In this document: positions 1 through 42,183 of the stretch, piece by piece
Position numbering within the stretch: the first letter of the stretch is position 1
How the letters are laid out: each line of letters starts with the position of its first letter
Origin: an uncultured Pelagibacteraceae bacterium
GTDB lineage: Bacteria > Pseudomonadota > Alphaproteobacteria > Pelagibacterales > Pelagibacteraceae
Direction: 5' to 3'
Length of the DNA: 42,183 bases
Assembly: GCA_902541745.1 (NCBI GenBank)
Contig: CACBRW010000008.1
Location: 1 to 42,183 of the forward strand
Translations under genes and position numbers: made by a program
Notes under the pieces: model-generated
Databases searched by the model: none
Told to the model about the DNA's origin: nothing
The model's input: the letters and a program-made list of their open reading frames with translations, nothing else

Positions 1-1090
1 ATTCATTACAGCAGATAAAACAGGTCCAAAACATATTAATTTAAAAATGACTAGAGCTAAACTTGAAGCTTTAGTTGAGGACTTAATTGCTAGAACGATG
101 CCTCCATGTGAAACTGCACTAAAAGATGCAGGAATTACTGCTAGTGAAATTGACGAAGTAGTTATGGTAGGTGGTATGACTAGAATGCCAAAAGTAATTG
201 AAGAAGTGAAAAACTTCTTTGGAAAAGATCCTAACAAAAGTGTAAACCCTGATGAAGTAGTTGCAATGGGTGCTGCTATTCAGGCTGGTGTATTACAAGG
301 TGATGTTAAAGACGTACTTCTATTAGATGTAACTCCACTATCACTTGGTATCGAAACGCTTGGGGGTGTATCTACCAAACTGATTGATAAAAATACAACA
401 ATACCAACTAAGAAAAGTCAGGTATTTTCAACTGCTGAAGATAATCAGCCAGCCGTATCAATTAGAGTCCTACAGGGTGAGAGAGAAATGGCAGCAGACA
501 ATAAACCTTTAGGTAATTTTGAGTTAGTGGGTATAGCGCCAGCTCCAAGAGGTGTTCCTCAAATTGAAGTTACATTTGATATTGACGCTAATGGTATCGT
601 AAATGTATCAGCAAAAGATAAAGGAACTGGTAAAGAGCAAAAAATTCAAATCCAAGCTTCAGGCGGACTAAGTGATGAAGAAATCGAAAAAATGGTTAAA
701 GATGCAGAAGCTAATAAAGAAGCTGATAAAAAGAAAAGAGAGTCTGTTGAGGTTAGAAACCAAGCAGATACTCTAATTCACTCCACTGAAAAGAATTTAA
801 AAGAGCATGGATCAAAAATTTCTGATGCAGAGAAAAAAGCAATTGAAGATGCGTCATCTGCTGTAAAAGAAGCTTTAAAAAATGAAGATATTGAAGATAT
901 TAAGAAAAAGACTGAAGCATTAGTTCAGGCTTCAATGAAACTTGGAGAGGCAATCTATAAATCACAACAAAGTGCAAAACCTGAGTCTGGAAAAGATGAT
1001 GGTGGAGATGATGCAGGTAAAAAAGACGAGAATGTTGTTGATGCTGATTTCGAAGAAGTAAAAGACGAGAATAAAGAAAAAAGCGCTTAA
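1..1090 (+). CDS. dnaK: Chaperone DnaK (Hsp70), 3' part only
   Basis: The reading frame is open from base 2, so the gene begins outside the window; about 362 C-terminal residues are visible. DnaK is the cytosolic ATP-dependent Hsp70 that binds unfolded peptides with DnaJ and GrpE. Visible parts are the end of the ATPase domain (VGGMTRMP, then the [10 protein letters not shown] helix), the linker [11 protein letters not shown], the beta-sandwich substrate-binding domain, the helical lid, and an acidic Lys/Asp-rich tail ending DENKEKSA. The ATG at position 47 is an internal Met, not the start. dnaJ follows 29 bp downstream, the usual dnaK-dnaJ operon. Base composition is somewhat richer in GC than the neighbours, as expected for a highly expressed gene. 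Confidence 0.98.
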
Positions 1091-1119
1091 ACTGACATTT
1101 ATTTGTCTGGGGTAATTTG

Positions 1120-2247
1120 ATGGCTAAAAGAGACTATTACGATGTCCTAGGCGTTAATAAAAGCGCAACCCCTGAAGATTTAAAATCTGCATACAGACGA
1201 CTAGCAGTTAAATATCACCCTGATAAAAATCCTGGAGACTCAAAAGCAGAAGAAAAATTTAAAGAAGCTAGTGAAGCTTACGGAATACTGTCAGATAAAA
1301 AAAAAAAGCAAAACTACGATAATTTTGGTCACGCTGCATTTGAAAACGGTGGTGGTAGACCTGGTGGAGGTTTTGGTGGATTTAGTGGAGCAGATTTTTC
1401 AGATATTTTTGAAGATTTCTTTGGAGATTTTGGTGGTGGTGGAAGATCAAGAAATAGACGATCAAATAACAGAGGCTCTGACTTAAGATATGATTTATCA
1501 ATTTCTCTTGAAGAAGCTTACAGTGGAAAAAAACAAGACATAAAATTTTCAACAACAGAAAGATGTGGAACATGTAAGGGAAATGGTTCTAAACCGGGTT
1601 ATTCACCTGACAGATGCTCATATTGTGGAGGGAATGGTAGAATCAGATCTAACCAGGGTTTTTTTACTGTTCAACAGACTTGTCCTCAATGTAATGGAAA
1701 TGGAGAGGAAATTACTAACCCATGCAACGACTGTAATGGACAAGGAAAAAAACAAGCATCCAAAAAAATTTCAGTAACAATTCCAAAAGGTGTTGATGAT
1801 GGAACAAGAATTAGGTTAGCTGGCAAAGGTGAAGCAGGAAGTAGAGGTGGGGCAACAGGTGATTTATACTTATTTATTAATGTCCACTCGCATGAATTAT
1901 TTAAAAGATCTGATGAAAATTTATTCTTTGAATTTCCACTATCTCTTGCTGACGCTGCATTGGGTACAACTATTGAAATTCCAACAATTGATGGAGGAAG
2001 AGCAAAAATTAAAATTCCTGATGGAACACAAAATGGTAAACAATTTAGATTAAAAGGTAAAGGTATGCCTTTTATGAGAAGAGGTGATTTTGGGGACTTA
2101 TATGTTCAAGTTAAAACGGAAGTACCTGTATATTTAAATAAAAAACAAAAAGAATTATTGGAGCAATTTAGAGAAATTGAAAACGATAAATCAAATCCAA
2201 GTATTAAAAAATTTTTTGAAAAAGCAAAAAGTTTTTGGAAAAGTTAA
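1120..2247 (+). CDS. dnaJ: Chaperone DnaJ (Hsp40 co-chaperone)
   Basis: 375 residues, full length for type I DnaJ. It delivers substrates to DnaK and stimulates its ATPase. The J domain occupies residues 1-70 with the HPD motif at 33-35. A Gly/Phe-rich linker spans about 75-115. Four CxxCxGxG zinc motifs lie at about 149-208 ([32 protein letters not shown]). The C-terminal substrate-binding and dimerisation domains follow. I prefer the ATG at 1120 over the in-frame TTG at 1117, because MAKRDYY is the family N-terminus and a G-rich stretch lies just upstream. The stop TAA shares its last base with the ATG of the next gene. The C-terminal tail ([13 protein letters not shown]) recurs in diverged form at 4234-4275. 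Confidence 0.98.
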
Positions 2248-4193
2248 TGGATAACTTTGTTGATAAATTCAATAAAGCATTAAACTTTCACAAAAATAAT
2301 CAACTTAAGATTGCATTAGAAATTTATTTAAAATTATTTGAAAAGGAAAAAAACAACTTAAATTTACTATATTTAATTGGAACATGTTATCTTCAAATAA
2401 AAAAACCAAGTTTGTCTGTACACTATTTTGAACAAGCAATTAAAATAGAAAAAAATCATCTACCAAGTTTAAACAACCTTGCAAATGCTTACTGTGAGTT
2501 AAACAATTTTCAGAAAGCAATAATAATTTTTGAAAAACTTTATAAAAAAAATCCGTCAAACAAAGATATAAAAAACAATTTAGCAAATTGTTATAGCCAA
2601 TTAAGATATTATGAAAAAGCAATAAAACTTTACAAAGAAATTATTGAGGAAGATTCAAGTGATTATATGGTTTTTAACAATATTGGAAATGTATATAAAA
2701 ATTTAAATAATCACGAAGAAGCGTTAAAAAATTATAAAATTTCTTTAACGATAAATAATAAGTTTACATTAGCTTACAATAATTTAGGACAATTATTATG
2801 TGATTTAGGAAAATATGATGATGGATTAAAAATGTATGAACAAGTGTTACTTATTGATCCAGAATACAAAAATATTATAGGAAAAGTTCTTCACACAAAA
2901 CAAAAAATTTGTAATTGGAAAAATTATGAAAATTTAAAATCTAAAATTTTAAGTGATATTAGAAACTCAAAACTAGTAAATCCATTTATGATTCTGAGCC
3001 TTATAGATGATCCAAAATTACAAAAACTTTGCTCTGAAAATTTTATTAATAATAAATTCCCATCTACCGAATTGGTTAAAGATGAAAAAATAAGTATTAA
3101 TAAGAGACCAAAAATTGCTTATTTTTCAAGTGATTTTAAAAATCATCCAATACTACACTTGAGCTTAGATATTTTTAAAAATCACAACAAATCAAAATTT
3201 GAGATATTCGGGTTTTCATTGTCAAAAAATAAGAAAGATGATTGGAATCACGATATTGAAAAATATTTTTCTGAATTTATTTATGTCCATGATAAGTCTG
3301 AAAAAGAAATTGCGAAGTTAGCAAAAAAAATAGGAATAGATATAGCTATAGATTTAAATGGATTTACAAAAGAAGGAAGACAAGGAATTTTTTTTAATAG
3401 ATGTGCACCAATACAAATAAATTACCTTGGATATCCCGGAACAATGGGTGCTACGTTTTATGATTATATAATTGCTGATAAAACAGTTGTACCTGAATCA
3501 AAGAAAAATAATTTTACAGAAAAAGTTATTTATCAAAAAAATTGTTATCAACCAAATATTAATACAAGAAAAATTTCAGATAAAATATTTAAAAAGGAGG
3601 ACTTCAATCTTCCTGAAAATAAATTTATATACTGTAATTTTAATTCAAACTATAAAATTACCCCTGAAATATTTAAAGTATGGATGCAAATTTTAAAAGC
3701 AGTTCCTGAAAGCGTTTTTTGGATATACTGCGATAATGAAAATATTGAAAAAAATCTTAAAAATGAAACAATTTTAAATGGAGTCAATCAAGAGAGAGTT
3801 ATATTTGCAAGAAGACTAGAGATCAAAGAACACTTAAAAAGAATTAAACTTGCAGATATTTGTCTTGATACATTTCCTTATGGAGCCCATACATCTGCAA
3901 GTGACTCTATAAGAATGGGTCTTCCTCTTATAACAATTCAAGGCGAATCTTTTGTTTCCAGAGTATCATCTAGTATTTTAAATCAAGTAAACTTAAATGA
4001 ATTAGTCTCCAACAATATTGAGGACTATAAAAAACTAGCTATTAAAGTTGGTAAAAATAAAGATTATTTAGATAATTTAAATAAAAAACTTTTAAATTCA
4101 CTTAATAAAACATCATTATTTGATAGCATAATGTTTACAAAGAATTTAGAAAATATTTATACTGATATTTTAAAAAATTATGAAAAAAATTAA
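2247..4193 (+). CDS. TPR-repeat O-GlcNAc transferase-like glycosyltransferase (SPINDLY/OGT family, GT41-like)
   Basis: About 648 residues. Residues 1 to about 235 are tetratricopeptide repeats (for example YLIGTCYLQIKKPSLSVHYF and YNNLGQLLCDLGKYDDGLKM). The rest is an OGT catalytic region with family hallmarks: AYFSSDFKNHP, INYLGYPGTMGATFYDY, FNSNYKITPEIF, and LDTFPYGAHTSASDSIRMG followed by a G-x-FVSRVSSSIL block. Family knowledge suggests transfer of a sugar from a UDP-sugar to Ser/Thr of proteins; the target here is unknown. I chose the ATG at 2247, which overlaps the dnaJ stop by one base (TAATG), over an in-frame TTG at 2235. The gene separates dnaJ from dapB, together with an FkbM methyltransferase. 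It is more AT-rich than dnaJ. Family call is firm, substrate is not. Confidence 0.88.
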   Translation: MDNFVDKFNKALNFHKNNQLKIALEIYLKLFEKEKNNLNLLYLIGTCYLQIKKPSLSVHYFEQAIKIEKNHLPSLNNLANAYCELNNFQKAIIIFEKLYKKNPSNKDIKNNLANCYSQLRYYEKAIKLYKEIIEEDSSDYMVFNNIGNVYKNLNNHEEALKNYKISLTINNKFTLAYNNLGQLLCDLGKYDDGLKMYEQVLLIDPEYKNIIGKVLHTKQKICNWKNYENLKSKILSDIRNSKLVNPFMILSLIDDPKLQKLCSENFINNKFPSTELVKDEKISINKRPKIAYFSSDFKNHPILHLSLDIFKNHNKSKFEIFGFSLSKNKKDDWNHDIEKYFSEFIYVHDKSEKEIAKLAKKIGIDIAIDLNGFTKEGRQGIFFNRCAPIQINYLGYPGTMGATFYDYIIADKTVVPESKKNNFTEKVIYQKNCYQPNINTRKISDKIFKKEDFNLPENKFIYCNFNSNYKITPEIFKVWMQILKAVPESVFWIYCDNENIEKNLKNETILNGVNQERVIFARRLEIKEHLKRIKLADICLDTFPYGAHTSASDSIRMGLPLITIQGESFVSRVSSSILNQVNLNELVSNNIEDYKKLAIKVGKNKDYLDNLNKKLLNSLNKTSLFDSIMFTKNLENIYTDILKNYEKN

Positions 4194-4275
4194 TTTATCC
4201 ATATCTGAACTGAACAATTCATCAAAGAAAAATAAAAAATTCTTTGAAAAAATTAAAGATTTCTGGAAAAACTAG
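4180..4275 (+). pseudogene. Short ORF that looks like a relic of a second dnaJ 3' end
   Basis: A 31-codon ORF starts inside the last codons of the OGT-like gene and ends TAG at 4275. Its last residues, KKFFEKIKDFWKN, match the DnaJ C-terminus [13 protein letters not shown] at 10 of 13 positions. The 42 nt covering these codons and the stop are identical at 32 positions. A Ser a few residues earlier also lines up. I read this as the displaced end of an older or foreign dnaJ copy, not a working gene. It could still be expressed, because its ATG overlaps the upstream stop. What is seen is the repeat; the history is inference. Confidence 0.5.
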
Positions 4276-4284
4276 ATTAAAGTA

Positions 4285-5154
4285 ATGTTTGATAATATTT
4301 TTCAGAGTATTATCAACAAATATATAAATAAAAAAAATAAATTATTTTACTATTTTTATTTTTCAATTTTTAAATTTTTAACAAAATCACAATTTATATT
4401 ACCCTTTGAAAATTATAAATTTTATGCATCATTCGATAGAAAAAGTTTAAGTAGATGGATGCTCAAAAATTTAAGACCTTGGGATAAGAAAAATGTTGAA
4501 AAAGTAATCTATTTTATAAAAAAATATAATGGATCATTTATTGATTGTGGTTGTAATTTTGGAGCTTATTCAATTCCAATTGCGAAAGAATTTAAACATC
4601 AAAATGTTTATGCATTTGATGCATCCAAAAAAGCAATTCATAACCTTAAACGAAATATAGATCTTAATGAAGTAAAAAACATAAATTATTTCAACATTGG
4701 AATTGGAGATAAAAATACAAAAATGTATTTTAATGATGAAGTTAATAACCTTAAAAACGATGGTTCATTTAGATTTACACAAAATAATAATAATGAAAAA
4801 ATTAATATTTATAAATTAGATGATATTTTTATAAATGAAAAAATTTCTCTCAAAGAAAACATAATTATAAAACTTGATCTTGAAGGCTTTGATTTTTTGG
4901 CTTTAAAAGGACTATCTGAAACTATACAAAAATCAAAAGTAATAATCTTTATTGAGATATCAAAAATGTTATTAGAAAATTCTGAAAATTTTTCAAATGA
5001 ATTCGATTTTTTTATTAAAAATAATAGATTAAATATTTATGACTTAGATCTCAAAAGTAAAGATGTTAATGAAATAATCATGTCTCTCAATACAGCTGAA
5101 ATAAAAAAAGAAACAATTGGAGACTATATTATTTCAAACCATAAATTATTGTAA
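4285..5154 (+). CDS. FkbM-family SAM-dependent methyltransferase
   Basis: 289 residues. The methyltransferase core starts at about residue 85 with the SAM-binding motif FIDCGCNFGAYS. The acidic ribose-binding region follows (VYAFDASKKAI), and the FkbM signature IIIKLDLEGFDFLALKG lies near 205-225. Family members O-methylate sugars or small molecules and are common in surface-polysaccharide loci. The first 60 residues are rich in aromatic and basic residues with a possible membrane-associating stretch (LFYYFYFSIFKFL), but no signal peptide. It lies between the dnaJ-tail relic and dapB, transcribed the same way, and is very AT-rich. With the OGT-like gene it forms a two-gene insert in a core operon. 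Substrate unknown. Confidence 0.85.
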   Translation: MFDNIFQSIINKYINKKNKLFYYFYFSIFKFLTKSQFILPFENYKFYASFDRKSLSRWMLKNLRPWDKKNVEKVIYFIKKYNGSFIDCGCNFGAYSIPIAKEFKHQNVYAFDASKKAIHNLKRNIDLNEVKNINYFNIGIGDKNTKMYFNDEVNNLKNDGSFRFTQNNNNEKINIYKLDDIFINEKISLKENIIIKLDLEGFDFLALKGLSETIQKSKVIIFIEISKMLLENSENFSNEFDFFIKNNRLNIYDLDLKSKDVNEIIMSLNTAEIKKETIGDYIISNHKLL

Positions 5155-5192
5155 AAGTTTTATATAAAAGTATAGTCTTGAAATTATTAGAT

Positions 5193-5969
5193 ATGAAAAA
5201 AATTAACTTAGCTATTTCAGGCTGTATGGGAAGAATGGGTCAACAACTGATTAGGTCTTCCAAAAAAAATAAGGATTTTAAATTAGTTGCACTTACAGAA
5301 AATAGAATAATAAATAAAAAATTTAATAGTGTAAAACTTGAATTAAATTCTGATAAAGCCTTTAAAAAAGCGGATGTGATTGTTGATTTTACTGTACCTG
5401 AATGTACTCTTGAAATACTTAGAATAGCTTCAAAACTTAAAAAAAGGGTTGTTATTGGAACAACCGGTTTTAATAGAAGCGAAGAAAATCAAATTAAGAA
5501 GTATTCAAAAAAGATACCCATTTTAAAGGCTGGTAATATGAGCTTAGGTGTAAATTTATTAATGTATTTAACTGAAATAGCATCAAAATCATTAAACGAT
5601 GAATACCTAAGCAAAATATTTGAGATACACCATAAACATAAAAAAGACTATCCATCAGGAACAGCCTTAATGCTTGGGAAAGGAATTGCAGATGGAAAAG
5701 GTAAAAATTTATACAATATTATTGGTAAAAAATTCTTAAATAAAAAATTTTTTCCTTATGGAAAAAAAATTAATTTTAATTCAATAAGAAAAGGTGAAAT
5801 TATTGGAGAGCATGAGGTAAAATTCTCAAGTGGTAAAGAAATAATCACATTAAATCATGAAGCTTTTGATAGAGCGTTATACTCAGATGGTGCTTTAACT
5901 GCCTCAAAATGGTTAATGAAAAAAAGATCAGGGTTATATTCTATGAGAGATTTGATTAACTTTTCATAA
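5193..5969 (+). CDS. dapB: 4-hydroxy-tetrahydrodipicolinate reductase
   Basis: 258 residues from the ATG at 5193. An in-frame TTG at 5178 would add MKLLD, but MKKINLAISGCMGRMGQ is the family N-terminus. It catalyses NAD(P)H-dependent reduction in the diaminopimelate/lysine pathway. Visible are the Rossmann motif GCMGRMGQ (about 10-17), VIGTTGF, the catalytic and substrate-binding HHKHKKDYPSGTA stretch near 145-157, and the C-terminal HEAFDRALYSDGAL. Its stop overlaps the nth ATG by one base (TAATG), so the two are probably translated together. Cytosolic. Confidence 0.97.
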   Translation: MKKINLAISGCMGRMGQQLIRSSKKNKDFKLVALTENRIINKKFNSVKLELNSDKAFKKADVIVDFTVPECTLEILRIASKLKKRVVIGTTGFNRSEENQIKKYSKKIPILKAGNMSLGVNLLMYLTEIASKSLNDEYLSKIFEIHHKHKKDYPSGTALMLGKGIADGKGKNLYNIIGKKFLNKKFFPYGKKINFNSIRKGEIIGEHEVKFSSGKEIITLNHEAFDRALYSDGALTASKWLMKKRSGLYSMRDLINFS

Positions 5970-6622
5970 TGAATGAAAAACAAAAAGCAAAAATAATAAT
6001 TAAAACGTTAAATAAAATTTATCCTAAAACTCCAGTTCCATTAAAAAGTAAAAATACTTTTACGCTCTTAATTTCTGTGCTTCTGTCAGCCCAATGCACA
6101 GATGTAAATGTAAATAATGTAACAAAAAAAATATATCCAAAATATTTTAAACCAGAACATTTTGTGAGGTTAGGAAGAAAAAGAATTGAAAAATTAATTA
6201 AAAAAATTGGGATTTTTAGAATTAAAGCTAAAAGTATTTACTTGATGTCAAAACAAGTTCTAGAAAAACATAATGGTAAAGTGCCAAAAACTTTTGAGGA
6301 ATTAGAAAAACTCCCTGGCGTGGGTCATAAAACAGCCAGCGTTGTGATGTCTCAAGGTTTTGGATATCCTGCTTTTGCTGTTGATACTCACATTCATCGG
6401 CTTGCGCAAAGATGGGGATTAACTAATGGAAAAAATGTAGTTCAAACTGAAAAAGATTTGAAGAGAATCTTTCCTAAAAAAACCTGGTCTAAGCTTCATT
6501 TACAGATTATTTTTTATGGTAGGGAGTATTGTAAAGCCAGGGAATGTTATGGTTTGACTTGTAAAATTTGTACGACCTGTTATCCAAATAGAAAAAAACC
6601 TGTAAGTACAGTTAAAGCTTAA
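5969..6622 (+). CDS. nth: Endonuclease III (DNA glycosylase/AP lyase)
   Basis: 217 residues. It removes oxidised pyrimidines and cleaves at abasic sites in base-excision repair. The helix-hairpin-helix LPGVGHKTA lies at about 114-122, followed by the catalytic Asp in AFAVDTHIHRLAQRWG. The predicted catalytic Lys is in the HhH (GHKTA). The C-terminal iron-sulphur loop reads CKARECYGLTCKICTTC. The usual spacing is C-x6-C-x2-C-x5-C; here the cysteines are spaced x4, x4, x2, x2 (C-x9-C-x2-C is also present), so the cluster loop is atypical. It starts on the dapB stop and ends 1 nt before the next ATG. Confidence 0.95.
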   Translation: MNEKQKAKIIIKTLNKIYPKTPVPLKSKNTFTLLISVLLSAQCTDVNVNNVTKKIYPKYFKPEHFVRLGRKRIEKLIKKIGIFRIKAKSIYLMSKQVLEKHNGKVPKTFEELEKLPGVGHKTASVVMSQGFGYPAFAVDTHIHRLAQRWGLTNGKNVVQTEKDLKRIFPKKTWSKLHLQIIFYGREYCKARECYGLTCKICTTCYPNRKKPVSTVKA

Positions 6623-6623
6623 T

Positions 6624-7553
6624 ATGAAAATTTTAGGAATAGGAAATGCTATAGTTGATGTCATTTGTAAGGTTGATGAAAATTTCATTATTCAAAATGA
6701 ACTTACAAAAAGTACAATGAAGTTAATTTTTGATGAAAATGAATTTAAAAAATTATTAACAAAGCTTAAAATTGAAAAAACTGTTTCAGGAGGATCAGTC
6801 GCCAATTCAATTGTTGGTATATCTCAACTTGGAAATAAAGTAGGTTTTATTGGAAAAGTTTCTGATGATGAATTAGGTAAAAAATACGAGGCAGGATTAA
6901 GAGAAGAAAATGTAGAATATTTTTACTCGAAAAAAAAAGAGGATTTACCTACTGGAACATGTCTAATATTGGTCACACCAGACTCAGAAAGAACAATGTG
7001 TACATTCCTGGGTACCGCTGGAAAGATCAATGAAAATGATATTAACCTAGATGCAATTAAGAAAAGTGAAATTATATTTTTAGAAGGTTATTTATGGGAT
7101 GAAGGAGAGCCCAAAAAAGCATTTGATAAAGCTATCAATTTTGCAAATAAAGTTTCTATGTCTCTTTCAGATAAATTTTGCGTGGACAGACATAAAAATG
7201 ATTTTTTAGAATTGGTAAAAAATAAACTAGATATAACTTTTGCAAACGAACAAGAAATTATGTCCCTTATTGATGCTAAAAATTTTCATGAAGTTATTAG
7301 TTTTTCAAAACAACTCAATAAATTATTAATTATTACTAGAGGAGAAAAAGGATCTATTGCAATCAAAGGTGAGGATATAATTGAGTGCGATATTAAAAAA
7401 AATCTCAATATAGTGGATCTTACTGGCGCAGGTGATCTTTTTGCTGCTGGATTTCTTCATGGGTATATAAATAACTTATCAATTAAAGCAAGCCTTGATA
7501 AAGGTACTGAAATGTCTTCAAAAGTAATACAGCAAATAGGAGCAAGACTTTAA
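6624..7553 (+). CDS. PfkB-family carbohydrate/nucleoside kinase, adenosine-kinase-like
   Basis: 309 residues. A ribokinase-fold enzyme that phosphorylates a sugar or nucleoside with ATP. The N-terminus GIGNAIVDVICKVDE and GGSVANSIVGISQLG match the PfkB substrate-binding region. The C-terminal signature DLTGAGDLFAAGFLHGY holds the catalytic Asp of the GAGD motif. The layout (long N-terminal part, SGGSVANS motif) resembles the adenosine-kinase-like PfkB proteins annotated widely in alphaproteobacteria, but substrate cannot be read from sequence. It ends 1 nt before the convergent ArfA-like stop, leaving no room for a separate terminator. Confidence 0.88.
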   Translation: MKILGIGNAIVDVICKVDENFIIQNELTKSTMKLIFDENEFKKLLTKLKIEKTVSGGSVANSIVGISQLGNKVGFIGKVSDDELGKKYEAGLREENVEYFYSKKKEDLPTGTCLILVTPDSERTMCTFLGTAGKINENDINLDAIKKSEIIFLEGYLWDEGEPKKAFDKAINFANKVSMSLSDKFCVDRHKNDFLELVKNKLDITFANEQEIMSLIDAKNFHEVISFSKQLNKLLIITRGEKGSIAIKGEDIIECDIKKNLNIVDLTGAGDLFAAGFLHGYINNLSIKASLDKGTEMSSKVIQQIGARL

Positions 7554-7554
7554 G

Positions 7555-7674
7555 TTATTTTTTTTTTCGTTTAAAGCTTCCCTTACCTTTTTTTGGCTTT
7601 ACTACCTTTTGTTTATATTTTTTTGAAAATAAATCTTTAGCTATAAGATTTTTTTTATTTAATTTTGTAACCAT
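7555..7674 (-). CDS. arfA: Small ArfA-like alternative ribosome-rescue factor
   Basis: A 39-residue ORF: ATG at 7674, TAA at 7555-7557. The protein reads MVTKLNKKNLIAKDLF then a basic stretch with KVVKPKKGKGSF and ends KRKKK. The DLF helix start, the VVKPKKGKGSF core and the following Arg/Lys tail match the central segment of ArfA (E. coli: [20 protein letters not shown]). ArfA recruits release factor 2 to ribosomes stalled on non-stop mRNA when trans-translation fails. Its start overlaps the end of the upstream winged-helix gene by 20 nt, suggesting coupled translation. The E. coli-type hydrophobic C-terminal extension is absent. The last codons form a run of ten A before the stop. The motif is seen; function is inferred from it. 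Confidence 0.72.
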   Translation of the reverse strand: MVTKLNKKNLIAKDLFSKKYKQKVVKPKKGKGSFKRKKK

Positions 7675-8215
7675 CTCTTTCACTAACAATAAATTCACTA
7701 TCCCCAAAATAATTTAAAATTTTTTTTCTTAATCTATAAACATGGGTTTCTACAGTATGTGTATCAAGTTTAGAATTAAAGCCCCAAACATTTTTTTGTA
7801 ATTCCTCAATTTTAACAGGCAAATTTGACTCAAAAAGATACGAAATTATAGCCGCTTCTTTTTCAGTTAATTTCAATTTTTTATTATTTTGTATAAAATA
7901 TCTTGAATTTAAATCCATAATGTATCTACCAATATTTATTTTAGATTTTTCATTAAATTTAACTTTTAAAAATTCGACGTTAACTTTTTCTAAAAACTTA
8001 GTAATTTTAATTGGAAAATCATCTAAAATTAATTGATTTACGTTTATTAATTTTGTTTTAGTGATTACTAATGAATTTTTGAATTCTCTTATTTTTTGCT
8101 CTAAAGTTGATTCATTTGAAACTTCAATAATTTTTAAGTTTAAATCATTATCAAGTTCCTTAATAATTTCATATAGTGATTTAAATTTAAATATGATTAA
8201 AATTTGTTTATCCAT
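7655..8215 (-). CDS. Orphan OmpR-type winged-helix regulator with degenerate receiver
   Basis: 186 residues. The last 80 or so form a Trans_reg_C (OmpR/PhoB) winged helix: KLTEKEAAIISYLFE, then VWGFNSKLDTHTVETHVYRLRKKI, ending SERDGYKIK. This is a DNA-binding output domain. The first 100 residues have the size of a receiver domain, but I cannot find the acidic pocket or the phosphorylatable Asp context, so it probably does not respond to a histidine kinase in the normal way. It is divergent from the YkuD-type gene with only 14 bp between start codons, so each promoter must lie inside the other gene or be shared. The ArfA-like ORF overlaps its 3' end. Confidence 0.82.
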   Translation of the reverse strand: MDKQILIIFKFKSLYEIIKELDNDLNLKIIEVSNESTLEQKIREFKNSLVITKTKLINVNQLILDDFPIKITKFLEKVNVEFLKVKFNEKSKINIGRYIMDLNSRYFIQNNKKLKLTEKEAAIISYLFESNLPVKIEELQKNVWGFNSKLDTHTVETHVYRLRKKILNYFGDSEFIVSERDGYKIK

Positions 8216-8229
8216 TTAATTATTAAGAT

Positions 8230-8724
8230 ATGATAATTTATCTAAAAAATAAACATACACTTCAGGTAGATGAGTTTAAATTTAAATGCTCTATAGGTAA
8301 AAGGGGTTCAACGAAAAATAAAAGTGAGGGAGACAAAAAAACTCCTATTGGAGTCTTTGAGATAGGTAATTTATATTATAGACACGATAGAATTAATCTT
8401 CCAGCAACCAAACTTAAATGTGTTAAAATAAAAAAAGAAATGGGCTGGTCCGATGATGTAAACTTTCCAAAGAAATACAATCAATTAATTAAAGTTAACA
8501 AAGAAGTTCATCACGAAAAACTTCATAGGAGGGATAATAAGTACGATCTATTAATTCCTATTAAATACAATTTTCACAGAAGAAAAATTGGAAAAGGAAG
8601 TTGTATTTTTCTTCATTTAACAAAAAACTATAATCCTACATTAGGATGTATAGCTTTAAATAAAAAAGATTTTTTAATAATGCTTAAGATCATAAAAAAA
8701 AATACAAAAATTAAAATTTCTTAA
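8230..8724 (+). CDS. L,D-transpeptidase catalytic-domain protein (YkuD/ErfK family)
   Basis: 164 residues. The family makes 3-3 peptidoglycan cross-links or attaches proteins to peptidoglycan through a cysteine thioester. The catalytic block here is SCIFLHLTKNYNPTLGCIALNKKD near residues 121-145, with the conserved His and the Thr-x-Gly-Cys-Ile-Ala segment holding the nucleophile. KTPIGVFEIGNLYYR near the start is the other typical block. No signal peptide is evident, and residues 1-20 already belong to the fold, so it resembles the compact alphaproteobacterial form with no export signal. It faces the winged-helix gene and overlaps the convergent YggS gene end by 4 nt. Confidence 0.85.
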   Translation: MIIYLKNKHTLQVDEFKFKCSIGKRGSTKNKSEGDKKTPIGVFEIGNLYYRHDRINLPATKLKCVKIKKEMGWSDDVNFPKKYNQLIKVNKEVHHEKLHRRDNKYDLLIPIKYNFHRRKIGKGSCIFLHLTKNYNPTLGCIALNKKDFLIMLKIIKKNTKIKIS

Positions 8725-9380
8725 GTTCTACTTCCAAATATATTTGATCCAATTCTCAAAAAACTTGAATCAAATTCTACAGCTTTTAAATAATCTGAAG
8801 ACATACCCATACTCAAATGTTCTAATTCAAGTTTTTCTTTTAAGATTTTCATCTTTTTAAAATAATTGTCAGATAATTGGTTAACAGGAGGAATGCACAT
8901 TAAGCCAATAACGTTTAGGTCTAATAGTTTACAATAATTATATAATTCATAAAGATCTTCACTACTTACGCCATTTTTTTGATCTTCTTCTCCTATATTT
9001 ACTTGGATAAAACATTTTATTTTTTTATTTTGTTTAATTTGTTCATCAGCTATTTTTTTTGCTAATTTTTTACTGTCTAAAGAATGAACATAATCGAATA
9101 TTCTTAAAGCAAGTTTAACCTTATTAGTTTGAAGTCTACCTATCAGATGTAATTTTAAATCAGATCTTTCTTCTTTAATTTTTGTCCACTTTTCAATGGC
9201 TTCTTGAACCTTATTTTCTCCAAAATCTAAATGACCATAATCAATTAATGGAAAAACCTTTTCTAATTTAAATGTTTTTGATACTGCTATAATTTTTGGT
9301 ACAGTTTTATGATTATCATTTTCTAATTTTGATTTAATTGAACTAATGATATTCTCGTATCTTTGAATTAACTCTGACAT
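8721..9380 (-). CDS. YggS/PLPBP-family pyridoxal-phosphate homeostasis protein
   Basis: 219 residues. A cytosolic single-domain PLP-binding protein of fold type III that helps control free PLP and amino-acid balance; no enzyme activity is established for the family. The PLP lysine is K35 in IIAVSKTFKLEKV. Other blocks are FGENKVQEA, HLIGRLQTNKVK, the QVNIGEEDQKNGV stretch, and the C-terminal SMGMSSDYLKAVEFDSSFLRIGSNIFG. It starts 8 bp from the divergent ThiE-like gene, so regulation is probably shared. Family assignment is firm. Confidence 0.94.
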   Translation of the reverse strand: MSELIQRYENIISSIKSKLENDNHKTVPKIIAVSKTFKLEKVFPLIDYGHLDFGENKVQEAIEKWTKIKEERSDLKLHLIGRLQTNKVKLALRIFDYVHSLDSKKLAKKIADEQIKQNKKIKCFIQVNIGEEDQKNGVSSEDLYELYNYCKLLDLNVIGLMCIPPVNQLSDNYFKKMKILKEKLELEHLSMGMSSDYLKAVEFDSSFLRIGSNIFGSRT

Positions 9381-9388
9381 AATATTTA

Positions 9389-9898
9389 ATGCTAAAATAT
9401 TACTTTATTAACAAATTTGATACAAATTTAATTGATAAGCAAAGCAATGATACCACTTTAATTTATAGAAATTATTCTAATTTCAATTTAGAAAACATTT
9501 TAAATATTAAAAAATATACTAGAAAAAAAAAATTGAAATTTTTATTGGCAAATAATACAAAGCTTGCTTTGAAATTAAAACTAGATGGAGCTTATCTTCC
9601 TTCATTTAATAATGAAACTAACCATTTAAATTATTCAAAACCTAGAAATTTTTTAATTATAGGTTCTGCCCATAATCTAAAAGAAATAAGAGTAAAAGAA
9701 ATTCAAGGTGCTAAAATAATATTTATATCCTCAATATTCAAAAGAAATAATAATTATCTAGGTATTAACAAATTCAAACTTTTTTCAAAACTCACCAAAA
9801 TGCAAATTATTGCTTTAGGTGGAATATCGAAAAAAAATGTAAAAAAAATTAATTTATTAAAATGTGCTGGATATGCGGGTATTTCTTTTTTTGAATAA
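9389..9898 (+). CDS. Short ThiE/TenI-like TIM-barrel protein
   Basis: 169 residues, shorter than thiamine-phosphate synthase (about 200-220). Recognisable ThiE-type pieces are LKLDGAYLPS (like DGVHLGQ), FLIIGSAHNLKEI (like the IG-x-S-x-H strand) and IIALGGISKKNVKKI (the C-terminal phosphate-binding GGI loop). The early substrate-loop residues and the TxTK-type loop of true ThiE are not visible, so activity as thiamine-phosphate synthase is doubtful. Genes of this kind next to yggS are often labelled ThiE in alphaproteobacteria. A strong hairpin begins right after the TAA. It could be a degenerate paralogue or a TenI-like regulator. Confidence 0.65.
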   Translation: MLKYYFINKFDTNLIDKQSNDTTLIYRNYSNFNLENILNIKKYTRKKKLKFLLANNTKLALKLKLDGAYLPSFNNETNHLNYSKPRNFLIIGSAHNLKEIRVKEIQGAKIIFISSIFKRNNNYLGINKFKLFSKLTKMQIIALGGISKKNVKKINLLKCAGYAGISFFE

Positions 9899-9926
9899 AA
9901 AAAGGCCCCTAAAAAGGGGCCCTTTT
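9897..9926. terminator. Bidirectional intrinsic terminator between the ThiE-like gene and the porin
   Basis: A 7-bp stem GGCCCCT / AGGGGCC (9904-9910 and 9915-9921) closes a 4-A loop. It is flanked by seven A on the left (9897-9903) and, after one unpaired C, TTTT on the right. On the minus strand the stem is followed by seven T, a strong rho-independent terminator for the porin gene ending at 9949. On the plus strand it can end the ThiE-like transcript, whose stop overlaps the A run. It is the only clear GC-rich hairpin with a U tract in the window. Confidence 0.88.
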
Positions 9927-9948
9927 ATAAACTTTATATCTAAATTAA

Positions 9949-10908
9949 TTAGAATGTGAATGCTAAAGTAAGAGCATAACCAGATCTGTCATCAGTAGAA
10001 GTACCACCGATGTTATCAACTGAGTTGTGGTTAGCACTTAGAGACATAGATCCCATAGTGTATGACACAGAAATACCAGTTGCTTCTTGGTCTGATAATG
10101 AAGCTCCACCTTCGTACTCAACTTCAGATTGGTTAATAGATACTGACACATCATCATTTACTGCATACGAAAGACCATACGCTGTGAAATCTCTATCAGA
10201 GTTAGCTGTTTCTGAATCGAAGTCAGAAGCTTGCCAACCAAATGAGAAAGCATCCATAGTGTAAGTAGCGTATACGTTAGTGATATCTACACTTGCAGTA
10301 CCTACTGTGTTATCTTCACCAGCACCACCACCAACAGTTAAACCTTCAACTAAGTCTACCATTTTGAAACCGTAGTCATTTGAAGATTCAACTTGAGTAG
10401 CTCCATCAGATGGAGTGTACGAAGCTGATATAGTTAAGTTATCCATTAAAGATGAGTTTGAATAATGGAACATGTTGTTTCCACCAGTACCACCGATTAC
10501 AGTTTTTGTATCAGCACCTGTTACATCATCCCATGACTCTTCACCAGCTGTTGGAGTTACATCATCGATAGCATCCAATACTGAACTTCCACCGTCACCA
10601 GCAAAAGTTAATACACCATTGTCACCCATGTCAATAGTTAGGATTCTTGTATCCATGATTGCACCAGCAACACCATCACTTGAGTCGATGATTTGTTTAA
10701 CTGAAATATTAAATCCGTTATCCATTTCACCAGACGCAGTAAATGTTACACCGTCATTCATTGACCAACCGTTACCAGTGTTTTGTTGCTCTTCACCAGC
10801 AAAGCTGATAGAAGCACCACCAGATACAGCTAGTTCTGCAGCGTTAGCTGATACAGATACTAAAGCACCTGCAAGAGCAGTTAACCCTACTTTTTTTAAA
10901 TTGTTCAT
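9949..10908 (-). CDS. Outer-membrane porin (alphaproteobacterial general porin type)
   Basis: 319 residues. Signal peptide residues 1-23 with a basic start, a hydrophobic core (VGLTALAGALVSVS) and an ANA-AE cleavage site. The mature chain is rich in Gly, Ser, Thr and Asp, with alternating strands such as FTASGEMDNGFNISVKQI and YALTLAFTF, ending in the Phe needed for BAM recognition. It should form a trimeric 16-strand-like channel for small solutes. It is clearly richer in GC and uses different codons from its neighbours, typical of a very highly expressed gene in this kind of genome. A textbook AAGGAG ribosome site (10917-10922) lies 8 nt before the ATG. The gene stands alone with its own promoter and terminator. 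Confidence 0.9.
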   Translation of the reverse strand: MNNLKKVGLTALAGALVSVSANAAELAVSGGASISFAGEEQQNTGNGWSMNDGVTFTASGEMDNGFNISVKQIIDSSDGVAGAIMDTRILTIDMGDNGVLTFAGDGGSSVLDAIDDVTPTAGEESWDDVTGADTKTVIGGTGGNNMFHYSNSSLMDNLTISASYTPSDGATQVESSNDYGFKMVDLVEGLTVGGGAGEDNTVGTASVDITNVYATYTMDAFSFGWQASDFDSETANSDRDFTAYGLSYAVNDDVSVSINQSEVEYEGGASLSDQEATGISVSYTMGSMSLSANHNSVDNIGGTSTDDRSGYALTLAFTF

Positions 10909-10956
10909 ATTAATTACTCCTTATTTAATTGTTATTATTAATAATAAACATTGTAC

Positions 10957-10985
10957 TTATATTAAAATTTTGATTATTTTCTCAA
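10957..10985 (-). promoter_or_regulatory. Likely sigma-70 promoter of the porin gene
   Basis: On the minus strand TTGAGA (10980-10985) and ATATAA (10957-10962) are separated by 17 bp. Transcription would begin near 10950, giving a leader of about 40 nt with the AAGGAG site. The gap 10909-11124 (216 bp) is long for this genome. It also holds the inverted repeat TGTTG-N8-CAACA (11020-11037), about 35 bp upstream of the -35 box, a plausible activator or repressor site. No protein can be named. Confidence 0.45.
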
Positions 10986-11124
10986 GATTGGTAGCGTTTA
11001 AGGATAATTTTTTTATTGATGTTGTATATTTGCAACACTTAATTTAATATTGATTTTAGTGTAATTTTAAGCTTTTTTAACTTATATTTCACCAATAATT
11101 ATTTAAAAATCTACATTTTTTATT

Positions 11125-11679
11125 ATGTTTTGGAAAAAAGCCAATTTTACAATCTTATTTATCATTTTTTTTGCATTTTTACTCAATTCTTGTGCCAATA
11201 GAGGAGATGCCAGAAAAAGCCCGCCTGATCCTAAAGAAAGAGTTAAAAGAAATATTGAGGAAGGAAGAGGCTTTAGGTTAATGGACAACATAAATAAGGG
11301 TGGAACTAGAAATTTTGATTTTGCAAGTTCAAATGAATTGTGGAGAGCATCATTAGATACTATTGATTTTATGCCACTTGCTTCTGTAAATTATAGCGGA
11401 GGAATAATTGTTACAGATTGGTATTCAGCTGATCAAAATTCAAATCAAAATGTAAAAATATCTATAAGATTTTTAACAAATGAAATTAGAAGTGATGCAC
11501 TTGATATAAAAGTTTTTAAAAAAATATGTAATGAGTTAAATAAATGTACAATATCTGAAAGTACAGGACCATTGATAAAAGAGCTTAAAAGAAAAATTTT
11601 GAAAACGGCTAAAATTTATGAAGTCCAAAAAAAAGAAAAAAATTTTAAACCTTACGATCCTCCAAAATTAGGAAATTAA
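11125..11679 (+). CDS. DUF3576-type lipoprotein
   Basis: 184 residues. A lipoprotein signal peptide (FTILFIIFFAFLLNSC) has a lipobox ending in the acylated Cys at about residue 23. The rest is a soluble periplasmic domain with WRASLDTIDFMPLASVNYSGGIIVTDWY, which resembles the DUF3576 family found in alphaproteobacteria, often just before leuS as here. Function unknown; the context next to leuS, lptE and holA is conserved, and an envelope role is a guess from the lipobox. It is 15 bp before the leuS GTG and divergent from the porin. Confidence 0.8.
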   Translation: MFWKKANFTILFIIFFAFLLNSCANRGDARKSPPDPKERVKRNIEEGRGFRLMDNINKGGTRNFDFASSNELWRASLDTIDFMPLASVNYSGGIIVTDWYSADQNSNQNVKISIRFLTNEIRSDALDIKVFKKICNELNKCTISESTGPLIKELKRKILKTAKIYEVQKKEKNFKPYDPPKLGN

Positions 11680-11694
11680 TAACAATTTGTTTCA

Positions 11695-14244
11695 GTGGAA
11701 AGATACAATTTTAAAAAAATAGAGGAAAAATGGCAAAAAAAATGGGAGAAAAATAAAACTTTTTCAACCAAGTTGGACAAGAATAAAAAAAAATTTTATT
11801 GCTTAGAAATGTTTCCTTACCCCTCTGGTAAAATTCATATGGGGCATGTTCGAAACTATACTATAGGTGACGTTCTTGCGAGATACAAAACTCTTCAAGG
11901 ATACAATGTTCTACATCCAATGGGATGGGACTCTTTTGGAATGCCTGCTGAAAACGCTGCTAGACAAAATAATTTAAATCCAAAGACCTGGACTGAAGAA
12001 AATATTACAACCATGAAAAATCAGTTAAAAAAACTAGGTTTATCAATAGATTGGGATAGAGAATTATCTACGTGCAGCTCAGATTATTATAAGCATCAGC
12101 AAGAACTTTTTTTAGAAATGTATGACAAAGGTCTCGTTTACAGAAAAGAAAATTATGTCAATTGGGATCCTGTAGACGAAACGGTATTAGCAAATGAGCA
12201 AGTAATTGATGGAAAAGGCTGGAGATCAGGAGCACCTGTTGAAAGAAGAAAACTTAACCAGTGGTTTTTCAAAATAACAAAGTTTTCTAGTAACCTACTA
12301 GAAGGATTGAAAGACCTAGCTGATTGGCCAAATAAAGTTAAGGTAATGCAAAAAAATTGGATTGGAAAATCGTATGGTTGTGAAATAAATTTTAAAATTG
12401 AGTCAAAAAAAGAAATTAAAGAAATAAAATGTTATACTACTAGACCTGATACTTTATTTGGCATGTCCTTTTTAGCTGTATCAATTGACCATCCAATAGC
12501 AAAATTTTATGAAAATGAACCTGAATTTATTAAATTTAAGAAAGATTGTTCAAGAACAGGAACCACGGAAGAATCTATAGCAATTGCTGAAAAAATTGGA
12601 TTTAAAACAGACTTGCTTGCAATTAATCCCCTAAATACTAAAGAAAAAGTTCCAGTTTATTTTGCAAACTTTGTTTTGATGGACTATGGATTAGGAGCTG
12701 TTTTCGGATGTCCTGCTCATGACCAAAGAGATTTGGACTTTGCTATCAAATACAATTTAAAGATAACACCAGTAGTTATTCCAGATGGAGAAGAGAGCAT
12801 AGAAATAAAAGATAAAGCTTATACTGGAGAAGGAAAATTATTTAATTCCCAATTTTTAAATAACCTCAAAGTACCTGCAGAATCTATCAATGAAACTATA
12901 AATTATTTAGAAAAAAATAATCTTGGAGAACGAAAAACAAATTTCAGATTAAAAGATTGGGGAATTTCGCGTCAAAGATACTGGGGTTGTCCTATACCTA
13001 TTGCATACGACGAAAACAATAATCCAATCAAGATACCGAAAGAAATGCTACCTGTAAAATTACCTGAAATAGAAAAATTTAATTCAAACGGAAACCCTCT
13101 TGAAACATTAGAAGAATGGAAAACTATTAATATCGATGGAAAAAAATACAAAAGAGAAACCGATACTTTGGATACTTTTGTCGATTCATCATGGTATTAT
13201 CTGAGATTTTGCTCACCAAAAAAATCTAATTATGGTTTTGATGAAGAAGAGGTTAATTACTGGATGCCAGTCGACCAATATATTGGTGGTGTAGAACATG
13301 CAATATTACATTTGTTATATTCAAGGTTTTTTATGCACGCAATCTCATTTGAAAATAAAAACTTTAAATTAAAAGAACCATTTAAAGGTTTGTTTACTCA
13401 AGGCATGGTCTGTCATGAAACATATAAAGATCAAAAAGGTAACTGGTTAAGCCCTGATGAAATTATAAATATAGAGGGCAAAAAATATCTAAAAAAGGAT
13501 AAAAATCAAATTGTTAAAGTGGGACCATCTGAGTCTATGTCTAAATCTAAAAGAAATACTATAGACCCAGAGGAAATAATTAAAAACTTTGGAGCAGACT
13601 CAGTAAGATTGTTTATATTATCCGATAGTCCACCAGAAAAAGATGTGCAATGGTCTGATGAAGGAATAAATTCATCTTTTAAATTTATACAAAAATTATG
13701 GGTGTTAAATAAGAAAATAATTGAAGAGATTAATAAAAATCATACGGAGACAAACGATGTGGAACTTGAAAAGGTTACAAATCGTTTCATTGAAAGTGTT
13801 GAAAAAAATATAGAAAATTTTAGTTATAATAAAATAATAGCTAACATACATGAAACCTATTCATCACTAATTAAATTAATTGAAAAAAATTATGACAAAA
13901 AGAAATGGATTGAAAATTACAAAAATGTATTAATTACTTTAAGTCCAGTTCTACCACATTTTTCGAATGAATGTTTGGAAAATCTGAAAATTCAAGAAAA
14001 TTTTGATAAATTAATGTGGCCACAAGTAAATAAAAATATTTTAATTGAAAATGAGGTAAATTTTGTAGTTCAAATAAATGGAAAAAAAAGAGCCATTATA
14101 AATGTAGGCAAAGGAATTAACAAAACAGAATTAATGAAAATAATTAATAAAGATGAGAAATTAAACAGTTATATTAAAGATAATATAATTAAAAAAATAA
14201 TATTCATTCCTGATAAACTAGTAAATATAATTATTGTAAAATAA
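11695..14244 (+). CDS. leuS: Leucyl-tRNA synthetase
   Basis: 849 residues. It charges tRNA-Leu. The start is GTG at 11695, giving the family N-terminus [17 protein letters not shown]. The HIGH motif is HMGH at 48-51 within [16 protein letters not shown]. The CP1 editing domain spans about 230-420, with TTRPDTLFG and [17 protein letters not shown]. The second catalytic motif is SMSKSKRN near 614 (KMSKS with the first Lys replaced by Met context SMSKS). The anticodon-binding helices and a C-terminal domain follow. It is complete. Its stop touches the lptE ATG. Confidence 0.98.
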
Positions 14245-14718
14245 ATGTTCAAAAGATTAATTTTATTAATTGTTACTTCTGTTTTTCTTCTGCAGTGTGG
14301 CTTTACACCATTGCACTCAAAGAAAGAAATTGATATGGAAAACTTTACTTTAAGAAATGTTGAATTATTGGGCGATAAAACTACCAACACCTATATCAAA
14401 ATAAATTTTTCAAAATTTAAAAATACAGATGCTGAAAGAATTTTTGATATTAGAGGGGAAACAATTTTTTACAAAGATATTTTATCAAAAGACAAATCAG
14501 CAAACGTTACAGATTATAAATTATCAGTTAATTCAATTTTGAAAATATTTTTAAACAACAACCTAGTTAAAGAAATAAAAATTACAGAGGAAAAAAACAT
14601 GAATAATATGAGTGATAAGTTTGAAGAACAAAAATATGAAAAAACTATAAAGAAAATATTTGCATCATCAATTTCAAGAAAAGTAATTACAGAATTATCT
14701 TTGATCAATGATAATTAA
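14245..14718 (+). CDS. lptE: LPS-assembly lipoprotein LptE
   Basis: 157 residues. Lipoprotein signal with LLQCGFTPLHS, the hallmark LptE/RlpB start CGF-x-P-L. LptE is the outer-membrane lipoprotein plug of the LptD translocon that inserts lipopolysaccharide. The remainder is poorly conserved and Lys/Asn-rich, normal for this family. The position between leuS and holA is the conserved proteobacterial location. The 3' end overlaps holA by 11 nt. Confidence 0.88.
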   Translation: MFKRLILLIVTSVFLLQCGFTPLHSKKEIDMENFTLRNVELLGDKTTNTYIKINFSKFKNTDAERIFDIRGETIFYKDILSKDKSANVTDYKLSVNSILKIFLNNNLVKEIKITEEKNMNNMSDKFEEQKYEKTIKKIFASSISRKVITELSLINDN

Positions 14719-15700
14719 AAGTTTCGAAACTAATAAAATTAACCCTAAATTTAATTCTCTAATTCTATTATACGGTAAGAACGAAGGCTTAAAAAATCAA
14801 GTAATAGCTGACTTACTTAAAAATAAAACAAATAAAGAAAGCTATGAGGAAAAAGATATTCTGAATAGTGCTAATGATTTTATTGAAGGTTTATTAACAA
14901 ATTCACTTTTTGAAAATGAAAAGATTATTATCATTAAAAGAGTCACAGATAAAATTTTAAAAATTATAGAAGAAATAAAAAAAAAAAATTTAGATAACCT
15001 GATAATAATTCTTAATGCGGATTTACTTGATAAAAAATCAAAATTAAGAATTTTATTTGAAAAAGATAAAGAAGACATCTGCATACCAATTTATCCAGAT
15101 AATAATCAAACTTTAACTAAAATAATTCTCTCTTTTTTTAAAGAAAAAAATATTCATATATCTCAAACTAATATTAACCTAATTTTAAGTAAATCAAATG
15201 GAGATAGAGAAAATTTACAAAATGAATTAAAAAAAATTGAGTCTTTATGTTTAACAAGAAAAGTAATTACAGCGGAAGATATAAGTAAAATAACCAATCT
15301 TATAGAAAATCATAGTATTTCAGAATTAGCTGACAATTGTTTAGCTAAAAATAAAAAAAAAATAATTAAAATATTTAATGAAAATAATTTTAATAATGAA
15401 GATTATATTTTAATAGTCAGAACATTATTAAATAAATCAAAAAAAATTTTAAAATTATCGTATGAATTTCAAAAAAATAAAAATCTTGATTTAACTATTA
15501 CATCTTCTAAACCACCAATATTTTGGAAAGAAAAAGAAATCACAAAACAACAATTACTACAATGGAAACCAGATGACATAAGAAGGTTTATTTACGAAAT
15601 AAATGACCTTGAGCTTCACATAAAGAAGAATATTAGCAATTCAATTAACATACTATCAAATTTTATTTTAGAAAAATCTAATTCACAAGTTAATAGTTAG
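14708..15700 (+). CDS. holA: DNA polymerase III delta subunit
   Basis: 330 residues, typical size. The delta subunit opens the beta clamp as part of the clamp loader. The N-terminal AAA+-like domain begins FNSLILLYGKNEGLKNQVIADLL, with an acidic central stretch LIIILNADLLDKKSKLRILFE. A C-terminal helical collar follows (ISELADNCLAKNKKKIIKIFNE). Identity rests on this pattern plus the leuS-lptE-holA order. It is very Lys/Asn/Ile-rich. The 3' end overlaps the convergent parB gene by 11 nt. Confidence 0.9.
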   Translation: MIIKSFETNKINPKFNSLILLYGKNEGLKNQVIADLLKNKTNKESYEEKDILNSANDFIEGLLTNSLFENEKIIIIKRVTDKILKIIEEIKKKNLDNLIIILNADLLDKKSKLRILFEKDKEDICIPIYPDNNQTLTKIILSFFKEKNIHISQTNINLILSKSNGDRENLQNELKKIESLCLTRKVITAEDISKITNLIENHSISELADNCLAKNKKKIIKIFNENNFNNEDYILIVRTLLNKSKKILKLSYEFQKNKNLDLTITSSKPPIFWKEKEITKQQLLQWKPDDIRRFIYEINDLELHIKKNISNSINILSNFILEKSNSQVNS

Positions 15701-16532
15701 ATTTGATTATATCTATGATTTTATTCAATTGATCTAAATCTTTATACTCAAATGATATTTTACCCTTATTTCTTTTGTTGTTTTGTATATCTACGTTCAA
15801 ACCAATCTTATTAGATATAGATAGCTCAAGTGCAAGGATGTTAGTATCTTTAGTATTTTTAGATCTTTGTTTCTTAGTTTTAAATAATTGAACAAAACTT
15901 TCGGCTTGCCTAACAGAAAGTTTTTTTTCTATTATTTTATTCGCTACAAAGCTAGCATTTTCTAAACCAACTAAAATTTTGGCGTGACCTGAGGTTATCT
16001 TTTGTTTTTCGATTAATTTTATTACATCGTCGGGCAAAGTTAACAATCTTAGGGAATTTGATATATAACTTCTGCTTTTTCCAACAAACTTTGATACTTT
16101 CTCTTGATCATAAGAAAATTCATCTATTAATCTTTTATATCCTTGTGCTTCTTCAAGAGGATTTAAATCGTGCCTTTGAACATTTTCTACAATCGCAAAT
16201 TCCAAAGATTTTAAGTCATCTGCTTCTGTAATAACAACAGGTACATTATGAAGCCCAGCTCTTTGAGCTGCTAACCATCTTCTCTCACCAGCAATAATCT
16301 CAAACTTAGATCTATCATTATTTGAATTTCTGACAATAATAGGTTGGATCATTCCTCTTTCTTTAATTGAATTAGTTAAATCTTCTAAACTAGACTCATC
16401 AAATATTTTCCTTGGTTGATACTTATTAGGGACCAAGTCACCAATTGATAATTGATTTTTTTGAGTCTCAACTTTTGTTTCCCCAATCAAAGATGATAGG
16501 CCTCTACCTAAGCCTTTTTTAATTTTATCCAT
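15690..16532 (-). CDS. parB: Chromosome-partitioning protein ParB
   Basis: 280 residues. A CTP-dependent DNA clamp that loads at parS and spreads along the origin region. The N-terminus KKGLGRGLSSLIG is typical. The CTP-binding domain includes PRKIFDESSLEDLTNSI and IAGERRWLAAQRAG near 80-95. The helix-turn-helix lies at about 125-150 (DQEKVSKFVGKSRSYISNSLRLL). A C-terminal dimerisation segment ends the protein. It directly follows parA with a 1-base overlap. A perfect parS lies about 1.4 kb upstream inside rsmG. Confidence 0.97.
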   Translation of the reverse strand: MDKIKKGLGRGLSSLIGETKVETQKNQLSIGDLVPNKYQPRKIFDESSLEDLTNSIKERGMIQPIIVRNSNNDRSKFEIIAGERRWLAAQRAGLHNVPVVITEADDLKSLEFAIVENVQRHDLNPLEEAQGYKRLIDEFSYDQEKVSKFVGKSRSYISNSLRLLTLPDDVIKLIEKQKITSGHAKILVGLENASFVANKIIEKKLSVRQAESFVQLFKTKKQRSKNTKDTNILALELSISNKIGLNVDIQNNKRNKGKISFEYKDLDQLNKIIDIIKSNY

Positions 16533-17326
16533 TAAGCAGCACTACCAATTTGTGACTCTTGACTCATAAACTCGTCAGTAAAACTAAAATAAGATTTGCT
16601 TCCAGGACATGTTTTATCGTAGATTAATACAGGCACACCATGAGAAGGTGCTTCTGAAAGTCTTACATTCCTTGGTATTACAGTAGAATAAACTTTTTCA
16701 TTAAAATAGTCTCTAGCTTCTTTCTCAACTTGTGATGAAAGCTTATTTCTTTTGTCATACATAGTTAAAAGTATACCTCTGATTTTCAAATCTGGATTTA
16801 AACTTATTTTTATCCTTTCGATTGTTTTCATGAGCTGGGTTAAACCCTCTAAAGCAAAAAATTCAGTCTGAAGTGGTACCAATAGTGAGTTTGAACTTAC
16901 AAGGGCCATTACTGTTAACAAGCTCAATGAAGGTGGACAATCAATCAATACATAATCATATATACCTCTAGAATTGTTTAAATATGAGGCTAATTTAGTC
17001 TTCAGTATAAATGCCCTGTTACTATCATCAGCCGTCTCTACTTCTAAGCCCGATAAATCTACATTTGATGTAATAATATCTAAATTTTCAAATTGTGTTT
17101 TTTTAATCGCCTGACTGATTTCTTTGGTTCCATTCAATACTCCATAGATTGTATCGCTTGAGCTCTCCATATTAGATAATCCCAGACCTGTGGTAGCATT
17201 ACCTTGAGGATCTAGGTCAATTACTAAAATTTTTTTGTCTATCTGAGATAAACCAGCAGCAAGATTTATCACAGTTGTAGTTTTTCCGACCCCACCCTTT
17301 TGATTTATAACTGAAATAATTTGCAT
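16532..17326 (-). CDS. parA: Chromosome-partitioning ATPase ParA
   Basis: 264 residues. A deviant Walker A ATPase that moves ParB-bound origins. KGGVGKTTT lies at 10-18 (signature Lys10 and Lys15), DLDPQGNATTGLG near 38-50 and the Walker B-type YVLIDCPPSLSLLT near 121. It starts 20 bp after rsmG. It is co-oriented with mnmG-rsmG-parA-parB, the conserved gidA-gidB-parAB cluster, which fits coordination of segregation near the origin. Confidence 0.98.
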   Translation of the reverse strand: MQIISVINQKGGVGKTTTVINLAAGLSQIDKKILVIDLDPQGNATTGLGLSNMESSSDTIYGVLNGTKEISQAIKKTQFENLDIITSNVDLSGLEVETADDSNRAFILKTKLASYLNNSRGIYDYVLIDCPPSLSLLTVMALVSSNSLLVPLQTEFFALEGLTQLMKTIERIKISLNPDLKIRGILLTMYDKRNKLSSQVEKEARDYFNEKVYSTVIPRNVRLSEAPSHGVPVLIYDKTCPGSKSYFSFTDEFMSQESQIGSAA

Positions 17327-17346
17327 TTAATTTTTTTATAATGTTT

Positions 17347-17991
17347 TTAATTTATTTTTTTAATTTTTTTAATGTTTATTAAAAAAGAATCTTCACTTGT
17401 TAAACTTTTTTTTTCTGTATATTCCAGCTCCCAAATTTTTTTAGAATTTTCAAAAACTTTTTTTCCTTTTTTCCCCATAAAGAAAATTAAATTTTTATAT
17501 TTTGAAAAATTTTCATATACTAAATCTAAAACTACCGGCATTGGTTTGAATGCTCTAGACATTATTGTTCCTGTTTCTAAATTTTTTATTTCAAAAATAT
17601 TTTTTTGAAAAACTTTTGTTTTTAATTTTAATTTTTCTGACACTTCCTTTAAAAAATGGCTTTTATGGTAGCTTTTTTCATACAAATTAACATACATGTT
17701 ATTTTTCATACTTTTTAGTATGATTGCCACAATAATACCTGGAAAACCACCTCCTGAACCTAAATCTGTGGTTGTATTGCTATTTAAATCAACAAAATCA
17801 ATTATTTGTGCGGAATCTATAATATGGCGCTCAATTATGGTCTTTTTTGATGATGTATTTTGGCTAATTATGTTGATTTTTTTATTTTTTTCAAGAATCA
17901 TGGATATATAGTTTTCAAAGTCTAAAAATGTTTCACGTGAAACATTTAACTGGTTGATTCTAGAGTAAGAATTTAAAATTTCTTGATCCAT
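17347..17991 (-). CDS. rsmG: 16S rRNA (guanine-527-N7)-methyltransferase
   Basis: 214 residues. SAM-dependent methylation of G527 of 16S rRNA. The SAM site is DLGSGGGFPGIIVAI near 75-90. The N-terminal helical part holds LNVSRETFLDF, and IIERHIIDSAQI precedes the Rossmann core. A later RAFKPMPVVLDL block fits the family. The codons for VSRET carry an embedded parS palindrome. The start codon overlaps the mnmG stop by one base. Confidence 0.96.
   Translation of the reverse strand: MDQEILNSYSRINQLNVSRETFLDFENYISMILEKNKKINIISQNTSSKKTIIERHIIDSAQIIDFVDLNSNTTTDLGSGGGFPGIIVAIILKSMKNNMYVNLYEKSYHKSHFLKEVSEKLKLKTKVFQKNIFEIKNLETGTIMSRAFKPMPVVLDLVYENFSKYKNLIFFMGKKGKKVFENSKKIWELEYTEKKSLTSEDSFLINIKKIKKIN
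17929..17944. other. parS centromere site (exact consensus) inside rsmG
   Basis: The 16-mer TGTTTCACGTGAAACA is a perfect palindrome and matches the bacterial parS consensus exactly. It lies in the 5' part of rsmG, coding for Val-Ser-Arg-Glu-Thr, about 600 bp upstream of parA and about 9 kb from the probable origin. ParB would nucleate here. I found no second exact copy in the window. Confidence 0.93.
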
Positions 17992-19862
17992 TAAGCTATA
18001 TGCTTAATAGACTTTCTTTTGACGTGTGACAACAAAATATATACAGCTGCAGGTGTAATTCCATCAATTCTTAGAGCTTGACCCATAGTTTTTGGCTTAA
18101 TTTGCTTAAATTTGGCTTTTACCTCATTAGATAAACCTGATAGTCCATCATAATTAATTTTATCAGGAATAATTAGGTTTTCATCTCTTTTAAATGCTAA
18201 AATATCAGCTTTTTGCTTCTTTAAATATCCTCTATAATGCGCATTAATCTGTACTTGTTCATCAATTTCTTTACTAAAAAAAGGTATATCAGGCCATATC
18301 TCCCTAATCTTACTCATATTTACCCCTTTTTGGGTTAATACTTCTTCAGATGATCTCAAAATTCCATCTTTTGCTATTTTTATTCCAAATTTCTGTACTT
18401 TAGATGGTGATATTTTAGATTTACCCATTTTTAGATTTATTTGTCTAATTTGTTCAAATTTACTCAAATATACCTCTTTTCTCTCATCGCCTATTAAACC
18501 TATATCAATTCCCTTTACAGTTAATCTTTGATCAGCATTATCAGATCTTAAACTTAATCGATATTCTGCTCTTGATGTAAACATTCGATATGGCTCAGCT
18601 ACTCCTTTGGTAACCAAGTCATCAATCATTACCCCAATATAGGCGTCTGATCTATCAAGTATAAATGGTTCTAATTTTTTAACAGACAATGCAGCATTTA
18701 CTCCTGCTATAAGGCCTTGTGCAGCAGCTTCCTCATATCCTGTTGTCCCGTTAATCTGACCGGCTAGATAAAGGTTACTTATCTTCTTAGTTTCTAGTGT
18801 TAAGAATAGTTCACGTGGATCTACATAGTCATATTCTATTGCATATCCTGGTCTCAATATAGTTACATTCTCTAAACCATTGATATTATTACATATTTCT
18901 TGTTGAACCTCAGCTGGAAGTGATGTCGATATACCATTTGGGTAAATTGTATAATCATTTAGACCCTCAGGTTCTAAAAATATCTGATGACGAGTTTTGT
19001 CTGCAAATTTTACTATCTTATCTTCTATAGATGGACAATATCTTGGGCCTACTCCTTTTATACTACCTGAGTACATGGCACTCTTAGATAAATTCTTTTC
19101 TATAATTTTATGAACCTTCTCATTTGTATATGTCATCCGACAAGACACTTGTTTGTTCAAATTTTTTTTTGTTAGGAATGAAAAAAAATAAGGATCGTCG
19201 TCTGCTAATTGTTCTTCTAAGTTTTCAAAATTAATTGTCCTTGAATCTAACCTTGGTGGTGTTCCGGTCTTTAATCTTCCAATTTTAAAATTATATTTTG
19301 CTAATTGTTCACTCAAACCTGTAGAAGGTTTTTCATCATATCTTCCAGCAGGAGTTCTTTCATCACCTATATGTATCAAACCATTTAAAAAAGTCCCTGT
19401 TGTGAGTATTATCTTGTTAGATAGAACTTTCTTACCTTCTTTAGTTTCAAATCCACTTATTGAATTTTTATCGAAAATAAACTTAACAACGGGATCAGAA
19501 AAAACGCTTAAATTACAATAGTTTAACAATATTTCTTGCATATATTTACGATAAAGAGATCTGTCTGATTGAGTTCGAGGTCCTCTGACTGCTGGCCCTC
19601 TACTTCTATTTAATAATCTAAATTGTATACCCGATTTGTCTGCTACATCTCCCATAACACCATCAAGCGCATCTATTTCTCTAACCAAATGACCTTTCCC
19701 CAAGCCTCCTATTGCCGGGTTACAAGACATCTCACCTATAGTTTCTATTTTATGAGTAAATAGGGCAGTGTTCACTCCAAGACGAGCAGAAGCTGCTGCA
19801 GCTTCACATCCGGCATGACCTCCTCCAATTACAACTACATCAAATGACAAATCATTTTTCAT
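17991..19862 (-). CDS. mnmG: tRNA uridine-34 carboxymethylaminomethyl modification enzyme MnmG
   Basis: 623 residues, full length. An FAD-dependent enzyme that with MnmE modifies U34 in the anticodon of several tRNAs. The FAD dinucleotide-binding motif [17 protein letters not shown] is at 13-29. Further family blocks are [46 protein letters not shown] and [13 protein letters not shown]. The C-terminal MnmE-binding helical domain ends RKSIKHIA. Upstream is a 117-bp gap with a TATAAT on the minus strand at 19881-19886. The downstream stop overlaps the rsmG start. Confidence 0.98.
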
Positions 19863-19979
19863 AATCCAAATCTATATGTGATTATATAATTTACAAGATA
19901 GGCTTAGTTTTTTGTAAATAAGCCTTATTTATCAATGTTTTTTGATAAAAAAAGAGCAAAAATACAGCAAAATGGGTTA
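19863..19979 (-). promoter_or_regulatory. mnmE-mnmG gap with possible mnmG promoter and two hairpins
   Basis: 117 bp. On the minus strand a perfect -10-like TATAAT (19881-19886) stands about 19 nt before the mnmG ATG, but I see no good -35. Two small inverted repeats lie upstream: AGGCTTA/TAAGCCT (19900-19906 and 19919-19925) and TTATCAA/TTGATAA (19929-19935 and 19942-19948). Neither has a U tract on the mnmE side, so I do not call a terminator. Confidence 0.3.
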
Positions 19980-21311
19980 TTACTTGCCGATACAAAAATC
20001 GTTGAAAATACTACCTAATATCTCCTCTACATCAACTTTCCCGACTATCATACCTAAATGTCTTGTAGCTAATCTTAAATCTTCTGCAGCTTTATCAAAA
20101 TCTTCGATTTCTTTTTTTTTATTAAAATTATATAAGTATTCCAAACACTGTTGCAAATGTTGCCTATGTCTTTCTCTAGTAATTAAAATATCATCACTTG
20201 TAATAAATTTATTTTTTAAATTATTTTTTATTTTTAAAATTAATTCTTCAATATTTTTATTTTCTTTAATTGAAATTAAAACATGATTTGTTTTTTTAAT
20301 TTTAGGATCAATATCTTTTTCTAAAAGATCAGACTTATTTATAACTAAAATTGCATTTTCCTCCAACAAATCCTTCAAAACATCAGTAAAATCAAGGTTT
20401 TGGGTATCCACGACAACAAGCTTTAAATCTGCTTCCTCAGCTCTAATCAACGATAATTTAACGCCTTTCTTTTCTATCTCATCTTTGGAGTCTCTTATTC
20501 CCGCTGTGTCTGAAATTATGAGTGGATAACCGTCTATATTTAGATGAGTTTCAATTACGTCTCTAGTTGTGCCAGCAATTTCGGAAACTATTGCAACATC
20601 TCTATTAGATAAATGATTCATCAAACTAGATTTGCCAGCATTGGTTGGTCCAAGAATTGCTATCTTAAAACCTTCTCTTATTCTTTCTCCAACTTTCTGG
20701 TCGTTTAGTATTTTTTTAATTTTAATTATCACTTCATCAGAATCATTTTTAATTTCATCTAAAATATTATTTGGTAAATCCTCTTCTGGAAAATCTATTT
20801 TAGCTTCAACATGCGATAAAATTTTCAAAAGTTTTTCTCTTAAAAGATTAAATTGGTCTGCTGATTTTCCATTCATGATTTTAATTGCTTGTTGTCTCTG
20901 AATTTCTGTTTCTGACGAAATTAAATCAGCGATGCTTTCAGCTTTAAGTAAATTTATTTTTCCATTTTGAAATGCTAGTTTTGTAAATTCACCTGGCTCA
21001 GCTAATCTACAATTTTCTATATCTGAAAGAGAGGAGTGCAGGGCATCCACAACGGCTTTACTACCATGAACCTGTATCTCGGCCATATCCTCACCTGTGT
21101 AGCTGTCAGGGCCAGGGAAACATATGATTATACCCTCATCTATTAGCTCAGAAGTGTTGATTTTGTTGATTTTTCTTAGTGTTGCCACTCTTGGCTTGGG
21201 TGGTTCCTTGCCGGTTAAAAGTTTGATTGCTCTAAATGTTTCTTTTCCAGAAATTCTTATTACAGCAATACCCGAAATGCCAGGCCCGCTTGATAGGGCA
21301 TAAATTGTCAT
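19980..21311 (-). CDS. mnmE: tRNA modification GTPase MnmE
   Basis: 443 residues. A dimeric, K+-dependent GTPase partner of MnmG. The N-terminal tetrahydrofolate-binding domain starts MTIYALSSGPGISGIAVIRISG and contains DSYTGEDMAEIQVHG. The G domain starts at about 217, with P-loop GPTNAGKSS at 221-229, a DTAGIRDSKDEIEKKG switch II and NKSD. The C-terminus FCIGK carries the catalytic Cys of the family. Complete. It follows the TPR-sulfotransferase by 21 bp and precedes mnmG. Confidence 0.98.
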   Translation of the reverse strand: MTIYALSSGPGISGIAVIRISGKETFRAIKLLTGKEPPKPRVATLRKINKINTSELIDEGIIICFPGPDSYTGEDMAEIQVHGSKAVVDALHSSLSDIENCRLAEPGEFTKLAFQNGKINLLKAESIADLISSETEIQRQQAIKIMNGKSADQFNLLREKLLKILSHVEAKIDFPEEDLPNNILDEIKNDSDEVIIKIKKILNDQKVGERIREGFKIAILGPTNAGKSSLMNHLSNRDVAIVSEIAGTTRDVIETHLNIDGYPLIISDTAGIRDSKDEIEKKGVKLSLIRAEEADLKLVVVDTQNLDFTDVLKDLLEENAILVINKSDLLEKDIDPKIKKTNHVLISIKENKNIEELILKIKNNLKNKFITSDDILITRERHRQHLQQCLEYLYNFNKKKEIEDFDKAAEDLRLATRHLGMIVGKVDVEEILGSIFNDFCIGK

Positions 21312-21332
21312 ACGATAATTATACTTGGTTTT

Positions 21333-22886
21333 TTATAAGTTGGTATCAAGAATGTTAAACATCTCAGATAAATATTCTGCGTAAGGTTCATTAGATTGAA
21401 TTGAAGACTTATAAATAGGTTTACTAGCTTGAGCAACGCTTACTGTTTGAACTGGGGTTTTTTTATTTTTGTGGAAATTTAAGCATTCTGGATCCCATGG
21501 AAGATCACAAAATGAAATTATTTTTTTAACTTCTTGCTCCGGTGCGTTTATGATTTTTTCATAATTTGCATCAAAAATGTCATTTTTAAATTTAGATTTC
21601 CAGTAATCCATTAGTCTCGAATATAAAATATATTGTTCAGCTATATCTTTTTGATCGTATGCCCAAGACATAGTAGGAGATGAAAAATGATTTTTAAAAA
21701 TTGATAGACAATTATCTTTGGGATTTCTAAAACAGTGAATAATCTTGCTGTTAGGAAAAAAAATTTTAATAAATCCAATCCACATAAAATTTTGTGGGGC
21801 TTTATCAGTTACAAAATTTGATTTAAAATTGTGAAAACTTATTAAATTATTGTACTTTTTAAATATTTGATTTTCCGAATTTTTTATTTCATCAAGTATT
21901 TTTGATTTATTAAATTTTATACCTTCTAAAAAATTATTTTTTATAATCTCTGATAGATAATGAATTTCACCTGCACCCTCAACAGAATTATGAGATGCTA
22001 CCATTTGTTCAATCAAAGTAGTTCCAGATCTTGGCATTCCACAAATGAAAATATTTTTGTTTAGGTTATTTGGTTTAGGCTTTGTAATATCAATATTATC
22101 AAAAATATTTATAATATTATCAAATAGTTTTTTTGTATTTTCTAACACATGAGTTTGATCGTGTTTTTGAGTTAAATTTGCTTTTTTTAAAAATTGAAAA
22201 GAATTTTCATAATCTTTAAGATCCTCATACGCTTTTCCTAAAGCAAAAAAAAGTTCTGTTTTTTGATTGGAATTTAAACTTTTGTCATCAATAAATCTCT
22301 TCATCTCAGCTAAATGCGTCTGATCTTTATTATAATTAATCATTGTACTTAAAAGCTTGTGCGCATTTGTATTAAAGGGTTGAATATCAAGAATTTTTGA
22401 AAGATAATTTTTTGCGTCATTCATTTCTCCAATACTCTGGCAACAAACAGCAAGATTTAATAAAAGATTAATGTTTTTAGGTTCTATTTTAAGACCTTTT
22501 AACAGTAATTTCTTTGCTTCTTGATATTGATTGATTTCTCTTTTCAAATTTGCGTAATTATTTAAAGCTTTAACATTTGCAACGTCATTTCTAATGATTG
22601 TTTTGTATAGATTTTCAGCCTCTTCAAACTCAAATAAATTTTTATAGGAATTTGCTAAATTATTCATTGCTGCATAATTATCCTTTTGAGCTGATAATGC
22701 TTTATTGAAGCAAATAATTGATTTTTTTACTTGATTACATTGCTGTAAAATTAAACCCTGCAAATTAAAAAGATAAGAATTATTTGGAAATTTCTTTACT
22801 AAACTCTCACATTTTGACAATGCTTGAGAAAATTTATTTAAACTTATTAAATTATTTATTTCGACTATTCTGTTTTTAAAATCCAT
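21333..22886 (-). CDS. TPR-sulfotransferase fusion protein
   Basis: 517 residues. Residues 1 to about 240 are tetratricopeptide repeats (YAAMNNLANSYKNLFEFEEA, ALNNYANLKREINQYQEA). The rest is a PAPS-dependent sulfotransferase: 5'-phosphosulphate loop CGMPRSGTTLIEQ at about 282-294, a DKAPQNF stretch, and 3'-phosphate site HCFRNPKDNCLSIFKNHFSS. The pattern resembles the protein-tyrosine-sulfotransferase-like family frequent in marine alphaproteobacteria. It may sulphate a protein or glycan; the target is unknown and no signal peptide is seen. It sits between rho and mnmE, which are near-adjacent in many alphaproteobacteria, so it is probably an acquired insert. Confidence 0.87.
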   Translation of the reverse strand: MDFKNRIVEINNLISLNKFSQALSKCESLVKKFPNNSYLFNLQGLILQQCNQVKKSIICFNKALSAQKDNYAAMNNLANSYKNLFEFEEAENLYKTIIRNDVANVKALNNYANLKREINQYQEAKKLLLKGLKIEPKNINLLLNLAVCCQSIGEMNDAKNYLSKILDIQPFNTNAHKLLSTMINYNKDQTHLAEMKRFIDDKSLNSNQKTELFFALGKAYEDLKDYENSFQFLKKANLTQKHDQTHVLENTKKLFDNIINIFDNIDITKPKPNNLNKNIFICGMPRSGTTLIEQMVASHNSVEGAGEIHYLSEIIKNNFLEGIKFNKSKILDEIKNSENQIFKKYNNLISFHNFKSNFVTDKAPQNFMWIGFIKIFFPNSKIIHCFRNPKDNCLSIFKNHFSSPTMSWAYDQKDIAEQYILYSRLMDYWKSKFKNDIFDANYEKIINAPEQEVKKIISFCDLPWDPECLNFHKNKKTPVQTVSVAQASKPIYKSSIQSNEPYAEYLSEMFNILDTNL

Positions 22887-22912
22887 AGAATAATTGAATA
22901 AAACATAGGAAA

Positions 22913-24181
22913 TTAAGCTGGTTTATTCATAGAATTAAAAAACTCTGCATTATTTTTTGTATCTTTTAATTTTGAGTTTATAAACTCAATTGCATCCATT
23001 GTTCCCATCGGAGCAATAATCCTTCTAAGAACATTCATTTTTTGTAGATCGTTTTTATCGAATAATAATTCTTCTCTTCTAGTTCCAGATTTTGTTATAT
23101 CAATAGCTGGGTAAATTCTCTTATCTGCAATTTTTCTATCTAATATTGTTTCGCTGTTACCTGTGCCTTTAAATTCTTCGAAAATTACTTCATCCATTCT
23201 ACTTCCCGTATCAATTAAAGCCGTAGAAATAATTGTTAATGAACCGCCTTCTTCAATATTTCTCGCTGCACCAAAAAATCTTTTGGGTCTCTGAAGTGCA
23301 TTTGCATCAACACCTCCTGTTAGAACTTTTCCTGAACTTGGTATGACCGCGTTATATGCCCTTCCTAATCTTGTTATAGAATCTAATAATATAATAACAT
23401 CTTTTTTATGCTCAGTTAATCTTTTGGCTTTTTCAATAACCATTTCAGCTACTGCTACGTGCCTTTGTGCTGGTTCATCAAAAGTTGAGCTAATTACTTC
23501 GCCTTTTACAGTTCTTTGCATATCAGTCACTTCTTCTGGACGTTCATCAATCAACAATACCATAAGATAACATTCTGGATAATTTTTAGCTATTGAGTTT
23601 GCGATGCTTTGTAAAATCATTGTTTTTCCAGCTTTAGGTGGAGAGATAATTATAGATCTTTGTCCTTTACCTATTGGGCTTACTAGATCAATAAGTCTTG
23701 GGGTTAAATCTTGTTTTTTTTCAACTTTCGTGGTTTCAACTTCCATCACCAATTGTTTATCTGGATATAAGGGCGTTAAGTTATCAAATGCAATTTTGTG
23801 TCTTGCTTTTTCGGGTTCTTCAAAATTTATCTTACTAACTTGCAATAATGCAAAATATCTTTCTCCCTCTTTTGGGGCTCTAACAGGTCCTTCAACGGTA
23901 TCTCCAGTTCTTAGCCCAAATTTTCTGATCTGACTTGGACTTACATAAATATCATCTGGTCCTGGAAGATAATTAGACTCCATTGCTCTTAAAAAACCAA
24001 AGCCGTCTTGCAATAGCTGTAAAACACCTACGCCTGTAATTTCCTCTTTTTCGGCAACCTTCTTAAGAATTGCAAAAAGTATTTCCTGCTTTCTGAGTGT
24101 ACTAGCATTTTCTATACCAAGCTCTTCTGCTTGTGTAATAAGCTGTTCAGATGATTTTAGTTTTAGTTCTTGAATATTCAT
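22913..24181 (-). CDS. rho: Transcription termination factor Rho
   Basis: 423 residues from the ATG at 24181. An in-frame non-ATG start at 24220 would add 13 residues, but [14 protein letters not shown] is the family start. A hexameric RNA-dependent ATPase. The N-terminal Rho domain and RNA-binding cold-shock-like domain span about 1-120 ([35 protein letters not shown]). Walker [10 protein letters not shown] is at 180-188, Walker [17 protein letters not shown] near 260-275, and the secondary RNA site is in the Q-loop/R-loop region. Complete. Very few intrinsic terminators are visible in this window, so Rho may carry much of the load. Confidence 0.97.
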
Positions 24182-24248
24182 GATTAATTTTTTTGATAAG
24201 GACTTATCAGATATTACCAATATATATATTGCTGCTATTATTTCAACC

Positions 24249-24683
24249 CTAGATTGGCTTAAAAATAGTTAAAAATATAACAATAATAAGGATAACCGTT
24301 GGTATTTCATTAATTATTCTAAAAAATTTTGCAGATCTTGTATTTGTGGAGTTTTTTAAAGCAGAAAGACACTTTCCCAAATAATCATTGTATGCAGATA
24401 ACAATATAACAAGGACAATCTTTATTTGAAACCATAATTGAGAGAAAATGTCTATACCATTGAGATAAATTAATACTAATCCAAAAACCCAAGTAAAAAT
24501 CATTGCAGGTCGCATAATGTAAAAAAATAATCTTTTTTCCATCACCTCAAATATATCGGTTGCCGCTTTCTTCTCTTCATTTTCGACATGATAAACAAAA
24601 ATTCTAGGGAGATATAAAAGACCGGCCATCCAAGAAACAACAGCAATTAAATGTAAAGATTTAAATAACAAATAAGAATTCAT
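24249..24683 (-). CDS. hemJ: HemJ-type protoporphyrinogen oxidase (UPF0093 membrane protein)
   Basis: 144 residues with about four membrane segments. The first helix has [25 protein letters not shown], including the conserved His of the family. The C-terminus has a membrane helix ([15 protein letters not shown]). HemJ oxidises protoporphyrinogen IX in many alphaproteobacteria that lack HemG/HemY. The place between hemH and rho, right after hemE and hemH, fits haem synthesis. It starts 3 bp after the hemH stop. Confidence 0.9.
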
Positions 24684-24686
24684 ATA

Positions 24687-25682
24687 TCAGACATTTCTTT
24701 CAATTAAGGACTTTAGTAAAATGATGTGATCATTATTATCATTTAAACAGGGGATCATGTCAAAATTTTCTCCTCCTGAATTTAAAAAACTTTCTTTAGC
24801 TTGAATTTTAATTTCTTCTAAAGTTTCTACACAATCTGATGCAAAGCCTGGACAGATTGTAAGAACATTTTTGACACCCTCTGCGGGCAGGTTTTCTAAA
24901 GTCTTATCGGTATATGGTTGAAGCCATTCTTGTGGACCAAATCTTGACTGAAATGTAGTTTTAATTTTAATAGAATTAAATTTTTCTGAAATCAATCTTG
25001 TCGTTTTATGACAATAGCAATGATAAGGATCACCTTTATCGAAATATTTTTTTGGTATTCCATGATAAGAAGCAATGATAAGATCTGGTTTCCAACTGAT
25101 TTCATTTATTTTTTTATTGATAGAATTAACAAGTGCATCAATGTAGAGCGGATCAGATTCATAGTGAGGAATTATTTTTAAAGAAGGCTGCCACCTCATT
25201 TTCATTAAAGTTCTGTATACCTCATCACAAACTGTTGCCGTCGTGGCTGCCGCATATTGTGGATAAAGAGGAAGTATCACCAAGTTTTCACAGCCCATTT
25301 TGTGTAATTTATGAATCTTGCTCTTAATGCTAGGATTTCCATACCTCATAGCAAAATCTACAATAATGTTTTCTTTTGATATAAAATTTGAAATTTTCTC
25401 ACTTTGCTTTTTCGTATAATATAGAAGTGGTGAAATGTTTTCATCCTTCATCCATATTTCTTTATAAGCTTTAGCGGTTTTAGAGGGTCTAAAATTTAAA
25501 ATAAACAAATTCAAAATTATTTGCCAAAGGAATGGGTTTACCTCGATGACTCTTCTATCAGAAAGAAACTCTCTTAAATATTTTCTAATATCCAGCCAGT
25601 TAGTAGAATCGGGTGTGCCTAAGTTAATTATAAGCACACCTGTATTACCATATTTTATAGGCGGATGTTTTTTTTCAATCAT
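24687..25682 (-). CDS. hemH: Ferrochelatase
   Basis: 331 residues. It inserts Fe2+ into protoporphyrin IX. The N-terminal GVLIINLGTPDSTN, the ASYHGIPKKYFDKGDPYHCYC block with the metal-handling His, the FQSRFGPQEWLQPYTD stretch and CPGFASDCVETLEEI with catalytic Glu are all present. It starts inside the end of hemE (4-nt overlap, ATGA), so hemE-hemH are likely translationally coupled. Confidence 0.97.
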   Translation of the reverse strand: MIEKKHPPIKYGNTGVLIINLGTPDSTNWLDIRKYLREFLSDRRVIEVNPFLWQIILNLFILNFRPSKTAKAYKEIWMKDENISPLLYYTKKQSEKISNFISKENIIVDFAMRYGNPSIKSKIHKLHKMGCENLVILPLYPQYAAATTATVCDEVYRTLMKMRWQPSLKIIPHYESDPLYIDALVNSINKKINEISWKPDLIIASYHGIPKKYFDKGDPYHCYCHKTTRLISEKFNSIKIKTTFQSRFGPQEWLQPYTDKTLENLPAEGVKNVLTICPGFASDCVETLEEIKIQAKESFLNSGGENFDMIPCLNDNNDHIILLKSLIERNV

Positions 25683-26683
25683 TTAAAATCTTTTACAATT
25701 TTAATTAAGTTTTCAACCATTTCTGGTTTTGTTTCAGGTAAAATACCATGACCAAGATTAAATATATATGGATGATCACGAAAAATTTCTAAATACTTAA
25801 GTGTTTCTTTCTTTAATGTTTCTCTGTCTGTTAATAAAATTTTAGGATCTAAACCACCTTGAATAGGTATTTTTATTTCTCTAAGCATTTTTTTTGGATC
25901 AACATTATAATCAATATTAACGGCATCGGGTTTAACGATATCACAAAACTCTTTATAATTTTTTATTTCTCTAGGGAAACATATCACTGGCACATTTAAA
26001 GATTTTGTATAATTTACTAAGTTTAAAGTTGGTGAATAAACATAATTAGGTAAATCTTTTTCCTCTAACAATCCTGCCCAACTATCAAAAATTTGGATTA
26101 TGTTTGCACCACTTTCAATTTGATTTTTTATATGAACCTTTAGAAATTTTTCAATAATTAATAAAATTCTATTTATTAAAAAATCATCTTTAAAAAAATC
26201 TTTTTTCAAATTTTTTTTAGGTGACTGTTGATTGACCATATAAACTAATAATGTCCACGGAGCGCCAATAAAACCAATAGTATTTTTATTTTTTAAACTA
26301 TTATTTGAGCTAACTTTTTTTATTGCCTTATATACACGGTGTATTTTTTCTACAAAATCAATTTCATCAGTTTTAGTAATTTCGTTTAGATTTAATTCAC
26401 CTAATCTTGGCCCAAAGTTTTTTTCAAATTCTATTTTTTGACCTAATCCATATGGAAGCATTAAAATATCTGAAAATATAATTGCAGCATCTAAATCAAA
26501 TCTTCTTAAAGGTTGTAATGTTATTTCTGAAGATAAATTATCATCTAAACATAAATTAATAAAATTTGGATTTTTTTTTCTAATTTCTCTAAATTCTGGT
26601 AGATATCTTCCTGCCTGTCTCATAATCCATATAGGATTAAAAGAAGTATCTTTACTAGTTATTATCTTGTTTAAAGGTTTCAT
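25679..26683 (-). CDS. hemE: Uroporphyrinogen decarboxylase
   Basis: 334 residues. It decarboxylates uroporphyrinogen III to coproporphyrinogen III. WIMRQAGRYLPEFRE near 19-33 is the first signature. ALDAAIIFSDIL-type residues follow (DLDAAIIFSDILMLPYGLG), then GFIGAPWTLLVYM and the C-terminal NLGHGILPETKPEMV. It is the first gene of a long leftward run. Its ATG is the left edge of the origin candidate, as hemE is in Caulobacter and Rickettsia. Confidence 0.97.
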   Translation of the reverse strand: MKPLNKIITSKDTSFNPIWIMRQAGRYLPEFREIRKKNPNFINLCLDDNLSSEITLQPLRRFDLDAAIIFSDILMLPYGLGQKIEFEKNFGPRLGELNLNEITKTDEIDFVEKIHRVYKAIKKVSSNNSLKNKNTIGFIGAPWTLLVYMVNQQSPKKNLKKDFFKDDFLINRILLIIEKFLKVHIKNQIESGANIIQIFDSWAGLLEEKDLPNYVYSPTLNLVNYTKSLNVPVICFPREIKNYKEFCDIVKPDAVNIDYNVDPKKMLREIKIPIQGGLDPKILLTDRETLKKETLKYLEIFRDHPYIFNLGHGILPETKPEMVENLIKIVKDFK

Positions 26684-26949
26684 AAATAAGTATTATTAAT
26701 TATTGTAGTTGTAATATATCTTGTGAATAAAGGTGATTACTTTTTATAAACATTATATTCACAGTTTACTAACATCTTGTGTGGTTAAAATTGTTTAAAA
26801 TGAAGCTTTTTTATCATATCAATTTTTGTGGATTGTTTTACCCTATTTACTATTAATGTTAATAAATAGCGGTTTTTACAAGGTAAATTTATTAAATTTT
26901 AAATTGTGTAATTTAATTAAAATAATACAAATTTATTAACAATTTATTC
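26684..26949. other. Probable chromosomal replication origin (oriC)
   Basis: The longest non-coding gap of the window, 266 bp, between divergent hemE and the DUF299 gene. It holds a perfect DnaA box TTATTCACA (minus, 26722-26730), two single-mismatch boxes (ATATTCACA plus 26755-26763; TTAACCACA minus 26780-26788) and a weaker one (CAATCCACA minus 26827-26835). To the right are a near-perfect palindrome TATTAATGTTAATA (26851-26864) and a long AT-only-like stretch (about 26881-26948) that could be the unwinding element. Genes run away from it on both sides. The hemE-DUF299 location matches the established Caulobacter and Rickettsia origin. Boxes and strand pattern are seen; function is inferred. 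Confidence 0.7.
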
Positions 26950-27777
26950 ATGAGTAATACATATCAAATATATTTAATTTCTGACTCAACCGGTGAAACT
27001 TTAGATAGAATATTTTTAGCCCTAAAGGCGCAATTTTTAAATATAGAATATAAAGTTCATTCTTATTCTTTTACAAGGACAGAAAATCAAATTCTAAAAA
27101 TTCTAGAAGATGCAAAAAAAAATAAAAATTCAATAATCTTATATACAATCGTGGATAACAGCTTGGCTAAATATCTTGCGAATGTGAGCGAGGATAAAAA
27201 TATTCCATGTTTTGGCGTTTTAGGAAATTTAATTTTAAATTTTTCAAAAATATTAAATCAAAGAGCAACACACGAGCCAAGTGGCCAACATATATTGAAT
27301 GAAGAGTATTATGATAGAATTGAAGCAATTCAGTTTACAATGAATCATGATGACGGAAATTTGATAAATGAGGTGAGCAAATCAGACATCATTCTTGTAG
27401 GAGTAAGCAGAACAAGCAAAACACCAACCTCTATTTATTTAGCCAACAAAGGTTTTAAAACGTCAAACATTCCTTTAGTAAATGAAAATTCTTTGCCAGA
27501 GTCCCTTAAACAAAATCCACAAATGACATGCGTTGTAGGACTAAGTACTGAGCCAGAAAGATTAGCTGATTTGAGAAAAAATAGAATGAACTCTCTAAAA
27601 GAAATAGAAAATATTGAATATACAGATTTAGATAATATTAAAAAAGAGGTCTTACAAGCAAAAAAAACGTTTCAAAAATATAAATGGCCTCTTATAGACG
27701 TAACGAGAAAGTCAGTCGAAGAAACAGCAGCCTCTATAATTAAAATTCACGAAATATATTTAAACAATGTTAAATAA
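26950..27777 (+). CDS. Pyruvate,phosphate dikinase / PEP synthase regulatory protein (DUF299 family)
   Basis: 275 residues. The family is a bifunctional serine/threonine kinase and Pi-dependent pyrophosphorylase that switches PPDK or PEP synthase off and on. The start IYLISDSTGETLDRIFLA, the P-loop-like GVSRTSKTPTSIYLANKG at about 151-168, GLSTEPERLADLRKNRM and DVTRKSVEETAASI match it. Which enzyme it controls cannot be told from this window. First gene right of the origin; it overlaps maf by 11 nt. Confidence 0.95.
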   Translation: MSNTYQIYLISDSTGETLDRIFLALKAQFLNIEYKVHSYSFTRTENQILKILEDAKKNKNSIILYTIVDNSLAKYLANVSEDKNIPCFGVLGNLILNFSKILNQRATHEPSGQHILNEEYYDRIEAIQFTMNHDDGNLINEVSKSDIILVGVSRTSKTPTSIYLANKGFKTSNIPLVNENSLPESLKQNPQMTCVVGLSTEPERLADLRKNRMNSLKEIENIEYTDLDNIKKEVLQAKKTFQKYKWPLIDVTRKSVEETAASIIKIHEIYLNNVK

Positions 27778-28351
27778 AATTATTCTCGCTTCACAAAGCA
27801 AGGTTAGAAAAGAAATTTTAAATAAAAATAATATTAAATGCGTTGTTGAGCCTTCAAATGTAGATGAAGGGCCTGTTAAAGAAAGCTTATTAAAAGAAAA
27901 TGCAAGTTCAGAAATAATTTCAAGAAATTTAGCCGAATTAAAAGCAAACAAAGTTAGCATAAAAAAAAATGATGAAATAGTATTGGGAGCAGATAGTGTG
28001 ATAGATTTGGAGGGCGAATTGATATCTAAACCAGAAACCAGAGAAGAGGCAATGGGAATATTAAAAAAACTCAACGGTAAATCACATTTTTTAATTAGCT
28101 CTGTTTGTATATCAAAAAATGGATCTATGATTTGGAATTATACTGATAAAGCAAAATTAACCATGAAAAGTTTCACTGATGGTGAATTAAAACATTATTT
28201 ATCTAAAATACCTGATGAAATTCTTTATGCATACAATGTTTATCAAATAGAAGGAGAGGGCAGAAGTTTGTTTGCAAGCATAGAAGGAGACGAAGATACA
28301 ATTATGGGTCTACCTGTTAAAAAAATTAAGGAATACTTAAGCTCATTTTGA
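27767..28351 (+). CDS. maf: Maf-family nucleotide pyrophosphatase
   Basis: 194 residues. Maf proteins hydrolyse non-canonical or modified nucleoside triphosphates to monophosphates. ILASQSKVRKEIL (the substrate-loop start), VEPSNVDEG, VLGADSVIDLEGELISKPETREEA with the catalytic Asp, and the C-terminal YQIEGEGRSLFASIEGDEDTIMGLP support the call. The first motif has Gln-Ser-Lys-Val where many have A-S-P-R-R, as is usual for the alphaproteobacterial subgroup next to aroE. The TGA overlaps the aroE ATG by one base. Confidence 0.92.
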   Translation: MLNKIILASQSKVRKEILNKNNIKCVVEPSNVDEGPVKESLLKENASSEIISRNLAELKANKVSIKKNDEIVLGADSVIDLEGELISKPETREEAMGILKKLNGKSHFLISSVCISKNGSMIWNYTDKAKLTMKSFTDGELKHYLSKIPDEILYAYNVYQIEGEGRSLFASIEGDEDTIMGLPVKKIKEYLSSF

Positions 28352-29145
28352 TGAAAAAATATTTTGTAATTGGAAATCCTATCAATCATTCTTTATCACC
28401 AAAACTTCATAATTACTGGCTCAAAGAAAACAAAATTGAGGCCATCTATGATAAAAAAAAAATTGAGGAGAAAAATCTCCAAACCATAATTTCTGAGCTT
28501 AAAGAAAAAAAAATAAACGGTATTAATGTTACAGTTCCATTTAAAAAATTAGTAATACCTTATTTAGATAAATTAAGCCAGGAGGCTGAACTAACACAGT
28601 CGGTAAATACAATAATTTTAATTAATGACAACTTGGTGGGCTATAATACAGATATAGCTGGTTTTACTAAAGCAATTAAGAAGTTAAATTTTAATATTAA
28701 GGGTAAAAAAATTTTAATTCTAGGGGCTGGTGGAGTTGTTCCTTCAATAATTTTTGCTTTAAACAAAATGAATGTTTCAAAAATAATTATTAGCAACAGA
28801 ACTAAAGAAAAAGCTGAAGATTTAAAATCGCAATTTAATAATTTACAGGTTTTGGATTGGGGGGATATACATGATTTTGATGTTATCATAAATGCCACTA
28901 GTTTGGGACTAAACCAAGAGTCTATCAACTTAGATTTTTCAAAATTTGCTAATAATAAATTGTTTTATGATGTAATTTATAATCCTGAAGAAACAAATTT
29001 CTTAAAAGAAGGAAAAAAACTTGGTAATAGAATAGAGAATGGTAAATTTATGTTTATTTATCAGGCTTTTGAAGCATTCAAATTATGGCATGGAATAGAA
29101 CCGCAGATTAATAGCGATACACTAGAAATTTTAAAAAATGATTAG
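28351..29145 (+). CDS. aroE: Shikimate dehydrogenase
   Basis: 264 residues from the ATG at 28351; the TTG at 28348 would add one Met and is not needed. NADPH-dependent step of aromatic amino-acid synthesis. VIGNPINHSLSPKLHN at the start, NVTVPFKK with the catalytic Lys, GYNTDIAGF, the nucleotide-binding ILGAGGVVPS, and SNRTKEKA are all present. Near the end is YQAFEAFKLWHG. It overlaps maf by one base and coaE by 8 nt. Confidence 0.97.
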   Translation: MKKYFVIGNPINHSLSPKLHNYWLKENKIEAIYDKKKIEEKNLQTIISELKEKKINGINVTVPFKKLVIPYLDKLSQEAELTQSVNTIILINDNLVGYNTDIAGFTKAIKKLNFNIKGKKILILGAGGVVPSIIFALNKMNVSKIIISNRTKEKAEDLKSQFNNLQVLDWGDIHDFDVIINATSLGLNQESINLDFSKFANNKLFYDVIYNPEETNFLKEGKKLGNRIENGKFMFIYQAFEAFKLWHGIEPQINSDTLEILKND

Positions 29146-29707
29146 AATTGGAATTTTAGGAAATATAGGTTCAGGAAAAAGCTATGTTGCTAAAAACTTT
29201 GGATATCCAGTGTTTAATGCGGATTACGAAGTCTCAAAACTTTATAAAAAAGATAAAAAAATATTTAAAAAACTAAATAAAAAATTACCAAAATATATCA
29301 CTTCGTTCCCAATAAATAAGAATGAAATTACAAAAGCGATATTAAGTAACAAAATTAATTTAAAAAAAATAATTACTATTGTTCATTTAGAAATTAGGAA
29401 AATATTAAAAATATTTTTAAAAAAAAATAGAAATAAAAAAGTTATAATTCTTGACATTCCTTTATTATTAGAAAATAAAATTAATAATAAAAAAGATATT
29501 TTAGTTTTTGTAGATTCTAAAAAAATCGAAATAGAGAAAAGATTAAAAAAAAGATTAAATTTTAATCGTAAACTTATAAATAAGTTCAAAAAAATCCAGT
29601 TTTCTTCTTCTTATAAAAAGAGAAAATCTAATTTTATTATTAAAAATAATTTTAAGAAAAAATCTTTAAATAAGAGTATAAAGAAAATATTAAATGAAAT
29701 TTTATAA
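29138..29707 (+). CDS. coaE: Dephospho-CoA kinase
   Basis: 189 residues. Last step of CoA synthesis. P-loop GNIGSGKS at 8-15, FNADYEVSKL (acidic substrate residue), ILDIPLLLENK, and the QFSSSYKKRKSNFIIKNN lid-type region match CoaE in a diverged form. The protein is extremely Lys/Asn/Ile-rich (poly-Lys codons throughout), so similarity is weaker than for its neighbours; the conserved aroE-coaE-dnaQ order strengthens the call. It ends immediately before the dnaQ ATG with no gap. Confidence 0.88.
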   Translation: MIRIGILGNIGSGKSYVAKNFGYPVFNADYEVSKLYKKDKKIFKKLNKKLPKYITSFPINKNEITKAILSNKINLKKIITIVHLEIRKILKIFLKKNRNKKVIILDIPLLLENKINNKKDILVFVDSKKIEIEKRLKKRLNFNRKLINKFKKIQFSSSYKKRKSNFIIKNNFKKKSLNKSIKKILNEIL

Positions 29708-30370
29708 ATGAAAGAAATAGTATTAGATACGGAAACTACAGGAATTTCAGTTAAAGAAGGTCATAGAATTGTTGAAATAGGCTGTTTAGAGTTAAATAAT
29801 TTAATTCCAACAAAAAATAAATTTCACTATTTCTTAAATCCTGAAAGGAAAGTTTCTGAAAAAGCATTCGAAATTCATGGGTATACAGACGATTTTTTGT
29901 CCAAACAAAAAAAATTTAGTGAAATAGCCGAAGAATTTTTGTCATTTATCAAGGATAAGAGGTTAATAATTCATAATTCTGAATTTGATTTAGCTCATCT
30001 AAATAATGAGTTGGCTCTTTTTGGAAAAGACAAAATATCAAACGAAATAATCGATACCTTAACACTGGCAAGGGATAAATTTCCTGGCTCCCCAGTAAGT
30101 TTAGATGCTCTCTGTAAACGATATAGAATTGATAACTCTAGGAGAGTTAAGCATACAGCTTTAATAGATTGTGACTTATTATCAAAAGTTTATATTAATT
30201 TAACTGATCAAAAAGAACCACCTTTAGATTTCAAAAAAAGTGAAAGTTTTATTGAAGAAAACGTCCATGGGATTTCATATTTTAAGAAAATAATTTCACC
30301 AACTAGTACAGAGCTAAAAAATCATAAAGAATATTTAAAAAATAATTTGAAAAAAAATTATTTTAATTAA
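29708..30370 (+). CDS. dnaQ: DNA polymerase III epsilon subunit (proofreading exonuclease)
   Basis: 220 residues. DEDDh 3'-5' exonuclease. Exo I is VLDTETTGIS (Asp6, Glu8 region). Exo II is IIHNSEFDLAHLNNEL. Exo IIIe is HTALIDCDLLSKVY with its His and Asp. The C-terminal tail would bind the polymerase alpha subunit. It is the last of five rightward genes from the origin, and its 3' end overlaps convergent secB by 8 nt. Confidence 0.96.
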   Translation: MKEIVLDTETTGISVKEGHRIVEIGCLELNNLIPTKNKFHYFLNPERKVSEKAFEIHGYTDDFLSKQKKFSEIAEEFLSFIKDKRLIIHNSEFDLAHLNNELALFGKDKISNEIIDTLTLARDKFPGSPVSLDALCKRYRIDNSRRVKHTALIDCDLLSKVYINLTDQKEPPLDFKKSESFIEENVHGISYFKKIISPTSTELKNHKEYLKNNLKKNYFN

Positions 30371-30791
30371 ATCTTTGGTTATATAATTTTTCAAAATCAA
30401 TTGTCTTTTCAAATTTTACATCAGAATAACCTGAATCATGAAGCAAATTTAAAAAGGATTTTTTAAGATCAGGATAAATTTTAATTTGTGCATCACACAA
30501 AATAATTCTTTCCAATTCTTTTTTGTCTTTAATTTTATCACTTATTTTAACTATTGTTGCATAAGTCATCTCAAAATATGATTTATATTTAGCTTCTTTC
30601 TTGTCTTCAAACTTTAAGATAGTATTAATTTCAACCATATTATTTTTTATTGCTTTTGAATGAATTTTAATGTCAAGCTGATATTGTGATATCTTGTCTT
30701 TGACAAAAACATAAGTTTCTGTGTCTTTAGTTTCACTAGACATATCTTTTATAAATTTACCTAAAATTTCAAATTTATCTGTCATTGTCAT
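30363..30791 (-). CDS. secB: Protein-export chaperone SecB
   Basis: 142 residues. A cytosolic tetrameric chaperone that hands precursors to SecA. The family strands YVFVKDKISQYQLDIKIHSKAI, FEMTYATIVKISD and the C-terminal LLHDSGYSDVKFEKTIDFEKLYNQR are recognisable, though diverged. The start is MTMTDKF; either Met is possible. It overlaps the fxsA end by 17 nt. dnaQ-secB-fxsA-tim44 is a common alphaproteobacterial order. Confidence 0.88.
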   Translation of the reverse strand: MTMTDKFEILGKFIKDMSSETKDTETYVFVKDKISQYQLDIKIHSKAIKNNMVEINTILKFEDKKEAKYKSYFEMTYATIVKISDKIKDKKELERIILCDAQIKIYPDLKKSFLNLLHDSGYSDVKFEKTIDFEKLYNQRFN

Positions 30792-31194
30792 CCTCTATAT
30801 CTTCAAAATCTCCCTCAATGAAATCATTATTTTTATTTTTTTTCTTACTAAATTTTTTTGAAAAACTTGCAAATATTAATTTTCTACTTATCGGAAATAT
30901 CAAAATAAAACCCAAAATATCTGTAGCAAAACCTGGGATTATTAAAAGAATTGCAGCAAAAGCAATTATCGCTCCAGACAAAACTTCGTAAGCAGGAGTT
31001 ACGTTATTTTTTAATTGTATAAAACCCGACCTCAGCGTGTTAAGGCCTTCGTATTTTGCATAATAAACCCCAACAATCGCAGTAGTAAAAATAAGCAAAA
31101 TGGTTGTTAATGCTCCAATTTGTGACCCAATTTTAATAAGGAGATAAATTTCAATTACAGGCACTAAAATTATAGCAATTAATATTGAGTTCAT
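30775..31194 (-). CDS. FxsA-family membrane protein
   Basis: 139 residues with three to four hydrophobic segments. ILVPVIEIYLLIKIGSQIGALTTILLIF at the start and LLIIPGFATDILGFILIFP in the middle are typical of FxsA (phage T7 exclusion suppressor family). The tail is Lys then Asp/Glu-rich. The molecular job is not known beyond membrane location. It is divergent from the Tim44-like gene, with 58 bp between starts, and overlaps secB. Confidence 0.9.
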   Translation of the reverse strand: MNSILIAIILVPVIEIYLLIKIGSQIGALTTILLIFTTAIVGVYYAKYEGLNTLRSGFIQLKNNVTPAYEVLSGAIIAFAAILLIIPGFATDILGFILIFPISRKLIFASFSKKFSKKKNKNNDFIEGDFEDIEDDNDR

Positions 31195-31252
31195 TTGTCC
31201 TTAATCTAAATTGCTGGTTGAAATTAATCAACATAGTAATTACTATTACTTC

Positions 31253-31849
31253 ATGAGTTATAGTTTTGAATATATCGATATTATATTATTAGCAATGATT
31301 GCTGGTTTTATTTTTCTTAGATTACGAGGAATACTTGGCAAACGAACTGGTTTTGAAGGGAAAGCTCCTTCTGACTTTAAGGAAGTATTGAAAACTATTA
31401 ACAAAGAGCAGCCTAAAAAGATTAACGAAAATTTTGATAATAAGGCTCAAGATGAATTTTTAAAGGGTGCTAAAATTGCTTATGAAACTGTAATTACAGA
31501 TTTTAGTGATAACGATAATAAAATTACTACCAGTAGACCGCTTTTAAATAACGAAATATACGATCAATTTAACCAAGCGTTAAAAGAAAGAAGTTCCAGA
31601 GGACACTTCGCAGAAATTACGTTTATTGGAGTAAATTCAGCAAAAATAAAAGAACATAAAAAAATTGGAAAAATATTAAATGTGACTGTTGATTTTATAG
31701 CAGAAGTAATAACTTGCATCAGAGATAAAGATAAGAAAATTGTATCTGGCGACCCAGAAAAGGTAAAGAAAATTTATGATACTTGGGTGTTTTCTAGAGA
31801 TATGACATCTGCAAATCCTAACTGGCAGCTTGTTAATATACTGACATAA
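31253..31849 (+). CDS. Tim44/TimA-like inner-membrane protein
   Basis: 198 residues from the ATG at 31253. An in-frame TTG at 31211 would add 14 residues ahead of MSYSFEYIDIILLAMIAG and is unlikely. An N-terminal membrane anchor (IDIILLAMIAGFIFLRLRGILG) precedes a Gly/Lys linker and a C-terminal Tim44-like domain (GAKIAYETVITDF, AEITFIGVNSAKI, TWVFSRDMTSANPNWQLVNI). It resembles bacterial Tim44-domain proteins found next to secB. A role in membrane-protein quality or export is plausible, not shown. The stop directly abuts the TTG of the Smr gene. Confidence 0.88.
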   Translation: MSYSFEYIDIILLAMIAGFIFLRLRGILGKRTGFEGKAPSDFKEVLKTINKEQPKKINENFDNKAQDEFLKGAKIAYETVITDFSDNDNKITTSRPLLNNEIYDQFNQALKERSSRGHFAEITFIGVNSAKIKEHKKIGKILNVTVDFIAEVITCIRDKDKKIVSGDPEKVKKIYDTWVFSRDMTSANPNWQLVNILT

Positions 31850-32272
31850 TTGAAAAATAATATTTCAGATAAAGATAAGAAAGACTGGGATGAATTTACT
31901 AAAAGTAAAGAAAAACTACCAAATAAAGATATTAAGTATAGGGAAAACAATAAAGTCAAAACAAGGTCAATTGATTTGCATGGTTACACTTTAGATGAAG
32001 CAAATAAGGCTGTAGAGAATTTTATAACCAAATCATTTGAAGAAAATGTAAATAAGTTGATCGTAGTCACAGGCAAAGGACTTCATTCAAATAATGAAAA
32101 AGATCCATATGTTTCGAAAGAACTTGGTATTTTAAAATTTTCGATTCCCGAGTTCATTTCAAATCACAGGATTTTAATGAGCATGATTAATGATATGACG
32201 GATGCAAAAGTAGAGGATGGTGGCAAAGGTGCATTTTATATTTTTTTAAAAAAAAATAAAATTACAAAATAA
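31850..32272 (+). CDS. Smr-domain protein
   Basis: 140 residues starting at TTG 31850, right after the preceding TAA; no earlier or nearby ATG fits. The Smr domain lies at about 40-135: [30 protein letters not shown] and [12 protein letters not shown]. Smr domains bind or cut nucleic acids (MutS2/SmrA-type), and function in stand-alone alphaproteobacterial forms is unclear. An mltA-type gene often sits between the Tim44-like and Smr genes in alphaproteobacteria but is absent here. The 3' end overlaps convergent hslU by 11 nt. Confidence 0.85.
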
Positions 32273-33635
32273 ACTTTGAGAGATCTGTATCCTTAACGAG
32301 TGTATCCAAGTTTTTATTGATGTAGTTTTTATCTATAACAATTTTTTCACCAGCACGATCAGTAGCTGTGAAACTAATTTCGTCTAGAATCTTTTCGATA
32401 ATAGTATGAAGTCTTCTAGCTCCAATATTTTCTACAGTAGCATTTACTTCTGAAGCTATATTTGCAATCGCATCTATACCATCGTCTGAAAACTCTAAAT
32501 CAACATTTTCTGTTTTTAGTAGGGCACTATACTGTTTAATTAAACTAAAATCAGGCTCTCTTAAAATTCTCTTGAAATCATTACTTGTTAAAGCTTCTAA
32601 TTCAACTCTTATAGGCAGTCTTCCTTGCAGTTCTGGTAGTAAATCAGATGGTTTTGCAAGCTGAAATGCTCCTGATGCAATAAATAAAATATGATCAGTT
32701 TTTACTGGACCATGTTTTGTGTTGACTGTGGTTCCTTCTATTAAAGGTAACAAATCTCTCTGTACACCTTCTCTAGAAACATCGCCCCCAACCCTATCTG
32801 TTCTCGCAGAAATTTTATCAATCTCATCAAGAAAAACTATTCCATTATTTTCTGTAGAAAGTTTTGCTGCTTTAATAATTTTATCTTGTTCGATTAGTTT
32901 ATCAGATTCATCATTAATTAAAATTTCATGAGATTCTTTTACTGTCATTTTCTTCTTTTTCTCTTTGTTGCCCATTGATTTACCAATCATCTCACCAATG
33001 TTTATCATTCCAACATTCGCTCCAGGCATGCCAGGAATTTCAAACGAGGCACCACTAGAACCTGTATCACTCACAGCTATTTCGATTTCATTATCGTCTA
33101 AATCCCCATTTCTTAATCTTTTTCTAAAACTTTCTCTAGTAGCGAGACTTGCTTTTTTACCAACTAAGGCATCTAAAACTTTTTCCTCAGCTGCTTTTTG
33201 GGCTTGAGCAAAAACCTCTTTTCTTTTTTTTACTTTTTCCATTGAGATTGCTATTTCAATTAAATCTCTAATTATTTGTTCGACGTCTCTTCCAACATAT
33301 CCTACCTCTGTAAATCTAGTTGCTTCAACTTTTACAAAAGGTGCTTCAGCAAGTTTTGAAAGTCTCCTGGAAATCTCAGTTTTGCCTACCCCTGTTGGTC
33401 CAATCATTAAAATATTTTTTGGTAAAACTTCATTTTTCATTTCACCATTTAGAGCTTGTCTTCTCCATCTATTCCTTAAAGCAACAGCAACAGCTCTTTT
33501 CGCTTTGTTTTGTCCAACAACAAATCTATCTAATTCGGAAACTATTTCTCTTGGTGATAGAGAACTTACTAAAGAAGCTTCTTCTTTTTGGTTTTTATCT
33601 TTTGGATGTAGTTGTGTTACGTTTGAGTTATCCAT
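32262..33635 (-). CDS. hslU: ATP-dependent protease ATPase subunit HslU
   Basis: 457 residues. A hexameric AAA+ unfoldase of the HslUV protease. Walker A GPTGVGKT at about 75-82, [17 protein letters not shown] (pore/I-domain entry), a variable I domain, Walker B VFLDEIDK near 266-273, sensor and Arg finger region, and the C-terminal LSKFIL that docks into HslV. Complete. Its start overlaps the hslV stop by one base. The hslV-hslU operon runs leftward. Confidence 0.98.
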
Positions 33636-34150
33636 TATATTTTTTCAATTTTAACATTGTCGTTCGTAAAAACACATATATCAGCAGCTACTTTAATTGC
33701 TTTTTTGGCAACCTCCTCTGCAGACATATCGCCTTCAATTAAAACTTTTCCTGCAGCTAGAGCATAATTACCACCAGATCCTATTCCAATGACATCTCCT
33801 TCAGGCTCAAGAACATCACCAGTTCCAGAAATAATATAACTATTACTTTTGTCTCCAACAGCCATTAATGCTTCCAGTCTTCTTAAATATTTATCTGTTC
33901 TCCAATCTTTTGCTAATTCAACAGCCGCTCTAGACAAATTCCCTGCATGTTTTTCTAATTTTCCTTCTAACCTTTCAAATAGAGTTAATGCATCCGCAGT
34001 TGATCCGGCAAACCCAGCTACAACATCTCTTTTCTCAATCTTTCTGACTTTTGATGCTGTACTTTTTACAACAGTATTACCCATACTTACTTGCCCATCT
34101 CCGGCAACTACTACTTCATTATTTTTTCGTACTAACACAATTGTTGTCAT
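33635..34150 (-). CDS. hslV: ATP-dependent protease proteolytic subunit HslV
   Basis: 171 residues. A proteasome-like Ntn hydrolase. After the initiator Met the N-terminal Thr nucleophile begins [43 protein letters not shown] and [12 protein letters not shown] are the typical later blocks. It starts 89 bp from the divergent hisB; the gap is presumed to hold both promoters. Confidence 0.98.
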
Positions 34151-34187
34151 GACTAATAAATGGTAACTATTTTTGATACTTCAAGTG

Positions 34188-34217
34188 TTGAGACTAATAT
34201 TGATATAGTAGGATTAT
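34188..34217 (+). promoter_or_regulatory. Possible promoter of the his operon
   Basis: In the 89-bp gap before hisB, TTGAGA (34188-34193) is followed after 18 bp by GATTAT (34212-34217). Transcription would start near 34224, close to the hisB ATG at 34240. The -10 matches the consensus at only four of six positions, so this is a tentative call. No attenuator-like hairpin or His-codon leader is visible. Confidence 0.35.
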
Positions 34218-34239
34218 GTATGTATACCATTAAAAATAT

Positions 34240-34830
34240 ATGGCTAGAAAAGGAAAAGTATCTCGGAAAACAAAAGAAACTAGCATCAATGTGGAAGTGA
34301 ACATAGATGGCAAAGGCAAGTACCAAATTGACACTGGTATAGGATTCCTAGACCACATGCTTGAGCAACTATCTAAGCACTCTTTAATTGATTTAAAAGT
34401 TAAAGCAAAAGGTGATACATATATCGATCTTCACCATACCACTGAAGATACAGGAATTGCTATAGGTGAAGCCTTAAAAAAAGCAGCAAAAAAATTTGTA
34501 GGAATAAAAAGATATGCACACACCATTATTCCTATGGATGAAACATTAACCAGAGTAGCTATTGATGTTTCAAACAGACCTTACTTGATTTGGAAAGTAA
34601 AATTAAAAGTAGAGAAACTTGGCGAGATGGATACAGAATTATTTAAAGAGTGGTTCCAGGCATTTTCACAATCGGCAGGAATTACAATGCACGTTGAAAA
34701 CATTTATGGAGACAATAGTCATCATATAATTGAGTCTTGTTATAAAGCCCTAGCAAGATCTCTTAGAACAGCTCTGGAAATGGATCCAAGAAATAAAAAA
34801 AGCATTCCATCAACTAAAGGCTCATTATAA
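34240..34830 (+). CDS. hisB: Imidazoleglycerol-phosphate dehydratase
   Basis: 196 residues. Step six of histidine synthesis. Mn-binding His clusters are visible: [31 protein letters not shown] near 65-82, and [16 protein letters not shown] near 165-180. It is a mono-functional HisB without a phosphatase domain, as usual in alphaproteobacteria. First gene of a rightward his cluster; hisH starts 5 bp later. Confidence 0.98.
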
Positions 34831-34835
34831 CTTTA

Positions 34836-35462
34836 ATGAACGTTACAATTGTTGATTATAATTCGGGTAATATTAGCTCGGTTATTAACTCATTTAAGGA
34901 GGTTGCTAAAGATAGTGTGAATATCACAGTAAGCTCGGATTTGAGTAAGATAAAATCTTGTGACAAATTAGTATTGCCTGGACAAGGTTCGTTCAAGAGT
35001 TGTGTTGGTGCATTAAATAACATTAGTGGGTTGGTAGATGTTCTTAATGATTTTACGATTACTCATAAAAAACCTATTCTTGGAATTTGTGTTGGTCTTC
35101 AAATGTTTGCAGATGTTGGTTATGAGGAAACAGAAACTAAAGGTTTAGGGTGGATACCTGGCAAAGTTTTAAAAATAGACAATAAAAATGGAGAGTATAA
35201 ACTTCCACATATTGGTTGGAACCAAATAAATATTGTTAAGCAAAGTAGTATGTACAATAACATAGAGAATAATTCTCACATGTATTTTGTTCATAGTTAT
35301 GAATTTGTACCTGAAGACAAAAAAGTAATTTCAGCAACAACAGATTACTCTTCAAAAATTGTTTGTGCCGTTGAAAAAGAAAATATTTTTGGGACCCAGT
35401 TTCATCCTGAAAAAAGTGATAAAGTAGGGCTCACATTAATCCAAAATTTTTTGAAAATATAA
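34836..35462 (+). CDS. hisH: Imidazole glycerol phosphate synthase, glutaminase subunit
   Basis: 208 residues. A class I glutamine amidotransferase that supplies ammonia to HisF. The nucleophile Cys is in LGICVGLQMFAD near 86; the His-Glu pair is in FGTQFHPEKSDKVG near 188-190; the N-terminus is VTIVDYNSGNISSV. Its usual partners hisA and hisF lie 1.7 kb downstream, after two unrelated genes. The stop is one base from the next ATG. Confidence 0.97.
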   Translation: MNVTIVDYNSGNISSVINSFKEVAKDSVNITVSSDLSKIKSCDKLVLPGQGSFKSCVGALNNISGLVDVLNDFTITHKKPILGICVGLQMFADVGYEETETKGLGWIPGKVLKIDNKNGEYKLPHIGWNQINIVKQSSMYNNIENNSHMYFVHSYEFVPEDKKVISATTDYSSKIVCAVEKENIFGTQFHPEKSDKVGLTLIQNFLKI

Positions 35463-35463
35463 A

Positions 35464-36321
35464 ATGAAAAATTTAGACCTTAGCCAATTTGCAGGACAAA
35501 ACGTCAATACTGTTTTAAAAAAAGCAGATGAACTTTTTAACTTAGATCTTGAAAGCAAAATTCATGCACATAAAATTTATTCAGTTTTGCTTGATCAAGT
35601 GCCTAATATTTATGCTATTACAAATGAACATGCATTTAGAGGACAATTAAGACAAAAAATTTGGGATTGTGAAAAAATTTTTTTCTGGAATGAAAAATAT
35701 TTTTCACAGGCTGGCCAGGATAAAATAATTAAAGAGTTTTTTTTCAAAAATAAAAAAAATGGATTTTTTGTCGAAATAGGAGCTTTTGATGGAATTCAGG
35801 GTAGTAATTGTTATCATTTCGAAAAATTTTTAAACTGGGATGGAATTGCATTAGAACCATCTCGTATCCAATTTGAAAAATTAAAAAAAAATAGGAAATG
35901 TAAAATACTGAATGAAGCGGTAAGCCATGAAATAAAAGAAGTTGAATTTATTGAAGTTATTGAGGGACTTACTCAGATGAGTGGGATTAATAATAATTTC
36001 TATCAAAGAAATATGAATATTATTTCAAAAAACGAAAGAAGCAAAACTCAATCAATTAATTTAAAAACGATTACATTTGAACAAGCCGTACCCAAAAACG
36101 TTGATATTGATTATTTGTCAATTGATATAGAAGGTGGAGAAATGGACTTATTAAATGCGATAAATTTCAATGATAACGACATTAAGGTAATTTCTGTAGA
36201 AAATAATATTCCAGCAGAGCAAAATTTTAAAGATTTTTTTGATAGTAAAAATTTTGTTTATTTTGATAGAGTAGGCCAGGATGAGATTTTTTATAATAGT
36301 AAATTTTTTAAACTTGATTGA
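35464..36321 (+). CDS. FkbM-family methyltransferase inserted in the his operon
   Basis: 285 residues. An N-terminal helical part of about 90 residues precedes a SAM-dependent core: FVEIGAFDGIQGSNCYHFEKF (motif I) near 101-121, LEPSRIQFEKLKKN, and YLSIDIEGGEMDLL, the FkbM acidic signature. Substrate unknown; related enzymes O-methylate sugars. It differs in layout from the FkbM protein at 4285-5154 and is not a recent copy of it. It separates hisH from hisA with no visible promoter, so it is probably read with the his genes. Confidence 0.84.
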   Translation: MKNLDLSQFAGQNVNTVLKKADELFNLDLESKIHAHKIYSVLLDQVPNIYAITNEHAFRGQLRQKIWDCEKIFFWNEKYFSQAGQDKIIKEFFFKNKKNGFFVEIGAFDGIQGSNCYHFEKFLNWDGIALEPSRIQFEKLKKNRKCKILNEAVSHEIKEVEFIEVIEGLTQMSGINNNFYQRNMNIISKNERSKTQSINLKTITFEQAVPKNVDIDYLSIDIEGGEMDLLNAINFNDNDIKVISVENNIPAEQNFKDFFDSKNFVYFDRVGQDEIFYNSKFFKLD

Positions 36322-36330
36322 GCTTAATTT

Positions 36331-37200
36331 ATGAAAAAACTCATATTAATATTTTTTTTTAGTTTTTTCATTTCTCATAGTTCAGCAAAAACAATTAATA
36401 TTGAGAACAAAGTTTCTTTAAACATCCAAGAAAATTTTACTTATATTAAAGTAAATCCTGATAAAGTAGCAGATTATTATGCAGATTTCTTTGGCGCATT
36501 AGGAGAAGATTCAGCTTTTTATTACATAGGAACTAATAATTCAATCAATTTTGTAAATTTATTGATCAACGATCAAGATAAGTTGTTAGAGCCTATAATA
36601 AGCAAGATGGAGAAAAAAAAATTTAGTACTGAAAAATCAATGTTTAATTTTGCATCTAAAGAAATAAAAAAATTGATGAAAAAAAACAAATATAAAGGAA
36701 TTATTTGGGTTTTAGTTTCTAATGAAAATTTAAAGGATACTGATTTAGAATTATTTGAAGCTTGGGAGATTTTAAAAAATATGAGTAAAGAAGAAATGAG
36801 TAAGGCTGCCTTAGAATATAAAAAAGAATTTAAGAATGGATTTAACATTGGTGAGATTGAAGGATTAGACTTTAAAATAACTAAATTTAAAATTGAAAAA
36901 AATGAATTAAATAGCCCTGCTCTTGATCTTAAAATTAGATCAAATATGTTTTATATCAATTGGGATGTGGAAATTTATGCATATTTAAAGAATAATAAGC
37001 CAATTATTGTTGGTTCAGAATGTATTGGTACATGTAAAGGAATTTCGGGACTAAAAAATAAAATAGTATATTCTGAGATTAAAACATCAACTAGCTCCTT
37101 GGATATTGTTGATCAATTAAATTCATTGAACGAATTATATAAATCTGGAGTACTTACAAAAGAGGAATTTGAAAAAGCTAAGAAAAAAATTCTTAATTAG
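36331..37200 (+). CDS. Exported protein with C-terminal SHOCT domain
   Basis: 289 residues. A Sec signal peptide is clear (KKLILIFFFSFFISHSSA then KT). The middle 220 residues match nothing I recognise; they are Lys/Asn/Asp-rich with EMSKAALEYKKEFKNGF and one Cys pair, ECIGTCKG, near 230-237. The last 30 residues form a SHOCT motif: QLNSLNELYKSGVLTKEEF. SHOCT modules often oligomerise or bind other proteins. A periplasmic role is inferred from the signal. It lies between an FkbM gene and hisA, with its stop directly before the hisA ATG. Confidence 0.72.
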   Translation: MKKLILIFFFSFFISHSSAKTINIENKVSLNIQENFTYIKVNPDKVADYYADFFGALGEDSAFYYIGTNNSINFVNLLINDQDKLLEPIISKMEKKKFSTEKSMFNFASKEIKKLMKKNKYKGIIWVLVSNENLKDTDLELFEAWEILKNMSKEEMSKAALEYKKEFKNGFNIGEIEGLDFKITKFKIEKNELNSPALDLKIRSNMFYINWDVEIYAYLKNNKPIIVGSECIGTCKGISGLKNKIVYSEIKTSTSSLDIVDQLNSLNELYKSGVLTKEEFEKAKKKILN

Positions 37201-37923
37201 ATGAAAATATTTCCCGCAATAGATATTAAAGATAAAAAGTGTGTAAGGTTAGTTAAAGGAGACTTTGATAATAAAACTGAATACGAAACGTCCCCAGTTG
37301 AACAAGCTGCTAAATATAAAGATTATGGTTTTAAACATTTACATATTGTTGATCTAGATGGAGCTTTAACTGGTGAAACGGTTAATTTGGATATTATAGA
37401 GGAAATAGTAATTAAATTTGATCTCAATATTGAAATTGGTGGAGGAATAAGAAAATTTGAAAGTATTCAAAAATATACCGATGTTGGTGTTGAAAAAGTT
37501 ATTTTAGGAAGTGCAGCTATAAAAGATAAAAATTTTTTAAAAGAGGCTTGTAAAAAATTTCCAGATAAAATTGCTTTAGGTTTGGATGCTAAAGATGGAT
37601 ATTTGTCAGTCTCTGGTTGGAAAGAAAATTCTAATCAGCTCACTAAAGATTATTTAAAGGAAGTTAATGATTATGGTGCTAGTAGATTGATTTATACAGA
37701 TATTAATAGAGATGGGATGAAGCAAAGCCCAAACTTTAAAGAAACATCAAAAATTGCAGATTTATCAAATTGTCCAGTAATTATATCTGGTGGTGTATCA
37801 TCAATAGATGATATTAAAAAAGCTAGAGAAATAAATAATAATATTGAAGGCATTATAGTTGGTAAGGCTATATATGATGGTGATATTAAATTAGAGGAAT
37901 TAGTTAAGGAAATAGATGCTTAA
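37201..37923 (+). CDS. hisA: Phosphoribosylformimino-5-aminoimidazole carboxamide ribotide isomerase
   Basis: 240 residues. A TIM barrel catalysing step four of histidine synthesis. The N-terminal [19 protein letters not shown] holds the catalytic Asp8; [11 protein letters not shown] and ILGSAAIKD are phosphate-loop strands; [12 protein letters not shown] holds the second catalytic Asp; [11 protein letters not shown] is the C-terminal phosphate loop. The stop overlaps the hisF start by 8 nt. Confidence 0.98.
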
Positions 37924-38671
37924 AAATAGAATAATACCTTGTTTGGATGTTAAAAATGGACGTGTAGTTAAGGGAATTAATTTTGTTGATCTAAAAGATG
38001 CAGGTGACCCTGTTGAACAAGCTAAAATTTATTCTGAAAGTGGTGCTGATGAAATTTGTTTCTTAGATATTACTGCTTCGAATGAAAATAGAGAAACTAT
38101 TTACGATGTTGTAGAGAAGACTTCAAAGAAATGTTTTGTTCCTCTGACAGTTGGAGGTGGTGTTAGAAGTATTGACGATATAAACAAACTTTTAAATTGT
38201 GGGGCAGATAAGGTATCAATTAATACTGCTGCGGTTCAAAATCCAGATGTGGTCATTAAAAGTTCTAAAAAATTTGGATCACAATGCATCGTAGTTGCAA
38301 TTGATGCTAAAAAGAATGGAGATAAATGGGAAATTTTTACTCATGGTGGGAGAAATAATACTGGTATTAATGCAATTGAATTTTCAAAAAAAATGGAAGT
38401 TAGTGGAGCTGGAGAGCTACTAGTAACATCAATGGATAGAGATGGTACTCAAGAAGGTTATGATATTGATTTAATGTCTAAAATATCTTCTCAAATAAAT
38501 ATCCCAGTTATTGCATCTGGAGGAGTTGGTAATTTAGATCATTTAGTCGATGGAATTAAATTAGGAAATGCTAGTGCTGTTCTAGCTGCATCCATTTTTC
38601 ATTATGGCAAACATTCTGTAAAAGAGGCTAAGGAATATTTGGATTCAAAAGGAATTCCTGTTAGAATTTAA
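37916..38671 (+). CDS. hisF: Imidazole glycerol phosphate synthase, cyclase subunit
   Basis: 251 residues. It pairs with HisH. The start [19 protein letters not shown] carries the catalytic Asp11; [37 protein letters not shown] (catalytic Asp130 region) and [13 protein letters not shown] follow. Paralogous to HisA, as always. hisE begins one base after its stop. Confidence 0.98.
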
Positions 38672-38672
38672 C

Positions 38673-38945
38673 ATGCTAAAATCATTAGAAAGTTTAATAG
38701 AGCTAGCCAGAGATAGAAAGAAAAATCCTGTTGAAGGCTCTTATACCAATAAATTGTTAAACGATAAACTTTTGAGTAAAGCAAAAGTTTTAGAAGAAAT
38801 TGATGAATTAATTGAGGCTGTAGAAGAAAATAAAAATCAAATTCATGAAGCTGCTGATGTTTTTTATCATTTACTTATGTATTTAGAAGCTAATGATATA
38901 AAAATTGAAGAAGTGATTTCAGAACTTGAAAAAAGAAAAAGATGA
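38673..38945 (+). CDS. hisE: Phosphoribosyl-ATP pyrophosphatase
   Basis: 90 residues. A MazG-like helical NTP pyrophosphatase, step two of histidine synthesis. YTNKLLN near 22-28 and the metal-binding EEIDELIEAVEE then HEAADVFYHLLMYLE are the family blocks. Stand-alone HisE is usual in alphaproteobacteria, with HisI elsewhere. The stop overlaps the next ATG by 4 nt. Confidence 0.96.
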   Translation: MLKSLESLIELARDRKKNPVEGSYTNKLLNDKLLSKAKVLEEIDELIEAVEENKNQIHEAADVFYHLLMYLEANDIKIEEVISELEKRKR

Positions 38946-39307
38946 GTTACGACGATAATAACATTTTCGCTAAAATTTTAAGAGGAGAAATTCCGTGTAA
39001 TAAAATCTATGAGGATGACTTTGTGCTGTCATTTCACGATATTAATCCGCAAAAAAAAATTCATGCTCTAGTAATTCCAAAAGGCAAATATATCGACCTT
39101 GATGACTTCAGTCAGAATGCTTCACCTAAAGAAATGGTAGGACTGTTAAAGGGTATAAACACAGTAGCAAAAAAGCTTGGAATTTCAACAGAAGTAGGCG
39201 GTGGTTACAGAGCTTTAGCGAATGTAAGTGATCATGGTGGCCAAGAGGTTCCACACTTGCACTTTCATCTGTTTGGGGGTGAAAGAGTTGGAAAAATGGT
39301 TCAGTGA
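38942..39307 (+). CDS. HIT-family nucleotide hydrolase (HinT-like)
   Basis: 121 residues. A purine nucleoside phosphoramidase-type protein. IFAKILRGEIPCNKIYEDD is the N-terminal signature. The HIT motif is VPHLHFHLFGG, with the histidine triad at about 108-112. Very small, complete. Located straight after hisE, an order common in alphaproteobacteria. Its TGA overlaps the GTG of the GNAT gene (GTGA). Confidence 0.95.
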   Translation: MSYDDNNIFAKILRGEIPCNKIYEDDFVLSFHDINPQKKIHALVIPKGKYIDLDDFSQNASPKEMVGLLKGINTVAKKLGISTEVGGGYRALANVSDHGGQEVPHLHFHLFGGERVGKMVQ

Positions 39308-39807
39308 CAGAGCAAGTTAAAAGAAATTATCTAGAGATTAAATCACTAAAAGACCTTAATAAAGTAAATCAACCAAATAAAGACTATTCATTAAAATTAT
39401 TAGATCCAGAAAATTTTCAACTTAATAAATTTTTTTATAAAAATATTGGTAATAAACACAGGTGGGTTGATAGATTGATTTGGAGCGAACAACAATGGAT
39501 AGAATATGTTTCTAAAGAAAGTGTGAAAACATATATTTTTAAAAAAAAAAATGATCTTGTTGGTTTTTTTGAATTAAATTTCCACATTGACCAAAAGGAG
39601 GTTGAAATTGCTTATTTTGGTATATTGGAAGAGTATCAAAATAAAAAATTAGGCTCACACCTTTTATCTGAAGCTATTAGAATATGTTTTAATCAAAATA
39701 TAGATAGAGTTTGGCTTCATACTTGCTCTTTAGATCATAAAAATGCATTAAATAATTATATTGCTAGAGGGATGAAAGTTTTTAAAACTGAAATTGTTAA
39801 TATTTAG
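39304..39807 (+). CDS. GNAT-family acetyltransferase
   Basis: 167 residues starting with GTG at 39304, in a GTGA overlap with the HIT gene. The acetyl-CoA core is YFGILEEYQNKKLGSHLLSEAI, with the Q-x-x-x-x-G-S phosphate loop, then WLHTCSLDHKNALNNYIARGMKVF, the usual last strand and helix. Substrate unknown. It ends the rightward his run; the stop overlaps convergent lolA by 4 nt. Confidence 0.87.
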   Translation: MTEQVKRNYLEIKSLKDLNKVNQPNKDYSLKLLDPENFQLNKFFYKNIGNKHRWVDRLIWSEQQWIEYVSKESVKTYIFKKKNDLVGFFELNFHIDQKEVEIAYFGILEEYQNKKLGSHLLSEAIRICFNQNIDRVWLHTCSLDHKNALNNYIARGMKVFKTEIVNI

Positions 39808-40349
39808 TTTTGATCAGGCAGTTCAAATAATTTTTTGTCAATTTTTTGATTTGTTAAAACAGAATAAAGCATAGTAATAGCACTATTTTGATAAATATCT
39901 ATAGTTTGCCATCCAATTAAATTTAATGACTCTAAATCAAAAAATATATCAATTTTATTTTCATTTTCTAAAATTTTATAATTTATATATTTTTGATCAA
40001 TTATACGCTCATTTAAATCTTGAATTTTTCCAATTAAAAAGTTTTTATCCAAAATAAAATTTAGTGGGGTTTTTTTAAGAGGGTATCTATAATAACTCGA
40101 CATGGTTTTAATTACTAATGACTTACCATTTGAAACCAATACTTTATTTTTTTTTTCATATTCGCATCTTATTTTTTTTGGATAATGAATAATACATGAT
40201 CCATTTTCAATTTTTCCATTTATATTTTGTTCAAATTTAAAACTCAAATTTGATATATCCTTTAAATTATTAATAATTTTATCTTTATTTTCTGCCTTAG
40301 CTTCTAAAATAAATATAAAAAAAAAAATGGAAGATAATAACTTTAACAT
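39804..40349 (-). CDS. lolA: Outer-membrane lipoprotein carrier protein LolA-like
   Basis: 181 residues. A signal peptide (LLSSIFFFIFILEAKA) leads to a periplasmic half-barrel. The start of the mature part, LKDISNLSFKFEQNINGKIENG, and the IHYPKKIRCEY and VLVSNGKSLVI stretches match LolA. LolA carries lipoproteins from LolCDE to the outer membrane; two clear lipoproteins (DUF3576-type, LptE) are in this window. It sits right after ftsK with a 1-base overlap, the standard alphaproteobacterial ftsK-lolA pair. Confidence 0.87.
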   Translation of the reverse strand: MLKLLSSIFFFIFILEAKAENKDKIINNLKDISNLSFKFEQNINGKIENGSCIIHYPKKIRCEYEKKNKVLVSNGKSLVIKTMSSYYRYPLKKTPLNFILDKNFLIGKIQDLNERIIDQKYINYKILENENKIDIFFDLESLNLIGWQTIDIYQNSAITMLYSVLTNQKIDKKLFELPDQN

Positions 40350-42183
40350 TAAAGAACGTCTCTTTTACCGACATGATTTGCTTTACTAACTATCCCATCT
40401 GCCTCCATCATGTCTATAATCCTAGCTGCCCTATTATAACCAATTTGCAGTTTTCTTTGTAAAAATGATGTAGAGGCTTTCCCTTCCGATCTTATTAAAA
40501 CTAAAGCCTGCTCATATAAATCATCCTTATCTCCAATGTTTGCGCTATCCCCGATTTCTTTTTCATCAGCGAAATTTAATATTTCATCAATATAATCTGG
40601 TTCCGCCTGAGATCTTAAGAAATTATTTACCTTCTCAATTTCATTATCTGATACAAATGGGGCATGTATTCTTACTATTCTATTAGCTGAAGACATATAC
40701 AACATATCGCCTTTACCCAACAGTTGTTCAGCACCTTGTTCTCCAAGAATTGTTCTACTATCAATTTTTGATGTAACCTGAAAAGATATTCTAGTAGGAA
40801 AATTAGCCTTAATTGTTCCAGTTATAACATCAACACTTGGTCTTTGAGTTGCCATTATAATGTGTATACCAGCAGCTCTTGCCATTTGGGATAGTTTTTG
40901 AATATAATTTTCAATTTCTTTCCCTGCTACTAGCATCAAGTCAGACATTTCATCAACAACAACTACAATAAAAGGCATGGGGAGTTTGTGTTTAGCATTA
41001 TAACCATCAATATTTCTAACTCCTTCTCTTGTCATTAATCTGTATCTACTCTCCATTTCTTTCACAACCCACCCCAACACTGATGCTGCTTTTTTTGCTT
41101 CAGTAATAACAGGACATAATAAATGTGGAATTCCTTCGTAAGTTGATAATTCTAACATTTTTGGATCGATCAAAATGAATTTACATTTCTCGGGCGTATG
41201 TCGGTAAAGAAGAGAGAGTATTATTGTATTTATACATACAGATTTTCCAGATCCTGTGGTACCCGCAATCAATAGATGAGGCATTGAAGATAGATCGCCA
41301 ACTAATGGACTCCCAGAAATACTCTTTCCCAGAGCAATTGGTAATTTAATTTCTTTTTTCTTAAAATCTGAATTGTTTAAAATCTCACTAAGATAAACAT
41401 TTTCTCTTAAGTTATTAGGTAATTCTATACCAACCGTGTTACTACCTGGAATTGTTGATATTCTTGCGGATTCTGAACTAGTATTTCTAGCAATATCATC
41501 AGATAAATTAATTATTTTTGAAACTTTTACTCCAGCCGCAGGTTCAAATTCGTTTAAAGTAACTACAGGACCATGGCTTACTTTTTTAATATTACCATTA
41601 ACCCCAAAGTCTAATAAAATCTTTTCTATAAATTCTGGATCATGAGTTTCATTTTTTTCGTTATTATATCTTTCTTTTTTAGTCGGAACTTTCAATAACT
41701 CTAAACTAGGTAACTTAAATTTTATTTTATTACTATTATTATCAGCTTTTATAAATGGAAGATCCTCTTGTATAAGATTTTTAATTTCTTCTTGTGGGAT
41801 ATATTCATTTATTATTTCACTTTTATCAGTGTAATTTTTATTTTTTTTTGAAAAAAAGTTAATATATTTTTTACAAAATGAATAAAAAAGAATTGGATGA
41901 AAATTAATACTAATTAAGAATAAAAAAATTATTAAGGAAATTAATCCATAGTAAAAAAAGCTTTCATTAATTTGGATTAAATTATTTAAAAAAGTTGTAT
42001 TTAGGTATGATCCAACAAATCCACCATTTCCATTTATATAAAATGTGAAAGCATTTGAATAAAAATAGGATAAAAATAAAGTTCCTAAAATTGAATAAAT
42101 AACAGTGTAGAAAATATTTTCTATTATTAGAAAAAATTCTTTAACACGCAATATATTAATACCAGTAAAAATTAAGGTAAATG
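40349..42183 (-). CDS. ftsK: DNA translocase FtsK, N-terminus outside the window
   Basis: About 611 residues are visible. The frame stays open past the TTG at 42151 to the window edge (reading FTLIFTGINILRVKEFF), so the start is outside. It moves DNA at the septum and activates XerCD. Two membrane segments remain visible (VIYSILGTLFLSYFY; LISLIIFLFLISI). A linker, the alpha/beta motor domain with Walker A LIAGTTGSGKSVCIN, and Walker B FIVVVVDEMSDLML follow. The C-terminal gamma winged helix, which reads KOPS sequences, is present (QRKLQIGYNRAARIIDMMEADGIV), ending GKRDVL. Confidence 0.97.
   Translation of the reverse strand, partial: FTLIFTGINILRVKEFFLIIENIFYTVIYSILGTLFLSYFYSNAFTFYINGNGGFVGSYLNTTFLNNLIQINESFFYYGLISLIIFLFLISINFHPILFYSFCKKYINFFSKKNKNYTDKSEIINEYIPQEEIKNLIQEDLPFIKADNNSNKIKFKLPSLELLKVPTKKERYNNEKNETHDPEFIEKILLDFGVNGNIKKVSHGPVVTLNEFEPAAGVKVSKIINLSDDIARNTSSESARISTIPGSNTVGIELPNNLRENVYLSEILNNSDFKKKEIKLPIALGKSISGSPLVGDLSSMPHLLIAGTTGSGKSVCINTIILSLLYRHTPEKCKFILIDPKMLELSTYEGIPHLLCPVITEAKKAASVLGWVVKEMESRYRLMTREGVRNIDGYNAKHKLPMPFIVVVVDEMSDLMLVAGKEIENYIQKLSQMARAAGIHIIMATQRPSVDVITGTIKANFPTRISFQVTSKIDSRTILGEQGAEQLLGKGDMLYMSSANRIVRIHAPFVSDNEIEKVNNFLRSQAEPDYIDEILNFADEKEIGDSANIGDKDDLYEQALVLIRSEGKASTSFLQRKLQIGYNRAARIIDMMEADGIVSKANHVGKRDVL

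Follow-up and report, generated by a model that had tools for sequence, protein, structure and literature searches.

The window analyzed here is a stretch of 42,183 nucleotides, and its largest intergenic gap (266 bp; the runner-up is 216 bp) lies between two divergent genes, hemE and a DUF299 gene (Table 1). On the minus strand to the left are parB, parA, an ORF in the gidB position (named by position alone), mnmG, mnmE, a TPR-sulfotransferase gene, rho, UPF0093, hemH, and hemE; on the plus strand to the right are the DUF299 gene, maf, aroE, coaE, and dnaQ. All genes from parB through dnaQ are thus directed away from the gap, as the first-pass annotation had stated in pointing to this gap as the largest of the window. 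The TPR-sulfotransferase gene (21333-22886) sits between mnmE and rho, in a cluster otherwise typical of the origin side. In named collections, the DUF299 protein has close relatives of up to 97% identity, which belong to the Pelagibacteraceae (SAR11).

Table 1. Features of the hemE-DUF299 gap and its flanks (identities refer to the window and its near relatives, 80 aligned sequences)
Feature	Position	Strand	Basis or remark
Predicted oriC, intergenic gap between hemE and DUF299	26684..26949	.	size, box cluster, orthologous gap at skew minimum, conserved length
hemE, left boundary gene	25679..26683	-	PF01208
DUF299/COG1806 kinase-pyrophosphorylase gene, right boundary	26950..27777	+	PF03618
parB and parA, chromosome partition, 9 kb left of gap	15690..17326	-	PF17762/PF02195 and PF13614
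AT-rich TAG/TTG trinucleotide track by hemE-side box, candidate DnaA-trio/unwinding site	26695..26720	+	97% identity
DnaA box TTATTCACA, exact, hemE-side	26722..26730	-	100% identity
DnaA box TTATAAACA	26744..26752	+	98% identity
DnaA box ATATTCACA, tandem with 26744 box	26755..26763	+	96% identity
TTAACCACA, one mismatch, not conserved	26780..26788	-	68% identity
TGTTTAAAATGAAGCTTTTT, longest near-invariant run of gap	26792..26811	+	not a DnaA box
Weak DnaA-box-like CAATCCACA, two mismatches, conserved	26827..26835	-	97.5%
DnaA box TTATTAACA	26857..26865	-	99% identity
DnaA box TTATTAACA, eight bases 5' of DUF299 start codon	26933..26941	+	96% identity

The gap has a GC content of 18.4% (81.6% AT), against 28.3% for the window. 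Six sites within it match TTATNCACA with at most one mismatch, one exactly and five with a single mismatch. Markov shuffles gave a mean of 0.88 such sites and none of 1000 reached six; the count in the gap is also the maximum over all 266-bp windows of the stretch, indicating a box cluster beyond chance. In the alignment of 80 sequences, the boxes at 26722, 26744, 26755, 26857, and 26933 are 96-100% identical, compared with 90% for the whole gap, and their conservation exceeds that of random 9-mers of the gap (0.977 versus 0.898, p = 0.003). The site at 26780 (TTAACCACA), conserved at only 68%, is probably a chance match and was dropped as a DnaA box. The first-pass annotation had counted one exact and two single-mismatch boxes within 67 bp; the exact box stands, and the interval 26722-26788 holds three single-mismatch sites, including the discarded one.

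The gap contains not one short palindrome, as first noted, but several, as would be expected in AT-rich DNA. It is not the least stable duplex of the window, since 1193 other 266-bp windows are less stable, and a search for an ncRNA or tRNA inside it found none. A second match to the gap in the same genome, on contig C27, covers only 48 bp of the right end at 83% identity and was judged a chance match between AT-rich sequences.

Chromosomal position and persistence of the gap

The window is one contig (C8) of a genome in 55 contigs; skew was therefore read from a closed genome of the same genus (G003; 1,343,202 bp), in which the orthologous gap occupies 1,261,949-1,262,209. Its cumulative GC skew has a flat minimum at 1.24-1.30 Mb, about 60 kb broad, that includes the gap, and a maximum at 615,774. 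The lowest point of the GC skew lies 28.6 kb from the gap on one side and the AT-skew minimum 31 kb on the other, and both maxima fall at 616-621 kb, nearly opposite to the gap. Cumulative GC skew had been suggested at the outset as a check on the origin; run on this relative, it places the gap on the minimum as predicted. Two other genera were sampled coarsely, in 60-kb steps. In G066, where the gap is at 1.09 Mb, skew is -0.18 at 1.02 Mb and +0.05 at 1.08 Mb; in G062, whose gap is at 141 kb, it is -0.03 at 130-150 kb and +0.18 at 200 kb. The sign change falls in the gap-bearing sample itself or between this sample and the following one. A DnaA-type oriC is expected at the skew minimum, opposite the maximum; the closed genome G003 agrees with this, as do the samples of G062 and G066. 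Gene direction flips at the gap as well, so that skew and strand bias are not independent of each other.

The three TTATWMACA sites in the gap of G003 are the sole triple on its chromosome. The breadth of the skew minima, together with the distance of dnaA from the gap (about 64 kb in G003 and 70 kb in G062 and G066), would allow the true origin to lie elsewhere nearby, beside dnaA or parAB, with the cluster in the gap serving as a secondary DnaA-binding locus. However, the region upstream of dnaA in G003 has no such boxes, no other cluster on that chromosome is as dense as that of the gap, and the samples of G066 at 1.08-1.10 and 1.14 Mb, ahead of dnaA at the record start, already show positive skew. 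We consider an origin outside the gap highly improbable.

We then compared the gap with its counterparts in relatives. Its length is 261-289 bp across 59 Pelagibacteraceae loci, in which, as in the window, the boundary genes (PF01208 and PF03618) are those of the alphaproteobacterial hemE/COG1806 origin. In a sister family of the same order, DUF299 had no match in any of the 24 genomes searched, and close inspection of ten loci (L168-L177) showed a gap of about 275 bp separating hemE from maf. In genus g5 (G062), a 353-bp gap lies between DUF299 and rho, near the skew switch, and hemE is part of another haem operon some 580 kb distant. Since the gap stays while its boundary genes come and go, it appears to be functional itself rather than a mere divergent promoter, and this persistence beyond its neighbors is the strongest argument that the gap would have a function of its own. 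Divergent flanking genes and promoter-like hexamers would also be found if the gap were only the promoter region of hemE and DUF299, with DnaA boxes that merely regulate the two genes. But the promoter-like sites occur at chance level (5, versus 5.7 in shuffles), the length of the gap is kept where DUF299 is missing, the gap persists where hemE is located elsewhere, and skew switches at the gap. There is very little probability that promoter activity is its whole role.

Taken together, the box cluster, the GC skew of the closed relative, and the persistence of the gap support the initial suggestion of a probable oriC: we assign a probability of about 0.94 to the gap being the single bidirectional replication origin. 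It is very probably an ordinary DnaA-type origin at the standard alphaproteobacterial place, with a slightly altered DnaA recognition sequence. An oriC had been identified manually and marked on the map of HTCC1062 in a 2014 paper (PMC4033161); a search of the openly accessible literature found no paper naming Pelagibacter together with 'DnaA boxes'. SAR11 bacteria rank among the most abundant in the ocean. Estimating growth rates from the read depth of metagenomes requires a known origin, for which the gap would provide a fixed anchor.

Two observations on the flanking genes accompany this comparison. In L168-L177, maf-aroE-coaE-dnaQ is retained beside the origin gap, and DUF299 is absent. 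In genus g5 (L178 and L179; G062 and G065), hemE and hemH belong to a haem operon far from the origin, and this hemE, only about 30% identical to that of the window, was perhaps acquired from elsewhere.

The box variant of the clade and origin control sites

Counts over the 59 family gaps identified the box in common use. TTATTAACA, a candidate DnaA site by sequence with one mismatch to the classical box, is present in 48 of the 59 gaps, at a density of 4.94/kb as compared with 0.019/kb in other intergenic DNA of G003. TTATAAACA occurs in 32 and TTATTCACA in 27 of them, TTATTGACA in two, and TTATTTACA and the classical box TTATCCACA in one each. The enriched box of the Pelagibacteraceae is thus TTATTAACA, with TTATTCACA and TTATAAACA, and not TTATCCACA. 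These counts indicate that position 6 of the box takes A or C, not G or T; other A/T substitutions are less enriched, so AT pressure alone is insufficient to explain the enrichment of TTATTAACA. Boxes of the sister family mostly still have C at this position. The first-pass annotation missed that TTATTAACA is the usual box of the clade, which makes the sites it called single-mismatch the normal ones.

The dnaA gene was found, and the box-reading motif RDHTT of DnaA is kept in 10 of 10 sequences, indicating an intact box-reading helix. In the two positions just before its R, the sister family has GG, the genus of the window SN, and other genera TG or SG. A GG-to-SN change as the cause of the box variant is unsupported, because genus g5, with TG, also has A at position 6 (TTATAAACA).

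The Caulobacter origin, Cori, carries GANTC sites. In the gap of the window we found no GANTC, no IHF consensus site, and no full TTAA-N7-TTAA CtrA site, the last as initially reported. GANTC occurs twice in the 59 family gaps, against 8.5 expected from Markov shuffles, and is absent from ten sister-family gaps; in other intergenic DNA of G003 it is at expectation. Some relatives do have full TTAA-N7-TTAA matches, 31 over the 59 gaps where 15 would be expected; the TTAA inside TTATTAACA boxes is the probable reason. Counts over the 59 gaps derive from related sequences and are less independent than they look.

No CtrA was present among the regulators examined in the PF00486 proteins of G003: they scored at most 134 bits against the CtrA model (cut-off 350), one response regulator was above the PhoB cut-off, and the others best matched CreB/sortase-type and OmpR models. 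Similarly, Pelagibacter has been described as lacking ctrA (PMC2877005). Neither full CtrA sites in the gap of the window nor a CtrA protein in G003 was found, and GANTC sites are scarce at the origin even though a CcrM-like methylase is encoded (PMC3973325), which gives this scarcity some interest. The earlier suggestion of an origin simpler than that of Caulobacter holds in these respects. A 186-aa protein of the window (7655-8215) combines a winged helix of the OmpR/PhoB type with an N-terminal region poorly covered by any NCBIfam model; similar proteins occur in G001, G003, G005, and G009.

One tentative reading, which we rate as somewhat doubtful, is that SAR11 has a pared-down alphaproteobacterial origin: its DnaA would read a shifted box (A for C at position 6, TTATTAACA), and initiation would have been freed at the origin from both GANTC methylation and the binding of CtrA, so that DnaA alone may time replication. 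The altered box, together with the lack of CtrA and GANTC sites, yields a specific, testable prediction on replication timing in cells that lost CtrA.

Candidate unwinding site and comparison with known origins

To the left of the 26722 box, the plus strand is rich in TAG, GTA, and TTG. Over the leftmost 45 nt of 69 gaps, TAG outnumbers CTA by 128 to 7, and the rest of the gap has no such bias. The track runs in the direction expected of a DnaA-trio (3'-GAT-5') next to a box (PMC6669920, PMC8287927). As in the basal unwinding system of the Bacillus subtilis type (DnaA box, spacer, and DnaA-trios), a TAG/TTG track with strand bias borders the hemE-side box in the expected polarity, a 5'-TAG track and then the box, in the TGTGNATAA reading. 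The strict rule for that system calls for three or more consecutive NAN trios (3'-5') no farther than 16 bp from a box; the sequence beside the 26722 box does not satisfy it, and unwinding here is a prediction. The rule is passed by 41 of 58 family gaps, against 32.8 by shuffling; being weakly informative in such AT-rich DNA, it was rejected as proof of an unwinding site. We propose the TAG track as a DnaA-trio-like unwinding site.

In the mechanism that we propose, DnaA would bind boxes of the form TTAT(T/A)(A/C)ACA at either end of the gap and oligomerize from the hemE-side box onto the adjoining AT-rich TAG/TTG strand (26684-26720), which the oligomer would open for loading of the helicase. 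The DUF299-side boxes might serve to concentrate DnaA locally or to form a loop, and may additionally act on the divergent promoters. At the origin itself, CtrA repression would be absent and a GANTC methylation switch would play little or no part. At 26792-26811 lies TGTTTAAAATGAAGCTTTTT; a GAAGCT core is identically positioned in about 15 of the 59 wider gaps, and the window's own genome has no second copy of the run at one mismatch or fewer.

The hemE/COG1806 location is an established origin site in Caulobacter and has been applied to Rickettsia (PMC1914354), as the first-pass annotation had stated, and the gap of the window would be a further case of this known type. Caulobacter crescentus Cori (hemE - CC0001/COG1806) shares the boundary genes and, like the gap of the window, has its DnaA boxes in AT-rich intergenic DNA of a few hundred bp. 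Cori, however, is 404 bp long and includes an IHF site and five CtrA sites (PMC1914354), whereas the 266-bp gap of the window has no full CtrA site, consensus IHF site, or GANTC. The Rickettsia prowazekii origin (hemE - RP001/COG1806) likewise shares both boundary genes and has a similar AT content (82.55%, versus 81.6% in the gap of the window), but is longer, at 384 bp, and CtrA sites, of which the gap of the window has none, have been reported for Rickettsia origins (PMC1914354). In Wolbachia and Ehrlichia (hemE - COG1253), one boundary gene has likewise been swapped while the origin remains beside hemE; here, by contrast, the changes are the absence of DUF299, with maf as the neighbor, or of hemE, with rho as the neighbor.
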